This document shows, in pieces, positions 1 to 64,000 of a DNA stretch of 64,000 nucleotides; position 1 is the first letter of the stretch; each line of letters starts with the position of its first letter. The stretch covers positions 1 through 64,000 of the forward strand of contig CANSYK010000003.1 in assembly GCA_947651225.1 (NCBI GenBank), given 5' to 3'. This DNA is from an uncultured bacterium. Lineage in GTDB: Bacteria > Bacillota > Clostridia > Lachnospirales > Lachnospiraceae. A model generated the notes under the pieces. That model made no database searches, was not told the origin of the DNA, and saw nothing but the letters and a program-made list of their open reading frames with translations. Both the position numbers and the translations under genes were made by a program.

Positions 1-193
1 TATTTCAAGGCTTTGTGGTACTTTTTATACTATTAGACTGTCAAACTCCCGTGTTCCACCCTTCCTATACTTTCATCATTTATAAGAAACTATCAGATAA
101 CAATCTATTGTCGGCTCTGCTTGGATATACTTTAGCCATTTTATCATAACTCCTGTAAAAAATCTATATTAAATTACGAAGTTGGTTACTGTA
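1..193. other. Upstream region with no recognised gene
   Basis: AT-rich sequence before the aroF promoter. One plus-strand frame is open from the left edge to a TAA at 147-149 and would encode about 48 mostly hydrophobic residues. It could be the end of a membrane protein starting outside the window, but I recognise no family and see no stop-proximal signature, so it is not called as a gene. Confidence 0.3.
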
Positions 194-222
194 TTGACGA
201 AACGGAAATTTTCGAATAGAAT
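194..222 (+). promoter_or_regulatory. Sigma-A-type promoter of aroF
   Basis: TTGACG at 194-199 and TAGAAT at 217-222 are separated by exactly 17 nt. Transcription would start near 229, giving a leader of about 80 nt before the aroF ATG. No attenuator or run of aromatic codons is visible in that leader. Confidence 0.7.
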
Positions 223-309
223 AAGGAATCGTGTAGTGACGGCAAGATCACACCCAAATACAAACGTCTGATTCGGAAATTCCTGGTTCAGGCAGAATGG
301 AGGAAAATA

Positions 310-1338
310 ATGGGCGTAACCTATGTAAAAGAAATCATGTCACCGGAAGAACTGCTGGAAAAATATCCGTTACCGGAAGCGCATAAAAAATTAAAAGCAG
401 AAAGAGACAGTGAGATTGCAAAAGTCTTTACCGGTGAATCGGATAAATTTTTAGTCATTATCGGTCCCTGCTCTGCAGATAACGAAGATTCTGTCTGCGA
501 TTATCTAAACCGCTTAGTCAGCGTGCAGGAAAAAGTAAGGGACAGGATTATCATCATCCCAAGAATTTACACCAATAAACCAAGAACAACGGGTAAAGGA
601 TATAAAGGAATCATCCATCAGCCAAACCCGGAAAAAGCTCCCGATTTACTGGAAGGGCTGATTGCCATGAGAAAAATGCACCTGCGTGCAATCGCCGAAA
701 CACATCTTTTTGCGGCTGATGAAATGCTTTATCCTGAAAACTGGCCCTATGTTGCCGATTTTCTTTCCTATGTTGCTGTAGGTGCACGTTCTGTTGAAAA
801 CCAGCAGCACCGCCTTGTGGCCAGCGGAATCGACATTCCATGTGGTATGAAAAACCCAACCAGTGGAACACTTAGTATTATGTTGAATTCCTGCATTGCG
901 GCTCAGGCAAAGCAAACTTTTATGTACCGCAAATGGGAAGTAAAAACCGACGGAAACCCACTGACACACACGATTCTTCGCGGCGCCGTTAATAAACGTG
1001 ACCAATCACTTCCTAATTACCACTATGAAGATTTACAGCTTTTGTTAAAACTCTATGAGGAACATGATTTAAAAAATCCGGCGTGTATTGTAGACGCAAA
1101 CCATGCAAACTCCAATAAATGTTACTACGAGCAGCCCCGCATTGTATCAGAAGTGCTTCATAGCCGCAGGCTTTCCAGAGAGATTAAAAACCTTGTCAAA
1201 GGTGTTATGGTGGAAAGCTATATTGAACCAGGAAACCAGAAAATCAGTGAGCATATTTATGGCAAATCGATCACCGACCCATGCCTGGGCTGGGAGGAAA
1301 GTGAACGCTTACTCTACAATATCGCAGAATCGCTTTAG
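310..1338 (+). CDS. aroF: 3-deoxy-7-phosphoheptulonate (DAHP) synthase, AroF/G/H type
   Basis: The enzyme condenses phosphoenolpyruvate with erythrose 4-phosphate, the first step of the shikimate pathway to Phe, Tyr and Trp, in the cytosol. The 342 residues match the class I AroFGH family in length (about 350). Visible motifs in order are GPCS (52-55, PEP site), KPRTTGKGYKG (90-100), GARSVENQQHR, DANHANSNK, the C-terminal metal/PEP region ESYIEPGNQ, and SITDPCLGWEESE. The ATG follows GGAGG by 6 nt. The gene has its own promoter at 194-222 and lies just upstream of a pyrophosphorylase gene on the same strand. Its stop codon lies inside the first unit of a 15-bp tandem repeat. The feedback class (Phe, Tyr or Trp) cannot be read from the sequence. 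Confidence 0.95.
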   Translation: MGVTYVKEIMSPEELLEKYPLPEAHKKLKAERDSEIAKVFTGESDKFLVIIGPCSADNEDSVCDYLNRLVSVQEKVRDRIIIIPRIYTNKPRTTGKGYKGIIHQPNPEKAPDLLEGLIAMRKMHLRAIAETHLFAADEMLYPENWPYVADFLSYVAVGARSVENQQHRLVASGIDIPCGMKNPTSGTLSIMLNSCIAAQAKQTFMYRKWEVKTDGNPLTHTILRGAVNKRDQSLPNYHYEDLQLLLKLYEEHDLKNPACIVDANHANSNKCYYEQPRIVSEVLHSRRLSREIKNLVKGVMVESYIEPGNQKISEHIYGKSITDPCLGWEESERLLYNIAESL

Positions 1339-1391
1339 GAAAGCAAGCTTTAGGAAAGCAAGCTTTAGGAAAGCAAGCTTTAGGAAAGCTG
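1332..1391 (+). repeat. 15-bp tandem repeat, 3.9 copies, across the aroF stop codon
   Basis: The unit GCTTTAGGAAAGCAA occurs at 1332-1346, 1347-1361 and 1362-1376, with a 13/15 copy at 1377-1391. Each unit contains a small palindrome (GCTTT-AGG-AAAGC) and, in the aroF frame, a TAG, so the stop codon is repeated in every unit. The AGGAAAG core is also purine-rich enough to resemble a weak Shine-Dalgarno site for the next gene. Confidence 0.95.
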
Positions 1392-1409
1392 GAAAGAATG
1401 AGGAGAATT

Positions 1410-2636
1410 ATGAATTTAGAACAAATCAGACAGAAGTTATCCAGATATCACCAAAAACATCTGTTAAACTATTTTGAGGATCTGACAGAAAAAGAACAGT
1501 TTCAGCTTTTACAGCAAATTGAGGAAACCGATTTTTCTGTTCTCACAAGTATTGCCAATGCAGCAGAAAAAGAAAAACGTGGAATCATCTCCCCTATTGA
1601 AGTAATGCAGATAAGTGAAATCCGAAAGAACCAGAAAACCTTTACAGAAGCCGGAACAGAGTGTATCCGTGCTGGAAAGGTAGGCGCTGTCTTACTTGCA
1701 GGCGGCATGGGAACACGCCTTGGCTCAGATGCGCCAAAAGGAATGTATGATATTGGTATCACAAAGCCAGTTTATATTTTCCAGCGTATCATCGAAAATC
1801 TTTTTGAAGTAGTTGACGATACCAAAGCCTGGATTCACCTTTTTATTATGACAAGTGAAAAAAATCACGATATGACAGTTTCTTTCTTCAGGGAAAAACA
1901 GTACTTTGGCTATAGCGAAGCGCATGTCCATTTCTTTAAACAGGATATGGCGCCTGCCGCAGATTATAAGGGAAATATTTATCTTGAAGAAAAAGGGAAA
2001 CTTGCCACTTCCCCAAATGGAAACGGCGGCTGGTATACTTCCCTGGCAAATGCCGGTCTCACTGATTTTATGAAACAGGAAGGAATCGAATGGCTTAATG
2101 TCTTTGCTGTTGACAATGTATTACAAAAAATTGCAGATCCCTGCTTTATCGGCGCTACTCTTGCAAAAAACTGCGAAGTCAGCGCAAAGGTTGTGAAAAA
2201 AAATCATCCTGACGAAAAGGTCGGCGTAATCTGCCTGGAAGATGGACATCCTTCCATTGTAGAATACTATGAGTTAACGGATATGCTCCGCAATACGCTG
2301 ACACAAAACGGAGAGCCGGCTTATAATTTTGGCGTTATCTTAAACTATCTGTTCCAGGTAAATGCCCTGGAAAAAGCAGTCGGCCAAAAACTGCCGCTTC
2401 ATGTTGTAGAAAAGAAAATACCACACTTAGATGAAAATGGAAATCTTTGTAAGCCGGAAGAACCAAATGGATATAAATTTGAAACATTAATTTTGGACTT
2501 TATCAAGCTTCTTTCTTCCTGCCTTCCATTTGAAGTGGAACGGGAAAAGGAATTTGCGCCAATCAAAAATAAGACAGGAATTGACTCTGTAGAAAGCGCA
2601 CGCCGCCTTCTTGAAAAAAATGGTATTATCCTTTAA
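1410..2636 (+). CDS. UDPGP-family uridylyltransferase, UAP1/AGX-like (UDP-HexNAc or UDP-sugar pyrophosphorylase)
   Basis: Predicted to make a UDP-sugar and pyrophosphate from UTP and a sugar 1-phosphate. The nucleotide-binding signature LLAGGMGTRLG...PKG sits near residues 95-110. It is followed by GNGG, VDN and the segments KVVKKNHPDEKVGV and KKIPHLDENG, which line up with eukaryotic UDP-N-acetylhexosamine pyrophosphorylases rather than with GalU or GlmU. About 408 residues are present, shorter than animal UAP1 (about 500). GlcNAc-1-P as substrate is an inference from that resemblance; glucose-1-P is possible. The ATG at 1410 is preceded by AGGAG at a tight 4-nt spacing. An in-frame ATG at 1398 is the alternative, using AGGAAAG from the tandem repeat. 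It probably shares the aroF transcript. Confidence 0.82.
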   Translation: MNLEQIRQKLSRYHQKHLLNYFEDLTEKEQFQLLQQIEETDFSVLTSIANAAEKEKRGIISPIEVMQISEIRKNQKTFTEAGTECIRAGKVGAVLLAGGMGTRLGSDAPKGMYDIGITKPVYIFQRIIENLFEVVDDTKAWIHLFIMTSEKNHDMTVSFFREKQYFGYSEAHVHFFKQDMAPAADYKGNIYLEEKGKLATSPNGNGGWYTSLANAGLTDFMKQEGIEWLNVFAVDNVLQKIADPCFIGATLAKNCEVSAKVVKKNHPDEKVGVICLEDGHPSIVEYYELTDMLRNTLTQNGEPAYNFGVILNYLFQVNALEKAVGQKLPLHVVEKKIPHLDENGNLCKPEEPNGYKFETLILDFIKLLSSCLPFEVEREKEFAPIKNKTGIDSVESARRLLEKNGIIL

Positions 2637-2661
2637 GTTTACTGTAAACAAATCTGGGACG

Positions 2662-2710
2662 CTAGAGCGTGTTTGAAAATTCATTCTTACAATTTTCAAA
2701 CACGCTCTAG
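2662..2710. repeat. Perfect 20-bp inverted repeat (AGAGCGTGTTTGA family, copy 1)
   Basis: The arms at 2662-2681 and 2691-2710 are perfect reverse complements (each contains AGAGCGTGTTTGAAAATT or its complement) around a 9-nt loop. It lies 25 nt after the pyrophosphorylase stop and could end or protect that transcript, but no U-run follows. A second palindromic copy is at 6511-6556 and a half copy at 28336-28356, so it is a dispersed repeat rather than a gene-specific terminator. Confidence 0.9.
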
Positions 2711-2870
2711 TATAATCCGATTTAATTACCTTATCTTTTGGTGAGTATGCTTTTTTGAGAGTGCAGGTGTAAAAACGTAGGCGCAGTGGGCTGCGCTGAG
2801 GATTTTACACTTGTGCTATCGGGAAAGCAGACCAGCAAAAGGTATGGTTAATTAAATTGGATTATACTAG
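2707..2870. mobile_element. 164-bp imperfect palindrome, MITE-like
   Basis: The stretch folds on itself over its whole length. The outer arms are 2711-2755 and about 2822-2866, beginning TATAATCC and ending GGATTATA. The middle arms are around GTGTAAAA and TTTTACAC, and the core is GCGCAG-TGGG-CTGCGC. The ends are flanked by CTAG on both sides (2707-2710 and 2867-2870), as a 4-bp target duplication would be, although CTAG is itself palindromic. There is no open reading frame inside. A non-autonomous miniature transposon fits best; a structured RNA gene is the alternative. Confidence 0.6.
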
Positions 2871-2916
2871 TACTTTTTATGCGATAGGAAACTGCGTCGC
2901 AGCATAGTGGCCGCCA

Positions 2917-3816
2917 CTATTTTTCCAGGTAATGCTCCTCAAAATATTCTTCTGTAATCATTTCCAAATACTCTATAGATTCTTCTTTATATTCCTTTAA
3001 TAACATCGCACGGATATGCGCTGTTACTACCAGATCATTTTCACCCTCTGATACTCTGCTGTCTGACCAGTTCTCTACCATCGCATCTGTCAGGTTCTGG
3101 TCAAGCCATTCCATAATCTCTTTTGTCCGCTCTTCCTCCTTCGGAATCAACTCCTTTATTTTAGATGCTTTTACGACAGATACAACACCTGATATAAGAA
3201 ATCCTGCAAATAATGCAGCAATAATCCAGAATACTACAACATTATATTGAATTGGAATGATTTCTGTCTTAGAAAGGATAAGATAAACTGCGCCAATCAG
3301 TCCAAAAATTACAAAAGTAATGCCAGAAAGCTTCATATCACGGTATTTATCAGCATATTTTATATATTCCTTTTTATTGGAAGTATATAATAAATCTACT
3401 GTGTCTTCCGCAATTTCATCCGCAAGCAAAACATTTTCGCCTTCAGTTTCTCCCAAAAAAGCGGTATCCGTTTCACCCTGTTCTGCTTCTACTGCAACAT
3501 CAGCCTCAGATGTATCGCTCTCTTTTTCTTTTTCCTCTTCCTTTGCAAGAAGATAACCACGGAACAATCTTTCTGCCCTTTTTTCCATTGCCAGTGGGAC
3601 AGTAATTCGGAATCTGCCTTCCTCATCCCTTTCTTTTGCTACTTCTTTTATCCCTGAATAAGACAAATATTCCATAACCTCATCTGCTGTCTTCTCATCA
3701 CTTACTTCACAGACATCTACTGTCTCATCCACAGACCGTTCTACCAGTTCCGTTCCACAGTCCACACAAACCGTAACTCCTTTGCGGTACTCTATTTTAC
3801 ATTTTGGACACCACAT
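2917..3816 (-). CDS. Zinc-ribbon membrane protein of unknown function
   Basis: About 299 residues. An N-terminal zinc ribbon (CPKC and CVDC, within the first 25 residues) is followed by an acidic Glu-rich stretch, then two hydrophobic helices around residues 165-220 (SGITFVIFGLIGAVYLIL and WIIAALFAGFLISGVVSVV), and a charged C-terminal region with predicted helices. The ATG at 3816 lies 9 nt after AGGAGG; an upstream in-frame ATG overlaps that SD and is unlikely. A promoter is at 3900-3928. The stop codon lies in a 7-bp hairpin (2904-2920) that has no U-run. I recognise no named family. The ribbon may bind nucleic acid or protein near the membrane, but that is a guess. Confidence 0.8.
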   Translation of the reverse strand: MWCPKCKIEYRKGVTVCVDCGTELVERSVDETVDVCEVSDEKTADEVMEYLSYSGIKEVAKERDEEGRFRITVPLAMEKRAERLFRGYLLAKEEEKEKESDTSEADVAVEAEQGETDTAFLGETEGENVLLADEIAEDTVDLLYTSNKKEYIKYADKYRDMKLSGITFVIFGLIGAVYLILSKTEIIPIQYNVVVFWIIAALFAGFLISGVVSVVKASKIKELIPKEEERTKEIMEWLDQNLTDAMVENWSDSRVSEGENDLVVTAHIRAMLLKEYKEESIEYLEMITEEYFEEHYLEK

Positions 3817-3899
3817 GATAAATTTCCTCCTCATCTAAGTTGTCATACTGTTCCTGCTGTTCTTATCACACTTTGCTGCTGCCTCCTTGTTACAATAAT

Positions 3900-3928
3900 A
3901 TACTATCAGATTATGGAAATAGTGTAAA
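3900..3928 (-). promoter_or_regulatory. Sigma-A-type promoter of the zinc-ribbon protein gene
   Basis: On the minus strand TTTACA (3923-3928) and TAGTAT (3900-3905) are separated by 17 nt, about 85 nt upstream of the start codon. It diverges from the prfC promoter at 4039-4067. Confidence 0.55.
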
Positions 3929-3988
3929 GCTTTTATTCCATCTGAAACTTTTCCTGACAATGATACTAAATAAAAGCTGCTGCTTTTG

Positions 3989-4020
3989 CAGCGCCAGACG
4001 GCATAGCCGGATGGTTTTTC
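3989..4020. repeat. Partial copy of a dispersed hairpin repeat (GCCAGACGGCATAGCCGG module)
   Basis: GCGCCAGACGGCATAGCCGG followed by ATGGTTTTTC is identical to part of the longer repeat at 12471-12541. The module is itself a near-palindrome (CCA-GA-CGGC-ATA-GCCG-GA-TGG). It sits in the 372-bp divergent gap 3817-4188, next to another small hairpin (AAAAGC/GCTTTT, 3972-3987), and about 20 bp before the prfC -35 box. Confidence 0.85.
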
Positions 4021-4038
4021 AATTCTCTCTTTTTAAAG

Positions 4039-4067
4039 TTGCAACACATAGTAAAATATATTATAAT
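4039..4067 (+). promoter_or_regulatory. Sigma-A-type promoter of prfC
   Basis: TTGCAA (4039-4044) and a consensus TATAAT (4062-4067) are separated by 17 nt. The inferred start point near 4074 leaves a leader of about 115 nt. This excludes the far-upstream ATG candidates in the prfC frame. Confidence 0.75.
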
Positions 4068-4188
4068 TGCGCATGTACGCAAAGAATTGTCAACAATGAA
4101 TCAATTCCTGACAACGTTATATCTGCCGCACACACAGATACAACCATTCCTTATATATCAAATTATGTGTGCAGAAATGAGGATAATC

Positions 4189-5787
4189 ATGGCAAACAGC
4201 ACCATTACAAATGAAATAAAAAAACGCAGGACTTTTGCAATTATCTCACATCCAGATGCCGGAAAAACAACTCTGACAGAAAAGTTTTTATTATACGGCG
4301 GAGCAATCAATACAGCAGGTTCTGTCAAAGGAAAAGCAAACTCAAAATATGCGGTTTCTGACTGGATGGAAATTGAAAAGGAACGTGGTATTTCTGTCAC
4401 TTCTTCTGTTTTACAGTTTAACTATGAAGGGTTTTGTATTAATATTCTGGACACTCCGGGACATCAGGACTTTTCCGAAGATACGTACCGCACCCTGATG
4501 GCGGCAGACTCCGCTGTTATGGTAATTGATGCTTCCAAAGGCGTTGAAGCGCAGACCATTAAACTTTTTAAAGTCTGTGTAATGCGTCATATCCCAATTT
4601 TTACCTTCATTAATAAAATGGACCGTGACGCCAAAGATTCTTTTGAATTACTAGATGATATTGAATCTGTTCTTGGCATCCGTACCTGTCCCGTCAACTG
4701 GCCAATTGGTTCAGGAAAAAGCTTTAAAGGAATTTATGACCGCCGGGCAAAAACTGTCCGCACATTTCAATCTGTCTCAACAGGCGGTTCAAAATCAGCA
4801 GCAGAAACGGACTACGATATTACAGATTCCGCTTTAAAAGAACTTGCAACCGAAGAACTGTATAACCAACTGGTAGACGAAATTGAACTTCTTGACGGTG
4901 CCAGCGACCCACTTGATTTGGAAAAAGTGCAAAATGGAGAACTTTCTCCTGTATTTTTCGGCTCTGCACTCACCACGTTTGGTGTAGAAACCTTTTTAAA
5001 ATATTTTCTGGAAATGACCTCTTCCCCGCTTCCAAGACTTTCCAATGAGGGGAAAATCGATCCACTGGAAAATGATTTTTCTGCCTTTGTCTTTAAAATT
5101 CAGGCAAATATGAATAAAGCCCATCGTGACAGAATTGCATTTATGCGTGTCTGTTCTGGTAAATTTGATGCAGACAAAGAAGTGTACCATGTCCAGAGCA
5201 AACGTAAGCTCAAACTTTCCCAGCCACAACAGATTATGGCACAGGAACGTCAGGTAATCTCTACAGCATATGCCGGAGATGTGATTGGCGTTTTTGACCC
5301 TGGTATCTTCTCCATTGGCGACACCGTTACACTTCCAGGCCGCCATTTTGAATACGAAGGCATTCCAACTTTTGCGCCAGAACACTTTTGTCGTGTTGTC
5401 CAGTTAAATTCCATGAAACGAAAACAATTTGTCAAGGGAATCACACAGATTGCGCAGGAAGGTGCCATTCAGATTTTTCAGGAATACACTGCTGGTATGT
5501 CCGAAATCATTGTTGGCGTGGTCGGCGTCTTACAATTTGATGTTTTGAAATATCGGCTGGAAAATGAATATGGCTGTGAAATCCGTTTGGAATCCCTTCC
5601 ATATGGCTATATCCGCTGGGTAGGAGATCCTTCCACTGATGTCACAAAACTGAAACGCATGAATAATGTCAAAGCAGTAAAAGATATGAAAGGCAATCCA
5701 CTCCTATTGTTTGTCAACGACTGGATGATTCGTATGGTACTTGAAGATAACGAAGGACTGGAGCTGCTGGAATTTAAGAAAAATTGA
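4189..5787 (+). CDS. prfC: Peptide chain release factor 3 (RF3)
   Basis: A translational GTPase that removes RF1/RF2 from the ribosome after peptide release. The 532 residues match the family length (529 in E. coli). The G domain shows SHPDAGKTT (20-28), switch-region GISVTSS, DTPGH and NKMDRD. The later half carries the RF3-type domains II/III with the FQEYTAGMSEIIVGVVGVLQ segment typical of RF3 and unlike EF-G. The ATG at 4189 has GAGGA 5 nt upstream and gives the expected N terminus; an ATG at 4177 overlaps the SD. The gene is monocistronic, between its own promoter and the terminator at 5854-5902. Confidence 0.96.
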   Translation: MANSTITNEIKKRRTFAIISHPDAGKTTLTEKFLLYGGAINTAGSVKGKANSKYAVSDWMEIEKERGISVTSSVLQFNYEGFCINILDTPGHQDFSEDTYRTLMAADSAVMVIDASKGVEAQTIKLFKVCVMRHIPIFTFINKMDRDAKDSFELLDDIESVLGIRTCPVNWPIGSGKSFKGIYDRRAKTVRTFQSVSTGGSKSAAETDYDITDSALKELATEELYNQLVDEIELLDGASDPLDLEKVQNGELSPVFFGSALTTFGVETFLKYFLEMTSSPLPRLSNEGKIDPLENDFSAFVFKIQANMNKAHRDRIAFMRVCSGKFDADKEVYHVQSKRKLKLSQPQQIMAQERQVISTAYAGDVIGVFDPGIFSIGDTVTLPGRHFEYEGIPTFAPEHFCRVVQLNSMKRKQFVKGITQIAQEGAIQIFQEYTAGMSEIIVGVVGVLQFDVLKYRLENEYGCEIRLESLPYGYIRWVGDPSTDVTKLKRMNNVKAVKDMKGNPLLLFVNDWMIRMVLEDNEGLELLEFKKN

Positions 5788-5853
5788 TACAAAACGGTAC
5801 AATCAAAGAAACAGATGATTCTGGATATATGGATTGTTTCTGAACAATTTCTT

Positions 5854-5902
5854 AAAAAGGTTTGAAGTTTATTCCTATTTCAAAAAAACTTCAAACCTTT
5901 TT
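5854..5902. terminator. Bidirectional rho-independent terminator between prfC and purE
   Basis: A 17-bp perfect stem (5854-5870 with 5886-5902, core GGTTTGAAGTTT) encloses a 15-nt loop. It has A-rich sequence before and T-rich sequence after the G/C core, so it can serve the convergent prfC and purE transcripts. Confidence 0.85.
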
Positions 5903-5962
5903 CATGTGATAGGAGTTTTTCCTGGAATAATTTCCCCATGCACCAGAAGGATTCAACCCCTT

Positions 5963-6475
5963 TTACATCTGCTCCAAATAAGCTTCATACCCTATTAACT
6001 GCAGCTTTTCATCCTTTGCCATAACCTGATTTTTCAATGATTCCTTATAATCAGCCAATTTGGTACGCAGCTTTTTATCACTGATTGCAAGCATTTTTGC
6101 TGCCAAAATCGCAGCGTTTGCCGCACCGTCAATTGCCACTGTTGCTACCGGAATCCCAGAAGGCATCTGCACAATTGAATACAGGGAATCTACTCCCCCT
6201 AATGCCTTTGTATGAATTGGCACTCCAATAACAGGAAGTGGAAACATTGCCGCACACATACCTGGAAGGTGGGCAGCTCCGCCCGCTCCCGCAATAATCA
6301 CTTCAATGCCGCGCTCTTCGGCACTTTTTGCATAATCCACAAAAATATCCGGCTCTCTATGTGCAGAAATAACCTCCATTTCATATGGAATCCCCAAATC
6401 TTCCAACATTTTTGCAGCCTTGCTCATAATTGGTAAATCGGAATCGCTACCCATTAAAATTCCTACTCTTGCCAT
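5963..6475 (-). CDS. purE: N5-carboxyaminoimidazole ribonucleotide mutase, class I PurE
   Basis: Moves the carboxyl group of N5-CAIR to C4, giving CAIR in de novo purine synthesis; it acts in the cytosol as an octamer with PurK as the usual upstream partner. The 170 residues match bacterial PurE. Visible motifs are GSDSDLP near the N terminus, SAHREP (catalytic His loop), GAGGAAHLPGM, and GVPIHTKALGGVDSLYSIVQ. The ATG at 6475 has GGAGG about 10 nt upstream; an in-frame ATG 30 nt earlier overlaps the SD region. No purK or other pur gene is adjacent. A perfect hairpin repeat lies 36 bp upstream. Confidence 0.95.
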   Translation of the reverse strand: MARVGILMGSDSDLPIMSKAAKMLEDLGIPYEMEVISAHREPDIFVDYAKSAEERGIEVIIAGAGGAAHLPGMCAAMFPLPVIGVPIHTKALGGVDSLYSIVQMPSGIPVATVAIDGAANAAILAAKMLAISDKKLRTKLADYKESLKNQVMAKDEKLQLIGYEAYLEQM

Positions 6476-6510
6476 TGTATTATAGTCCTCCTTTGAATTA
6501 TTCAAATTTA

Positions 6511-6556
6511 CTGTTAGAGCGTGTTTGAAAATTCATTCTCAAACACGCTCTAACAG
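6511..6556. repeat. Perfect 18-bp inverted repeat (AGAGCGTGTTTGA family, copy 2)
   Basis: The arms CTGTTAGAGCGTGTTTGA (6511-6528) and its complement (6539-6556) enclose a 10-nt loop. It shares the AGAGCGTGTTTGA core and the AAATTCATTC loop with copy 1 at 2662-2710. It lies between the hemW stop and the purE start and may work as a weak terminator or mRNA-end stabiliser for hemW. Confidence 0.9.
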
Positions 6557-6603
6557 CAGCCATTCCCTTTTTAGAACTGTGTATCAACAGCCTGCCTGTT
6601 GAC

Positions 6604-7944
6604 CTACTCTGGAACTGATTCTAAAAGAAACTCTGCAAGTACAACATTACTAACATCAATCCCCTTGTCTGTCAGGTAAATTCTACCATGATTCTGGTCT
6701 TCTGCCAATAGGCAGTTTTCAAAAAGAAATGGCAAAATCTTCTGATAACATTTTTTAAATTCCAACCCAAACCGATTTTTATAATCTTGTAATGAAATTC
6801 CCTTTCTCATACGAAGCCCCAGAAAAACATATTCTTCCATCTCGTCTTTTTTGGGCAACTGCTTAGAATCTTTCTGCAGATTATCTACTGGAAGCGAAAG
6901 ATATTCCCGCTGCCTGTCCATATTTGAAAAACGATAACCCTGAAAAAAAGAGGAAGCCCCCAGCCCAATTCCAAGATACTCCCCCATCTCCCAATAGGTC
7001 AGATTATGACGGCATTCTTTTCCCTGCTTCGCATAATTTGAAATCTCATACCGTTTATAGCCTTTTTTTGACAGCATCTCTTGTGTCATACAATACATCT
7101 TTCTGTCTATTTCTTCCTCTGGAAGCAAAAGGATTCCCTCTTCCTGCATTTTAAAAAACGGTGTTCCCTCTTCGACAATCAGACTATAGGAAGAAATGTG
7201 CTCTGGCTCCAATGCTAAAACAGATGAAAGAGTCGACTGATAACTCTTTACTGTCTGCTTTGGAATATCTGCCATCAAATCTACATTAATGTTCTGAAAA
7301 TTATAATTTCTCAAAAGTTCAAAACTCTCCAGAAAATCTTGATACGTATGGATTCTTCCAAGTGCTTTTATCTCCTGTTCCTGTGCCGACTGAAGCCCCA
7401 GACTTACCCGGTTTACTCCAATCTCTTTTAGAACCTGCACTTTCTCCTTTGTAAGTGTCCCCGGATTTGCTTCCACTGTAAATTCAAAATAAGACTGCCT
7501 GTAAGTATTCTCCTCTAACAGCCCACATGATTGTCTGATACTATTTTTTTCTTCCAACTTAATTGGCTGTAAAGCATCAGGCTCTTTTTCTGTCCCGCAT
7601 ATCTGTCTTCCCAGCGGAAACTCTGAAAGCTTTCTGCCAATCCGCAAAAGCTGTGAAGGTTTCAGACAGGTAGGTGTCCCGCCTCCCAGAAAAACAGTCC
7701 GTACAAAATATTTCTCCCAAATCACCTGTTTCCAATATTCCATCTCTTCTAACAGTTTTTTTACATACGCTTCCTTTTCTTCTTCAGAAGCCTGTCCTGA
7801 CAAAAAATCACAATATAGACACTTTCTAACACAAAAGGGAATATGAATATACAGTGACAACGGCTTTTTTGCCAGCATTAAGCAGTCATCATTTCCAGGA
7901 ACATTTTCTGCCTCTTTCGAATGATTTTTTCCATTACTCCTCAT
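6604..7944 (-). CDS. hemW: HemW-type radical SAM heme chaperone
   Basis: Oxygen-independent coproporphyrinogen oxidase-like protein, now understood as a heme chaperone. The 4Fe-4S motif is C38-x3-C42-x2-C45 ([12 protein letters not shown]), preceded by LYIHIP and followed by [20 protein letters not shown] and a C-terminal HemN-like domain. Between [12 protein letters not shown] and [10 protein letters not shown] it has about 40 extra residues (roughly 111-152) not seen in typical HemW, which explains the 446-residue length against about 380. It overlaps the lepA stop by 11 nt and is probably translationally coupled. A later in-frame Met (residue 23, before [15 protein letters not shown]) is an alternative start. 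Confidence 0.93.
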
Positions 7945-9748
7945 CCAGTTTTAAAACGCTCATAAATGCCTGCTGTGGAATCTCTACATTTCCAAACTGG
8001 CGCATACGTTTCTTTCCTTCTTTCTGCTTTTCCAAAAGCTTTCTTTTTCTGGAAATATCCCCGCCATAACATTTTGCAAGAACATCTTTGCGCATTGCTC
8101 TCACTGTTTCCCTTGCTATAATCTTACTTCCAATCGCTGCCTGAATCGGGATTTCAAAAAGCTGCCTTGGAATCTCTTTTTTCAATTTCTCACACATTTT
8201 TCTTCCACGCTCATAAGCTGTATCTGCATGTAAAATAAAAGACAATGCATCAATTTCTTCCCTGTTAATTAAAATATCCAGTTTCACAAGCTTTGACGGA
8301 ACATATCCCTTCATTTCATAATCTAAAGACGCATACCCTCTGGAACGGGATTTCAATGCATCAAAAAAATCATAAATAATTTCATTTAATGGCAAATCAT
8401 ATTTTAAAAGAGCCCTTGTTTCTTCCATATATTCCATGCCAAGATAAACGCCTCGCCGCTCCTGGCAAAGGGACATAATCGCCCCAACATATTCTGTTGT
8501 CACCATAATTTCCGCAGAAACAACAGGTTCCTCCATATGCTCAATTTCAGACGGATCTGGCAAATTGGACGGATTTGTCACCTCAAGCATCTCACCATTT
8601 GTTTTATAAACATGATAAACAACCCCTGGCGCAGTTGTTACCAAGTCAAGATTATATTCTCTTTCCAGACGCTCCTGAATAATTTCTAGATGCAAAAGAC
8701 CTAAAAATCCACAGCGGAAACCAAATCCCAACGCAACAGAAGTTTCTGCTTCAAACTGCAATGCCGCATCATTTAACTGTAGTTTTTCCAAAGCATCCCG
8801 AAGATCATTGTATTTTGCGCCATCTGTTGGATAAAGGCCACAATATACCATTGGAAGCACCTTTTTATAACCCGGAAGCGCTTCTTTACATGGATTTTTG
8901 GCAAGCGTTACCGTATCGCCTACACGTGTATCCTGTACATTTTTAAGGCTGGCTGTAATATACCCAACCATTCCCGCAGATAATTCATCTGCAGGAATAA
9001 ACTGTCCTGCCCCAAAAATTCCAACCTCTACAACCTCTGCTTTCGCCCCAGTCGCCATCATTTGGATTTCCTGTCCTTTTTTTACAGAACCATCAAAAAG
9101 CCGGCAAAAAATGATAACCCCCTTATAGGCATCATAAATCGAATCAAAAATCAGGGCACAAAGCGGTGCATTTTCATCACCAGAAGGTGCTGGTATCTTT
9201 GAAACAATCTGCTCTAACACCTCATCAATATTTGTACCCATTTTTGCTGAAATCAAAGGAGCATCTGATGCATCTAACCCAATGACATCCTCAATCTCTT
9301 CTTTTACCCTGTCTGGCTCTGCACTTGGCAGATCAATTTTATTGATTACTGGCATAATCTCCAAATCATGGTCTAACGCCAGATAACAATTTGCCAGTGT
9401 CTGTGCTTCAATTCCCTGTGCGGCATCTACAATCAGAATTGCCCCTTCACATGCCGCCAGGCTGCGGGATACTTCATAATTAAAGTCAACATGCCCTGGG
9501 GTATCAATTAAATTAAAAATATATTCTTCACCATTTTTTGCCTGATATACAATGCGAACCGTTTGCGCTTTAATCGTAATCCCACGCTCCCGCTCCAAAT
9601 CCATATTATCCAGAACCTGCGCCTGCATTTCACGACTTGTCAAAAGTCCGGTTTTTTCTATAATACGGTCTGCTAATGTAGATTTTCCATGGTCAATATG
9701 TGCTACAATACAAAAATTTCGGATATGTGACTGAGCTATTTTTTCCAT
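7934..9748 (-). CDS. lepA: Elongation factor 4 (LepA), ribosome-associated GTPase
   Basis: A translational GTPase that acts on ribosomes during translation or 30S assembly. The 604 residues are typical. The G1 motif is AHIDHGKST (16-24), followed by [16 protein letters not shown] and NKID. The EF4-specific C-terminal domain ends [17 protein letters not shown]...[13 protein letters not shown]. The start ATG follows AAAGGA and there is a promoter at 9828-9856. It heads a two-gene operon with hemW, an arrangement common in Firmicutes. Confidence 0.97.
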
Positions 9749-9827
9749 TCTTTTGTCCTTTCTACAGTTCCTAAGAACAATTTGTTACTATTCACGCTGA
9801 TTTCAGTAAATTCATTAACAGTTTCCT

Positions 9828-9856
9828 ATTGTAGCATAAATCCTTTTGTCAAACAA
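9828..9856 (-). promoter_or_regulatory. Promoter of lepA-hemW with extended -10
   Basis: On the minus strand TTGTTT (9851-9856) and TGcTACAAT (-10 hexamer at 9828-9833) have a 17-nt spacer. It directly abuts the spoIIP stop codon. A short match to the 56-bp repeat family (GTTACTATTCACG, 9784-9796) lies between this promoter and lepA. Confidence 0.5.
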
Positions 9857-11314
9857 CTATTTCCCCTGCAAAACTGCGTCAATCACCATAGCAAGAGGAG
9901 CTGCCGCATTTTTCTGCTCCTGCACGGTATTATTTTCATTTCCCAATTCAATTAAAGTATAACGTTTTCTTAAATGCATGTTATAACGATATCCTTTCAG
10001 ATAAACAGGACGTGCAAAGTCGGCAAAACGCTCCATAGCAGCAATTTTAAGCTGTAAACTGAATGCAAGATTTCCCTGCAAATTATCATTCTGCAGATAA
10101 GCAATATCACCAGAAGCATTACGTGACAATCCATTAAAAAACATTGCCTGCGCAGTCCGTTTCCCATTAATCACTGTCGTTCTTTTAACATCATTTCCAA
10201 CTCCATCACGATGTAAATCAATAATAATATCAATTGATGGATATTTTTTCAGCGTTTTTTGCAGCCCGCTATAGGCGTTGTTATATGCTTTATTCCGGTC
10301 AATTTTTCCATTGATTTTATCATATTCTGTCTTATCATGTAAAACCTGATAACCATACTCCTCTGATAAAATCCTTGCTAACTCCGTTCCAACCCCTATA
10401 ATCGAATCCTCCTTTTTCCCTTTTCTACTGTCTATAAATGCCTCCGAAGCTCCATGTGTATGTAAAATCAGAATCTGCGGCTCTTTTTTCTTTTTTACCG
10501 TCAAATCCATATTCAACAGCTGTTTTGGCTGAAAAACCGCATTATCAATTGAAGTAGAAGAATCTGTTATAAAAAATTTTTGCAGCATATAAGAACGGCT
10601 ATAACTCTTTTTTAACTTACGAATCATATTTAAATTCTCTGCAAGCTCCTTTTTTCCATCAACAACAACGGTATCGTCTCCTTTTTCCTGCCCGATTTTC
10701 TCATTATTCATTGAAGTAATATCTGGACTTCCATTTTGAAACAACACAATGCTTTGTGCTGGCACAGCCATCTCTTCCGATTGTGATGCTTCTGCCTCCT
10801 CCTCTTCTTCTGTTTCTGTTTTCTTTTCTGCCTCCTCCTCTTCTTCTGCCTGCTCCTGCTTCGCTGCCGTTTTCTCCGTCTCCTCCAACTGCGCTATTTT
10901 TTTATCTGATTTTCGAAAAAGCTGTAATTCTCTTGCCTTTTGACTGGCTGCTGTACTCCAAAAGATTTCATTCGTGTTCTTTCCCGAAAAAAGCGAAACA
11001 AGCCCCACCACCTGACTTTCCGTTTCGTCTGGAATATCCCCCTCATTTTCTATCAAATAGGACAACGTATTTGTCTGGGATAACGACTTTTTTGCAAAAA
11101 CAGAAGCGCTGCTGTCTGCCTGAAGATAGTTTACCAAATCTGCTTTAGAACCTCCTTTTTCAACAAAAAGCTCTACAACTTCTTTCTGAAGCCTGTCACT
11201 AAAATGAAACTGCTTTAAACCAGACCACAAAAGAATACCTGTCCACGCAAAAAACACTACACACAAGAAAATATAAAAACCGGAAATATGTTTCCTGTTC
11301 TTTGAGTCTTCCAT
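9857..11314 (-). CDS. spoIIP: Stage II sporulation protein P (SpoIIP), peptidoglycan hydrolase
   Basis: Part of the DMP (SpoIID-M-P) engulfment machinery; cleaves stem peptides and cross-links at the septum. A cytosolic N-terminal tail is followed by one membrane helix (FYIFLCVVFFAWTGILLWSG), an acidic low-complexity region rich in EEEAE, and the C-terminal amidase domain. That domain has ILILHTHGASEAF, IIDLHRDGVG and TLIELGNENN, with the expected zinc-binding His and Glu residues. The start used is the ATG at 11314; a TTG 27 nt upstream in frame has a poor context. It lies downstream of gpr in the usual clostridial pairing. Confidence 0.92.
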   Translation of the reverse strand: MEDSKNRKHISGFYIFLCVVFFAWTGILLWSGLKQFHFSDRLQKEVVELFVEKGGSKADLVNYLQADSSASVFAKKSLSQTNTLSYLIENEGDIPDETESQVVGLVSLFSGKNTNEIFWSTAASQKARELQLFRKSDKKIAQLEETEKTAAKQEQAEEEEEAEKKTETEEEEEAEASQSEEMAVPAQSIVLFQNGSPDITSMNNEKIGQEKGDDTVVVDGKKELAENLNMIRKLKKSYSRSYMLQKFFITDSSTSIDNAVFQPKQLLNMDLTVKKKKEPQILILHTHGASEAFIDSRKGKKEDSIIGVGTELARILSEEYGYQVLHDKTEYDKINGKIDRNKAYNNAYSGLQKTLKKYPSIDIIIDLHRDGVGNDVKRTTVINGKRTAQAMFFNGLSRNASGDIAYLQNDNLQGNLAFSLQLKIAAMERFADFARPVYLKGYRYNMHLRKRYTLIELGNENNTVQEQKNAAAPLAMVIDAVLQGK

Positions 11315-11471
11315 AATTCCCCAAACCTTTCCTATATACAATTATGCCGGTTTTATAGCACAACATCCCACACTGTATTATTATATGCTATATTCTTTGC
11401 CAGTATGAATTCTTTCTCACAATCCGCACTCCCACTTCACACTGTATTTATCACAAATTGAATTCATATAA

Positions 11472-12401
11472 TTAGTTGATACCGAAATCTTTTGTATAAG
11501 CAGATACTCCCTCTGCGATCATCATACCAACCTGTCGTATTTCTTCGTCAATATCTTTTGGAGTAACAAATAAATCCTTCGTCTCCTTGCTTGTAATTGA
11601 CTGAAAAAACTGAAAAATTTCCTCCTCCTGATAGCCCTCTTTTGATAATGCATTCTCCAATGCTTCATAAATAATTGTTCCGGCATCTACAACAGTCGGT
11701 ACACCGATTGCAATTACTGGAACACCAATTGTTTCGTTATTAATTTTGTTTCGATTATTACCAATTCCCGCCCCTGGTGAAATACCAGTATTAGTAATCT
11801 GAATTGTACGACAAAGACGGTTCACACTGCGAGAAGCCAGCGAATCAATGACAAGCAGCACATCTGGCTTCACCCGCTCTACAATCCCCTTTAAAATCTC
11901 ACGACTTTCCATCCCGGTCTGGGACATCACCCCTGGCGCAATTCCGCAAAGAACGCTCTCTTTTATGTCAAAAACATCTCCAAATTCCCTTTTTACATGA
12001 CGATTCATCGTTATATTTTCTAAAACATAAGGCCCTAAAGCATCTGGTGTTGCAAAACGGTTCCCAAGCCCAGAAATAAACAGCAACGGACATTTCTTTC
12101 CTTTGTCCTCCTCAATCTGATGTATTAACTTTTGAATTACCCTTTTAATTTGCAATACAACGGTTTCTCTACTCTTTTTTAGCTCTTCTGTTTGATAACT
12201 GCCCATCGGAAATTCCAGCGTAACATATGTTCCTATAGGCTTTTTCATATACTTTGCCCCGCTTTCATTCCGAATTTCCACCGTTGTTACCCATACCTCT
12301 TCGCAGCGTTCCTTCTGCAAAAGAACTCCTTCTATTTCAACATCATCCTTTGGAAAACTTTCCCGTACCTCAATCGCAAGGTCTGTTCGTTTTTCATACA
12401 T
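11472..12401 (-). CDS. gpr: Germination protease GPR
   Basis: Degrades small acid-soluble spore proteins when spores germinate. The protein is made as a zymogen, and the N-terminal maturation sequence RTDLAIE (residues 5-11) resembles the consensus at which GPR and its SASP substrates are cut. Further family segments are ISGLGNRFATPDALGP, LCGIAPGVMSQTGME, VIDSLASRSVNRLCRTIQI, and ETIGVPVIAIGVPTVVDAG. The start is the ATG at 12401, 8 nt after GGGGG; an ATG two codons upstream is too near the SD. A forespore sigma factor (F or G) would be expected to drive it, but I could not identify a convincing site. Confidence 0.95.
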   Translation of the reverse strand: MYEKRTDLAIEVRESFPKDDVEIEGVLLQKERCEEVWVTTVEIRNESGAKYMKKPIGTYVTLEFPMGSYQTEELKKSRETVVLQIKRVIQKLIHQIEEDKGKKCPLLFISGLGNRFATPDALGPYVLENITMNRHVKREFGDVFDIKESVLCGIAPGVMSQTGMESREILKGIVERVKPDVLLVIDSLASRSVNRLCRTIQITNTGISPGAGIGNNRNKINNETIGVPVIAIGVPTVVDAGTIIYEALENALSKEGYQEEEIFQFFQSITSKETKDLFVTPKDIDEEIRQVGMMIAEGVSAYTKDFGIN

Positions 12402-12470
12402 CAGCATATCCCCCTTTCTATTCTTTCTAATAGATTTTGCAGTTTCTCCATTCTTTATTCATAAGCTTTT

Positions 12471-12541
12471 GTTTTTGCAGCGCCAGACGGCATAGCCGGA
12501 TGGTTTTTCGCATGATGTTTCGAATCGCCGTGAATAGTAAC
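12471..12541. repeat. Longest copy of the dispersed hairpin repeat
   Basis: Read on the minus strand it starts GTTACTATTCACGGCGATTC, continues with AAACATCATGCGAAAAACCATC, which matches the 56-bp copies elsewhere, and then extends into CGGCTATGCCGTCTGGCGC, which matches 3989-4020. It lies in the divergent gap between gpr and rpsT, 30 bp upstream of the rpsT -35 box. Confidence 0.9.
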
Positions 12542-12570
12542 GAAAAAAGAGAAAAAATCTATATTTTGTA

Positions 12571-12599
12571 TTGACAAAACCAATCTCTTTCTATATTAT
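12571..12599 (+). promoter_or_regulatory. Strong sigma-A-type promoter of rpsT
   Basis: A perfect TTGACA (12571-12576), a 17-nt spacer and TATTAT (12594-12599). The inferred start point leaves a leader of about 40 nt with a strong GGGAGGTG ribosome-binding site before the rpsT ATG. Confidence 0.8.
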
Positions 12600-12644
12600 G
12601 TATAAGTGTGTTTAATGAAGATTATAAGCAGGGAGGTGTAAAGA

Positions 12645-12908
12645 ATGGCAAATATCAAATCAGCAAAAAAGAGAATTTTAGTTGATCGCAGAAATGCAGA
12701 AAGAAATAAAGCTATCAAGTCTAAAGTAAAGACTTCTATCAAAAAAGTAGATGCTGCAATCGCTGCAAATGATAAAGCTGCTGCTAAAACAGCGCTGACA
12801 GCAGCAATTTCTGAAATCGATAAAGCTGCAAGCAAAGGCGTTTATCATAAAAAAACTGCTTCCAGAAAGATTTCACGCATGACATTAGCTGTCAATAAAA
12901 TTGCATAA
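12645..12908 (+). CDS. rpsT: 30S ribosomal protein S20
   Basis: A primary binding protein of 16S rRNA in the body of the small subunit. The 87 residues, rich in Lys and Ala, start MANIKSAKKRILVDRRNAER, the S20 signature, and continue with NKAIKSKVKT and the C-terminal HKKTASRKISRMTLAVNK helix. Gene order with gpr (divergent) is the usual Firmicute arrangement. It is monocistronic between a strong promoter and an intrinsic terminator. Confidence 0.98.
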   Translation: MANIKSAKKRILVDRRNAERNKAIKSKVKTSIKKVDAAIAANDKAAAKTALTAAISEIDKAASKGVYHKKTASRKISRMTLAVNKIA

Positions 12909-12917
12909 TTAACCCAG

Positions 12918-12945
12918 AAAGCTGCCAGGGTGTGGGCAGCTTTTT
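12918..12945 (+). terminator. Rho-independent terminator of rpsT
   Basis: The stem AAAGCTGCC (12918-12926) pairs with GGCAGCTTT (12935-12943) around an 8-nt loop, and runs into TTTTT. It lies 10 nt after the stop codon. Confidence 0.92.
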
Positions 12946-13019
12946 CATTAGGAACTGTAGGAAAATTGTAACAAAAGTAGTATTGCACCTTTTATTACAA
13001 AATCGCACAGAGGACGATA

Positions 13020-13502
13020 ATGAAAAAAACAGATTATTTAAAATGGGATGAATATTTTATGGGAATCGCCCTGCTATCTGCCAAAAGAAGCAAGGACCCC
13101 CATACCAGTGTTGGTGCATGTATCGTCAGTGAGGATAATAAAATCCTTTCTGTCGGATATAATGGTATGCCCCGCGGCTGCTCCGATGACGAATATCCCT
13201 GGAACCGCGAGGCTTCTTCTGATTTAAATACGAAATATCTGTATGTCTGTCATGCAGAACTAAATGCAATTTTAAATTATACCGGAACCAATATGCTGCA
13301 TGCCAGAATATACACAACCTTGTTTCCCTGTAACGACTGTACCAAAGCTTTGATACAGTCTGGTATAGCAGAGGTTATTTATTTAAGTGATAAATATTCT
13401 GATACATCATCCGTAATCGCCGCAAAACGGATGATGAAGTCTGCTGGTGTGGTTTATACCCAATACCAGGCAGCTAATAAAATAATATCACTGGAACTTT
13501 AG
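13020..13502 (+). CDS. Deoxycytidylate deaminase-like protein (ComEB family)
   Basis: Zinc deaminase of the cytidine/deoxycytidylate superfamily, predicted to convert dCMP to dUMP for dTTP synthesis. The 160 residues show PHTSVGACIV, GYNGMPRGC, the catalytic HAE (HAELNAI) and the zinc pair in FPCNDCTKALIQSGI. These give the His-Glu...Cys-x2-Cys pattern of dCMP deaminase and B. subtilis ComEB. The ATG has GAGGA about 5 nt upstream. It ends 11 bp from the convergent repeat-protein gene with no visible terminator between them. Activity on dCMP is inferred from the family. Confidence 0.9.
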   Translation: MKKTDYLKWDEYFMGIALLSAKRSKDPHTSVGACIVSEDNKILSVGYNGMPRGCSDDEYPWNREASSDLNTKYLYVCHAELNAILNYTGTNMLHARIYTTLFPCNDCTKALIQSGIAEVIYLSDKYSDTSSVIAAKRMMKSAGVVYTQYQAANKIISLEL

Positions 13503-13513
13503 AAGTTCTCTAA

Positions 13514-16500
13514 TTAATAGATTTGAATCGTTTTTTTCAAACCAGAAGCCTTTAAAACTTTTTTAAGGGCTTTCTTTTTACTTTTTACTACCTTAATCTT
13601 TGCCTTTGGATGAATCTGGGCAAAGGCTTTCTTTCCCACTTTAGAAAGTTTTTTGCCTTTTATCACCACTTTCTTTAATTTAGAATCTTTCTGAAATGCC
13701 TCCTTTGTAATTTTCTTTACACCAGCTCCAACCGTAACGCTTTTTAATTTTTTCATACCAGCAAATGCTTTTTGTCCAATTGTTGTAACATTTTTAGAAA
13801 TTACAACAGTTGTAATTGTATTTGCTTTATAAAACGCTTTTTTTCCGATTTCTGTTACTAGAAAAGTTCTGCCTTCATAAGTTACCTTTTTCGGAACAGC
13901 AAGTTTTTTCCCCTTAAAGCGGTTTCCAACAACTTTTACTTTCTCTTTTCCTGATGTAACAGAAATTACCTTATACTTTAAATTCCCTTTCCAGAAAACG
14001 CTTCCTTTTACCAGTTTTGCTTTACCCTGAGTTTGCTGTTTATTGTTCAGATTATCATTCTCTCCCTTATTTATTACACTATCCCCCAGATTATCCTTGT
14101 CCTCTATTCCTGGAGTTTTATCTTTATCATCTGCTGACTCTCCCGGCTTTTGAACATTGTCCTTATCCGAAGGTGTCTGATCCTGATTCTTGTCATCCTC
14201 CTGTCCAGGCTTTTTGTTATCATCAACTTTATCTTCGTTGTCCTGTCCTGCCTTTTTTGCCAGAATCGGTTTTAACACTTTATCACCATGTTCTGTTGAT
14301 GAAATAACAGCAACCGGCTTTTTCTCCACATCATCACTATAATACCATCCTGCAAACTGATACCCCTCTGGTACCAGAACCTGGCTGGCATTTGGCAGTA
14401 CCGTTTCTTTCGAATACTGATAATAAGAAATATTGTTCTCCAAAATCTTAATATCAAACGCTCCCATGTCATAAGAAATATGATAGGTAAGCGGCTCTGA
14501 CCATTTCGCATAATAGTCACACCGTTTTACAATATTTTTAATTGTATCACCAGCGTCACCAGCCTTGTTCCCATCTGCAAAATACCAACCAAGAAAACGG
14601 TAACCTGTCCTTTTTTGCTCTGGCAACACATAATCTTTTCCTCTTGTCACATAGACAACCTGTTCTTTCTCCTTTCCTGTTTCATCATGTAAATATATGG
14701 CATGCTGAACGGATAATTCTAAATTATGTTCCAAAGTGATAGAGCTTCCAGGAACATAAACATTTCCCCTATTATCCTCAAAACGGTCAATTTTCTCTCC
14801 ATCTGGCAGTTTTTCAGGCAAGGTTATCTTTTCCCCAAACTCTGTCGTCACATCCTGTATCTGGCTTTCTGCGCTATCAGGACCTGTCAGAAAAGATACA
14901 CTGCATTTCCGTCTCTTTACCGTCAGGGCAACTATTGTATCAGAATCCATAGAAACAACCTGTTCCAGATCTTTTACATTCACGACTTCATACCCTTTAT
15001 AAAAATAGATAGCCTCCTCTCCCTGCAAGCTTTCCTGATATAGACGGAGAAGTGCTGCACTAATTTTCTCTCCTGCCTTTCCTGACAATTTTAATGTATC
15101 AATCTGCTCTTTCTGTACTGTTCCATCCTTTTCCGTTTCTGTCCAGATAGTCAATTGAAAATCCGCTGCATTTCTGGTATCATGCTCCCAGATTGCATAC
15201 AATGTCAGTTCTTTACAGTCATCAAACAATCCTTTCATATTTGTTCCTGGCAATACAGAAATTCCACTCCCATCCGGTTTGCTATTCCAGGAAACCATCT
15301 TTGCATCTGGAGAGGTAAAAAGTGTTTTACTGGCATAAGAATCTTTTTGATAAGAATAATCTGTTCCTTCTACTTTCCCATTAATTCCTGAAACTTTGCT
15401 GTATAGGGCATTATTGTCATATTTCACAGTAAAGACAAGAGGCTTCCACTGCGCATATAATACGGTATCGTGGTTCTGTGCCACAAAACTGTCTCCCGGT
15501 TTAAGTAAAACAGCATTGCTGTCACTCTCTAATGACCACCCCTCGAAAAGATACCCTTCTTTCTGTGGAATTACAGAAGATAAAGAAATGTTTCTGCCAA
15601 ATTTTACCTTTTCCTTTCCCAGGCTGCCACCCTCTGAAGGCGTTTTTCCTCCATTTAAATCATAAGACAGTTCATATGAATCCCGTTTAAAGTAAACGCA
15701 TAAAATCAGGCTGCCATCCGGCTTTACTGTCCCACTCAACTGAGAAGACGCCCCATCTAATGTAAATCCTGGATAAATCTTATCAACCGAATCTAATGTT
15801 ACGGTCTCCCCACTATAACTCTCAAATTCATAATTAGAAGTAAGTTCATACTCTCCATTTAAATTCTCTTTATAATACTCTACATGATATTTCACAGCTT
15901 CTTTTTTCCAGACTGCATATAACTCTGTTGGGCCAGTTATCGAAATCTGTGTCATGGCATTCTGAGCATCTGGCTCTTTTGCCCATCCTAAAAAGCGATA
16001 ACCAATCTCAGAAGAAATATTAGGAGGAGCAACCGTTTCCTCACTCCAAACAGCATATAATGTCACCTCTTTTTCCTGCTCTGTAAGGTTTTTTAAAGAA
16101 TCCGCATCAGAATATTTCACAATGCCGTCTGGTTCTTCCGCCCATCCTAAAAATTTATGGGACACTGCCATTTCTGTTGTCTCCTCTGGAAGCTTTTCCT
16201 TTGTACGGTATAATAAAACCTGGCTTACTCTTAAAAATGCGTTTCGGGGCAATGCAACCATCTCGTCATAAAGGCATCCCTCTAACTTTTCCATCATACC
16301 GCTTGTTGCTCCATTTCCATCAAAGACGATGGAATAACCTGCTGGACGAAAATAACGGTATACTGTAGTCCCCTGTGCTGTCACTTTGGAAGTTGTGCAG
16401 TCACTGTAGCAATATCCCTTATAATATGCCCCTGCCTGGGTATCATCCCCTAAATCCGCACCAGAAACCGTTGTATTGAATTCTTTTTCCTCCGATGTAC

Positions 16501-17614
16501 TGTGAAGCATTTCTCCTTTTCTTACTCCACTTTCAATCTGGTCAATATAGCGAACGGGATAGTTTTCATAGGAAAAATAACGATATACTGTCGCACCAGA
16601 AGCTGTCACTGTCGCTGTTGTCGCACCAGTGTAATGGCAGTTCGGATAATAAGCGCCTGGCGTTCTATCTGTTCCGGCCTTTTCCCCACTAACTTTCTCA
16701 TCACATTTTGCCTTCCATGTTGTCCTTCCCAAAACAGTTCCACTTGCATCTGTCCCAAGCACATCTATGCAATTCACATTATATTCGTTTGCTGTTACAT
16801 TCCACCTTGCATACAGCGTATTTCCCTTTTGAAGGATATCACCTGTCTGATACTGTTTTCCACCTGACTTAGCACTATACCATCCCTGAAAAGCAGCACT
16901 GTATCCTGCTTTTCCATAAGTAACTTCTGGAAGCTTTGTCAGGCAATATCCACTTCCATTATAATATGCTTTGCCTGCACTTGTAATCTCACCACCTCCT
17001 GTATCTGCCGGAATCTCCTCTCCCGGCCGGATGTTGCGGACACTATAGGCACGAATCGTATACGACCTTGAGCTTGAGCTGTTCGAACATATAACTTGTT
17101 CCGATTTGGTTGGCAAAAAAGTGTAGCTAAAAACATTTTGTGTTGTGCCAAATGTTCCTGTCGGGATATTTGTCATCTCAAGTGACTTATATTGGAACGC
17201 TCCATGCTGTGTTTCCTCAATGGTAACACTGTACTCCGACTTCCCGTTCCTGAATGCATTAATCGGAACCCCAAACCTGGCTCCTGACTTGTAGACACGA
17301 ATCAGGCCATCTGATGGAAAATAATCTGTTGTCAGATTATAAATTGTTCCATTATAATTCGTCGCAAGGTACACCCAGCTTCCATTTTCTTTCCGATAAG
17401 TATCTAATGCATAGGCTACCAGCTTATCATCCCAGTATAGCCTGACTCCCGCATGGGAATACCCACCTTCCTTATCCTCGTACTTTCCAATATCATCTAC
17501 AGTACCAATTTCATTGTTTGCATAAGCCGCTGCTTCTGACCTTCCTCCATAAAAGCATGCGCCCCCAAACAGCAGTATAACAGCCGCCATAATCCATATT
17601 CCGTATTTCTTCAT
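13514..17614 (-). CDS. Large secreted InlB B-repeat / BspA-type LRR surface protein
   Basis: 1366 residues. An N-terminal signal peptide (hydrophobic IMAAVILLFGGACFYGG, then AAAYA near residue 32) leads into a unique domain of about 170 residues. A long series of Listeria-Bacteroides (InlB B-type) repeats follows, each ending in a pattern such as GYRFLGWA..., TLYAVW or TLYARW; I count at least seven. Residues about 1120-1205 are a hydrophilic Lys/Asp/Gln/Pro linker. Residues about 1206-1366 are BspA-like leucine-rich repeats (IGKKAFYKANTITTVVI, IGQKAFAGMKKLKSVTV, ITKEAFQKDSKLKKVVI) ending in a very basic tail. There is no LPxTG motif or transmembrane anchor, so it is secreted or held non-covalently. 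A role in adhesion or host interaction is inference. A promoter is at 17805-17832. Confidence 0.85.
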   Translation of the reverse strand: MKKYGIWIMAAVILLFGGACFYGGRSEAAAYANNEIGTVDDIGKYEDKEGGYSHAGVRLYWDDKLVAYALDTYRKENGSWVYLATNYNGTIYNLTTDYFPSDGLIRVYKSGARFGVPINAFRNGKSEYSVTIEETQHGAFQYKSLEMTNIPTGTFGTTQNVFSYTFLPTKSEQVICSNSSSSRSYTIRAYSVRNIRPGEEIPADTGGGEITSAGKAYYNGSGYCLTKLPEVTYGKAGYSAAFQGWYSAKSGGKQYQTGDILQKGNTLYARWNVTANEYNVNCIDVLGTDASGTVLGRTTWKAKCDEKVSGEKAGTDRTPGAYYPNCHYTGATTATVTASGATVYRYFSYENYPVRYIDQIESGVRKGEMLHSTSEEKEFNTTVSGADLGDDTQAGAYYKGYCYSDCTTSKVTAQGTTVYRYFRPAGYSIVFDGNGATSGMMEKLEGCLYDEMVALPRNAFLRVSQVLLYRTKEKLPEETTEMAVSHKFLGWAEEPDGIVKYSDADSLKNLTEQEKEVTLYAVWSEETVAPPNISSEIGYRFLGWAKEPDAQNAMTQISITGPTELYAVWKKEAVKYHVEYYKENLNGEYELTSNYEFESYSGETVTLDSVDKIYPGFTLDGASSQLSGTVKPDGSLILCVYFKRDSYELSYDLNGGKTPSEGGSLGKEKVKFGRNISLSSVIPQKEGYLFEGWSLESDSNAVLLKPGDSFVAQNHDTVLYAQWKPLVFTVKYDNNALYSKVSGINGKVEGTDYSYQKDSYASKTLFTSPDAKMVSWNSKPDGSGISVLPGTNMKGLFDDCKELTLYAIWEHDTRNAADFQLTIWTETEKDGTVQKEQIDTLKLSGKAGEKISAALLRLYQESLQGEEAIYFYKGYEVVNVKDLEQVVSMDSDTIVALTVKRRKCSVSFLTGPDSAESQIQDVTTEFGEKITLPEKLPDGEKIDRFEDNRGNVYVPGSSITLEHNLELSVQHAIYLHDETGKEKEQVVYVTRGKDYVLPEQKRTGYRFLGWYFADGNKAGDAGDTIKNIVKRCDYYAKWSEPLTYHISYDMGAFDIKILENNISYYQYSKETVLPNASQVLVPEGYQFAGWYYSDDVEKKPVAVISSTEHGDKVLKPILAKKAGQDNEDKVDDNKKPGQEDDKNQDQTPSDKDNVQKPGESADDKDKTPGIEDKDNLGDSVINKGENDNLNNKQQTQGKAKLVKGSVFWKGNLKYKVISVTSGKEKVKVVGNRFKGKKLAVPKKVTYEGRTFLVTEIGKKAFYKANTITTVVISKNVTTIGQKAFAGMKKLKSVTVGAGVKKITKEAFQKDSKLKKVVIKGKKLSKVGKKAFAQIHPKAKIKVVKSKKKALKKVLKASGLKKTIQIY

Positions 17615-17804
17615 AGATTTCCTTTCTTTGTCTCTCCCGCCCTTGTGAACTGTTTTCCATCCTATTATCCACCTTTCTTCTGAAATCTTTTAAGCATTCT
17701 TTAACTGTCAGAACCTCTATCTGTGTCAGTCCAATAATACTACTTACTGTACTATCTAAAATCCAAATGCCACATATGTATCTGTCAATTTGTTTGTGAA
17801 TCCT

Positions 17805-17832
17805 ATTATAACAGCTAATCCAAAAATAGCAA
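17805..17832 (-). promoter_or_regulatory. Candidate promoter of the repeat-protein gene
   Basis: On the minus strand TTGCTA (17827-17832) and TATAAT (17805-17810) have a 16-nt spacer, just below the two terminators of the preceding transcript. The leader would be about 180 nt long; I recognise no riboswitch in it. Confidence 0.55.
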
Positions 17833-17849
17833 TATACAAATGTAATAAA

Positions 17850-17874
17850 AAAACAGAGACAAAATCTCTGTTTT
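17850..17874 (-). terminator. Second terminator after the amidase gene
   Basis: A 10-bp stem (AAAACAGAGA at 17850-17859 with TCTCTGTTTT at 17865-17874) has a 5-nt loop. Read on the minus strand it runs into a T-tract. Confidence 0.8.
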
Positions 17875-17883
17875 CACTAAAAA

Positions 17884-17939
17884 AGGTGCGAAGTCTTCCA
17901 GGCACAAAGACACCTTGCCAGGAAAACGATATCGCACCT
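17884..17939 (-). terminator. First, branched terminator after the amidase gene
   Basis: On the minus strand AGGTGCGA pairs with TCGCACCT (17932-17939 with 17884-17891) and is followed by T6. Inside are two shorter pairings (TTCC with GGAA and GGCA with TGCC), so the loop is itself structured. It lies 30 nt after the amidase stop and 9 bp before the second terminator. Confidence 0.7.
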
Positions 17940-17968
17940 AAAAAGAACGTAAAACCAGCGTTCCTCAG

Positions 17969-18700
17969 TTACTGTTTAACCATTTTTTTCTTCAAGTATG
18001 CCGTAACATCAGAATGGAACTTCTCCCATTCCTCTGGATACTTTACAAAATATCTGGGACATTCTTTTTGCGTCACATCATAATGACGTATAATCTGGCT
18101 GACCGGAATTTCATATTTGTCACATAAATAGGAAACAAGATGAACCAAAGATTGATATGTTTCGTCTGTAAATTTTCCACTGTCATCTGGATGACAGCAT
18201 TCTATGGAAAGCGTATCACTATTGCGGTTATTGGAAGCATACGCAATCTCATTTTCCGGAATACACTGAATAATCGAACCCTGCAGCCCAATAATAAAAT
18301 GGCTACTCACCTTATACTGCCCTTCATCAGGACAATCCTTTCTGGATTCAAAATAATTGCGGTTCGCTTTCGCATTTGTACCAGGATTTGCCGTATAATG
18401 GACAACAATCCCTTTTATCTCTTCCAAAGGCGTCCCAGGCCTGGAATTGATATTTTCTGTCAACAATTTTTTTGAAATATCAGGTTTTTCCACTTCAATC
18501 TGAGAATAATCCAGAGAATCCTTCTTTCTCTCTTTTGTTGTTTTGATAGGAACTCTCTGTATCACCAAAACAAAAATTACAAGAGCAAGGAGCGACACTG
18601 CTGACGCCACTCCTGCTATCATAAGAAAATGCTTAATTTTCTCCTTTTTTGCTTTCGTTAATTTTTTCATCGTTTTATCTTTTTGGCAAATCACTGCCAA
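17969..18700 (-). CDS. Membrane-anchored N-acetylmuramoyl-L-alanine amidase (Amidase_2 fold)
   Basis: Cleaves the MurNAc-L-Ala bond in peptidoglycan outside the membrane. A short basic N terminus and one membrane helix (FLMIAGVASAVSLLALVIFVLV) place the catalytic domain outside. That domain has the T7-lysozyme zinc pattern: His in GIVVHYTANP, His in IIRHYDVT and Cys in KECPRYF, with SSHFIIG and DTLSIECCHPDDSG between. The start is probably the TTG at 18700, which has GAGGGG at 5-nt spacing; the first ATG (codon 11) has no good SD. The gene follows guaB by 45 bp and may be cotranscribed with it. Two terminators follow. Confidence 0.9.
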   Translation of the reverse strand: MAVICQKDKTMKKLTKAKKEKIKHFLMIAGVASAVSLLALVIFVLVIQRVPIKTTKERKKDSLDYSQIEVEKPDISKKLLTENINSRPGTPLEEIKGIVVHYTANPGTNAKANRNYFESRKDCPDEGQYKVSSHFIIGLQGSIIQCIPENEIAYASNNRNSDTLSIECCHPDDSGKFTDETYQSLVHLVSYLCDKYEIPVSQIIRHYDVTQKECPRYFVKYPEEWEKFHSDVTAYLKKKMVKQ

Positions 18701-18745
18701 TCGTACCCCTCAAATATAATAAAATCGTATAAAACTTTAAATTTT

Positions 18746-20212
<1,467 letters not shown>

Positions 20213-20229
20213 TCATGTAAATTTTAAAG

Positions 20230-20259
20230 AGTATACACCAAATCCGCTTTTCTTGTCAA
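20230..20259 (-). promoter_or_regulatory. Sigma-A-type promoter of guaB
   Basis: On the minus strand a perfect TTGACA (20254-20259) and TATACT (20230-20235) have an 18-nt spacer, in the 77-bp gap before guaB. Confidence 0.75.
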
Positions 20260-20274
20260 CTACTTTTTTCCGTT

Positions 20275-20784
20275 TTATTCCTTTACTACTTTGCTTGGGG
20301 ACTTAAATCCCATCATCTCTATCATTTTATCGTCTGGTGTAAACCGAATCCGCCCAGAACTGTCCTCTCCAACAAAAACAGCAATATAATGCCTGTCCTG
20401 CGGCATACCAGAAGAGTAATCAATAAGCGACAGATTCTGATAAGAATCCAGCCTGTGGGAATTTTCCGGGGCAACAATTTCAACCTCTGTCATATCAATC
20501 CTCTTTAGCGTCTTTCTCTTTGCCCCGCCATAAATGCAGTCATAATCAATCTGCCCATCTACAAAAATATACTCATAAGCAATGTCATTCGTAGGAAGCA
20601 GAAAAAATATAATCACTGCAACAATCACCATAACCCCCATCACAAGTATTGTTCCCATCACAAGCATGGAACAAATGCCAAATAACAATGCAAGTATGGC
20701 AAGCAAAAGCAATCCGGTACGCAGCATTTTACGTTTCATAGGCGGTTTTGCCTTTAAAAAGGTTTCTGAATAAATTTCTTCCAT
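20275..20784 (-). CDS. Small membrane protein, probably DUF6106 family
   Basis: 169 residues. A charged N terminus (MEEIYSETFLKAKPP) precedes two closely spaced membrane helices (GLLLLAILALLFGICSML and VMGVMVIVAVIIFFLLP), then a hydrophilic C-terminal domain with YEYIFVDGQIDYDCIYG. This layout fits DUF6106 proteins of Lachnospiraceae, whose function is unknown; the assignment is from memory. The ATG at 20784 has GGAGA 6 nt upstream. An earlier in-frame ATG lies inside the groEL terminator hairpin and is rejected. It lies between groEL and guaB. Confidence 0.75.
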   Translation of the reverse strand: MEEIYSETFLKAKPPMKRKMLRTGLLLLAILALLFGICSMLVMGTILVMGVMVIVAVIIFFLLPTNDIAYEYIFVDGQIDYDCIYGGAKRKTLKRIDMTEVEIVAPENSHRLDSYQNLSLIDYSSGMPQDRHYIAVFVGEDSSGRIRFTPDDKMIEMMGFKSPSKVVKE

Positions 20785-20804
20785 AAGCAATCTCCAATCC
20801 AAAA

Positions 20805-20830
20805 CAGGAACCGGAAACATCCGGTTCCTG
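20805..20830 (-). terminator. Rho-independent terminator of groES-groEL
   Basis: An 11-bp perfect stem (CAGGAACCGGA with TCCGGTTCCTG), 4-nt loop, followed on the minus strand by TTTT. It lies 23 nt after the groEL stop. Confidence 0.9.
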
Positions 20831-20853
20831 CAATTTTATATATATCTTATCTA

Positions 20854-22485
<1,632 letters not shown>

Positions 22486-22514
22486 TCAATCCTCCAATTC
22501 TGCGTTTCTTCCAA

Positions 22515-22802
22515 TTAGTCTACAACAACTGCAACAATATCATTCTGACGGACAACAATAAACTCTTCATCCTCCAGTTTTACTTCCGTTCCGGCATATT
22601 TTGAATAAATTACTTTATCACCTACCGCAACCTGCATCTCAACTTCTTTACCATCTACTACTCCACCAGGACCTACTGCAATTACTTCCGCCTGCTGCGG
22701 CTTTTCCTGTGCATTACCTGGTAATACAATTCCTGACTTTGTAGTCTCTTCTGCTTCTAACTGTTTCAATACAACTCTGTCCCCTAATGGTGATAATTTC
22801 AT
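22515..22802 (-). CDS. groS: 10-kDa co-chaperonin GroES
   Basis: Heptameric lid of the GroEL cage. The 95 residues start MKLSPLGDRVVLKQLEAEE and include the mobile loop with TKSGIVLPG, GPGG, VGDKVIYSKYAGTEVK and the C-terminal EEFIVVRQNDIVAVV. First gene of the groESL operon, with AGGAGG upstream. Confidence 0.98.
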   Translation of the reverse strand: MKLSPLGDRVVLKQLEAEETTKSGIVLPGNAQEKPQQAEVIAVGPGGVVDGKEVEMQVAVGDKVIYSKYAGTEVKLEDEEFIVVRQNDIVAVVVD

Positions 22803-22837
22803 AAGAATGCCTCCTTCTGTCTATTTTCTTCTTTTTA

Positions 22838-22864
22838 TTAGCACTCATTCATTTTGAGTGCTAA
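22838..22864 (-). promoter_or_regulatory. CIRCE operator (HrcA binding site)
   Basis: TTAGCACTC and GAGTGCTAA are separated by exactly 9 nt, matching the CIRCE consensus perfectly. It lies 35 nt upstream of groES and just downstream of the -10 box, so HrcA repression at normal temperature is expected. hrcA itself is not in the window. Confidence 0.98.
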
Positions 22865-22874
22865 CCATATCCAT

Positions 22875-22903
22875 AATATATTTCATTTAGAAATATTTAG
22901 CAA
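22875..22903 (-). promoter_or_regulatory. Sigma-A-type promoter of groES-groEL
   Basis: On the minus strand TTGCTA (22898-22903) and TATATT (22875-22880) have a 17-nt spacer. The start point would fall at the edge of the CIRCE element. Confidence 0.65.
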
Positions 22904-23022
22904 TATACAGCAAACCGCAAAATCGCTTTATTTTATTATATAACGTTTAATATCTCTTTTTTTCTCACTTTTTCTCACTTTTCTATTTATCTTAACAGAA
23001 AAAGTACTACAGAACGCAAAAA

Positions 23023-23055
23023 CAGGGCATTACCCTTTTACTGAATAATGCCCTG
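23023..23055 (-). terminator. Rho-independent terminator of glnS-DUF2225
   Basis: A 10-bp stem (CAGGGCATTA with TAATGCCCTG, 23023-23032 and 23046-23055) with a 13-nt loop, followed on the minus strand by TTTTT. It lies 27 nt after the stop codon. Confidence 0.88.
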
Positions 23056-23081
23056 CCAAAAAAATCTTGAAACCTCAAGCC

Positions 23082-23951
23082 TTATTTTGCCTGCTGATTT
23101 ATCATTTCCTTGATATCCCTTGCTTTATCTTTAATTCTGTCACTTGCTGACCTGGAAGTAAGAACTTTAGAAACCCAACGGCTGGATTCCTCATATCTCC
23201 CAATGCGGCGTGCAAGTTCTGCAACCAGATAAGTCGTTGTCATTTCATCCATGCCACACATAGGGAAATCTTCTTTCATAAAGGCAGACATAAACCCGTC
23301 ACAGGCATTTGTGAGCAGCTCTAACTCTTCCTTTTGAAGCTGTTTTACCTGATTCGCATAATCTGGCGTATCTTTTGGGAGGCTTTCCGCTTTTCCACGG
23401 CACAGCCATGCAAGTTTTAAACAGGTATATGCTTTCTCACTGTCTTTTGCCCTTTTCACAACAGTATTTGCAAGGGCAAGCTGATGGCGTGCAATCGCAT
23501 CATCATATGTATAAATATGATCAGAAGAATCCAATCCCTTAAAATTCGCAGAAATATTTTCCTTGATCATTTTTGCCTGTGCAGGCATCACAAACTTGAA
23601 AAATCTGCTTAACGCTGCATAACCGCATGATGGGCAGACAATAGCATCATATTTTAAAGAGTCTACCAAATTATATTTTGGACGTAAATCTGTGTCCTGT
23701 GATACAAGCTTTATCCTGCCGGTACGCACCACCTTTGTGTGAAAATCGGAACCACAGACAGGACAGTTACACGATTTGTCAAACAGGATATCCTCCTCTT
23801 TAGGCTGTGTATCTGCCTTTGCTGTATCTGCTGCAGGAGCTTCCTCTTTCTTGTTTTTAGCATCTGCTGCCTCTTTTTTCTCTTCTTCAAAAACATCCAT
23901 TTTTTCCAGCTTACCCAAGCCGAACTGGCTTAATCCAGAAAATAAACTCAT
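23082..23951 (-). CDS. DUF2225 zinc-ribbon protein
   Basis: 289 residues. An acidic/basic low-complexity N-terminal stretch (residues 20-55) precedes paired cysteines (CPVCGSDF near 63, CPSCGYAA near 106) and a helical C-terminal domain resembling TPR helices (HQLALANTVVKRAK, AWLCRGKAESLP). This is the DUF2225 layout: a zinc ribbon joined to a helical repeat, of unknown function. It starts 13 bp after glnS with a clear AAGGAGG and shares its transcript and terminator. No link to tRNA charging is known. Confidence 0.85.
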   Translation of the reverse strand: MSLFSGLSQFGLGKLEKMDVFEEEKKEAADAKNKKEEAPAADTAKADTQPKEEDILFDKSCNCPVCGSDFHTKVVRTGRIKLVSQDTDLRPKYNLVDSLKYDAIVCPSCGYAALSRFFKFVMPAQAKMIKENISANFKGLDSSDHIYTYDDAIARHQLALANTVVKRAKDSEKAYTCLKLAWLCRGKAESLPKDTPDYANQVKQLQKEELELLTNACDGFMSAFMKEDFPMCGMDEMTTTYLVAELARRIGRYEESSRWVSKVLTSRSASDRIKDKARDIKEMINQQAK

Positions 23952-23964
23952 TTTAATTACCTCC

Positions 23965-25665
23965 TTATTTTGGTCGATATGAACTTTTCATTGAAACAAT
24001 TCTGTTAAAAACCCTATGATCTACTGTAGAATCCTTGGAATCCACAATAAAATATCCTTGTCTGACAAATTGAAAACTGTCCATCGGCTTTGCTTCCCCC
24101 AATGCCGGCTCTATATAAGCATCACCTAATACGATCAGGGAATTTGGATTGACATTCACTGTTCCATCCTCATTATACACCCCTTTTTCTTCATCGACAA
24201 TATTTTCATACAAACGAATTTCCGCTTTCTCTGCCGTTTCCGCACATACCCAGTGAATGGTTCCCTTTACCTTCCTGCCGGAAAATCCAGAACCACTCTT
24301 TGTTTCCGGGTCATAGGTGCAGTAAACCACAGACACATTCCCCTCTTCGTCAAGCTCATAATCGGTACAGGTGACAAAATAAGCATTCATCAGACGCACT
24401 TCATTGCCCGGAAACAGGCGGAAATACTTCTTTGGCGGCTCTACCATAAAATCTTCTCTCTCAATATAAAGAACCTTGCCAAACGGAACCTTTCTTGTCC
24501 CCATCTCTTCATTTTCCTGATTATTTGAAACATCCAGATATTCTATTTCATTTTCAGGATAATTTGTAATTACAAGCTTTATAGGATCAAGGACTGCCAT
24601 CATTCGTGGACGTTTCATTTTCAGATCCTCGCGAATGCAGTACTCTAACATTGCATAATCAGAAGAACTCTGTGCCTTTGACACACCAGAAAGCTCCATA
24701 AACATCCGAATTGACTCCGGTGTAAAACCACGCCTGCGAAGAGCCGCAATCGTAACCAGGCGTGGGTCATCCCAGCCATCCACAATGCCATCTTCCACTA
24801 ACTTTTTAATATATCTTTTCCCTGTCACAACATTTGTCAGATACATTTTGGCAAACTCAATCTGCTTTGGCAATACCTCAAACTCTAACTCCTGGACAAC
24901 CCAGTTATAGAGCGGACGATGATCTTCAAATTCCATCGTACAGATTGAGTGGGTTACTCCCTCAATGGCATCTTCAATTGGATGGGCAAAATCATACATA
25001 GGATAAACACACCACTTATTTCCAGTATTATGATGTTCCCTGCGTGCCACGCGATATAAAACCGGATCTCTCATATTCATATTAGGGGAACTCATATCAA
25101 TTTTTGCCCGAAGCACTTTGGAACCATCTTCAAACTCTCCTGCACGCATACGCCCAAACAAATCAAGATTCTCCTCTATAGAACGGTTCCGGTATGGGCT
25201 GTCCTTCCCTGGCTCTTTTAAAGTACCACGGTACTCCCTTATCTGCTCTGCCGATAAATCGCACACAAAGGCTTTTCCTTTTTGAATCAGCTTCACCGCA
25301 TACTCATACATCTGTTCAAAATAATCAGAAGCATAATAGACATGCTCAGAATCCAAATCACCACAGATCCATTTCACATCTTCCATAATGGAATCAATAA
25401 ATTCTGTCTTTTCCTTCATTGGATTTGTATCATCAAAACGAAGATGAAAAACACCATGGTATTCTTTTGCCAAATTAGAATTTAAAAGAATCGATTTCGC
25501 ATGGCCGATATGCAGATACCCATTCGGCTCTGGTGGAAATCTGGTAACAATCTCCTGATAAGTCCCTTCCTCCAAATCTTTATCAATAATATTCTGAATA
25601 AAATTACGGGAAATCTTCTCTTCCACTTCCTTATTATTCTCCATATTAGTTTCCGAACTATTCAC
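23965..25665 (-). CDS. glnS: Glutaminyl-tRNA synthetase
   Basis: Charges tRNA-Gln with glutamine. The 566 residues contain [14 protein letters not shown] (HIGH at 52-55), [17 protein letters not shown], and [18 protein letters not shown] and CIREDLK of GlnRS, followed by the two-barrel anticodon-binding region. The second class I signature, VMSKR in E. coli, reads VTGKR here (281-284); the Lys is kept. The start is a GTG at 25665, 7 nt after GGAGG; the first ATG in the frame lies 60 nt upstream, before this SD. GlnRS is not universal in Firmicutes, many of which use GatCAB. Confidence 0.95.
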
Positions 25666-25696
25666 TGTGTCTCCTCCTTTAGTGTTACCAAAACAT

Positions 25697-25725
25697 ACAT
25701 TATTTATCATATCACATTTTGACAA
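25697..25725 (-). promoter_or_regulatory. Candidate promoter of glnS
   Basis: On the minus strand TTGTCA (25720-25725) and TAATGT (25697-25702) have a 17-nt spacer. An overlapping alternative (TTGCTA, 16 nt, TATGAT) is possible. Confidence 0.45.
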
Positions 25726-25766
25726 AATAGCAAAGTAAAAAATACCCTGTTGCCAGAAAAACGACA

Positions 25767-25822
25767 GTTACTATTCACGGCTATTCTAAACATCATGCGA
25801 AAAACCATCTGTGAATCGTAAC
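25767..25822. repeat. 56-bp dispersed hairpin repeat
   Basis: Starts GTTACTATTCACGGCTATTC, contains CATCATGCGAAAAACCATC and ends CTGTGAATCGTAAC. The ends pair over 14 bp with two mismatches. Related copies are at 29693-29748 (also 56 bp), 43029-43080 and 12471-12541. It lies between the SleB-like gene and the glnS promoter. Confidence 0.92.
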
Positions 25823-25866
25823 GAATGACAACAAAGTATTCTTATCATTAACTTACCAGCAATCCC

Positions 25867-26529
25867 CTATTTAAAACGGTGACCGCCAAGCTTAAATTTT
25901 GCTCCTTTTAATGCTACACTGAAAAAATGATACCCTTTCATATTTTTCACTTTTCCTTTATATATAATTGTCCTCTGTCCCTTTAATACCTTTTTTGCAG
26001 CAGAAATGCAATCTTTCCACTGTTTGGAGCCTGTCTTTCCTGCATCATACTGTTTTAACCTTTTCTTTAACGCACCATTTCTTACTGGTGAAAACTGCCC
26101 TTTTTGATAGATTACTTTCTTAATTGTATTTGGAAAAGCCTTTGAAGCAACACGATTCATTACTACAATACCTACAGCAAGTTTTCCCTGATATCCCTCT
26201 GCCCCTGCTTCACAATTAATAATACTTGCCATCAGGCGCAAATCACTTTTTGTATAAGATGCTTTTTTTGTTGTCTTCTTCGCAGAAGTACTCTTTGTCG
26301 TCGCTTTCTTCGTTTTCGTTGCAGCCTCTTCTGCCGTTTTTGTATCTTTTTCTGCCACAGAATCTTCTGGACTCTCTGTTGCCTCTGGATTCTCTTCTGG
26401 TACTGTTGTAGCCTCTACTGCAGGCGCTGCGTTTTCATCCTCCTTTGCAAAAGCCGATACTGGCTTAGTACAAAAACCAGAAATCACAATTATTGTCAGT
26501 ATTAGCATGGCAAATTTTCTTAAACTCAT
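25867..26529 (-). CDS. Secreted SleB/CwlJ-type cell wall hydrolase
   Basis: Hydrolase_2 family enzyme, a predicted peptidoglycan lytic enzyme acting outside the cell. A signal peptide (FAMLILTIIVISGFC, ending near AFA at residue 28) is followed by a Thr/Lys/Glu-rich spacer (residues 30-90). The catalytic domain contains LMASIINCEAGAEGYQGK with the conserved Glu, AVGIVVMNRV, QKGQFSPVRNG and GYHFFS. At 220 residues it lacks the PG-binding domain of B. subtilis SleB. A cortex-lysis role in germination is possible, but vegetative wall turnover fits equally. GGGAGG precedes the ATG, and the promoter is at 26589-26616. Confidence 0.88.
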   Translation of the reverse strand: MSLRKFAMLILTIIVISGFCTKPVSAFAKEDENAAPAVEATTVPEENPEATESPEDSVAEKDTKTAEEAATKTKKATTKSTSAKKTTKKASYTKSDLRLMASIINCEAGAEGYQGKLAVGIVVMNRVASKAFPNTIKKVIYQKGQFSPVRNGALKKRLKQYDAGKTGSKQWKDCISAAKKVLKGQRTIIYKGKVKNMKGYHFFSVALKGAKFKLGGHRFK

Positions 26530-26588
26530 AACAACCTCCCTAATGATTTGTTAAGGTAAAATATTTATTTCTTAACAATTATGTAATA

Positions 26589-26616
26589 ATTATATCATAG
26601 TTATATAAAATTTCAA
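26589..26616 (-). promoter_or_regulatory. Candidate promoter of the SleB-like gene
   Basis: On the minus strand TTGAAA (26611-26616) and a consensus TATAAT (26589-26594) have a 16-nt spacer. It lies immediately after the terminator of the preceding operon. The rest of the 300-bp gap 26530-26829 is AT-rich with nothing else recognised. Confidence 0.55.
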
Positions 26617-26640
26617 CCCATTTTGAAACATTTTTTCAAC

Positions 26641-26666
26641 AAAAAAAACACCTGTTCTCACAGATG
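26641..26666 (-). terminator. Terminator at the end of the fla/che-hisA run
   Basis: A 7-bp stem (26649-26655 with 26660-26666, one G-U pair) with a 4-nt loop, followed on the minus strand by eight T. It lies 164 nt after the hisA stop and is the first clear terminator downstream of the flagellar run. Confidence 0.75.
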
Positions 26667-26829
26667 CTTTTTTATTATACAATCTTCACACAATATATAG
26701 TATGTCACAGGCGTTTTTTATCACTCTTTTACACAAGATTCCCAAATACAAGTAAAAAGTCCTCTTCTTTGTTACAATTATTACAATTTTGTTACATTTT
26801 TCGCAAATACTGCACAAAAAATTATGACA

Positions 26830-27603
26830 TCACCACGAATTCCCGAGCAATTTCTGGTAAGGTATCGTACCACCAAACAAATCCAGAGCACTACCAACCG
26901 TAAAATCAATAAAACCATTCCCTGCCCTGCGAATCCATTCAATATCCTCTAAAGAATGGATTCCGCCTGCATAAGTTATTGGCAAAATCTGCTGTTCCCC
27001 CAGCCTCCGCACGACCTCCCGCTCTACACCAGATGCTTTCCCCTCCACATCAACAGCATGAACTAAAAATTCATCACAGAATTCCGCCAACATTTCTAAA
27101 GTCTGCCTGTTCATTTTCACTTCTGTAACCTTTTGCCATCGATCCGTCACAATATAATAATCGTCTTTCACATAACGACAGCTTAAGTCCAACACAAGAT
27201 GTTCTTTTCCTAGCAAAGCAGCCAAACGGCGCAGCCGCTCCATATGAATCTGCCCATCTCGAAACACATAAGAGGTCACAATAATATGGGAAGCCCCCAT
27301 TGCAAGAAATTTTTCCGCATTGCTTTCATCCATACCGCCACCAATCTGCATTCCCCCAGGATATTCCGCCAAGGCAGATTTTGCCTGGCAGACATCTGCT
27401 TCATAGTACTCAGAATCTTTTGCATTCAACAGAATAATATGGCCTCCTGTTAAACCATCTGCCCTATATTTTCTGGCATAAAATAATGCATTTTGCTCTG
27501 AAACAAAATTATCAACAGCCTGATTTCCTGAATCCGTCAGGCTGCCACCAATAATCTGTTTTACAGAACCATTGTGTATATCAATACAAGGACGAAACTT
27601 CAT
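26830..27603 (-). CDS. hisA: ProFAR isomerase HisA, eukaryotic (HIS6) type
   Basis: Predicted to isomerise the ProFAR aminoaldose to the aminoketose PRFAR in histidine synthesis. The 257 residues begin FRPCIDIHNGSVKQIIGG, the opening of yeast HIS6-like enzymes, and include LTGGHIILL, MQIGGGMDESNA, VLDLSCRY, FLVHAVDVEGK and ITYAGGIHSLEDI. The length matches HIS6 (about 261) and differs from standard bacterial HisA. The ATG at 27603 has GAGG 6 nt upstream; upstream in-frame ATGs are not supported. It is not near other his genes and is the last gene of the minus-strand run that starts with flgB. Confidence 0.88.
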   Translation of the reverse strand: MKFRPCIDIHNGSVKQIIGGSLTDSGNQAVDNFVSEQNALFYARKYRADGLTGGHIILLNAKDSEYYEADVCQAKSALAEYPGGMQIGGGMDESNAEKFLAMGASHIIVTSYVFRDGQIHMERLRRLAALLGKEHLVLDLSCRYVKDDYYIVTDRWQKVTEVKMNRQTLEMLAEFCDEFLVHAVDVEGKASGVEREVVRRLGEQQILPITYAGGIHSLEDIEWIRRAGNGFIDFTVGSALDLFGGTIPYQKLLGNSW

Positions 27604-27655
27604 TTTCAACCTCATTTCCAAGGAACCATAACGAAATCTACCAAGTAACAAAAAT

Positions 27656-28297
27656 CTACCTTTTCGTTATTTTCCGTGCCAGCTCCGCATAAGTGTCCTT
27701 TGACGAAACATCATATGTTCCTGCATTAATAGAACTACTGTACCCATTATCATTTAAATATTTATCAAAATCACTGGCACTTTTTACAATCCCTAAATTT
27801 TCCAATTTTTTGCTGACATCGGAAGACCAGTCACCCACATCAACTGTCAGCTTTTTCTTCTGCTCCTGCTTCTTCTGTTCCTGTTCCTTTTTCTCCTTTT
27901 TTACCTCTTTTTCAATATCATCTTTTTCTTTCTCTAACTCTTTTTTAATATCATTTGCTTCATCAGCAGGACTTTTCGTTGGTGTCTCACTTGTCTTGAC
28001 ATCCGATGATGGAGCAGAAGAAACTTCTGGCTCCACTGTTTCATCTGGGGCTTTTGTCTCTGTTTCCTCTTTGTCTTCTTCCGGGTTCCCTGTTTCCTCT
28101 GGAAGCGGAGTCTCCTCCCCGTTTTCTTCGTTTTTATCCGCAAGAGATACAGAGTCTGAATCATATACCATCCCCAACTCCTTCGCCCTTGAAGTAACAT
28201 AAGGATCTGAAGTTCGCACCATAAATGAAATCCCTAAAATAAGAGAAGCAAATATAATACCAGAACCAAATCCCCTAAAAAAAGATTTCTTATCCAT
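27656..28297 (-). CDS. Membrane-anchored protein with an MltG/YceG-like LysM-type domain only
   Basis: 213 residues. One N-terminal membrane helix (GIIFASLILGISFMV) is followed by an acidic Glu/Pro/Thr linker, a Lys/Glu coiled-coil-like stretch (about 113-150) and a C-terminal domain. That domain has DVGDWSSDVSKKLENLGI, SASDFDKYLNDNGYSS and INAGTYDVSS, and resembles the small N-terminal domain of endolytic transglycosylase MltG. The catalytic YceG domain is absent. It may bind peptidoglycan or a protein partner. It sits 52 bp upstream of hisA and is part of the tail of the flagellar run. Confidence 0.72.
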   Translation of the reverse strand: MDKKSFFRGFGSGIIFASLILGISFMVRTSDPYVTSRAKELGMVYDSDSVSLADKNEENGEETPLPEETGNPEEDKEETETKAPDETVEPEVSSAPSSDVKTSETPTKSPADEANDIKKELEKEKDDIEKEVKKEKKEQEQKKQEQKKKLTVDVGDWSSDVSKKLENLGIVKSASDFDKYLNDNGYSSSINAGTYDVSSKDTYAELARKITKR

Positions 28298-28335
28298 ACG
28301 ATTCCTCTCCGTTCTATCCTTCTACTGCCCTTAGG

Positions 28336-28356
28336 AACTTTCAAACATGCTCTAAC
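28336..28356. repeat. Half copy of the AGAGCGTGTTTGA repeat
   Basis: The minus strand reads GTTAGAGCATGTTTGAAAGTT, matching one arm of the repeats at 2662-2710 and 6511-6556 with C to T at one core position. The second arm is missing. Its TAG supplies the stop codon of the gene at 28352-29308. Confidence 0.7.
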
Positions 28357-29308
28357 GGGCATTATACAAATCAATTACAAATTTCACTTCTCCCTGCCCT
28401 AAAGAAAGCATTTTGGAAATATCCAAAATAGACCTTCCTTTCTTATATAATGAAATAATTTCATCATTATGATTCACAAACTCGTTCTGTTCATTAAAAG
28501 ATTGGTACTGTTCACTGACATCAGCAGACAATTTCGCTTTTGCCTCATCCTCTTCAATCCTCGCAATCTCTTTATCATACACAGAAGCAGTATCTTCCTT
28601 TGCTTCATCAGACACCTCCAAGCCCTCCATAAAAGAGGTACCTGCTGGTAAATTATCAAAATCAGCATCTGATATTGACGCAAACTCTTCATAGTTGAAA
28701 GCCTGGTCATATTTCCCGCCTAATTCATCTTTTGCGGAATTGGATAATGGAGACTGCTCTTCTTTTATATGGCCTGCACTGCTATCAGGCTGCTGATTAC
28801 TTTGATGAACCTTATCCTGTCCAGACTGAAGCTCCAGAATATCCAGCTCAATTGATTTTTTTATCTCATCAAGCCGCTTTTCCTGTTCATACATTTTCTG
28901 ATATTCCCTCGCTGATTCATCGTGTAAATCTGCCCTTAAAGAATCAATCTCATGAACAAGCTTCTTTACTTCCTCCTGCTTCTCATTCATCATATCATAC
29001 AAAAATACAACTTCATCATGATTTTTTTCGATTTTTTCAATTACCTGATCAGAATACTCGCTAATTCCCATAATCTTATCATTGGAAACCTGGCTCATTC
29101 TTTTGTCCAGGTCATAATAAACATTCTCCGCCTTTTGAGTAAAAGAATCCAACATCTCCTGTAACTTCTCCTGCTCTCTGTCCTGGTCTGCCACAGGTAC
29201 CTCTTTTGTCTCCTCCGTCGATATTTTTTCAGAAGAATCTGAAATACGGATACTGTAAAATATGGCGGCCAAGCCAATTACTAACATTGCAACTTCTAAA
29301 AAAATCAT
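28352..29308 (-). CDS. Membrane protein with coiled coil and C-terminal DUF6115-like helix-turn-helix region
   Basis: 318 residues. An N-terminal membrane helix (FLEVAMLVIGLAAIFYS) is followed by a long coiled coil (about 45-165), an acidic variable region, and a C-terminal segment NDEIISLYKKGRSILDISK leading into LGQGEVKFVIDLY. That segment resembles a helix-turn-helix and matches what I know as DUF6115. The function is unknown. GGGG precedes the ATG at 7 nt. It lies between the FapA-like gene and the MltG-like gene, so an accessory flagellar or envelope role is possible but unproven. Confidence 0.75.
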   Translation of the reverse strand: MIFLEVAMLVIGLAAIFYSIRISDSSEKISTEETKEVPVADQDREQEKLQEMLDSFTQKAENVYYDLDKRMSQVSNDKIMGISEYSDQVIEKIEKNHDEVVFLYDMMNEKQEEVKKLVHEIDSLRADLHDESAREYQKMYEQEKRLDEIKKSIELDILELQSGQDKVHQSNQQPDSSAGHIKEEQSPLSNSAKDELGGKYDQAFNYEEFASISDADFDNLPAGTSFMEGLEVSDEAKEDTASVYDKEIARIEEDEAKAKLSADVSEQYQSFNEQNEFVNHNDEIISLYKKGRSILDISKMLSLGQGEVKFVIDLYNAR

Positions 29309-29351
29309 AACTAATCCCCTTGCTATACCTCAATGAAACTTCTGGTAACCA

Positions 29352-29669
29352 TTAAATTGTCATATCAAAATGCTTTTCTTTTTTTCCTGCTTTTTTTTCA
29401 CTTTCTTCTTCCTTCTCCTCGCCTTTGCCGGAAGAAGCATTTCTCTTTTTCTTTTTTTGCTCTCTTCTCTTCCGTTCCTCATTTTTCAGCTCTTCATTTT
29501 CCGCCTTATTTCTGCGAATTGTCTGTTCAGAACTCTTTTTTACTTCTGCCTGGAATTGTGATGCCACCTGCTGCTGCTCCTGCATTGCACGATTCATTTC
29601 CGTTGTCTGAATCTGTGATACCTCCTGCGATTTTGGAGGCATTGTGATATAATCAAATGTTATGGACAT
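29352..29669 (-). CDS. Small charged protein of unknown function in the flagellar run
   Basis: 105 residues. The N terminus MSITFDYITMPPKSQEVSQI is hydrophobic/polar; the rest is Gln-rich, then very Lys/Glu-rich (KNEERKRREQKKKKRN), probably one long helix. There is no signal peptide or membrane segment. A strong GGGGGAG ribosome-binding site supports it as a real gene. It lies 43 bp upstream of the DUF6115-like gene. I recognise no named family. Confidence 0.65.
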   Translation of the reverse strand: MSITFDYITMPPKSQEVSQIQTTEMNRAMQEQQQVASQFQAEVKKSSEQTIRRNKAENEELKNEERKRREQKKKKRNASSGKGEEKEEESEKKAGKKEKHFDMTI

Positions 29670-29692
29670 ATAAACTCCCCCTTTTCAATACA

Positions 29693-29748
29693 GTTACCAT
29701 TCACGGCTGTTTGAAACATCATGCGCAAAACCAGCCGCAAATAGTAAC
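29693..29748. repeat. 56-bp dispersed hairpin repeat (within the flagellar run)
   Basis: Starts GTTACCATTCACGGCTGTTT, contains AAACATCATGCGCAAAACCA and ends CAAATAGTAAC. It is the same length as the copy at 25767-25822, with about 10 differences. It lies between the FapA-like gene and the small charged protein gene. Confidence 0.88.
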
Positions 29749-29768
29749 GCAATACATATAATATCTTT

Positions 29769-31376
29769 CTACACTCCCTTGACACGGATATCTGCCCCTT
29801 CACGTACAAATGTACTATGATGAACCTCACTATGCAAATAATTTGTTACATTCGCTATGGTAAGCTTCACTCCGCTATATGCAATGTCATATACCACAAT
29901 TTTTCCTTTACCATTTGAATTTTCCAACACCTGCCCCAGTTCGTCATATTCTTCTGTAAGAGTATCCATAACCTCGTCAATCTCATCCATACGGGCTTTT
30001 CCAGTTTTTAACTTCTCCAGTTTTTCCAGATCTAGAGAACCAACCGCTTTAAAACGCTTCTTTAAAACCTCAACGGTCTGTAAAATTTTATCCCTCTCTT
30101 CAGAAAGTTCTTCCATTTCTCTTTCGATTTCATGGTATCGTTCTACACAATTCGGATCTACTCCAACCTCTAACTCTGTTTGTGTTCCCATAGCAGAACC
30201 TAATACTTTAGCTTCTATTTTTTTAGTAGAACGGACGCTTCCTCCTGCAATCAGCCCTCTTTTTCCATTGATCGCTATCATATCTTGCGCAATCACATTA
30301 CTGTGCATCAAAGCATCCGCAATAATTTTGCCACCAGCATTTACATTCGAACTTTCGATAAAATTGGAAATAATATCTCCTTTTGCTTCCATTTTACCAG
30401 TTCCTTTTCCCTGTATCCCACGATTCAATACAATCTTACCGCCTGCAATCAAAGTAGCGCCTTCTACCGCACCTGACACATAAATATCACCTGTTGCCCG
30501 CACAGTATATCCTGTCAACACATTTCCCTTGACACTAACACTTCCCTCATACTCAATATCACCTGTTGACGGCCCAACATCCGCTGGAACTTCATAACAA
30601 TCGGAAACAAAAACCGTTTCATCCACACAAGTAACATTTCCAGACACATCAGAATACATACTCAAAGAATCCTCAGAAAGGTGAATATTCTTTCCATGTT
30701 TTAAAGCTTTCACCGCAACTGTCCGCGGCTTTATCTCATTCCCCACCACATCTATCCCTGGTGTCCCGAAATCAGCCGGTTCTAAAGTTGCCAAAAGCTG
30801 CCCTTCCGCTACAGATTCAATCATATCAAGCTTATGAAAGTCAACACTTCCATCTTCCTTGACTGCTGGTTTGCTTGTTTTGTCTATATTAAAATGATAT
30901 GTGATTACTGCATCATGTCCGTGAATTGGCTTTGTCGCCTTTGCCACCAACACATCAGTACAGTAAAGACGCATCTTATGCATCACTTCAATATTTTTCT
31001 TTATTAAGCCATGGTGTATGTCATGCTGCTCTAACAACTTTAAAATATCATCCACTGTCAATCTGGAACCAAGACTGGAATTAGGATACAATCTAAGCTT
31101 TGCATACATTCGATTTGGATCTACTGTAATCACAGCGTATTCGTTTTCTGGTATTGCACTCTTCCCACTAATCTGTGTTTCTGCATTCTTATGCTTTGCT
31201 GCCCTTTCCACAAAGTCTTTAATCTGCTCTGCGGGCACATCATTCCATTTTTTTGCATTCAAATAAGATAAAACATCTTCTGCTTTTAATGGCTCTCCGC
31301 CATCTACAGCAGGATAAGATTTTAAGTAGGTTCCATTCTCCTTATGAACCAACTGAAAAAACGCATTACGTTTCAT
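29769..31376 (-). CDS. fapA: FapA family protein (DUF342)
   Basis: A large polymer-binding-like protein with an N-terminal alpha/beta part (KRNAFFQLVHKENGTYL), a central right-handed beta-helix of short repeats (VKGNVLTGYTVRATGDIYV, GATLIAGGKIVLNRGIQGKG, GDIISNFIESSNVNAGGKII), and a C-terminal coiled coil with EREMEELSEERDKILQ. That is the DUF342/FapA layout. The function in Firmicutes is unknown; the constant place after the sigma-28 gene suggests a motility or cell-surface role. The start is uncertain: the ATG at 31376 gives the usual N terminus, while in-frame ATGs at 31412 and 31430 have weak SD sites. Confidence 0.85.
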   Translation of the reverse strand: MKRNAFFQLVHKENGTYLKSYPAVDGGEPLKAEDVLSYLNAKKWNDVPAEQIKDFVERAAKHKNAETQISGKSAIPENEYAVITVDPNRMYAKLRLYPNSSLGSRLTVDDILKLLEQHDIHHGLIKKNIEVMHKMRLYCTDVLVAKATKPIHGHDAVITYHFNIDKTSKPAVKEDGSVDFHKLDMIESVAEGQLLATLEPADFGTPGIDVVGNEIKPRTVAVKALKHGKNIHLSEDSLSMYSDVSGNVTCVDETVFVSDCYEVPADVGPSTGDIEYEGSVSVKGNVLTGYTVRATGDIYVSGAVEGATLIAGGKIVLNRGIQGKGTGKMEAKGDIISNFIESSNVNAGGKIIADALMHSNVIAQDMIAINGKRGLIAGGSVRSTKKIEAKVLGSAMGTQTELEVGVDPNCVERYHEIEREMEELSEERDKILQTVEVLKKRFKAVGSLDLEKLEKLKTGKARMDEIDEVMDTLTEEYDELGQVLENSNGKGKIVVYDIAYSGVKLTIANVTNYLHSEVHHSTFVREGADIRVKGV

Positions 31377-31438
31377 AGCAACCCCATTTCCGCAGAACTG
31401 GAGGTTCCCCATAATTGACCCAGCAGACATATCCTGTT

Positions 31439-32212
31439 TCAGACACTGCCCAGGCCAAACACAGAAAGATCATCTCCCATCCTCTCGCGCATTTTACGCA
31501 GCGCTTTTGTATGAAGCTGGGAAACTCTTGATTCCGATACCTCCAGTATCCTGCTGATTTCTTTTAATGTCAATTCCTCAAAATAATAAAATGCAATTAC
31601 CTTCTGTTCATTTTCTGTCAGAGAATCAATCGCCTCTGCCAATACCTTTTTTAATTCCTGACGCTCCATCACCCTCTCTGGCTGCTCAAAACGCATCATA
31701 TTCGCAGACTCAATTTTCACTTCACTTCCCTGCTCAAGATATTCATCCAGAGAAACCAGATTGGCAATCTGTGTCTGGTTCACCAAATCCTCCAGCTCGC
31801 TGGTTGAAATTCCAAGCTCCTCCGACAATTCTTGATTGGAGGCAGGACGTCCATACTTTGCCTCCAAATCTTTCATTGCCGTTTCCAACTTTTTCTGCTT
31901 TTGACGAAGCGTTCTTGGAATCCAGTCCATTTTACGAATCTGATCTAAGATAGAACCACGAATCCGCAGACTGGCATATGTCTCAAATTTTACACCTTTT
32001 GTCAGCTCAAACTTGTCAATTGCATCAATTAACCCAAAAATACCATAGCCGACCAGATCATCATACTCTACTGTATACCCCAGATACATCCCAAGTCTTC
32101 CGGCAACAATTTTCACGAGGCCGGAATATTCGATGATTAGCTGCTCTCTGATAGACGGATTTTTTGTTTTTTCATACTCTTTCCATAAGTCGTCTTTCTG
32201 CTTATCATCCAT
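31439..32212 (-). CDS. fliA: RNA polymerase sigma-28 factor (FliA/WhiG/SigD)
   Basis: Directs transcription of late flagellar and chemotaxis genes. Region 2 has VEYDDLVGYGIFGLIDAIDK and FETYASLRIRGSILDQIRK, followed by DWIPRTLRQKQKKLE. Region 4 has LTENEQKVIAFYYFEELTLK and the helix-turn-helix SEISRI/VSESRVSQLHTKALRKMR type sequence. Length is about 257 residues. The ATG at 32212 is used because an ATG four codons upstream directly abuts AAGGG. Its position after cheD matches sigD in B. subtilis. No flgM anti-sigma gene is in the window. Confidence 0.96.
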   Translation of the reverse strand: MDDKQKDDLWKEYEKTKNPSIREQLIIEYSGLVKIVAGRLGMYLGYTVEYDDLVGYGIFGLIDAIDKFELTKGVKFETYASLRIRGSILDQIRKMDWIPRTLRQKQKKLETAMKDLEAKYGRPASNQELSEELGISTSELEDLVNQTQIANLVSLDEYLEQGSEVKIESANMMRFEQPERVMERQELKKVLAEAIDSLTENEQKVIAFYYFEELTLKEISRILEVSESRVSQLHTKALRKMRERMGDDLSVFGLGSV

Positions 32213-32247
32213 TGGCTGTAACATCCCTTCTTCTGAATCATTTTTGT

Positions 32248-32541
32248 TTATTCAGCGCTCCCTCCTGATACCTGCACAGAATCAGGGCTTTCTTCCAAAG
32301 GACCCTGCTCCGGGAATTCCACTTTCTCTTCCCTCTGCCCCTGCTGACGTTTAAACATATTCCCCTCAACTGTTTTCTGGATAATTTTTTTGGCAATCAA
32401 GCCAACAATATAGAATATTACCAATGTTGCCAATAATAATGCAAGGCTATAAGTAACATCCATATCTTTTACAATTGTTATAATACTTACTATCGCACCT
32501 GCTAACAGCATAATAAATTTTGGTATAAATTCCAGTTTCAC
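32248..32541 (-). CDS. Small two-helix membrane protein between cheD and fliA
   Basis: 97 residues starting with GTG, 7 nt after GGGGGAG. Two membrane helices (FIPKFIMLLAGAIVSIITIV and SLALLLATLVIFYIVGLIA) are separated by a short Lys/Asp turn. They are followed by a hydrophilic Gln/Glu/Pro-rich cytoplasmic tail. It is in a tight run of motility genes (15 bp after cheD, 35 bp before fliA). I recognise no family; the location is the only clue to a motility role. Confidence 0.75.
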   Translation of the reverse strand: MKLEFIPKFIMLLAGAIVSIITIVKDMDVTYSLALLLATLVIFYIVGLIAKKIIQKTVEGNMFKRQQGQREEKVEFPEQGPLEESPDSVQVSGGSAE

Positions 32542-32555
32542 AAAATCTCCCCCAA

Positions 32556-33041
32556 TTAAATTGTTCGAACCGGCTTCCCGACTGATTTAATGACAAAATC
32601 ACCTGTTTCAGGATAAAACTCTACAGTACGTCCAAAATTCAGTCCAGTATCCTCTGCCAATATACGAATTCCAATTGCTCTCAGTTTCTTTTTCACTGCT
32701 TCTACATTACGCTCACCAACGCGTAACATATCGCTGTTGCCACTAAAAGCAAACATTTGTGCACCACCTGCTATTTTCGCAGTCAGATTTCTTTTATTTG
32801 CTCCAGCCACAACCATTTGTTCAATTAAATAATCAATACCGGTATCTGCAAATTTTGCCCGGTTCTGATTCTGTCTGACCTGTGTGCTGTCCGGCAGCAT
32901 AACATGTACCAAGCCTGCTATTTTCGATGTCTTATCATACAACGCTACTCCTACACAGGATCCAAGTCCCAGCGTTGTAACGGCATCTGGTGCACGGCAG
33001 ACTTTCAGATCAGCCATTCCAACTTTTTTCATCTCAGCCAT
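32556..33041 (-). CDS. cheD: Chemoreceptor glutamine deamidase CheD
   Basis: Deamidates Gln residues of chemoreceptors and, in the B. subtilis-type system, binds CheC. The 161 residues contain the catalytic Cys29 in LGLGSCVGV and His46 in LVHVMLPDS, then AKIAGGAQMF and the C-terminal TGLNFGRTVEF. The ATG at 33041 has AAGGTGA 7 nt upstream; a TTG two codons earlier is less likely. It begins 6 nt after the cheC stop. Confidence 0.96.
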   Translation of the reverse strand: MAEMKKVGMADLKVCRAPDAVTTLGLGSCVGVALYDKTSKIAGLVHVMLPDSTQVRQNQNRAKFADTGIDYLIEQMVVAGANKRNLTAKIAGGAQMFAFSGNSDMLRVGERNVEAVKKKLRAIGIRILAEDTGLNFGRTVEFYPETGDFVIKSVGKPVRTI

Positions 33042-33047
33042 TCCCAA

Positions 33048-33671
33048 TCACCTTAACCCTAAAGACTCTAAAATACGTGTGTAAGACTCCATTGTTGGAA
33101 TCAAAATAAAGTAACCACTGATATCCATTACATCTAAATCATTAAAATGCGACTCAATTAACAATGCCTTATCACCCAACTTCCCAAATTCAATTGCAGG
33201 AACGCTCAAAATTGCCCCTGCCATATCCAGGGCAAGACTTGGAACGGAAACCGAAATTGTCAATTTTGTCAATGAAGAAATTGCGGAAAGATATGCCCCT
33301 GTAATAATATTCCCAATTTCCTGCAATGCCGAAATCTCTATTTCTGTAAATGTATCAGAATCCAGACCTGAAGTCAGCCCTACCAGTTTCTGCACCAGTA
33401 CACGTGCGGCATCACTCTCTAATATGAATAACAATGAACCCTGAATATCCCCTTCCAGACTCAATAGAATTCCAGCAACCAGAGTTTCTTCCCCACCGAT
33501 TACCTGTGCCAGTTCTGCAAAAGTCAGCATCTTCACCCTTGGAACATTCATATCGATTCTGGTATTAATAAGTTGGGACAATGCAGTAGTTGCATTGCCC
33601 GCACCTATATTTCCTATTTCAGTTAATACATCAAACTCAAAGTTATCCATGCCCTCATTGTTCTTCTGCAT
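33048..33671 (-). CDS. cheC: CheY-P phosphatase CheC
   Basis: Removes phosphate from CheY-P and is stimulated by CheD. The 207 residues carry two copies of the E-x2-N active-site helix (VLTEIGNIGAGNATTALSQ and ALQEIGNIITGAYLSAIS), as in B. subtilis CheC. The ATG at 33671 has GAGG 6 nt upstream; a GTG and an ATG upstream in frame are weaker. A cheC/cheD pair next to cheW is the standard Bacillus/Clostridium layout. Confidence 0.95.
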   Translation of the reverse strand: MQKNNEGMDNFEFDVLTEIGNIGAGNATTALSQLINTRIDMNVPRVKMLTFAELAQVIGGEETLVAGILLSLEGDIQGSLLFILESDAARVLVQKLVGLTSGLDSDTFTEIEISALQEIGNIITGAYLSAISSLTKLTISVSVPSLALDMAGAILSVPAIEFGKLGDKALLIESHFNDLDVMDISGYFILIPTMESYTRILESLGLR

Positions 33672-33754
33672 AGAATACCTCATTTCCACGCTGCCTTACC
33701 TGAATGGAATCTGTTCTGACAGCGCACAAAAACAAATCCCACAAAACACTACCG

Positions 33755-34240
33755 CTAAATTATTTCTTTTTCCTTATCATTAATTACAGACACAATATTC
33801 AATAACGTAATCAGCCCATCTACATGTTTACCAACGCCACTTAAATACTGCGTGCGGATATCATTTGCATCAGAGGAATTTGTTTTCTCAATTGACCCCT
33901 CATCCAATGTCACCACTTCCTTAACCTCATCCACAATAATACCAATTGCAGACTGTGATTCCAATTTAATAATAATAATGCGGGTAGCATTGGTATATTC
34001 ATCCGGCTCTAAATCAAACTTCAACCGCAGACTCATTACAGGAATAATTTCACCACGAAGGTTAATTACCCCTTTAAAATATCGCTGTGACATTGGAATC
34101 CTTGTGATTTTTGACATACGCACAATATTGTCTATATATTTAATGTCAATACCATACTGCTCGTTGCCGAGATGGACAACAATATACTGCTTCCCCTCGC
34201 CTACTGTTTCAACATTTTGAATATCATTGATATCATCCAT
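33755..34240 (-). CDS. cheW: Chemotaxis adaptor CheW
   Basis: Links CheA to the chemoreceptors. The 161 residues form a single CheW domain: KQYIVVHLGNEQYGIDI, ITRIPMSQRYFKGVINLRGE, IIPVMSLR, IGIIVDEVKEVVTL and the C-terminal DGLITLLNIVSVI. The ATG has GGGGGA 7 nt upstream. It follows cheA by 12 bp. Confidence 0.96.
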   Translation of the reverse strand: MDDINDIQNVETVGEGKQYIVVHLGNEQYGIDIKYIDNIVRMSKITRIPMSQRYFKGVINLRGEIIPVMSLRLKFDLEPDEYTNATRIIIIKLESQSAIGIIVDEVKEVVTLDEGSIEKTNSSDANDIRTQYLSGVGKHVDGLITLLNIVSVINDKEKEII

Positions 34241-34252
34241 TTTCCAGTCCCC

Positions 34253-36403
34253 CTATACTAAGGTATTTACCTCAAGAATCAGTGCAATCTCACCATCTCC
34301 AAGAATTGTAGCGCCGCCAATCAGCTTACTGCAGTTAATGTAATCACCAATGGATTTGATAACAATTTCCTGCTGACCGATTAAGTTATCCACAACAAGA
34401 CCTGCCTGCTTATCTCCCTTCTTGACAATAACAACTGTCAGGCTTTCCGGCTTAAATTCACCAGGCTCCACATCCAAAATCTTATCCAGCCGAACCAAAG
34501 GAATTACAGTATCACGAAGGTTGATTACTTCTTTCGTCTGTACATGCTTTACCTCAGAAAATGGAATATCCTCTATTGTCTGGATGTTTCCTAAAGGAAT
34601 CGCATATTTTTCTGACCCAAGTTCCACCATCAATGCCTGGATAATTGCAAGTGTCAGAGGCAGACGGATAATAAAACTACTTCCCTCACCCATCTCTGTC
34701 TTACACTCAATATTACCACCCAGGCCTTCAATCTTGGTCTTAACAACATCAAGTCCAACGCCGCGTCCAGAAACGTCCGTGATTTTTTCCGCTGTTGAAA
34801 AACTTGGTTTAAAGAGCAGGTCTATAATTTCTTTATCTGACATAGCTTCTGCCTGCTCTGGAGTAATCGTGCCCTTTTCAATCGCTTTATTTCTGACTTT
34901 CTCCACATTAATTCCGGCACCATCATCACGAACTTCAATATTAACATTGTTGCCATCCTGATAAGCGTCCAGATAAATATGGCCAATTTCATCCTTACCT
35001 AACGCAATTCTTTCTTCATTGGATTCCAAACCATGGTCAGCAGAATTACGAAGCAGATGCTGTAATGGATCTCCAATTTCATCAATAACAGTACGGTCAA
35101 GTTCTGTTTCCTCACCTGACATATGTAATTCCATTTTCTTTCCAAGTTTCTTCGTTAAATCACGAATCATACGAGGGAAACGGTTTACAACGCTCTCAAT
35201 CGGCACCATTCTGACTTTCATTACCGATTCATGCAAGTTTGTTGTAACACTTTCCAGATATTCAATCTGTTCGTTCAAAGCAGAATCTGACCTTGACTCT
35301 TCATCTGCAGAACTGATGGAAACAATACCGTTTTTTGCAATAATCAGCTCGCTGACAAGATTCATCAAAACATCCAGCTTTTCAATATCTACACGGACTG
35401 TCCTGCCCACCGTAGGTTTTGCCGTTTTCTGTGCAGCGTTCTTCTGTGCTGACTTCTGTGCCGGCTTTGCTTCTGGCTTTTTAACCGCCTGCTGTGCCGC
35501 TGCAGGTGCAGGGGTATTTGCCGAAGGCTGCTTTGCTTCCGGCTCTTCCGCCTTAGCTTCCGTCTTACTTGCAGCCGCAGTACTTTCAGCAGAAGCGTCA
35601 GACATATTATAGTTGCCAACAATTGCCTGCTTTACTTCAGACACTGTTTCAATCGCATTTTTTATGGTTTCAAGGCTTTCTTTTGTAAGATAGAGTAAAC
35701 TAAAATCGAATTCAAACTTTTCATCTTCAATATCCTGCACACTTGGCACCGCTTTAATTACCTCACCAAGCTCCTCCAATGCCTTAAATACCAAAAATGC
35801 CCTCGCTGCCTTTAAAATACAAGACTCCTGCAAATAAACAGTAATGCCAAAAATATTCTGGTTATCATTTTGTGCTTTCTCAAAGGTAGTCTTTTCAAAA
35901 TCAGAAACAGAAATGGAATAATATTTTGCTTCTTCCTGGAAATCTGAAGATGCCGCAGATGCTTCTGTACCAGCCGCCTCTTCCTTCTTTGCCGGCTGCT
36001 CTGGTGCTTCCTTACCCGTTGCCTTTGCCGCAATTGCATTTAATGTATTGACAATTTCCTCATTTTCCTCTGTTCCTTCATTTGCAGTTTCCATAATCTC
36101 ATTGAGATATGCTTCCAACGCATCCAGTGCCCGAAACAATACATCGATCAATTCCGATTCCACTTTCATGTTTTCGCTACGAATTTCCTGGAATACATTC
36201 TCCATATCATGCGTCAGACGCTGCATACGCTTGAAACCCATCGTACCTGCCATTCCCTTTAAAGAATGTGCCGCACGAAAGATTTCATTAATAACATCCA
36301 TATTTTCCGGTTCCTGTTCCAGAACCATCAACTGATCACTCAAATTTTGTAAATGTTCTTTTGTTTCATCGATAAAAATTTCAAGATACTGACTAACATC
36401 CAT
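34253..36403 (-). CDS. cheA: Chemotaxis histidine kinase CheA
   Basis: The kinase that phosphorylates CheY and CheB in response to receptor state. In order it has an HPt domain with phospho-accepting His46 (FRAAHSLKGMAGTMGF), a P2 response-regulator-binding domain (about 165-270), and a Pro/Ala/Lys linker. The dimerisation domain follows, then the ATPase domain (NSADHGLE, DDGAGIN, GRGVGLDVVKTKIEGLGG) and the C-terminal CheW-like domain (LVVDNLIGQQEIVIKSIG). It has 716 residues. The ATG at 36403 overlaps the cheB end closely (cheB TAA at 36405-36407) and has GGGGGTG 7 nt upstream. Confidence 0.97.
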   Translation of the reverse strand: MDVSQYLEIFIDETKEHLQNLSDQLMVLEQEPENMDVINEIFRAAHSLKGMAGTMGFKRMQRLTHDMENVFQEIRSENMKVESELIDVLFRALDALEAYLNEIMETANEGTEENEEIVNTLNAIAAKATGKEAPEQPAKKEEAAGTEASAASSDFQEEAKYYSISVSDFEKTTFEKAQNDNQNIFGITVYLQESCILKAARAFLVFKALEELGEVIKAVPSVQDIEDEKFEFDFSLLYLTKESLETIKNAIETVSEVKQAIVGNYNMSDASAESTAAASKTEAKAEEPEAKQPSANTPAPAAAQQAVKKPEAKPAQKSAQKNAAQKTAKPTVGRTVRVDIEKLDVLMNLVSELIIAKNGIVSISSADEESRSDSALNEQIEYLESVTTNLHESVMKVRMVPIESVVNRFPRMIRDLTKKLGKKMELHMSGEETELDRTVIDEIGDPLQHLLRNSADHGLESNEERIALGKDEIGHIYLDAYQDGNNVNIEVRDDGAGINVEKVRNKAIEKGTITPEQAEAMSDKEIIDLLFKPSFSTAEKITDVSGRGVGLDVVKTKIEGLGGNIECKTEMGEGSSFIIRLPLTLAIIQALMVELGSEKYAIPLGNIQTIEDIPFSEVKHVQTKEVINLRDTVIPLVRLDKILDVEPGEFKPESLTVVIVKKGDKQAGLVVDNLIGQQEIVIKSIGDYINCSKLIGGATILGDGEIALILEVNTLV

Positions 36404-36404
36404 T

Positions 36405-37541
36405 TTAGCGCACCCCCACATGCTTTGTTATTGCATCTGCTATTTTTTTAAGCGCTGTCACCTCATCTACAGCACCTGCCTCTGCAATTGCCTTTGGCAT
36501 ACCATAAACGGTACAGCTAGGTTCATCCTGCGCAATAACATAAATTTTATTTGTTTGTTCTAACTGAAGTATTCCTTTCGTACCATCTGCCCCCATACCG
36601 GTCATCACCACACAGGTAATCTCATCAAAAGAGGATTTCATCAATGATTCATACATAATATCTGCACATGGCTTTAATCCGTTTCTGGCCGCTTCTACTG
36701 TTACGGAAAGATTATGTTCTTTTTTCCCTTTCTCTATCAAACGCATTTGGGAACCGCCCTTTGCAATATATACTGTCCCCTTTTCGATTGTTACCCCATG
36801 TTCTGCTTCCACTACGTTAATTCGGCTCAATTCATTTAAACGGCTGGCCAAGGAAGCAGTAAAACCCTCTGGCATATGCTGAACAATTAAAACGGCCGCA
36901 TCTAAATTGGCCGGTAAAAATGGTACAACATACTGCAGTGCCTTCGGCCCGCCTGTCGAGCAGGCCAGTGCCACCAGTTTTCTGGCTCCTCCTCCCAACG
37001 GCGTTTTAGAATGCTTTGATAGATCTCCTCTGAGCGTTTTTTTCGAAGTGGAAGGCATCTCCTTTGCAATTGTCTTTTTTGGCCTGCCAACCGCAGAACC
37101 TGCTTCCTCCCGGGATGGCACCGCAGATTCTGTAATCGGTGGAAGATGTGTTGCCACATGAAGCATATTCAGAAGATTTTTCCCAAAACCTGGCCCTTTT
37201 GCCTCTGCCAAACTATCTGGCTTTGTGACAAAATCAAACGCCCCCAGTTCCAATGCCTGAATCGTTTCCTTTGCTCCCTCTTTCGCAAGTGTACTGACAA
37301 TCAAAACGGTCTCGTTCTTTCCCTTGCTCTTTAATTCACGGAGCAGCTCAATACCATTCATTTTAGGCATATTAATATCCAAAACAATCGCATCGAACTT
37401 CTCACCAGACATCAAAATATCCAGTGCTTCAATTCCGTTTATTGCATAGCGTTCCGCCTGGAGTTTCTCATCTGAATTTATTATATCAAAAATAACCCTT
37501 CTCATAAGTGCAGAATCATCGACAACCAATATTTTTTTCAT
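36405..37541 (-). CDS. cheB: Protein-glutamate methylesterase CheB
   Basis: Removes methyl groups from chemoreceptors. The N-terminal receiver domain has DD at 8-9 and phospho-acceptor Asp55 (VLDINMPKMNG). The linker is Lys/Ser-rich (about 135-180). The C-terminal esterase domain carries the catalytic triad motifs ACSTGGPKAL (Ser), IVQHMPEGF (His) and GMGADGTKG (Asp). The ATG at 37541 lies 9 nt after GGAGG; an ATG two codons upstream is too near. cheR, the opposing methyltransferase, is not in the window. Confidence 0.96.
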   Translation of the reverse strand: MKKILVVDDSALMRRVIFDIINSDEKLQAERYAINGIEALDILMSGEKFDAIVLDINMPKMNGIELLRELKSKGKNETVLIVSTLAKEGAKETIQALELGAFDFVTKPDSLAEAKGPGFGKNLLNMLHVATHLPPITESAVPSREEAGSAVGRPKKTIAKEMPSTSKKTLRGDLSKHSKTPLGGGARKLVALACSTGGPKALQYVVPFLPANLDAAVLIVQHMPEGFTASLASRLNELSRINVVEAEHGVTIEKGTVYIAKGGSQMRLIEKGKKEHNLSVTVEAARNGLKPCADIMYESLMKSSFDEITCVVMTGMGADGTKGILQLEQTNKIYVIAQDEPSCTVYGMPKAIAEAGAVDEVTALKKIADAITKHVGVR

Positions 37542-37589
37542 ATGCATCCGCCTCCCTAATATAATTTCCCACAAATAATCATATAAAAA

Positions 37590-38468
37590 CTATCTCCCAT
37601 ACCGAAACATCTTTGTAATCACTCCGGAAAGCCCCCGACTCTTCCTGCCTGTGGAAACTTCTGTCCCATTTTCCAAAAACAAAGCAATCTCTAACATTGC
37701 TCTTGTACTTACAGCATTCGGATAACTTATCGTCACTGGCTGCTGTCTCATCACCGCTTTTTGCAGCTTCTCATCATATGGAATATACCCTAAATATTCC
37801 ATATTCACATGCAAGAACTTTTTTACTACAGTATCCAGTTTACCAAAAAGTTCTTCCCCCTCATAATAGCTATGGGTACGATTTGCAATCATATTAATTC
37901 TTATGCTGTTTTCATAAAATTCTTCATACCTGCACAAAGTTTTTAACAAAGCATATGCATCGGTAATTGAAGTTGGTTCTGGCGTCGCCACCAAAAGCAC
38001 TTCTGAACTCGCCAGTATCAAATCAACCACCGAACTGGAAATTCCTGCACCAGTATCAATAATTACTATATCTGCAATATGATCTAACTCATACATCATT
38101 CTTACCAGATTTTGTATCTGATCCTTATTTAAGTTGGTAAGCTCCCGCAATCCAGAGCCACCTGATATAAAACCAATGTTTTCTGGTCCTGCCGAGACTA
38201 CATCCTCCAGATCCATTCCCCTGAATATTAAATCAGACAAATTGTATTTTGGTCGTATTCCAAGCATAATTTCAACATTTGCAAGTCCAAAATCCGCATC
38301 TAAAATAATAACCCGCTTATTCAGCCTGCTTAACTGAATTGCCAGATTAACAGATACATTGGATTTACCAACCCCGCCTTTGCCACTTGTAACAGTAATT
38401 ACTCTGGCAAGATGCCCTTTTTTATTCTGTTTCTTTACAATATTTCTTAATCGTTCCGCCTGATCCAT
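37590..38468 (-). CDS. flhG: MinD-like ATPase FlhG (YlxH)
   Basis: Controls number and placement of flagella together with FlhF and, in Firmicutes, helps C-ring assembly. The deviant Walker A is SGKGGVGKSNVSVNLA near residue 28, followed by ILDADFGLANVEIMLG and VIIDTGAGISSSVVDLI. The N-terminal QAERLRNIVKKQN supplies the FlhF-activating helix with its Gln. The ATG shares one base with the flhF stop (TGATG), so coupling is likely. Confidence 0.95.
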   Translation of the reverse strand: MDQAERLRNIVKKQNKKGHLARVITVTSGKGGVGKSNVSVNLAIQLSRLNKRVIILDADFGLANVEIMLGIRPKYNLSDLIFRGMDLEDVVSAGPENIGFISGGSGLRELTNLNKDQIQNLVRMMYELDHIADIVIIDTGAGISSSVVDLILASSEVLLVATPEPTSITDAYALLKTLCRYEEFYENSIRINMIANRTHSYYEGEELFGKLDTVVKKFLHVNMEYLGYIPYDEKLQKAVMRQQPVTISYPNAVSTRAMLEIALFLENGTEVSTGRKSRGLSGVITKMFRYGR

Positions 38469-39769
38469 CAGCTATTTCCTCCAAGGAGCTGCTTTGCAAT
38501 ATTCTGGGCATCAATCTTTCCAATATCATCTGGGACATTCTGTCCCCATGTCGTATAAGAAAGCGGCGCACCAGTAAGCATATGAATATTAAATATATTT
38601 CCTATTGTATCCGTCTCATCTAATTTCGTAAAGACCAGAGTATATTTTGTTATTTCAGCATAAGTCGTTGCGATTTTTACGAGATCTTTATATTTTGTCG
38701 TAGCACTTAAAACAAGAAAAACCTCCCGGCTTTCCTCGTCCACCGTTTCTAAAAGCTTTTGAATATCCTCACGCTGTTCTTTACTATTATGCGAACGCCC
38801 CGCAGTATCTACAAACACTAAATCAAAATCATGCAGTTCTTCAATAGCCTGTTCCATATCCCCTGCTGAATAGACTACCTGAAGCGGAATCCCCAAAATA
38901 TTAGCATATGTTTTCAACTGTTCAACTGCGGCAATTCGATAGGTATCTGAAGTAACTAACGCCACCTTTGTCTTTTTCGTAAGCTTTAAAGTAGAAGCAA
39001 TTTTCGCAATGGTCGTCGTTTTTCCAACACCAGTTGGTCCCATAAAAAAAACATATTTTTTCTTTTTCGATCTTATGTCAATTAAATGTGGCTGCCCAAT
39101 TTTCAAAACTATTTTCTGATAGACACCTGCCAGAATACTATCCAAATTTGCATTTTTGCCAAGTGTTTCTGCAATGTCATCTAAAATCTGACTGACATAA
39201 GTCTCCTCTACCTCATTATCTAAGAGCTTTTTCCGAATCAAATCATAATAGGCCTGATTCGGATTATCCTTTTCCTCTTTCTCTTCCTTTGCCTCCCTGT
39301 CTGCCTGGAGCTGTTTTTCTAATAAATCCTGCAGATTACTCAAACGTTCCTCAATATCTGTTTCCTCTTTTGCGGCAACATTCTTTTCCACCGCAATCTC
39401 CTCCTGCAAAGAAAAATCCCCATCCAATTTACTTGTTTTTCCTGTAAATAAATTATTTTCCTGTTCTTTTTCCTTTTTTGCTTCATCTGCAGCAAGTACA
39501 GCATTTGTTTCCTGTATTGCCTCCTGTAATTTACTAAAATCTGGAAGATCCTGAACAAAAGCACTGTTACTTTCTGAATCCTTTTCCTTTTTTTCTTCCA
39601 AATCATCAACAGCCGCTGTAATTTCCACAGAAGCTTTTTTAAAGAAACGTGCCAATCCATGCGGTGCAACCTTCTTTACATTCATAATTATGGCAGCCTC
39701 ACCAAGGTCTTCCTTCGCAAGTCTTGTCGCTTCTTCCTCTGTCATCGCAATATATTTTCTGATAACCAT
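38468..39769 (-). CDS. flhF: Flagellar SRP-type GTPase FlhF
   Basis: A signal-recognition GTPase homologue that sets the site of new flagella at the membrane. The N-terminal B domain (VIRKYIAMTEEEATRLAKED) is followed by a charged variable region. The NG domain has FFMGPTGVGKTTTIAKIAS (P loop), TSDTYRIAAVEQL, VDTAGRSHNS and TKLDETDTIG. It has 433 residues. It starts 1 nt after the flhA stop. Confidence 0.96.
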   Translation of the reverse strand: MVIRKYIAMTEEEATRLAKEDLGEAAIIMNVKKVAPHGLARFFKKASVEITAAVDDLEEKKEKDSESNSAFVQDLPDFSKLQEAIQETNAVLAADEAKKEKEQENNLFTGKTSKLDGDFSLQEEIAVEKNVAAKEETDIEERLSNLQDLLEKQLQADREAKEEKEEKDNPNQAYYDLIRKKLLDNEVEETYVSQILDDIAETLGKNANLDSILAGVYQKIVLKIGQPHLIDIRSKKKKYVFFMGPTGVGKTTTIAKIASTLKLTKKTKVALVTSDTYRIAAVEQLKTYANILGIPLQVVYSAGDMEQAIEELHDFDLVFVDTAGRSHNSKEQREDIQKLLETVDEESREVFLVLSATTKYKDLVKIATTYAEITKYTLVFTKLDETDTIGNIFNIHMLTGAPLSYTTWGQNVPDDIGKIDAQNIAKQLLGGNS

Positions 39770-39770
39770 T

Positions 39771-41801
39771 TTACACTGTCACCATCCCTATTGATTGTAG
39801 TTCTACGTCAGTTTCAATTTCATTATAAGAAACAACAATTAAATCATCAAACTGCTCTGACGTAAGTTTTTTAAAGTACATCCTGACAATCGGCGAAGTC
39901 ACAATAATCGGATTCTTGCCAAGATCTTCCATCTTCTCCATCTCCTCTTTTACAGAATTTAAGATTTCCTGTGTTTTTTCCGGTTCCAAGTTAATATATG
40001 CTCCCTGTTCTGTCTGTTTGACAGAACCCATAATTTCCTGCTCAATCCTTGGGTCCAAAGTTACAACACTCGTCATCTCATTAGAAGGAAAATATTTATT
40101 GGAAATCGCCCTTTTCAAACTCTGACGCACATATTCTGTCAAAACATCTGTATCGCGCGTCATAGTAGCATTATCTGCCAATGTTTCAAATATTGTAACC
40201 AAATCACGAATAGAAATTCCCTCTCGCAGCAAATTCTGTAAGACTTTCTGAATTTCACCAACTCCTAAAAGTTTCGGAACCAAATCAGCTATCAATGTTG
40301 TGTTTGCCTCCTGAATATTATTAATCAGATTCTGTACATCCTGTCTTGTCAGAAGTTCATCCAGATGTTTCCGCACTACTTCTGTCAGATGTGTCGCAAT
40401 AATAGATGGTGGGTCAACCACTGTATAGCCCAGTGATTCCGCACGCTCCCTCTGTGATTCCGTAATCCAGATTGCAGGCAGATGGAAAGAAGGTTCAAAG
40501 GTCGGAATTCCTGTAATCTCTTCTTCCACATACCCGGGATTCATCGCCATATAATGGTCAAACAAAATTTCTCCCTCACTGACTGGAACACCTTTAATCT
40601 TAATGACATACTGATTCGGATTTAACTGAATGTTATCACGAAGACGAATCATGGGAACAACACAGCCAAGCTCTAATGCCACCTGCCGTCTGATCATAAC
40701 CACACGGTCTAACAAGTCACCACCCTGATTTACATCAGCAAGCGGGATAATACCATATCCAAACTCTAACTCAATTGGATCAACCTGTAACAAAGAAACC
40801 ACATTTTCCGGACGCCTGATTTCCTCTGCTGACTCTTCCTCTTCATCCACTTCCGTCTCAATCTGAGTATCTTCCATAACTGACTCAATGGAACGTCCTG
40901 CAATAATAAAAAGAATTGCATAAATTAAGCAAATTATTGTAGGAAGAGGGGTAAACGCCAAAAAGGCAAGCGTACCGCCTACAATATATAAAACTTTTGG
41001 AATGGAAAATAACTGTCTTAGAAGTACATTTCCCAAGTCAGATTCTTTGGAAACCTTTGTAACAAGGATACCAGTAGACAAAGAAATCAGAAGGGAAGGG
41101 ATCTGGCTTACTAAGCCATCACCAATCGTTAAAATCGAATACCTCTGCAATGCCTCTGTTATCTCCATCCCCTGCATTACCACACCAAGAATCAAACCAC
41201 CAACAAAGTTAATCATTGTAATAATCAGCCCCGCCGTAGCATCTCCTTTTACATACTTTGTAGCACCATCCATGGCTCCAAAAAAGGTTGCTTCATCCTG
41301 GATTTTCTGACGGCGCTCAATCGCCTCTGCATCGGTTATCGCACCAGTATTCAAATCAGCATCAATTGCCATCTGTTTACCAGGCATTGCGTCCAGAGTA
41401 AAACGAGCCGTTACCTCAGAAACACGTTCTGAACCTTTGTTAATAACAATAAACTGGATAACAATCAAAATCAGGAAAATAACAACACCAACGATCAGGT
41501 TACCACCACCAACAAAGTTACCAAAAGTTGCAACTACCTCTCCGGCATATCCGGAAAGTAAAATATTTCTGGTAGAACTGACATTTAACGACATTCTAAA
41601 AAGAGTCGTAATCAAAAGGATTGTCGGGAATGCCGACATACTCAGAGCCTCTGTCGAATAAAGCGATGTAAACAAAATAATAAGCGCAATACTGATATTT
41701 AATATCATAAATACATCCAAAAGTCCGGTCGGAACCGGTACAATCAGAAAGATAATTGGCAACAATATGTATAACCCAAGAAATAAATCCTGCTTTTTCA
41801 T
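39771..41801 (-). CDS. flhA: Flagellar type III export gate protein FlhA
   Basis: The largest export-gate membrane protein; its cytoplasmic ring docks chaperone-substrate complexes. About eight N-terminal membrane helices include LFLGLYILLPIIFLIVPVP. The FHIPEP-type cytoplasmic loop has MSAFPTILLITTLFRMSLNV, NKGSERVSEVTARFTLDAMP and GKQMAIDADLNTGAI. The C-terminal cytoplasmic domain makes up the rest of the 676 residues. The ATG at 41801 has GGAGG at 5 nt; a GTG four codons earlier lies on the SD itself. Confidence 0.97.
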   Translation of the reverse strand: MKKQDLFLGLYILLPIIFLIVPVPTGLLDVFMILNISIALIILFTSLYSTEALSMSAFPTILLITTLFRMSLNVSSTRNILLSGYAGEVVATFGNFVGGGNLIVGVVIFLILIVIQFIVINKGSERVSEVTARFTLDAMPGKQMAIDADLNTGAITDAEAIERRQKIQDEATFFGAMDGATKYVKGDATAGLIITMINFVGGLILGVVMQGMEITEALQRYSILTIGDGLVSQIPSLLISLSTGILVTKVSKESDLGNVLLRQLFSIPKVLYIVGGTLAFLAFTPLPTIICLIYAILFIIAGRSIESVMEDTQIETEVDEEEESAEEIRRPENVVSLLQVDPIELEFGYGIIPLADVNQGGDLLDRVVMIRRQVALELGCVVPMIRLRDNIQLNPNQYVIKIKGVPVSEGEILFDHYMAMNPGYVEEEITGIPTFEPSFHLPAIWITESQRERAESLGYTVVDPPSIIATHLTEVVRKHLDELLTRQDVQNLINNIQEANTTLIADLVPKLLGVGEIQKVLQNLLREGISIRDLVTIFETLADNATMTRDTDVLTEYVRQSLKRAISNKYFPSNEMTSVVTLDPRIEQEIMGSVKQTEQGAYINLEPEKTQEILNSVKEEMEKMEDLGKNPIIVTSPIVRMYFKKLTSEQFDDLIVVSYNEIETDVELQSIGMVTV

Positions 41802-41825
41802 CGTTTCCTCCACCTATCCTGTTCT

Positions 41826-42935
41826 TTATATTTTTCCTTTTAATCCATATACATATGCTAACACTTCTGCTACCATCTGATAAAGCTCTGGAGGAATCTG
41901 TTCCCCTAACTCTACATTATGGTAAAGCATACGTGCTAATGGTTTGTTCTCCACAATCTCAATATCATTTTCCCTTGCAACATTTTTAATCCGCTCTGCC
42001 AGATAATCCGCCCCCTTGGCCACAACAACCGGAGCCTCATATTTTTCCCTCTCATACTTGATTGCTACCGCAAGATGCGTCGGGTTTGTGATAACCACAT
42101 CTGCCTGCGGAAGGGACTGCATCATACGGCGCATTGAAGCCTGTTGCATTCTTCGCCTCTGCTGCGATTTGACTTTCGGATCTCCTTCTGAATTTTTATA
42201 TTCATCTTTTACCTCCTGCTTTGTCATCTTCATGTCTTCATGGAATTTCCATTTCTGGTAAAACCAGTCTGCCAGACCAACAATAAAGAAAAAGAAACTG
42301 ATACGCAATCCAATATTCATAATAATATCGCCAATAAGTGCGATTGCCTGTGGAAGGTTAAAAGAATACATGTCTATTACCAGATTCCATTTATCCTTCA
42401 GATAATTATAAATAACGACCACTAATATTGTTATCTTAGCAATGGACATCAATAACTGAACCAGTTTTTCTTTTGAAAACAGCCTCTTTACGCCACTTAC
42501 CGGACTAAATTTACCGAAATTTGGTTTCATCGGCTCAAAAGAAATCTTATATTTCACCTGATACAGGCTCACAGCCACTGCGACAAAAACCGTCACAATA
42601 AAAAACGGAGCAACAATTATTAAAATCCTCTGAACCTCACTTCCAAGAAGCACACAAATAATAGATAAGGTAAAATCTTCATCTGCATAATCCGGAATAC
42701 GTCGGAAAACATCCTGCATTACTTCCATAATACTATTTCCAAGCGTCCCAACATAAATTCGCAAAACAAAGAAAAATACAAGAAGGGAAACTGCCATAGT
42801 CAAATCCTGGCTCTTGGCAACCTGCCCTTTATTTCTTGCATCTGATAACTTTTTAGAGGTAGGCTCTTCTGTCTTTTCTCCTCCAGAACCTTCCTTTGCA
42901 AATAACTGCAAATCATACTTCATATATGGTATCAT
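41826..42935 (-). CDS. flhB: Flagellar export switch protein FlhB
   Basis: Controls the change from rod/hook to filament export by self-cleavage. An N-terminal amphipathic part (YDLQLFAKEGSGGEKTEEPT) and four membrane helices precede a cytoplasmic domain with the autocleavage site NPTH (284-287; ADVVITNPTHLAVAIKY). The conserved basic FSKEKLVQLL and KMTKQEVKDEYKNSEGDP are present. The 369-residue start at 42935 uses AAGAAGG 9 nt upstream; an ATG seven codons earlier has no SD. Confidence 0.97.
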   Translation of the reverse strand: MIPYMKYDLQLFAKEGSGGEKTEEPTSKKLSDARNKGQVAKSQDLTMAVSLLVFFFVLRIYVGTLGNSIMEVMQDVFRRIPDYADEDFTLSIICVLLGSEVQRILIIVAPFFIVTVFVAVAVSLYQVKYKISFEPMKPNFGKFSPVSGVKRLFSKEKLVQLLMSIAKITILVVVIYNYLKDKWNLVIDMYSFNLPQAIALIGDIIMNIGLRISFFFFIVGLADWFYQKWKFHEDMKMTKQEVKDEYKNSEGDPKVKSQQRRRMQQASMRRMMQSLPQADVVITNPTHLAVAIKYEREKYEAPVVVAKGADYLAERIKNVARENDIEIVENKPLARMLYHNVELGEQIPPELYQMVAEVLAYVYGLKGKI

Positions 42936-43028
42936 AATAGTCGACCTTCTTCTCATAACATAATACCTTATTTAAAAAGAAATAGCAAATACTTTATCAC
43001 TAAGGACCAAAACTTTACAGATTTCTCT

Positions 43029-43080
43029 GTTACTATTCACAGCTATTCTAAATATCATGCGAAAACCATCTGTGAATAAT
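43029..43080. repeat. Dispersed hairpin repeat between fliR and flhB
   Basis: Starts GTTACTATTCACAGCTATTC, contains AATATCATGCGAAAACCATC and ends CTGTGAATAAT, so the last few bases of the usual right end are altered. The ends pair as ATTCACAG/CTGTGAAT. It lies in a 151-bp gap inside the flagellar run. Confidence 0.88.
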
Positions 43081-43086
43081 TTTCCC

Positions 43087-43875
43087 TCAAGAAAACATCA
43101 GCAAAACTCCTGCCATTGACTGTGTAAAATATTTTGTAATAAGCTGCATTTCCTCAAAAAGAAAATCCACAATTCCCGGAAACAGAGACATCAATACAAA
43201 CAACAGAAAAAGGCCTGCAAATACCTTTGCCTGCATACCAATCACAAACATATTCATCTGTGGTGCCACCTTCGCCAGAATTCCAAGCACAACGTTTAAA
43301 ATCAGTATACAAGAAAAAATCGGCAATATGATTCGAAACCCAATGATAAAATAATCTGTAATAAACTTAACAAATATCTGATATAAAGACGGACTAATCT
43401 TTGCACCGCCAATTGGAATCAACTGATAGGAATCAAATAACGCATCAATAACAAAATAATGCATATCTAACGCAAGAAACATCAGCATAAATATCGCCAT
43501 AAAAAAAGTAGAGGTTATGGTGGTTTGTATATTCGTTGTTGGATCCATCTCCATTGCCATAGCAAACCCAATCTCCATATCAACCATATGGCCGGAAAAA
43601 CTCAGTATATACAGACAAAGGCTTGAACCAAGCCCAATTAAAATTCCCGTAATTCCTTCTTTAACGATAAGAATGCTGTATCCAAGCATTCCATTATAAG
43701 ATACAGCGGTATAATCAACTAAATTCATAACTATTAAGGAAAGAAAAAAAGAAAGAAAAAACTTTGTCCTTCTTGGAATCGTTGTCTGGTTAAAAAACGG
43801 AGCAACCATAATGATGGCTGAAACCCTGACTAATACCAATAACATACCATCTAGGTTTCGTAATGTAACATCCAA
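43087..43875 (-). CDS. fliR: Flagellar export gate protein FliR
   Basis: Integral membrane part of the FliPQR export channel. It has 262 residues with about six hydrophobic helices. Recognisable segments are VRVSAIIMVAPFFNQTTIP near the N terminus, EGITGILIGLGSSLCLYI, VDMEIGFAMAMEMDPTTN and the C-terminal LAKVAPQMNMFVIGMQAKV. The start is a TTG with GGAGGGGTGA just upstream; the next ATG (residue 11) would remove part of the first helix. Confidence 0.94.
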   Translation of the reverse strand: MDVTLRNLDGMLLVLVRVSAIIMVAPFFNQTTIPRRTKFFLSFFLSLIVMNLVDYTAVSYNGMLGYSILIVKEGITGILIGLGSSLCLYILSFSGHMVDMEIGFAMAMEMDPTTNIQTTITSTFFMAIFMLMFLALDMHYFVIDALFDSYQLIPIGGAKISPSLYQIFVKFITDYFIIGFRIILPIFSCILILNVVLGILAKVAPQMNMFVIGMQAKVFAGLFLLFVLMSLFPGIVDFLFEEMQLITKYFTQSMAGVLLMFS

Positions 43876-43913
43876 GAAATCACCCCTCCTTCTCTATAAA
43901 AGTTACCTTTTTC

Positions 43914-44183
43914 CTATCGTATTATTGTAGGGATCTGCGCCATAAGCTCTGTAAAAAGCTCAGCCACAGTGCTTAACATCCATCCACCACATAAAACCAG
44001 TATAAGCATAATTGCCAGAAACTTAGGAACAAAAGTCAACGTCTGCTCCTGAATAGAAGTAATCGTTTGAAGCACACTAACAATCAATCCGATAATTAAT
44101 GATATAATCAAGAGAGGAGCTGACACCTTAACAATAGTCCAGATAACCTCGCGTGAAACATCCAATACATATCCAACATTCAT
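43914..44183 (-). CDS. fliQ: Flagellar export gate protein FliQ
   Basis: 89-residue membrane protein of the FliPQR channel. Two hydrophobic helices (VIWTIVKVSAPLLIISLIIG and LAIMLILVLCGGWMLSTV) flank the family segment IVSVLQTITSIQEQTLTFVP. GGAGCGG precedes the ATG. It lies between fliP and fliR. Confidence 0.95.
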   Translation of the reverse strand: MNVGYVLDVSREVIWTIVKVSAPLLIISLIIGLIVSVLQTITSIQEQTLTFVPKFLAIMLILVLCGGWMLSTVAELFTELMAQIPTIIR

Positions 44184-44198
44184 AATTACCGCTCCTTC

Positions 44199-45002
44199 TT
44201 ACTTTATAAACGATTCAACCAGTGAACCAACCACCAGATTCCATCCATCTGCCAATACAAACAATAAAATCTTAAAAGGCAGTGAAATCGTTGTTGGCGG
44301 AAGCATCATCATTCCCATTGACATAAGCGTAGACGCTACAACCATATCCATTACAATAAACGGAAGATACAAGATAAATCCAATAATAAATGCCGTCCGC
44401 AATTCACTGATAATAAATGCCGGAATGACAACTGTCATCGGAATTTCCTCATAGCTTTCTGCCTCCGAATGATTAATCTTCATAAAAAGTTCTAAATCCT
44501 TATCCCGTGTCTGCTCCATCATAAAAGTCCGAAGAGGAGCAACTCCCCGCTCAATCGCAGCCTCCTGTTCAATCTGTCCACTCATAAAGGGCTGTACTGC
44601 CTCATCATTCACCTGATTCATCACAGGCGCCATAACAGCTAACGTAATAAACAAAGAAAGGCCTGCCAAAACCTGATTAGGTGGCGTCGTCTGTGTACCA
44701 AGCGCCGTCCGCAGAAAATGAAATACTACGACAACTCTTGTAAAACATGTCACCATAATCAATGCTGATGGCGCCAGGGAAAGCACCGTTAATATAATAA
44801 GAATCTGCAAGGTGGACTCTAAATCTGTACTCCCTGCATTTGATGTAATATTTAAGTTAAATCCATCATCATTCGTCTGATTTCCTGTTGCCTGCACATG
44901 CGAAGGCGGAAATACAACCAAAAAAATCACACAGGCTGTAAAAGCCATAATCAGAAAACAGACAAATCTTTTTTTTCTGCTCTTGCCTATATTGTTCCAC
45001 AT
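44199..45002 (-). CDS. fliP: Flagellar export gate protein FliP
   Basis: Core of the export channel. It has 267 residues with an N-terminal signal-like helix (FLIMAFTACVIFLVVFPPS), then LQILIILTVLSLAPSALIMV, TCFTRVVVVFHFLRTALGTQ, TPPNQVLAGLSLFITLAVM, IPAFIISELRTAFIIGFILY and LPFIVMDMVVASTLMSMGMM, all strongly conserved in FliP. The SD (AAAGGAG) lies 13 nt from the ATG, which is long. Confidence 0.97.
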   Translation of the reverse strand: MWNNIGKSRKKRFVCFLIMAFTACVIFLVVFPPSHVQATGNQTNDDGFNLNITSNAGSTDLESTLQILIILTVLSLAPSALIMVTCFTRVVVVFHFLRTALGTQTTPPNQVLAGLSLFITLAVMAPVMNQVNDEAVQPFMSGQIEQEAAIERGVAPLRTFMMEQTRDKDLELFMKINHSEAESYEEIPMTVVIPAFIISELRTAFIIGFILYLPFIVMDMVVASTLMSMGMMMLPPTTISLPFKILLFVLADGWNLVVGSLVESFIK

Positions 45003-45034
45003 GATTGAACACTTGCTCCTTTATCTTTTCCAAA

Positions 45035-45409
45035 TCACTCTGATTTGTTTTTATGATTAAAGTCCTTTGCTTTTTTCAAAATCTCTGAAAAGGACGTATT
45101 TTTCATTTCTTCTGATTGAAAAACCAATTCTTCCTCTGAAAGTTCTGTTAGAAAAACAGCATTCTCTTTAAAGAGTACAAAAGAAACATATCTGTTCCCA
45201 ACTTTTGCAATTACAATATTTTTTCCCGGCGAAATCTGCTGTGATTCAATAACAGAAATATTAGACGATCTGGCATTTACAATACCTGACTTTGCATACC
45301 ACTTTGTAAATACATGCGCTCCATAAAGAAGTATGAAAAAAACGATTAAAAGTAAAAACAATTTAAAAACGCTGGAAAATGTAGAAATCTCAGATAACAT
45401 CAAAAGCAT
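45035..45409 (-). CDS. fliO: Flagellar biosynthesis protein FliO/FliZ
   Basis: A 124-residue single-pass membrane protein that helps assemble the FliP ring. An N-terminal helix (FKLFLLLIVFFILLYGAHVF) is followed by a compact domain with NISVIESQQISPGKNIVIAK and VGNRYVSFVLFKENAVFL, typical of FliO/FliZ. The ATG has GGAGGTG upstream. In B. subtilis cheY lies between fliY and fliZ; here the gap to fliY is only 56 bp and holds no gene. Confidence 0.88.
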   Translation of the reverse strand: MLLMLSEISTFSSVFKLFLLLIVFFILLYGAHVFTKWYAKSGIVNARSSNISVIESQQISPGKNIVIAKVGNRYVSFVLFKENAVFLTELSEEELVFQSEEMKNTSFSEILKKAKDFNHKNKSE

Positions 45410-45465
45410 TCTCTACACCTCCAGCATTTTAGGAACTATCTTTGCTATTTTTCTATAGCCCCTTA

Positions 45466-46608
45466 TTATTTTGCAATCTCAACTAAACGAATACCAAAGT
45501 TCTCCTCAATAACAACAACTTCGCCCTTTGCAACAAATTTTCCATTGACCAGCACATCAACCGGCTCTCCGGCAAGCTTATTTAATTCAATAATGGTACC
45601 TGGGGCAAAATCAAGAATCTCTTTAATTGATTTATTGGAACGTCCCAACTCCACGGTAACCTCCAGAGGAACATCCAGGATAAGGTCAATATTTTCCTGC
45701 TGTAAAAGAGGCATAATTCCCTGATTAAATGTCTGGAACTGTGCCGGCTGAACATTTACATTCTGTGCTGGCATCATATAAGGCTGCTGCATTTGCATCA
45801 TATTCGGATCCATCTGTGGCTGCTGCATCATATTTGGAGCCATCTGTGGCTGCATTTCTGGTGCAGGCTGTGCGGCAGGCGCCGATTCTGGTGCTGGCGC
45901 AGCGGCCGAAGCAGTGCTTCCTCCACCACTACTTCCCATAAATCTCTCATAAAGTTCTTTTGCGAAATCAAAAGGATATAATTGCATAATCTGACTGTCA
46001 ATCAAATCCCCGATTTTCATATCAAAAGCAACCTGTACTACTTCATCATCTAAAAAAGTTGAAATATCTGTATCTTCAATTGTATCATTTAAATCAACCA
46101 AACTTGCAGAAGGCGGACTAATATCCACTTTCTTTTCTAACATCGAAGACAGCGAGGTCGCAGCAGAACCCATCATCTGGTTCATCGCCTCACTGATTGC
46201 ACTCAAATGCAATTCCGACAATTCACCCTCCGTATTACTGCCATCGCCACCCATCATCAAATCTGTAATAATCTTAACATCTGCTTCTTTTAAAATCAGT
46301 ATGTTATTTCCATCAATCCCCTCAATATAGGAAATATGAATAAAGACACATGGCCTGTCATATTGCTGAGATAACTCATTAATTGAAACATATGATACCC
46401 GCGGAGTTGTAATAACTACTTTATTATTCAATAAAGTAGATAATGTTGTAGCAGCCGTTCCCATATTAATATTGGCAATCTCCCCTACGGCATCCCTCTC
46501 AGCATCTGTCAACCGATCTGCCTTTTCCTGCGCTGATGCTGAAGCCGAATCATCCCCGCCACCCATCAACGCATTAATCTCCTCCTGAGATAACATTCCA
46601 CCATCCAT
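45466..46608 (-). CDS. fliY: Flagellar switch phosphatase/C-ring protein FliY (FliN fusion)
   Basis: Part of the motor switch and a CheY-P phosphatase. The 380 residues begin with a short CheY-P-binding-like peptide (MLSQEEINALMGGG). A CheC-like domain follows with two active-site helices (AVGEIANINMGTAATTLSTL and AISEAMNQMMGSAATSLSSM). Residues about 225-290 are a Pro/Ala/Gln/Met-rich linker. The C-terminal FliN domain has LILDVPLEVTVELGRSNKSI and GEPVDVLVNGKFVAKGEVVV. It starts 4 nt after the fliM stop. Confidence 0.95.
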   Translation of the reverse strand: MDGGMLSQEEINALMGGGDDSASASAQEKADRLTDAERDAVGEIANINMGTAATTLSTLLNNKVVITTPRVSYVSINELSQQYDRPCVFIHISYIEGIDGNNILILKEADVKIITDLMMGGDGSNTEGELSELHLSAISEAMNQMMGSAATSLSSMLEKKVDISPPSASLVDLNDTIEDTDISTFLDDEVVQVAFDMKIGDLIDSQIMQLYPFDFAKELYERFMGSSGGGSTASAAAPAPESAPAAQPAPEMQPQMAPNMMQQPQMDPNMMQMQQPYMMPAQNVNVQPAQFQTFNQGIMPLLQQENIDLILDVPLEVTVELGRSNKSIKEILDFAPGTIIELNKLAGEPVDVLVNGKFVAKGEVVVIEENFGIRLVEIAK

Positions 46609-46612
46609 AACC

Positions 46613-47593
46613 TTATTGCTCCTCCCTTATAATTGAAGTGACTCTGATAGCATATGATTTAGAAGTCGCACCTGGTAAAGCAGTAAACTTCCTAATATTT
46701 CCAACATATACATTCAATTCATCGTCCACTTTAGTATCTAATTTTATAATGTCTCCCACCTGCAGATTAGCAAAATCATTCACAGAAATGGAACTTCTGC
46801 CAAGCATTGCCCGAACTGGTATCTTTGCGTAATCAATAATATCCTGTATCTCATCCTGAAACTGTCCAGACAAATCAGCTTTCATTGCTGAATACCAATA
46901 CTTTGTATTCAGTTTATCAATAACCTTTTCCACACAGGCATATGGAATACAGATATTCATAAGACCTTCCACTTCACCTATTTTAACATTCATAGTGATA
47001 ATTGCTGTCATCTCACTTGGAGAAATAAACTGTGCAAACTGTGAATTTGTCTCCATTCGTTCTAAACGTGGTTCAATCGCCACAACGTTTTCCCACGGGT
47101 CAATCAAAAGATTGGTACAGACTTCCATAATACGTTCCAAGATAACCAGCTCTATCTCTGTAAAATCTCTATCTTTCTCCAGAGGATTCCCAAAACCACC
47201 AAGCATCCGGTCAACAATGGTAAAACCAAGGTTTACTGCCAATTCAATAATCACATTACCAGGTAAAGGAGAAAAATTTAAAACTCCCAGTAAAACAGGA
47301 TTTGATAATGCATTAGAAAATTCAGAATAGGTATTTGCCTCTGCATTCATCACTTCTACCTGAACTGATTTTCTGAAATATGCTGGTAAATTTGTTGACA
47401 ACAGACGACCATAGTTTTCAAAAATAATCTCTAACGTTCTCAAATGATCCCTGGAAAACTTGGACGGTTTCGCAAAATCATAATTGCTGACCGCTTTCTC
47501 TGGTGCCTCATTTAAAGTCTCGACATCCATCTCACCGGAACTTAGCGCATTAAGCAGACTATCTATTTCGGCCTGAGATAAGGTATCTCCCAT
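46613..47593 (-). CDS. fliM: Flagellar motor switch protein FliM
   Basis: C-ring protein that binds CheY-P and contacts FliG. The 326 residues start MGDTLSQAEIDSLLNALSSG (CheY-P-binding peptide) and include FSRDHLRTLEIIFENYGRLL and PLPGNVIIELAVNLGFTIVD. The motif GGFG follows in RMLGGFG, and the C-terminal SpoA-type domain has LGRSSISVNDFANLQVGDII. The ATG at 47593 has GAGGTG 6 nt upstream; an ATG 69 nt earlier is not supported. Confidence 0.96.
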   Translation of the reverse strand: MGDTLSQAEIDSLLNALSSGEMDVETLNEAPEKAVSNYDFAKPSKFSRDHLRTLEIIFENYGRLLSTNLPAYFRKSVQVEVMNAEANTYSEFSNALSNPVLLGVLNFSPLPGNVIIELAVNLGFTIVDRMLGGFGNPLEKDRDFTEIELVILERIMEVCTNLLIDPWENVVAIEPRLERMETNSQFAQFISPSEMTAIITMNVKIGEVEGLMNICIPYACVEKVIDKLNTKYWYSAMKADLSGQFQDEIQDIIDYAKIPVRAMLGRSSISVNDFANLQVGDIIKLDTKVDDELNVYVGNIRKFTALPGATSKSYAIRVTSIIREEQ

Positions 47594-47746
47594 AATTTTC
47601 ACCTCACACCCGAATCCTGAAAACCAGAATCCAGCTTTTCTAATTTTATTATCATACCACATTTCGACAAGAAAGCAAAGTATTTTTATTCCGAAATCAT
47701 TACCTTTTATGCCGAAAACAAGTTGATACTTCCTGCGCCATCTGTT

Positions 47747-48271
47747 TTACTGTGTTACATAACCATTTAAGATTACACTGACAGCAACTTTATTATCTAA
47801 CAATGCCTGAATTTTCTCCAATGCTTCCCTCTCAACAACATCCTGTGTTGCCTCCTGCTGTGTATGGCTTTGGATTACATTGGAAATAATACCAGAAAAT
47901 TGCGCCTGGTTATCTGTAATTGTTTCAGCCATCCCGGAATCATAATCATCCGATTTCGTATTCAGGTTAATTACAAATCCCTTTAACATGGCATAATGGG
48001 AACCGCTCTCCCCATCAGGAGTCTTTAAATTATATGTCTGCTCTGCAGCAAATTCAATCGGAACCGCCTCAATATCATCAATGGTATAATTAGAGTCCGG
48101 ATCCGCATCGGAATCTGCATCCAGTTCCAGATTTAAAACTGAAGCCACCTGTGTAATCAGGCTGTTCGTCTTCTGAAATGTTGGTAACATGACAAAAAAC
48201 ATAATTGCAGTCAAAACCACATTGATTACAGTTAACGCCGTAATAATTACACTAAAAATATTTTTTTTCAT
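47747..48271 (-). CDS. fliL: Flagellar basal body-associated protein FliL
   Basis: Stator-associated single-pass membrane protein. It has 174 residues: an N-terminal helix (IFSVIITALTVINVVLTAIM), an acidic spacer (DADSDADPDSN), then the FliL domain with VINLNTKSDDYDS, DVVEREALEKIQALLDNKV and a C-terminal ILNGYVTQ. The ATG at 48271 has GAGG 8 nt upstream; a TTG two codons earlier is less likely. It follows motB by 23 bp. Confidence 0.85.
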   Translation of the reverse strand: MKKNIFSVIITALTVINVVLTAIMFFVMLPTFQKTNSLITQVASVLNLELDADSDADPDSNYTIDDIEAVPIEFAAEQTYNLKTPDGESGSHYAMLKGFVINLNTKSDDYDSGMAETITDNQAQFSGIISNVIQSHTQQEATQDVVEREALEKIQALLDNKVAVSVILNGYVTQ

Positions 48272-48294
48272 TTTCAATACCTCACTTTTTGTTT

Positions 48295-49101
48295 TTATTC
48301 CGTATCACTGTAAATTTTTATTTCCACACGACGGTTCTTCGCCCGCCCTGCTTCTGTTTTATTACTTGCAATCGGATGCAGCTGTCCCCATCCGGAAGCT
48401 TCCAGATATTTCTCATGCAGATTTCTATCTTTCACCAAATAATCCCGCACAGTAACCGCACGTGCCACAGAAAGCCACATATTGTCACGGTACTGTGAAT
48501 TATTGATTGGTACATTATCTGTATGTCCCTCAATTTTAATCCGTCTGTCACTGTAGGCTTTCAGAATATTAGACACACGACTGAGCGTCTGCTTCGCCCC
48601 CTGTCGGATTTCAGCGCTTCCCGATTCAAACAAGACACCACCACTCAAGGAAATCATAACATAATTATAACCATCATCTATTGTAACATCTACCGCATCC
48701 TGCAGACGGTTTGTTTCTGACTTATTGACTACTTCGCTATATAATTCCTCTATTTCCTGCTTTTTTGCCTGCTCCTGCTGCTTCTCATACTCCGACATTG
48801 GATCAGTTGGTGTATTAGACTCGGCCGCCTTTCCCATATCAGAATAATAATCATCCAGATTGTTTAATTGCGTAGCGCCGCTTGATACCAGTTTTCCATC
48901 TCCAATTGCCTGCGCACCACCACTGAATATGCTAAAACTGTTTGACATAGAAGCAACTAATTCCGCATATTTCACTTCATCCACATTAGACATGGCAAAA
49001 AGCATAACATAAAAGCAGAGCAAAAGGTTCATCAAATCAGAGAAAGTATCTTTCCATCCATCAGTTTTAATTTCCTTTTTCTCTCTTTTTTCTTTTGCCA
49101 T
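48295..49101 (-). CDS. motB: Flagellar stator protein MotB
   Basis: Anchors the stator to peptidoglycan and carries the ion-binding Asp. The N-terminal helix DTFSDLMNLLLCFYVMLFAM has the expected Asp22. A plug/linker region follows, then the OmpA-like peptidoglycan-binding domain (IKIEGHTDNVPINNSQYRDN, WLSVARAVTVRDYLV, KNRRVEIKI). It has 268 residues. The ATG shares a base with the motA stop (TAATG). Proton or sodium use cannot be decided safely from the sequence. Confidence 0.96.
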   Translation of the reverse strand: MAKEKREKKEIKTDGWKDTFSDLMNLLLCFYVMLFAMSNVDEVKYAELVASMSNSFSIFSGGAQAIGDGKLVSSGATQLNNLDDYYSDMGKAAESNTPTDPMSEYEKQQEQAKKQEIEELYSEVVNKSETNRLQDAVDVTIDDGYNYVMISLSGGVLFESGSAEIRQGAKQTLSRVSNILKAYSDRRIKIEGHTDNVPINNSQYRDNMWLSVARAVTVRDYLVKDRNLHEKYLEASGWGQLHPIASNKTEAGRAKNRRVEIKIYSDTE

Positions 49102-49913
49102 TATGCTTCACCACCTTCTGCTGCGCCTTCAGCATCCTGCCCAATACCTGCTTTATCATTTGGTGACAGGAATGATTTCAGTTTTTCTTCAATAACTCTT
49201 GGATTCTCACCAGCCTGAATTGACAAAAGACCCTCCACCATAATTTCTTTAATTGTGATTTCCTCATCATTTTTCTGTGTCAGCTTAACGGAAAGAGGCA
49301 CACAAATCCAGTTTGCAAGGACAGAACCATACAAAGTTGTAAGCAGCGCTACCGCCATGTTTGGTCCAATCGCTGACATGTCTTCCATGTTATACAACAT
49401 GTTAACCAGTCCAATCAGCGTACCAATCATACCCCATGCAGGACCCATACCTGCCATGTTTCCCCAAAAACCAATTTTCTCATTGTGCCGCTTGTCCACA
49501 GATGCAAGTTCCGTCTCCATAATGTTACGTACCAATTCTGGGTCTGTACCATCGACAATCAGCATAATACCCTTCTTCAAAAACTCATCTTCCAGATTAT
49601 TTGCCATTTCTTCCAGAGCCAGAAGACCTTCTTTACGGGCAACATTTGAGAGATTGACAATGTCCCCGATTACCTTTGCTTCATTCACTTCTGATACTTT
49701 CATGACAAGGCTGAATGACTTAAGGTTTTCCAGATACTTCGGAATGCTTTTTGACTGAAAAAGCATACAGAGAAATGTACCACCAATCGTAATGATTACG
49801 GAAGGCGCATCACCAAAGTGAGGCAACCCGGCAAAATGATCCGCACCCGTTACAATTCCAAAGAAAATAACAAGCACACCACCTATCAAACCAATTATTG
49901 TTGTAATATCCAA
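49101..49913 (-). CDS. motA: Flagellar stator protein MotA
   Basis: Forms the stator ion channel with MotB and contacts FliG. It has 270 residues and four membrane segments. The first is IIGLIGGVLVIFFGIVTG and the last two contain GPAWGMIGTLIGLVNMLYNM and MAVALLTTLYGSVLANWICV. The cytoplasmic loop between has RKEGLLALEEMANN. The start codon is a TTG, 8 nt after GGTGG; the first ATG (residue 50) is far too late. The acidic/Gly tail ends GAAEGGEA. Confidence 0.96.
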   Translation of the reverse strand: MDITTIIGLIGGVLVIFFGIVTGADHFAGLPHFGDAPSVIITIGGTFLCMLFQSKSIPKYLENLKSFSLVMKVSEVNEAKVIGDIVNLSNVARKEGLLALEEMANNLEDEFLKKGIMLIVDGTDPELVRNIMETELASVDKRHNEKIGFWGNMAGMGPAWGMIGTLIGLVNMLYNMEDMSAIGPNMAVALLTTLYGSVLANWICVPLSVKLTQKNDEEITIKEIMVEGLLSIQAGENPRVIEEKLKSFLSPNDKAGIGQDAEGAAEGGEA

Positions 49914-49936
49914 AATCTACACCACCTTATGTAATA

Positions 49937-50134
49937 TTATTCTATGATTTCCATAGAACTGCATTCTCTCCTATATGATTTTACTAGATTTTTTATCATC
50001 TGTCTACTTTCTTTTACAATTATTTTTTTTCCAGTTGTCAAGGTAACAACCGTATCCGGTGTTTCTTCTACTACTTCAATTAATTCACAATTTATGGTAA
50101 TTTCTTTTCCATTTAATCTTGTCACATCAATCAT
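49937..50134 (-). CDS. flbD: FlbD/SwrD family flagellar protein
   Basis: 65 residues starting MIDVTRLNGKEITINCELIE, the FlbD signature, with EETPDTVVTLTTGKKIIVKE and a charged C terminus. The B. subtilis homologue SwrD raises motor power; the position directly before motA here fits that role. The ATG at 50134 has AAGGAGG 5 nt upstream. An ATG 72 nt earlier falls inside a strong hairpin and is rejected. Confidence 0.93.
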   Translation of the reverse strand: MIDVTRLNGKEITINCELIEVVEETPDTVVTLTTGKKIIVKESRQMIKNLVKSYRRECSSMEIIE

Positions 50135-50188
50135 GACACCCTCCTTGACCCCAATATTCTTTTTCATTCTTTTTATTCTCAAAAGACA

Positions 50189-50214
50189 GGGGAGCGACTT
50201 TTTCATCGCTCCCC
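50189..50214 (-). other. Strong hairpin between flgE and flbD
   Basis: A 9-bp GC-rich stem (GGGGAGCGA with TCGCTCCCC) with an 8-nt loop lies 55 nt after the flgE stop. On the minus strand it is followed by TGTCTTTT, a poor U-run. It could be a partial terminator or an RNA-processing or stability element that lowers expression of flbD, motA and genes beyond. Confidence 0.7.
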
Positions 50215-50269
50215 AGCATACTGCACAACAAAAAACTGTTATGCCTTGTGGGAAACGCTAATATCCGAT

Positions 50270-51823
50270 TTAGCGTTTCAGATTCACAAGTTCTTCCAAC
50301 ATGGAATCCGATGTTGTAATAATTCGCGAATTTGCCTGGAAACCACGCTGTGTCGTAATCATATTTACAAATTCATTGGCAAGGTCTACATTGGACATCT
50401 CTAAAGCGCCAACCGTAAAGGAACCGCCGGCAGCCTTAATTTCTTCTCCAACACCATCAAATTCACCAGAGTTCAAGGTTGCCCGGAATAAACTGTTGCC
50501 TGCTAATTCCAAACCAGAAGGGTTTGCAAAGGTAGCAACTGCCATCTGTGCCAGACATTTCTGTAAACCATTGTCATAATTTCCCCAGATTTTTCCTTCG
50601 TCATCAATGGAAAGGCCTATCATCTTACCTGCTTTGTAGCCTGCACCGTCATTACCGCTTGTTACGCTGGCATCACCACGTGCATAGCTGACTTTAGAAG
50701 TCCCCCCCTGGGAATACTGGGTAATGCTGTCAAAGAAGATATGGATACCATTATTATCATTTGTTGCATCATACTGTGGAAAAGGTGTCTTATCACCTGT
50801 TGGGGCAGGACTAGCACCTAACTGTGTAATCGAAAATCCAATTGCCTTTTTGCCCCTTACTGTTGTTCCATCTAAAACATTATATTTACCATCACCATCT
50901 CCGACACCACCCTTAACAATATGAGAAAAATTGCCAGTAACAGTATCAAATTGTAACTCCACAGCACTGGCCTTCAACTTAAATTCTCCTGTAAGTTTAT
51001 TAACGTCACCATCAACCTCTATCTCCTTATCTGCAAACTTAATTTTAGCATCAGATTTGGAGAATGTTCCATTTGTTTCATTTACAAAAATAGATTTCCC
51101 ATTTGGATCTAACACATCTGTCACTTCTATTGTATATGTTGCAGGGACAGGAGTTCCAGCAGTTGCATCCGTCTTCTGCTTTACAGACATCTGAATCGTA
51201 TAACTGTTACCAAGATTATCATAAAAACTGGCTGTCATAACAACACCTTCCGCAGAAGTCAATTTCGGATCATTCGGATCAATATTACCGGACATCGTAA
51301 CCGCTGTTGTTGCCTCTGGCTGATAATACATTTTATCTGGGCTCATAACAACAAGGTCTTTTACTCTATCTTTAATAATTACTCCATTTTCGTCTGCCAT
51401 CCATCCCTGAACGGTTGCATTATTTGTTGTACAGTACAGATTACCGGATGGGTCTACATTTAACGCACCAGACTTGGTAAAGACTGTCTCTGTACCAGAA
51501 CGGACTACTAAAAATGCTTCGCCGTTAATTGCCACATCAAGTGCACGGTTTGTCGTAGACGGACCGCCCTGTTCTGTGATATTGGTTGTAATGGAAGCTA
51601 CCATAGAACCAAGACCAATCTGCTTTGGGTTAACACCGGCTGTTGCCAACTCTGCATTTGGGCCAGTTGCAGGAGAAAGCATCTGATAAAATGTATCAGA
51701 AAAGTTTGCACTGCTTGATTTAAAGCCTACTGTGCTTACATTGGCAATATTGTTGCCAATTACATCCATCTTTGTCTGATGTGCCTTTAAGCCTGCCACA
51801 CCAGAATAAAGTCCTCTCATCAT
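50270..51823 (-). CDS. flgE: Flagellar hook protein FlgE
   Basis: Polymerises into the hook under the FlgD cap. The 517 residues have the rod/hook N terminus MRGLYSGVAGLKAHQTKMDV followed by IGNNIANVSTVGFK. A large variable middle region follows, then the C-terminal hook signature EMSNVDLANEFVNMITTQRG and FQANSRIITTSDSMLEELVN. The family length is 400-520. GGTGAG precedes a double ATG. Confidence 0.95.
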   Translation of the reverse strand: MMRGLYSGVAGLKAHQTKMDVIGNNIANVSTVGFKSSSANFSDTFYQMLSPATGPNAELATAGVNPKQIGLGSMVASITTNITEQGGPSTTNRALDVAINGEAFLVVRSGTETVFTKSGALNVDPSGNLYCTTNNATVQGWMADENGVIIKDRVKDLVVMSPDKMYYQPEATTAVTMSGNIDPNDPKLTSAEGVVMTASFYDNLGNSYTIQMSVKQKTDATAGTPVPATYTIEVTDVLDPNGKSIFVNETNGTFSKSDAKIKFADKEIEVDGDVNKLTGEFKLKASAVELQFDTVTGNFSHIVKGGVGDGDGKYNVLDGTTVRGKKAIGFSITQLGASPAPTGDKTPFPQYDATNDNNGIHIFFDSITQYSQGGTSKVSYARGDASVTSGNDGAGYKAGKMIGLSIDDEGKIWGNYDNGLQKCLAQMAVATFANPSGLELAGNSLFRATLNSGEFDGVGEEIKAAGGSFTVGALEMSNVDLANEFVNMITTQRGFQANSRIITTSDSMLEELVNLKR

Positions 51824-51854
51824 AATTACTCACCTTATTTCCTTCCTTATAAAT

Positions 51855-51928
51855 GGAATGAATGAAGGGGGTTTTTCTGTCATTCAAAACCCCTTTTGCC
51901 CCCTTATGAGGTCCGGCAAAGCTTCATT
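51855..51928. other. Nested inverted repeats upstream of flgE
   Basis: Two pairings are nested. GGAATGAATGAAG (51855-51867) pairs partly with CTTCATTCC (51921-51929). Inside, GGGGTTTT (51868-51875) pairs with AAAACCCC (51886-51893), and AAGGGGG with CCCCCTT. It fills the 107-bp gap between the preceding gene and flgE and would sit in the 5' part of the flgE message. There is no U-run after it on the minus strand. Confidence 0.6.
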
Positions 51929-51930
51929 CC

Positions 51931-52320
51931 TTAACTGATTACAGCCCCATCAATATTCGTAAAAATGGAGTCTGTCGCATCACCAACTGCTGTAATAACA
52001 GTATTGTTCTTAACATTCACAATAAATGCAAGATCATCTACCATCACCAAAGACTCTCGAATTCCTTTTTCCCGTGCCTTTGTTGTTCCATTCTCCAAGC
52101 GTTCCATCTGCTCCGCAGACAGATTAATATTTCTTGTTGCCAGACGTTCATTGGCATGCTTTGAGAATTTCAGGCTGTCAACTGCCTGTTCCTTCGTGGA
52201 TTGAAAAATATCCTGAAAGGAAAGTTCTGTTTGTGGGGAATTGTTCGTCTTAGGACTATTCTGCAGCAACTGATCTCTAATTGACTCAAGAGATGTGTAA
52301 CTTTTCTGTAAACGTTGCAT
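51931..52320 (-). CDS. Flagellar operon protein, TIGR02530 type
   Basis: 129 residues. A Ser/Gln-rich N-terminal half is followed by SLKFSKHANERLATRNINLS and MVDDLAFIVNVKNNTVITAV, the conserved core of the short proteins found between flgD and flgE in many Firmicutes. The function is unknown; it may assist hook assembly or its timing. The ATG at 52320 has GGTGG 7 nt upstream; an ATG two codons earlier abuts the SD. Confidence 0.85.
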   Translation of the reverse strand: MQRLQKSYTSLESIRDQLLQNSPKTNNSPQTELSFQDIFQSTKEQAVDSLKFSKHANERLATRNINLSAEQMERLENGTTKAREKGIRESLVMVDDLAFIVNVKNNTVITAVGDATDSIFTNIDGAVIS

Positions 52321-52400
52321 ATACATTCCACCTTTCTTCGTAGTCCTGTTTTTTCTTTCCCTGCTAAGGAACTTCCAGCAATCAATCTATTGACATTTCC

Positions 52401-53267
52401 TTAGTTTCCGTCAGTTGTACCACCTGTTGTATTTTCACCTTCTGTGCCACTACCGCTTCCGCCAGTTCCTGAATCATCACCACTAGCTGTTGGTGTCCCT
52501 TTTACTTCAAGGCCAACATGTTCATAATCCACTGTCTTATTAGCATCATCAAATACAAATGCTACAATATACTTTCCTTCTTCTACACTTGCAAGAGCTT
52601 CTCTGTCAATTGTCAGGACGCCTTTTTCATAAGTAAAATACTTTTTATCAATTGCAATTGTCTTTTCCATATCTGACGAATCCATTAAAACAACCGCAAA
52701 ACTGTTTGCCTTATAGTCATTGCTTCCCATATCAATCCCGGAAATCTTAATATCCTGTGGATCGAAATGAGAAAATTCCAGATTTTGTACCATAACTTTC
52801 GGACGATAGGTAGAAATCAAATAATTCTGATCAATTACCTCTACCACTTCATCATAAAGAAAATCCTGGCCGTCAACTGTAACATAAGCAGAACCATTTC
52901 GGATTGTAACTTTCTGAACCGTTCCCTGAACCTCCTGTGTGTCACCTGTTGATGTAGTATGGCGAACCAATACCTCCTGACCAATCAGCGCATATGCTGA
53001 ATTATTGGATACTGTCTGATTCAGATTGGACATCTGCTCTAATGCACTAAACTGTGCAAGCTGGGCAACAAAATCTGTATTATCTGCCGGGTCAAGCGGA
53101 TCCTGATACTGCATCTGTGTTACAAGTAACAAAAGAAAATCTTCTTTTCCAAGCTGTGAACCAACTTTTCTCTCTGCCTGCTCTTTCTCTGTCTGAGAAC
53201 TGTCTGAAATCCCAAGATATGGCTTATCCTGATCATCCCTTAAAATCGGTGCTATTAAACCAGCCAT
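52401..53267 (-). CDS. flgD: Flagellar hook capping protein FlgD
   Basis: Scaffold cap for hook growth. The N-terminal motif LGKEDFLLLLVTQMQYQDPL and DPADNTDFVAQLAQFSALEQ define the family. A Tudor/Fn3-like core follows. It has 288 residues, longer than many FlgD (about 220-240). After LEVKGTPTA the protein ends in a Gly/Ser/Thr-rich tail of about 30 residues, which is unusual. GGAGGAG precedes the ATG. Confidence 0.93.
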   Translation of the reverse strand: MAGLIAPILRDDQDKPYLGISDSSQTEKEQAERKVGSQLGKEDFLLLLVTQMQYQDPLDPADNTDFVAQLAQFSALEQMSNLNQTVSNNSAYALIGQEVLVRHTTSTGDTQEVQGTVQKVTIRNGSAYVTVDGQDFLYDEVVEVIDQNYLISTYRPKVMVQNLEFSHFDPQDIKISGIDMGSNDYKANSFAVVLMDSSDMEKTIAIDKKYFTYEKGVLTIDREALASVEEGKYIVAFVFDDANKTVDYEHVGLEVKGTPTASGDDSGTGGSGSGTEGENTTGGTTDGN

Positions 53268-53293
53268 CTAACTCCTCCTTTCCTAAAAAAATT

Positions 53294-54748
53294 TTATGCT
53301 GTAAAGTCAACGCTTCCGCCTGTATCACGCATTACCTGCCTGCGGACTGCCTCAGCACTGCTTTCTGTCTCTACAGAATCTGTTTCTGCCTCTTCCGTAT
53401 CAAAACGGAACTTTCTTCTTCCCTGTCTGGCAGCTTCATTCTGCCTCTGATTTTCTGCTTCTGCCTCATTGCTCTGTGTAAAGTCAAAATTGGAAATCTG
53501 AACATCTACGGATTCCACTTTCAGATTTTTGGATTCCAATGTTTCGCGAAGTTCAAACATCTGACTTTCCAATGCCTGCTTTGCCTCTTCCGACTGGACA
53601 TTGAAGGTTGCTGTCATCACACCGTCCCTTGATACTACAGAAAAAAGTACTTTGCCAAGACTTTCCGGGTTTAGCTGCATCTCCAGTGTTGTCACATTCT
53701 CGCTAAGCAAGCTGCGAAGCTGTGAACTAACCTGATTCACAATATCAACCATCTGCTGCATTCTCTGAGCGCCATTGAGTTCTGGTTTAGCAAGATTTGC
53801 CAAATCATCCTGCACACCATTCAACTGGTCAGAAAAAAGCGGTAAAACATTCTGCTGTGGCTCCTCTGCCTCTCTCTCAGAAAAAAGAAGCGAAGAAGTA
53901 TCTTCTGAACCATTTTCCAAAAAAGAATCCTGAGATGATTCCTCTGTAGAAGCGGTCTCTGCGATTTGCTCCGAAGAATGAGATATGGTAACTTTTTCTA
54001 CCATCTCAGAACTTTCCTGTTTCTGTCCAATATCTGCTTTCTCAGCAACAGCCCCTTTCAAAATAAGCGGCTGTTCTTCTGTACTATCCTGCTCCTGCAA
54101 AAGAACTTCAGCTTCTTCTGGCGTCATATCCTGCTGCTGTAAGAATTCCTCAAAATCAACCGGAGTATCAAGCTGCTCCATCATAGCTGCCAGAGAATCG
54201 GCATTTTCCTCCGAAAAATCTTCTAATGCGGCAGTCAAATCCATAAAATCCTGAAGAAGTCCTTCATCCGTAAGAAAATCTGTCGTCTCCTGTCCGCCAT
54301 CTACTAACAGCACAAACTGCTGCAATGTAGCAGTATCCAGTAAATCCATTACAGAAATCCCCAACAGTTCCAAAGCGCCATCAATTGTTTCATCATCCAC
54401 AGAAAGCGTTTTCTTGACAATATCACGAATTTCCTGTACAAGTTCTGTCATCTTGCCATCTTCTGCCATTCCATCTTCTGTCACAGGCTGTGACAGACCA
54501 TCTGCCTGTTTTGCACTTTCTGTCTGCAAATCATTGCGGTTTGCACTGCCAGACGCCTGCTCTAGCTTACTCGAAACGCCTGAAGGTTCTTTCACTGCAC
54601 CTGCATCACCTTTCTGCGCAGAAGCGCCATTGTTTAAAAACTGATCAAAGGATTTTGTACTGCCTGCTGAGACAGAAGTACTGCTTTTTGTAATCGCCAG
54701 CTCCTGAATCGAAACAGCGCCCAGGTTTACTCCATTTACACCTGCCAT
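53294..54748 (-). CDS. fliK: Flagellar hook-length control protein FliK
   Basis: Molecular ruler that triggers the FlhB substrate switch. The 484 residues are mostly low-complexity Gln/Glu/Ser/Asp sequence. The conserved C-terminal domain has TLEMQLNPESLGKVLFSVVS, then ATFNVQSEEAKQALESQMFE and VESVDVQIS. The extreme C terminus is variable. GGAGGTG precedes the ATG. It lies between the MotE-like gene and flgD, the standard place. Confidence 0.92.
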   Translation of the reverse strand: MAGVNGVNLGAVSIQELAITKSSTSVSAGSTKSFDQFLNNGASAQKGDAGAVKEPSGVSSKLEQASGSANRNDLQTESAKQADGLSQPVTEDGMAEDGKMTELVQEIRDIVKKTLSVDDETIDGALELLGISVMDLLDTATLQQFVLLVDGGQETTDFLTDEGLLQDFMDLTAALEDFSEENADSLAAMMEQLDTPVDFEEFLQQQDMTPEEAEVLLQEQDSTEEQPLILKGAVAEKADIGQKQESSEMVEKVTISHSSEQIAETASTEESSQDSFLENGSEDTSSLLFSEREAEEPQQNVLPLFSDQLNGVQDDLANLAKPELNGAQRMQQMVDIVNQVSSQLRSLLSENVTTLEMQLNPESLGKVLFSVVSRDGVMTATFNVQSEEAKQALESQMFELRETLESKNLKVESVDVQISNFDFTQSNEAEAENQRQNEAARQGRRKFRFDTEEAETDSVETESSAEAVRRQVMRDTGGSVDFTA

Positions 54749-54822
54749 TCTTTCACCTCCTTATAAAATATTTTATCTATGTCAAACAGATTGCTCTGTA
54801 GACACGCAAATAACTATCATTA

Positions 54823-55590
54823 CTATCTGTCAGTCCCAATTGTAGAAAGTTTCTTTGTAATCTGTGCCGCAAAAGTAGCATCCAGGTTTTCTAGAATCTG
54901 TGCTGCCTGGCTTTCTTTCATATTTCGTAAAATATCACAAATCAAATCCAGATCCTGTGGCATTTCTGTCAGCCTGGTTGCCGCATTGGCAGGTTCCATA
55001 CCCGCATATACGGTAGCAAGCGTTTTTGCGTTTTCCGAATACTGCAGTTCATCCAAAACCTTCTGATATATTTTTTCTGCATTTTCCGGTGCAATCTCCT
55101 CATAATAAGAACGATATTCGGAAATATCCGGTGCATTGTTATTAAACACAACATTTTCATCAAATCTTGCCACACGTTTTTCGAAAGCGTCATATTCGCT
55201 TCTGTAACGCTGCAGCTTTTTTACTTCCGCCTCTAACTCTGCTATGTAATCAGAATTGGCTGTTGTCGTTCCGGTTTCCGATTCTAACCTTCTCTCCAAT
55301 TCAGCAATCCGATCATTTGCCGATTTTAAGGTGTTATATTTGTAATTTCCTTCGGATGCCTGCTGCTCTTCTGACGCCTCTGGAAGAATCTTATTGATTA
55401 CTGGCACATCCTTTAATACAGGATATAAGACATTGCTGCCAATACCACCAACATCCAGCTTAATAAGGAAAGCAAATACGGCAAGCCAGATAAGAATGAT
55501 AATAATTGCAATCAATGCCGTTACCGCTTTACTTCCCTTGCTCTCCTCCTGACCGGCCAATGCTTGTTCCTCTTTCTTCTTCTTTGCCAT
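54823..55590 (-). CDS. MotE/YlxF-like protein with MgtE N-terminal domain
   Basis: 255 residues: a basic N terminus, one membrane helix (AVTALIAIIIILIWLAVFAFLI), a coiled coil (about 85-130), and a C-terminal helical domain resembling the MgtE N domain (TVYAGMEPANAATRLTEM, DLICDILRNMKESQAAQILE). This is the layout of B. subtilis YlxF and of MotE, a chaperone for a stator component in rhizobia. A role in motor or export assembly is inferred from position between fliJ and fliK. Confidence 0.82.
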   Translation of the reverse strand: MAKKKKEEQALAGQEESKGSKAVTALIAIIIILIWLAVFAFLIKLDVGGIGSNVLYPVLKDVPVINKILPEASEEQQASEGNYKYNTLKSANDRIAELERRLESETGTTTANSDYIAELEAEVKKLQRYRSEYDAFEKRVARFDENVVFNNNAPDISEYRSYYEEIAPENAEKIYQKVLDELQYSENAKTLATVYAGMEPANAATRLTEMPQDLDLICDILRNMKESQAAQILENLDATFAAQITKKLSTIGTDR

Positions 55591-55596
55591 AAGATA

Positions 55597-56052
55597 CTAC
55601 TCCTCACTTTCCTGTGCACTCCGGAATCGAAAACTAACTAATTCGTCAATCTCTTTTCTCTCCTGTGCTTCTAATTCCCGCTTAAACTGTTCAAATGCCT
55701 TTTCTTTCAGCTTTTCATAAGTCTTCCTTTCCTTCATGGCATTGTCCAGTTTTTCTCTTGCCTCGTCAACCCTCTGTTTCTGCTGTTTTATCACAAACTT
55801 CTGCACATTAATATTATATTTTGCATTTTCCACACTATTCTCTAAAGTCTTAATTTCACAAATGATCAGCGCATCCTGTACCGCTGCCGTCAGTGCGTCC
55901 TGATAGGCTTCTTTTTTTGCAATCAGAACTTCTAACTTTCTTTCCTCTTCACGGAGTTTTGCAACTTCCATTCCATATTCCGCTTTTGCCTGATCCTCTA
56001 ACTTATATTTAATGGACAGAATACTCTCCATCTTAAAAATAAATTTTGCCAT
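55597..56052 (-). CDS. fliJ: Flagellar export chaperone FliJ
   Basis: Forms the coiled-coil shaft of the FliI ATPase ring. The 151 residues are almost entirely helical and charged, starting MAKFIFKMESILSIKYKLED and including KLREEERKLEVLIAKKEAYQ and VIKQQKQRVDEAREKLDNAM. The family is recognised by length, coiled coil and position after fliI rather than by residues. Confidence 0.87.
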   Translation of the reverse strand: MAKFIFKMESILSIKYKLEDQAKAEYGMEVAKLREEERKLEVLIAKKEAYQDALTAAVQDALIICEIKTLENSVENAKYNINVQKFVIKQQKQRVDEAREKLDNAMKERKTYEKLKEKAFEQFKRELEAQERKEIDELVSFRFRSAQESEE

Positions 56053-56089
56053 GCTCCCTCATTCCTATCTACACTGCCCGATTTTCTCC

Positions 56090-57424
56090 CTACGTATCAT
56101 TTTTTAAGTCGGAAGCATCATCAAAAATTGCAATTAATCTATTTACTATTTCGTCATAATCATATTTATCATAAACATCCTGTATTAAAAATCCGTTCAC
56201 TTCATCAATTTTTGACAATGCAAAATCTATATTTTTATTAGAGCCAGGCTTATATGCGCCAATATTTACCAAATCCTCTGCTTCCGCATAGGTTGCCAGC
56301 ACATTTCTTAACTGGCCGCTCGCCTGCTTCTGCCCTTTCTCTACAATGCTGCTCATAACACGGGAAATGCTCTGCAATACATCAATCGCCGGATAATGGT
56401 TTTTATGGGCAATCTTGCGGTCTAACATAATGTGGCCATCCAAAATACTTCTCGCTGTATCGGTAATCGGTTCATTCATATCATCACCATCTACCAGAAC
56501 AGTATAAAGCCCTGTAATAGAACCTTTCTCAGAACACCCTGCCCGCTCTAAAAGCTTTGGCATTTCAGCATATACGCTTGGAGGATATCCTCTTGAAACA
56601 GGCGGTTCCCCAGAAGCTAACCCAATCTCCCGCTGCGCCATAGAAAAACGTGTCAGGGAATCCATCATCAGTAAAACATCTTTCCCCTGATCTCGAAAAT
56701 ACTCAGCAACTGCTGTTGCGGTCTTTGCCGCTTTATTTCGAATCAGCGCCGGTTTATCAGAAGTCGCAACGACTACCACCGAACGTGCCATTCCTTCCGG
56801 CCCTAAGTCACGCTCAATAAATTCACGCACCTCACGCCCGCGCTCTCCAATCAATGCAATTACGTTGATATCTGCTTTTGTATTTCTTGCAAACATACCA
56901 AGAAGAGTACTTTTGCCAACGCCACTTCCGGCAAAAATGCCAATTCGCTGGCCTTTTCCAACCGTAATCAACCCATCTACCGCTTTTACACCAAGCGGCA
57001 ATACTTCATCAATAATCTTCCTCTTTAACGGATCTGGCGGCTCTGCCTCTACCGAATATCCCTGCATCTTTCCAAGTACAGAATGGTCAATCGGGTTGCC
57101 AAGCCCGTCAAGTGTTTTCCCAAGCAGCTCATCACCTGCCCTGACCTTTAAGGGCGCATTGGTATTTTCTACCCGGCTTCCCAGACCTACTCCCGCCGTC
57201 TGATCATATGGCATTAGAAGCACTCTGTCATCCCGAAATCCAACAACTTCCGCATGAATCACCTGATTGGTATCTTTCGTAATAATCCGACACAAATCAT
57301 TCATTTTAGCAGAAGGCCCAATTGATTCAATCGTAAGGCCAACTACCTTCGCCACTTTGCCAAGACGCTTCTCATAAGACTGTTCTAAAAGCATATTATA
57401 TTTTGATAAATCAATATCTGTCAT
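56090..57424 (-). CDS. fliI: Flagellum-specific export ATPase FliI
   Basis: Powers early steps of flagellar export. The 444 residues have Walker A GIFAGSGVGKSTLLG (Lys171), IALIGERGREVREFIERDLG, the Walker B region DVLLMMDSLTRFSMAQREIG, LASGEPPVSRGYPPSVYAEM and GSITGLYTVLVDGDDMNEPI, all diagnostic for the FliI/InvC group rather than F1 beta. GGGAG precedes the ATG by 9 nt. Confidence 0.97.
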   Translation of the reverse strand: MTDIDLSKYNMLLEQSYEKRLGKVAKVVGLTIESIGPSAKMNDLCRIITKDTNQVIHAEVVGFRDDRVLLMPYDQTAGVGLGSRVENTNAPLKVRAGDELLGKTLDGLGNPIDHSVLGKMQGYSVEAEPPDPLKRKIIDEVLPLGVKAVDGLITVGKGQRIGIFAGSGVGKSTLLGMFARNTKADINVIALIGERGREVREFIERDLGPEGMARSVVVVATSDKPALIRNKAAKTATAVAEYFRDQGKDVLLMMDSLTRFSMAQREIGLASGEPPVSRGYPPSVYAEMPKLLERAGCSEKGSITGLYTVLVDGDDMNEPITDTARSILDGHIMLDRKIAHKNHYPAIDVLQSISRVMSSIVEKGQKQASGQLRNVLATYAEAEDLVNIGAYKPGSNKNIDFALSKIDEVNGFLIQDVYDKYDYDEIVNRLIAIFDDASDLKNDT

Positions 57425-57443
57425 ACAGATACGCTCCCTTCAA

Positions 57444-58280
57444 CTAGAACACAAGCATTTTAACGTGTTCTTCCAGGTTTTCAAGCTGGGCATCCAGACT
57501 ACAGTCAATAATTTTATTATCCGTTTCTATGATACACTGATTTTCTTCCAGGCTTGCATCCTCAATAATATCTAATTCTTCTACTTCTTTCGCAATTGCT
57601 TTAAAAGTCGATTTTTTTGAGGAAACACGCCCCATATCCTTTTTGGAAACCCGGATAATAATCTGTTTTGTCTTTTCCAGATTCCTGACTGCATTGCCTA
57701 TCAGATACAAAATTACCTCTTTCTTATTTTCACAGACAACTCCGGTAATCTTCTTCACAAGGGAAGCAACAAGATTCGCAAATACAGGTTCTAATTCTTC
57801 CCGCTGCTCTTCTAATTCCTGGCAGCGCCCCTGATATTCTTCCTCTAATTCCTGGCGCTTTTGCTCTAACTCCATGGCAGCCTGCATTTTTCCATCCTCT
57901 CTGCCAAGCTTCTCACCCTCTGTACGTGCCTGCTCCTGAATAGTACCTGCCTGTTTTTTTGCCTGTTCAATAATCTCTTCTGCCTCCTGTCTGGCAGAAA
58001 GCAGTATACTCTCTCTTTCCTGTTCCATCTCTGCGGAAAGTTTTTCTCTTTCCTCTCTGGCAACATCATCCATCGAAATCACGGACAAGCCATCGGAATA
58101 GTCCTTTCCTTCCTCATCTTCTGAAAGGCTCTCCCCAAATGTCTGGAAATGAAAATCCTCTGCTTCCTCTTCTCTGTTATAAATCGTTGGAATATGCTCT
58201 TCAATCTGTTCATCTGAATCAATCAGACGTACCTTTGAAGGGTCCACACTAAAATAGACAGACTTAATCAAATTAGACAA
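57444..58280 (-). CDS. fliH: Flagellar assembly protein FliH
   Basis: Binds and holds FliI at the C-ring. It has 278 residues: an N-terminal SNLIKSVYFSVDPSKVRLID, an acidic region, a long Glu/Gln-rich coiled coil (QEAEEIIEQAKKQAGTIQEQ), then the C-terminal domain with FANLVASLVKKITGVV. The start is taken as the TTG at 58280, 8 nt after GGAGGTGA and overlapping the fliG stop by 8 nt. A GTG six codons upstream overlaps the SD. The TTG choice gives the usual FliH N terminus. Confidence 0.88.
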   Translation of the reverse strand: MSNLIKSVYFSVDPSKVRLIDSDEQIEEHIPTIYNREEEAEDFHFQTFGESLSEDEEGKDYSDGLSVISMDDVAREEREKLSAEMEQERESILLSARQEAEEIIEQAKKQAGTIQEQARTEGEKLGREDGKMQAAMELEQKRQELEEEYQGRCQELEEQREELEPVFANLVASLVKKITGVVCENKKEVILYLIGNAVRNLEKTKQIIIRVSKKDMGRVSSKKSTFKAIAKEVEELDIIEDASLEENQCIIETDNKIIDCSLDAQLENLEEHVKMLVF

Positions 58281-59283
58281 CGATCTCGTCACCTCCACCT
58301 CTGGAGATAATAATCTCAGCAGAATCCTCTAACTTACGGATAATATTAACTATTTTCTGCTGTGCCTCTTCTACATCCTTCATACGAACTGGCCCCATAA
58401 AGTCCATATCCTCCCGAATCATTGTTGCAAGACGGGAAGAAAGGTTACTAAAAATAAGATTCTGCACTTCTTCATTAGAGCCCTTCAAAGCAACCGCAAG
58501 CTCATTATTATCTACTTCACGCAGCACACGCTGAACAGAACGGTCGTCCAGAGACAAAATATCCTCGAATACGAACATCTTCTTGCGGATTTCGTCTGCA
58601 AGCTCCGGATCTTCAATTTCCAGACTTTCCATAATATGTTTTTCTGTACCACGGTCTACTGTATTCAAAATTTCTACGATAGAATCTACACCACCAACAA
58701 CTGTGTAATCCTGATTTACCAAAGACGCAAGTTTCTGTTCCAACACCTTTTCCACCTCTTTAATCACATCAGGAGAGGTACGATCCATCTGTGCAATACG
58801 CTTTGCAACATCTGTCTGCTTATCAGGCGTCAACGCTGAGATAATAGCCGATGCCTGGGAAGATGGCAGATAGGATAATATCAATGCGATTGTCTGTGGA
58901 TGCTCATCCTGAATGAAGTTCAACAACTGGCTGGCATCTGTTTTCCTTACAAACTCAAACGGACGAACCTGCAAAGATGCTGTCAGTTTGCCAATAACAT
59001 CTTTTGCGCGCTCTGCACCAAGCGATTTTTCCAGCAAATCTTTTGCATAGGCTATACCACCCTCCGCTATGTATTGCTGTGCAAGGCAGACCTCGTAAAA
59101 TTCATCCAATACCTGATCTTTTACTGATGGAGCTATGCTTCGGGTATTAGCAATTTCCAGAGTAAGCTGCTCAATTTCGTCCTCTTTCAAATGTTTAAAT
59201 ACATTAGCAGACTTTTCAGGCCCGAGGGCAATCAACAAAATCGCCGCTTTTTGGACACCGCTAATTTCCTCTGTCTTAGCCAT
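58273..59283 (-). CDS. fliG: Flagellar motor switch protein FliG
   Basis: C-ring protein that receives torque from MotA. The 336 residues contain VQKAAILLIALGPEKSANVF, the EHPQTIALILSYL motif of the middle domain, and the C-terminal torque helix (FVFEDILSLDDRSVQRVLRE) with LALKG-like and IREDMDFMGPVRMKDVEEAQ. Length and order fit the family exactly. Confidence 0.97.
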   Translation of the reverse strand: MAKTEEISGVQKAAILLIALGPEKSANVFKHLKEDEIEQLTLEIANTRSIAPSVKDQVLDEFYEVCLAQQYIAEGGIAYAKDLLEKSLGAERAKDVIGKLTASLQVRPFEFVRKTDASQLLNFIQDEHPQTIALILSYLPSSQASAIISALTPDKQTDVAKRIAQMDRTSPDVIKEVEKVLEQKLASLVNQDYTVVGGVDSIVEILNTVDRGTEKHIMESLEIEDPELADEIRKKMFVFEDILSLDDRSVQRVLREVDNNELAVALKGSNEEVQNLIFSNLSSRLATMIREDMDFMGPVRMKDVEEAQQKIVNIIRKLEDSAEIIISRGGGDEIVV

Positions 59284-59330
59284 GTTACATCCATCCTTTC
59301 TTTATTATCAATATGGCCTTGCGGCTCTGT

Positions 59331-60956
59331 TTACATGTCCCAATCATCATTCAGCCAGTTCCGCAAAAGCTGGGCAACTGCCTCTGGATTTTCATCTACA
59401 AACTTCTCAATCATCTTTCTGGTCTCAGACTTATCACTAAATTCAATATCATCCAGTGACTGGTTCTCCTTTGTCGTAGCAAGAAGCTGTTCCACAGAAA
59501 GCTCTGGCTCCTCTTCGGAAACTTTAACAGGAGCTGTTCCACGGATTACAACATAAATCAACAGTGCAATAATCAGAACCGCAAGAATGATCATCAGATA
59601 ATCTGATACTGTTCTGCCTGTTTCCGCCTTTTCCACGAACTTTGGAACCTCATATGCCATTACCGAAATATTTGCTGCATTGACACCAGATGCATTAGCA
59701 ATCGTGTTAATCTCATCATCTGTCAGAGTAATCTGTGTCCGTTCACTGTTTGCAGCCATAAACTCTTCAAATGTCATACCATCTAAAGTTCCATCTGCCT
59801 CTAACAACGCTTCATCATAAACACGATAACGCAGGGCAACAATTCCCAGAGAAGATTCATCATACTGAATTGCCGGTGTCTCCTGTACAATATTTTCTAT
59901 TGTCTCATCCGTCAAAAGATCCTGCAATTTTTCAATATCCACACTGCTTGACGACCTAGTTCCTGCATCGTATACATAATCGGTATCGTCATCATTCGAA
60001 CCTGTTCCCGGCTCTCCGCCGCTTCCGCTTCCGCCTTCTGACTTATATGTATAGAGATTGGTCGGATAACCGTATTCTCTTCCCTCTGCAACAGAATACG
60101 TCTTTCGCAGTGTTTCTGCCTTGTTCACATTAAAGCGGATGCCCTGTGTACCAACCTGAACATCATCATAGTTGGATTTCACCATTAACTTTGTAATATT
60201 TGATGCAATATTATTGCGAAGCTTTTCGCAATATTCTACTGTGCTGCCTGCAGCAGCTCCTCCGCCTCCCAGAGAATCAGAAGTCGCACCATTATAAATA
60301 CAGTTAGATTCTGTATCATTGATGATAACATGTTCTGTATCTGTTCCAACAGCATTAGCAAGCCACCCGGCCAATGCCACCGCCGCATCTGTAGTCAGCT
60401 CTTTTTTCTTTGATTCACTGACTTCAAGCAAAGCGGTAACAGAAGTTTTATCTCCTTCATCCAATATGCTGTATGTCTGTTCTGGTACATCAATAAACAC
60501 TTTGGCATCATTGATAAAGGAATACTGCGCCAAGCTCCTCTGAAGATCCGTCTGCAACGCAAGAATTCTTTTCTGTGATTTCTCACTCTCTGTTGTGGAC
60601 ATGGAATTATCAAAGGCCTTATCCCACGTATACCCCGTATCGACCAAGTTGTTATCACTCATCGCATACAGCGCATTTGTCATATCACCCTTCTGGACAT
60701 ACAGCGTCAGCCCGTCACTCGATGCCTTATAGGATATTCCCGCATCGTCCAACGCCTTTGCCATCGCATTGGCATCATCTAATTTACTAAACTCCTGAAA
60801 TCTTGTGTAGGTCGGCCTGGATACAATAAATGCAACAACACCAATCAGCACTAATACTGCACAGACCACCACAATTATTATTGTCTTCTGCCTGCTGGAA
60901 TATTTTTTCCAAAACTCCATTATCCTAGCAGGAATCTCTTTCACTCTCTCTTGCAT
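59331..60956 (-). CDS. fliF: Flagellar MS-ring protein FliF
   Basis: Builds the MS ring in the membrane. The 541 residues have an N-terminal helix (TIIIVVVCAVLVLIGVVAFI), the ring-building motifs (YTRFQEFSKLDDANAMAKAL, SLAQYSFINDAKVFIDVPEQ), and a loop with a Gly/Ser/Asp-rich stretch (about 305-330). A C-terminal helix (YLMIILAVLIIALLIYVVI) precedes the FliG-binding tail ENPEAVAQLLRNWLNDDW. GGGAG precedes the ATG. Confidence 0.96.
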   Translation of the reverse strand: MQERVKEIPARIMEFWKKYSSRQKTIIIVVVCAVLVLIGVVAFIVSRPTYTRFQEFSKLDDANAMAKALDDAGISYKASSDGLTLYVQKGDMTNALYAMSDNNLVDTGYTWDKAFDNSMSTTESEKSQKRILALQTDLQRSLAQYSFINDAKVFIDVPEQTYSILDEGDKTSVTALLEVSESKKKELTTDAAVALAGWLANAVGTDTEHVIINDTESNCIYNGATSDSLGGGGAAAGSTVEYCEKLRNNIASNITKLMVKSNYDDVQVGTQGIRFNVNKAETLRKTYSVAEGREYGYPTNLYTYKSEGGSGSGGEPGTGSNDDDTDYVYDAGTRSSSSVDIEKLQDLLTDETIENIVQETPAIQYDESSLGIVALRYRVYDEALLEADGTLDGMTFEEFMAANSERTQITLTDDEINTIANASGVNAANISVMAYEVPKFVEKAETGRTVSDYLMIILAVLIIALLIYVVIRGTAPVKVSEEEPELSVEQLLATTKENQSLDDIEFSDKSETRKMIEKFVDENPEAVAQLLRNWLNDDWDM

Positions 60957-60989
60957 AACAATGCTCCCTTGGTATTTTTCTGATTTCGA

Positions 60990-61334
60990 TTAGAACTGAA
61001 GATTCATTAATTCCTTATAGCCAGTCATAAATGCATCCCTGACCGCCACCGTATACTGAAGTGCAACATTTGCCTTTTGCTGCGCAATCTGCAAATCATG
61101 AATACTGTCTGATTCACCCATTGCATATTTAATTTCCTCTTCTTCCGCTGCATTGCTGTAAGCATTCGCCTCACTAATCAGATTAACGGCCGCATCCAAT
61201 ATATTTCCAAATGCACTCCCGTCTTCTTCCGCATTAATCAAAAGAGAATCAGACTCCATCGCCAGATCCGAATGAATCTTTGGTGCCTGAAATAAAGAAT
61301 CAAAATTTACATCAAATAAAGATGACACGTTCAT
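60990..61334 (-). CDS. fliE: Flagellar MS ring-rod junction protein FliE
   Basis: Joins the MS ring to the proximal rod. The 114 residues have the FliE core FGNILDAAVNLISEANAYSN and ESDSIHDLQIAQQKANVALQ, with YTVAVRDAFMTGYKELMNLQ at the C terminus. It lies 14 bp after flgC and before fliF. Confidence 0.95.
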   Translation of the reverse strand: MNVSSLFDVNFDSLFQAPKIHSDLAMESDSLLINAEEDGSAFGNILDAAVNLISEANAYSNAAEEEEIKYAMGESDSIHDLQIAQQKANVALQYTVAVRDAFMTGYKELMNLQF

Positions 61335-61348
61335 AACATCCCCCTAAC

Positions 61349-61786
61349 TTATTTACCAATTTCCAGCGCCTTTAGCTGCATATTTTTTGATGCATTAAAA
61401 GCAGTAACATTCGCTTCATAAGAACGGCTGGCATCAATCATATTTGTCATTTCTGTTACTGTATTTACATTTGGATATGTAACATAGCCATCTTCATTTG
61501 CATCTGGATGGGATGGATCATATACCATACGGCAATCCGTTTCATCATCCTCAAAAATACTCGCAATCTTAACTCCCTGTCCTACATACCCCTTTGTGCC
61601 TAAAAGCACTTCATCAAAAGAAGGATATCCTTTCTCATGGAAAATAACAGACTTTCTTTTATACACATTTCCATCCGCATCCCTCGTTGTATTAACATTT
61701 GCAATGTTTTCGGAAATAATATCCAGTCTTGTTCTCTGTGCAGTCATACCCGATGAACTAATATCCATACCTGTAAAAACACCCAT
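61349..61786 (-). CDS. flgC: Flagellar basal-body rod protein FlgC
   Basis: Proximal rod component. The 145 residues start MGVFTGMDISSSGMTAQRTR and continue with LDIISENIANVNTT, then VTYPNVNTVTEMTNMIDASR and SYEANVTAFNASKNMQLKAL, the rod-protein signatures at both ends. The ATG at 61786 has GGAGGG 6 nt upstream. An in-frame ATG 105 nt upstream would add a Cys/Arg-rich extension not found in the family. Confidence 0.95.
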   Translation of the reverse strand: MGVFTGMDISSSGMTAQRTRLDIISENIANVNTTRDADGNVYKRKSVIFHEKGYPSFDEVLLGTKGYVGQGVKIASIFEDDETDCRMVYDPSHPDANEDGYVTYPNVNTVTEMTNMIDASRSYEANVTAFNASKNMQLKALEIGK

Positions 61787-61860
61787 ACATTTCCCTCCAT
61801 TCACTGCCTCTTGCAGATTTTTTTCATTTTTCATCCTGTCGCACAAACCTGAACTTCTCA

Positions 61861-61882
61861 CCGGACACCTCCCTGTGTTCCG
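61861..61882. other. Small GC-rich hairpin between flgB and flgC
   Basis: CCGGACAC and GTGTTCCGG pair with one bulged base around a 6-nt loop. It lies 16 nt after the flgB stop and about 75 nt before the flgC start. It may tune the ratio of the first two cistrons; no U-run follows. Confidence 0.45.
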
Positions 61883-61898
61883 GAAACCCATTTTACCG

Positions 61899-62288
61899 CT
61901 ATGTTGTCTTAATCACAGACTTCAGTCTTGAAAATTCCTGTGTGATAGAATCTAACATCGTATAATATTTAATCTGGTTTTTTGCCAACTCAGAATTTTC
62001 TGTGTCAATATCGACGTTATTTCCATCCAGACGGTAGCTGACTGTAGCATAATCGGTATAGGTAGTCGCTGAAAGCGTATCCAGATCAGCGCCTGCCACC
62101 TGGGAATCGAGCGAATCCGTATACCCTACTTCATACATCAAATAATCCTCAAAATGCACATCCTGCCTTTTAAAGCCAGGCGTATCTACATTTGCAATAT
62201 TATTTGAAATCACGGAATTTCTTGTCCAGCTTGCATCACAGGCTTTGTCAAGAACGTTGATATAATTAAATGCCCCTGATCCTGTCAT
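61899..62288 (-). CDS. flgB: Flagellar basal-body rod protein FlgB
   Basis: Proximal rod component and first gene of the fla/che run. It has 129 residues with the rod motif TRNSVISNNIANVDTPGFKR followed by QDVHFEDYL, and a C-terminal helix (NQIKYYTMLDSITQEFSRLK). AAAGGAG precedes the ATG. The promoter is at 62374-62402. Confidence 0.95.
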   Translation of the reverse strand: MTGSGAFNYINVLDKACDASWTRNSVISNNIANVDTPGFKRQDVHFEDYLMYEVGYTDSLDSQVAGADLDTLSATTYTDYATVSYRLDGNNVDIDTENSELAKNQIKYYTMLDSITQEFSRLKSVIKTT

Positions 62289-62373
62289 AACAAAACTCCT
62301 TTCAACAATTTACTATCCGGAAGACTGTCCAAAAATTGTTTCGGTACAGTTCCTCACCTATTCATACATATCA

Positions 62374-62402
62374 ATTATAAAGAAATTCACTATAAAATAC
62401 AA
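62374..62402 (-). promoter_or_regulatory. Sigma-A-type promoter of the fla/che operon
   Basis: On the minus strand TTGTAT (62397-62402) and a consensus TATAAT (62374-62379) have a 17-nt spacer, 86 nt upstream of flgB. It is the only clear promoter found for the following 35 kb. The rest of the 250-bp gap 62289-62538 is AT-rich; no sigma-28 site or topA terminator was recognised. Confidence 0.75.
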
Positions 62403-62538
62403 GAAAAACTTTTATAAATCAGTAAATAAATTTTCATTTTTCTATAAAACCCTTATTTTATGCTTCTTTCACTGTTATGGTGAATTTTTCCTTTTATAAA
62501 CCGAAAACATTCTTCTTCGAACCCAATCGCCAGAAGAA

Positions 62539-64000
62539 CTAACTTTCCTTTTGGCTCTTTATGCTCTTTACAAACCCACATTGTTCATCCATGCATACAA
62601 GCTTATTGCCCTTTTCTAACATAATACCTCCACAATCAGGACACTTTTCCACGGAAGGCTTCTGCCAGGACATAAAGTCACAATCAGGATAGCTGATACA
62701 GCCATAATATCTTCTGCCTTTTTTTGTCTTTCGAATCACTAAATCTTCGTTACATTTCGGGCACTGAACACCGATTTTTTCCAGATATGGTTTCGTATTG
62801 CGGCATTCCGGAAATCCTGGACATGCTAAAAATTTACCATGCGGCCCATATTTGACCACCATATTGCGTCCACATTCCTCACAGATTACCTCTGTTACTT
62901 CATCCTCAATTTTTACTTCTTCTAACTCCTTCTGCGCTGCCTGCACAGCCTCATCTAAATCAGGATAAAAGTTCTCCACAACCGTCTTCCACTTAACAGA
63001 GCCATCTTCCACACGGTCTAAAAGCCCTTCCATATATGCGGTAAAATTCACATCTACAATACTTGTAAAAGATTTCTTCATAATTGCATTGACCACTTCA
63101 CCAAGTTCTGTAATATACAGGTTTTTCTGCTCCTTTGCAATATACCGGCGGTTGATAATAGTAGAAATCGTTGGCGCATACGTACTTGGACGCCCAATAC
63201 CAAGTTCTTCTAAGGTCTTGACAAGCGATGCTTCTGTAAAATGGGCCGGCGGCTGTGTAAAATGCTGTTTCTTTTCAAATTCGTCTGCCGTAAGGGAAGC
63301 TCCCACCGCAATTTTCTTTGACAGCACCTTTTTATCTATTTTGTCTTCGTCTGTCTGGTAAATAGAAAGATACCCAGAAAATACCACTCTTGACGCAGAA
63401 GATGTAAAACGGTACCTGTCAGAATCAATCTTTACTGTAGTTGTGGCATATTTCGCCGGCGCCATGCGGCTTGCCAAAAAACGTTTCCAAATCAACTGAT
63501 ACAGACGGAAATGATCCCTTGAAAGGGAATCTTTTACTGTCGCAGGTGTCAAATCAACATAGGTCGGCCTGATTGCCTCGTGGGCATCCTGAATCTTTTT
63601 ATTTCCCTTTTCTGTCTTTTCTGTCTTTGCCTGATACTCTGCCCCGTAATTTTCCTCAATATAGTCATATGCCATCTTTTTTGCATCTTCTGATATTCTT
63701 GTTGAATCGGTACGCAAGTAGGTAATCAGTCCCACCGTCCCTCTTCCTTTTACTGCCACGCCTTCATACAGCCCCTGCGCAAGACGCATTGTCTTTTGTG
63801 TCGCAAAATTCAGACTCTTTGCGGCCTCCTGCTGCAAAGTACTTGTCGTAAACGGAAGTGGGCTTTTCTTCGTCCGTTCGGTTTCCTTGCAATCAGATAT
63901 CGCAAAGCCGGATTTCTCCAGTTCTTTAATAATGCCATCCAACTGCTCCTCCGATTCAATCGACATCTTTTTATCCTTTGTCCCATAAAAATCTGCAGTA
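62539..64000 (-). CDS. topA: DNA topoisomerase I (TopA), 3' part
   Basis: Type IA topoisomerase that relaxes negative supercoils. The reading frame is open at the right window edge, so the 5' part (Toprim domain) lies outside and only the last 486 or so residues are seen. These include the active-site Tyr in GLITYLRTDSTR, DAHEAIRPT, FTEASLVKTLEELGIGRPST and ITELGEVVNAIMKKSF. Three C-terminal zinc-ribbon modules follow (CEECGRN, CPKCNED, CPDCGG, each with a second Cys pair). topA upstream of the fla/che cluster recalls the topA-codY-flgB order of other Firmicutes, but codY is absent here. Confidence 0.96.
   Translation of the reverse strand, partial: TADFYGTKDKKMSIESEEQLDGIIKELEKSGFAISDCKETERTKKSPLPFTTSTLQQEAAKSLNFATQKTMRLAQGLYEGVAVKGRGTVGLITYLRTDSTRISEDAKKMAYDYIEENYGAEYQAKTEKTEKGNKKIQDAHEAIRPTYVDLTPATVKDSLSRDHFRLYQLIWKRFLASRMAPAKYATTTVKIDSDRYRFTSSASRVVFSGYLSIYQTDEDKIDKKVLSKKIAVGASLTADEFEKKQHFTQPPAHFTEASLVKTLEELGIGRPSTYAPTISTIINRRYIAKEQKNLYITELGEVVNAIMKKSFTSIVDVNFTAYMEGLLDRVEDGSVKWKTVVENFYPDLDEAVQAAQKELEEVKIEDEVTEVICEECGRNMVVKYGPHGKFLACPGFPECRNTKPYLEKIGVQCPKCNEDLVIRKTKKGRRYYGCISYPDCDFMSWQKPSVEKCPDCGGIMLEKGNKLVCMDEQCGFVKSIKSQKES

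Follow-up and report, generated by a model that had tools for sequence, protein, structure and literature searches.

A palindromic MITE with IS630-type ends and a conserved, strand-asymmetric core in Lachnospiraceae

Introduction

The first 64,000 nucleotides of contig CANSYK010000003.1 (assembly GCA_947651225.1) from an uncultured Lachnospiraceae bacterium, hereafter the window, contain a 164-bp palindrome at 2707-2870, between two convergent genes and directly against another hairpin repeat. This raised the questions of what the palindrome is, how it came to lie there and which of its parts is maintained. The first-pass annotation, made from sequence alone, had proposed a new MITE, plausibly derived from an IS5-type element, or a structured RNA. 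In a MITE the ends, needed for recognition by the transposase, are the part expected to be conserved; the unusual part of the element described here is a conserved, strand-specific core, found in elements whose ends have been exchanged many times.

Results

The palindrome is a single imperfect stem and a repeated mobile element

The two 80-nt arms of the palindrome (2707-2786 and 2791-2870) are separated by a 4-nt loop and are 71% complementary, and the predicted RNA fold (-91.7 kcal/mol) was well beyond that of shuffled sequences (-40.9 +/- 3.9 kcal/mol; z = -13), with 0 of 200 shuffles as good, so the annotated palindrome is real. The three concentric inverted repeats described within it are instead one continuous imperfect stem, in which 25 of the 79 positions in register are not Watson-Crick pairs. 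CTAG is seen at both edges as reported (2707-2710 and 2867-2870), and the ORF list of the window held no long ORF across the palindrome, in agreement with its described lack of coding capacity. The features of the locus are collected in Table 1.

Table 1. Features of the palindrome and its neighbourhood in the window.
Feature	Position	Strand	Remarks
Upstream gene, 412 aa	1398..2636	+	Converges on the element; no NCBIfam match at E 0.001
Second palindromic MITE family, TA-flanked: copy of 43 bp with internal deletion	2665..2707	.	Ends GAGCGTGTTTGAAAATT
Left TA target duplication	2708..2709	.	Within CTAG 2707-2710; doubles as right TA of the neighbouring repeat
MITE, 158 bp	2710..2867	+ (best-folding strand, ...ACGTAGGCGCAGTGGGCTGCGCTGAGG...)	About 12 near-full copies; flanks differ
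Left terminal inverted repeat GTATAATCCGATTTAATTACCTT	2710..2732	+	Same as the genome's IS630 element at its transposase-start end apart from one mismatch here; no mismatch in the family consensus
Conserved core (model R1, 102 nt)	2740..2841	+	110.9 bits on + strand
Central motif CGTAG-GCGCAG-TGGG-CTGCGC-TGAGG	2776..2801	+	Hairpin 2781-2796, purine-purine mismatches flanking
Right terminal inverted repeat GTATAATCCAATTTAATTA	2849..2867	-	No difference from the IS630 element at its transposase-stop end
Right TA target duplication	2868..2869	.	Within CTAG 2867-2870; from sequence
Downstream gene, 305 aa, zinc-ribbon-like N-terminus	2917..3834	-	Converges on the element

A search of the window's own genome, the check for copies with different flanks that the annotation had advised, gave about 12 near-full copies of the mobile unit, 93-99% identical, in unrelated surroundings and in both orientations; further copies are longer through a central insertion, and others have internal deletions. 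The lack of any second copy, which the annotation had named as the outcome that would speak against its proposal, did not occur. With many copies at unrelated sites and no coding capacity, the MITE reading is supported, and we firmly classify the 158-bp palindrome as a MITE.

An IS630-family element of the same genome shares both ends of the MITE

When copies were compared, the terminal G and C were found to travel with the element and the adjoining TA was constant, while the next outward base varied, being mostly C or G (which gives CTAG). Other flanks were TTA before the terminal G (L002 and L048), ATTA before it (L056) and TAT after the terminal C (L049), with TAA after the C at the full-length IS; for each side taken separately CTAG was counted in 48 of 91, by an automatic boundary call that at times took inner TAs. 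Because TA is constant and the outer base variable among copies, the duplication is TA, and CTAG is the preferred target context, not the 4-bp duplication that had been annotated.

The full-length transposase element sharing these ends, whose existence the annotation had suggested checking, was found at G000:C5:80132-81516 in the window's own genome. It is 1,385 bp long and encodes a 428-aa transposase matching the IS630-family model NF033545 (E = 2.5e-60) and Pfam DDE_3. The MITE family consensus shares runs of 23 and 19 identical bases with its two ends: the transposase-start end begins GTATAATCCAATTTAATTACCTT and is repeated by the MITE left end (one mismatch in the window copy, none in the consensus), and the other end gives GTATAATCCAATTTAATTA, repeated exactly at the MITE right end. 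As the left end of the MITE is the transposase-start end, the MITE + strand has the same orientation as the transposase gene. Such a near-identical pair of IS and MITE ends was seen in this one genome only. Since the source with matching ends is of the IS630 family, the mobiliser appears to be IS630-type, and an IS5-type MITE with a 4-bp CTAG duplication was ruled out by the flank variation and the IS630 ends together. The IS630-family DDE transposase would act in trans, excising the MITE and pasting it into CTAG, and a MITE end placed beside C-TA or TA-G would recreate CTAG, so that elements would land against one another, as in the window.

The MITE adjoins a deleted copy of a second palindrome family

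The hairpin repeat against which the palindrome lies is perfect over 20 bp (arms 2662-2681 and 2691-2710). It marks an internally deleted copy of a second family, a TA-flanked palindrome of 160 bp if full, represented in the window's own genome by over 40 copies, complete or partial, many of them at contig ends (sites include 2665-2707, 6514-6553 and 28336-28355 of the window, and L299, L306, L308 and other loci). The centre of this second family, GGTGTAGCGGGCTACATTGA, is similar to the 158-bp MITE core; its arms are unrelated. The insertion against another hairpin that the annotation had envisaged is upheld: the 158-bp MITE inserted at the right TA of the second-family copy. Further MITE copies lie against second-family copies at L004, L006 and L007 in the same genome and at L061 in the related genome G008.

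In G008 both flanking genes are syntenic (the product of the upstream one is presumably UDP-N-acetylglucosamine pyrophosphorylase-like) and the spacer between them is about 41 bp, against 287 in the window, with neither repeat; this spacer differs otherwise too, so it is no base-exact empty site. Among the fetched loci, the search for base-exact related empty sites gave weak matches only, chiefly to unoccupied second-family copies. The orthologous spacer (G008:C204, L269, ~2230-2290) was also observed to hold a perfect bidirectional terminator-like hairpin, AAAGGGGGAATGC...GCATTCCCCCTTT, which is absent from the window's own genome.

One core is shared by elements with different ends

Other elements in the window's own genome and its relatives have the centre of the MITE in common and differ in their ends. 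A covariance model (R1) for the 102 nt at the centre was built from 23 elements and matched 42 of 299 sampled Lachnospiraceae genomes (E<=0.001) and 6 of 291 genomes of the class, own genome included (E<=1e-5), with one strong match outside the family. An exact 27-base pattern, which makes the centre of the loci so found conserved by construction, gave at least 117 stretches; among the matches listed, titles were almost all of Lachnospiraceae or its genera (Blautia, Coprococcus catus, Hespellia and [Ruminococcus] faecis being titled). A shorter central pattern occurred 53 times in the window's own genome; none of the 397 other genomes in a phylum sample had it, and its reversed-pattern control gave 0 matches. 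By these searches the core is confined almost entirely to Lachnospiraceae, and its central motif is nearly invariant across dozens of genera of gut bacteria.

Core-bearing elements are mostly 158-161 bp long although their ends have diverged, with end types that include GTATAATCC, GTACATCG/GTACAACG, GTGTACTGACA and AGGAACTGTA. IS630 elements with ends like three of these types were found in G000 (near-identical), G016 and G227 (partial), where the GTGTACTGACA MITEs come from genomes other than G227. A third family with ends AGGAACTGTAAATAAATT was observed on several contigs of the window's own genome (L034-L043), and as it carries the same core, one core is joined to two sets of ends within a single genome. 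The 213-bp copies L013 and L014 of the MITE family, and L036 of another family in that genome, carry a hairpin insertion of nearly the same sequence (TTCTACGCTCCGCTTCGGTCC...GTGCCACTGGCACTTAGCA) at the core centre, which indicates modules common to families; L073 has a hairpin insertion there too, of different sequence. Single central-motif matches in L349 (G031) and L350 (G134), at ~1501, have quite different surrounding arms and are possible distant members; the ends of L349 are still flanked by CTAG.

No match to plasmid or phage records was found. A 5.9-kb IMG/VR contig (IMGVR_UViG_3300012677_000087) is bounded by direct copies of the core (26-52 and 5888-5914) and encodes three consecutive serine-recombinase-like proteins; it is probably not viral but a piece of a chromosome or of a mobile element. 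Nine further IMG/VR contigs match the shorter motif; several of these matches lie within unrelated sequence and are likely due to chance.

Paired positions change together while mismatches stay fixed

To the covariance analysis of copies that the annotation had called for, 46 aligned cores were submitted, which were found with the covariance model and not chosen via the 27-base pattern. Among them 24 of 32 pairs had changed on both sides and 96.9% of cells were paired, a level that 0 of 500 shuffles reached and that fell to 34-49% when the partner was slid by 1-3 columns. Variable helices with compensatory changes lie beside fixed mismatches: in 41 non-redundant rows A.G, G.A, G.G and tandem U.G/G.U were at the same positions, with pair 7-92 alternating between A.G (17) and G.A (15). 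The annotated spread of mismatches along the stem is present, and falls short as a description in that the same positions bear the same types in divergent relatives. The hairpin GYGTAG-YGGG-CTACRY is common to the cores and fixed. In mostly Watson-Crick pairs G.U (79) exceeded A.C (31), and 14 of the 31 A.C were at one internal-loop pair. The structured-RNA features of the annotation were in this way borne out.

One strand of the core folds better than the other

As a palindrome whose arms are kept alike also covaries, strand asymmetry is stronger evidence than covariation. The window copy folds at -85.0 kcal/mol on the + strand versus -54.8 kcal/mol on the - strand, and the + strand folded better in 46 of 47 divergent elements (mean -18.3 kcal/mol). 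In the second family, with its related centre AGGTGTAGCGGGCTACATTGA and unrelated arms, the better-folding strand was the same in 14 of 14 (mean -30.7 kcal/mol). Simulated neutral decay of a perfect palindrome gave a mean of -0.2 (sd 10.2), with 1 of 400 decays as asymmetric as the window copy. These strand-energy counts are not independent because copies are related, the two families being nearest to independent tests. DNA energy parameters gave an asymmetry of the same sign, which leaves RNA as the simplest, though unproven, reading. Together, this modelling argues that selection acts on one strand in its folded form, RNA being the simplest case.

An ordinary IS630 MITE with a functionless inherited core, made asymmetric by chance mismatches in its ancestor, we consider unlikely. 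Every core-bearing element is related, so common ancestry can carry fixed G.U positions, and the 1 simulated decay in 400 had equalled the window copy; against this, the variable helices changed by compensatory replacement next to mismatches that did not change, G.U exceeded A.C even in mostly Watson-Crick pairs, the ends have diverged to match at least three IS630 end types, and the second family has the same asymmetry in spite of its unrelated arms.

The selected molecule could alternatively be a folded DNA strand, formed in replication, transformation or conjugation intermediates and recognised by a recombinase or HUH nuclease in the manner of REP/RAYT or attC sites. A GTAG/GCAG or GGAG immediately 5' of the hairpin, like that of GTAG-tagged REPs (PMC3733652), and the agreement of the DNA parameters would fit; we nevertheless hold it improbable, as TA-flanked IS630-like ends, and not the REP itself, form the boundaries of the element, and core-bearing genomes such as G007, G008 and G026 have no Y1/RAYT-type transposases. 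A REP/RAYT system was accordingly rejected, Y1 transposases (Y1_Tnp) not tracking the core.

Copies are intergenic without a preferred sense orientation

By a simple ORF caller, the + strand of copies between co-directional genes was antisense in 46 cases and sense in 28, and 24 other copies lay between convergent and 14 between divergent genes. The excess of antisense argues against a cis-acting mRNA role of the + strand, and a cis-acting RNA in fixed orientation gains no support from gene orientation. No internal promoter above the chance rate was found in the element. That the element is a transcription terminator or insulator between genes is improbable: the genes on its two sides do converge, a relative does have a terminator-like hairpin at this place, and its A-tract/hairpin/T-tract core yields one terminator-like match, but such matches were near the chance rate (found 1, expected 0.5), the fixed mismatches make the stem weaker, not stronger, and downstream of genes there was no preference for the sense strand.

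Discussion

Small palindromic MITEs with ends like those of an IS630 element in the same genome are known from RUP, which is intergenic, uses a TA-containing target and tends to be inserted within or close to other mobile elements (PMC2229807, PMC3049150). The MITE described here is similar, its ends matching an IS630 element of its own genome as those of RUP match IS630-Spn1 in pneumococcus (PMC2229807, PMC3049150). RUP, however, measures 107 bp and occurs almost exclusively in S. pneumoniae and S. mitis, whereas the present elements are ~158-160 bp and found in many genera, and the occurrence of one core in elements with different ends sets them apart from RUP as described. The BOX elements of S. 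pneumoniae are likewise mobile, modular repeats with a predicted RNA fold and conserved pairing (PMC3049150), but vary by repeated boxB modules (67-637 bp), whereas the present elements hardly vary in length and exchange their ends but keep their centre. GTAG-tagged REPs share a GTAG-like tetranucleotide adjoining a hairpin (PMC3733652) and differ in being 20-40 bp, the motif here lying within an IS630-type MITE. No Rfam 15 family matched above its gathering score; the best were plant miRNA models, far below theirs, and Rfam families have nothing in common with the element except being hairpins. In the literature searched, we found no description of these elements or of an end-swapping core.

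We regard as probable the explanation that the palindrome is an IS630-type non-autonomous MITE with an end-swapping, strand-specific core of ~100 nt, whose + strand would form a specific RNA fold that the host binds or processes. The transcribed + strand would take up this fold, a host factor, either a nuclease like RNase III or some other protein that binds RNA, would bind or process it, and the product might conceivably buffer or tune the neighbouring transcript or otherwise aid survival of the element. A bound or nuclease-processed RNA is, in our view, the most likely role of the core, with low confidence in any particular one. We lean, less strongly, towards a wider reading: a Lachnospiraceae-specific, transposon-borne structured RNA or folded-strand module under selection, built as a hairpin of one strand with fixed non-canonical pairs, whose carrier elements repeatedly swap ends to suit different IS630 transposases and which occurs in at least two ~160-bp palindrome families that are otherwise unrelated.

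The persistence of a folded core through changes of the ends implies that this core is of some worth to the element or to the host. The element may be the reason why assemblies of these genomes break repeatedly and why hairpins are nested in them. As a candidate transposon-carried non-coding RNA in major gut bacteria, it is concrete, abundant and open to test.
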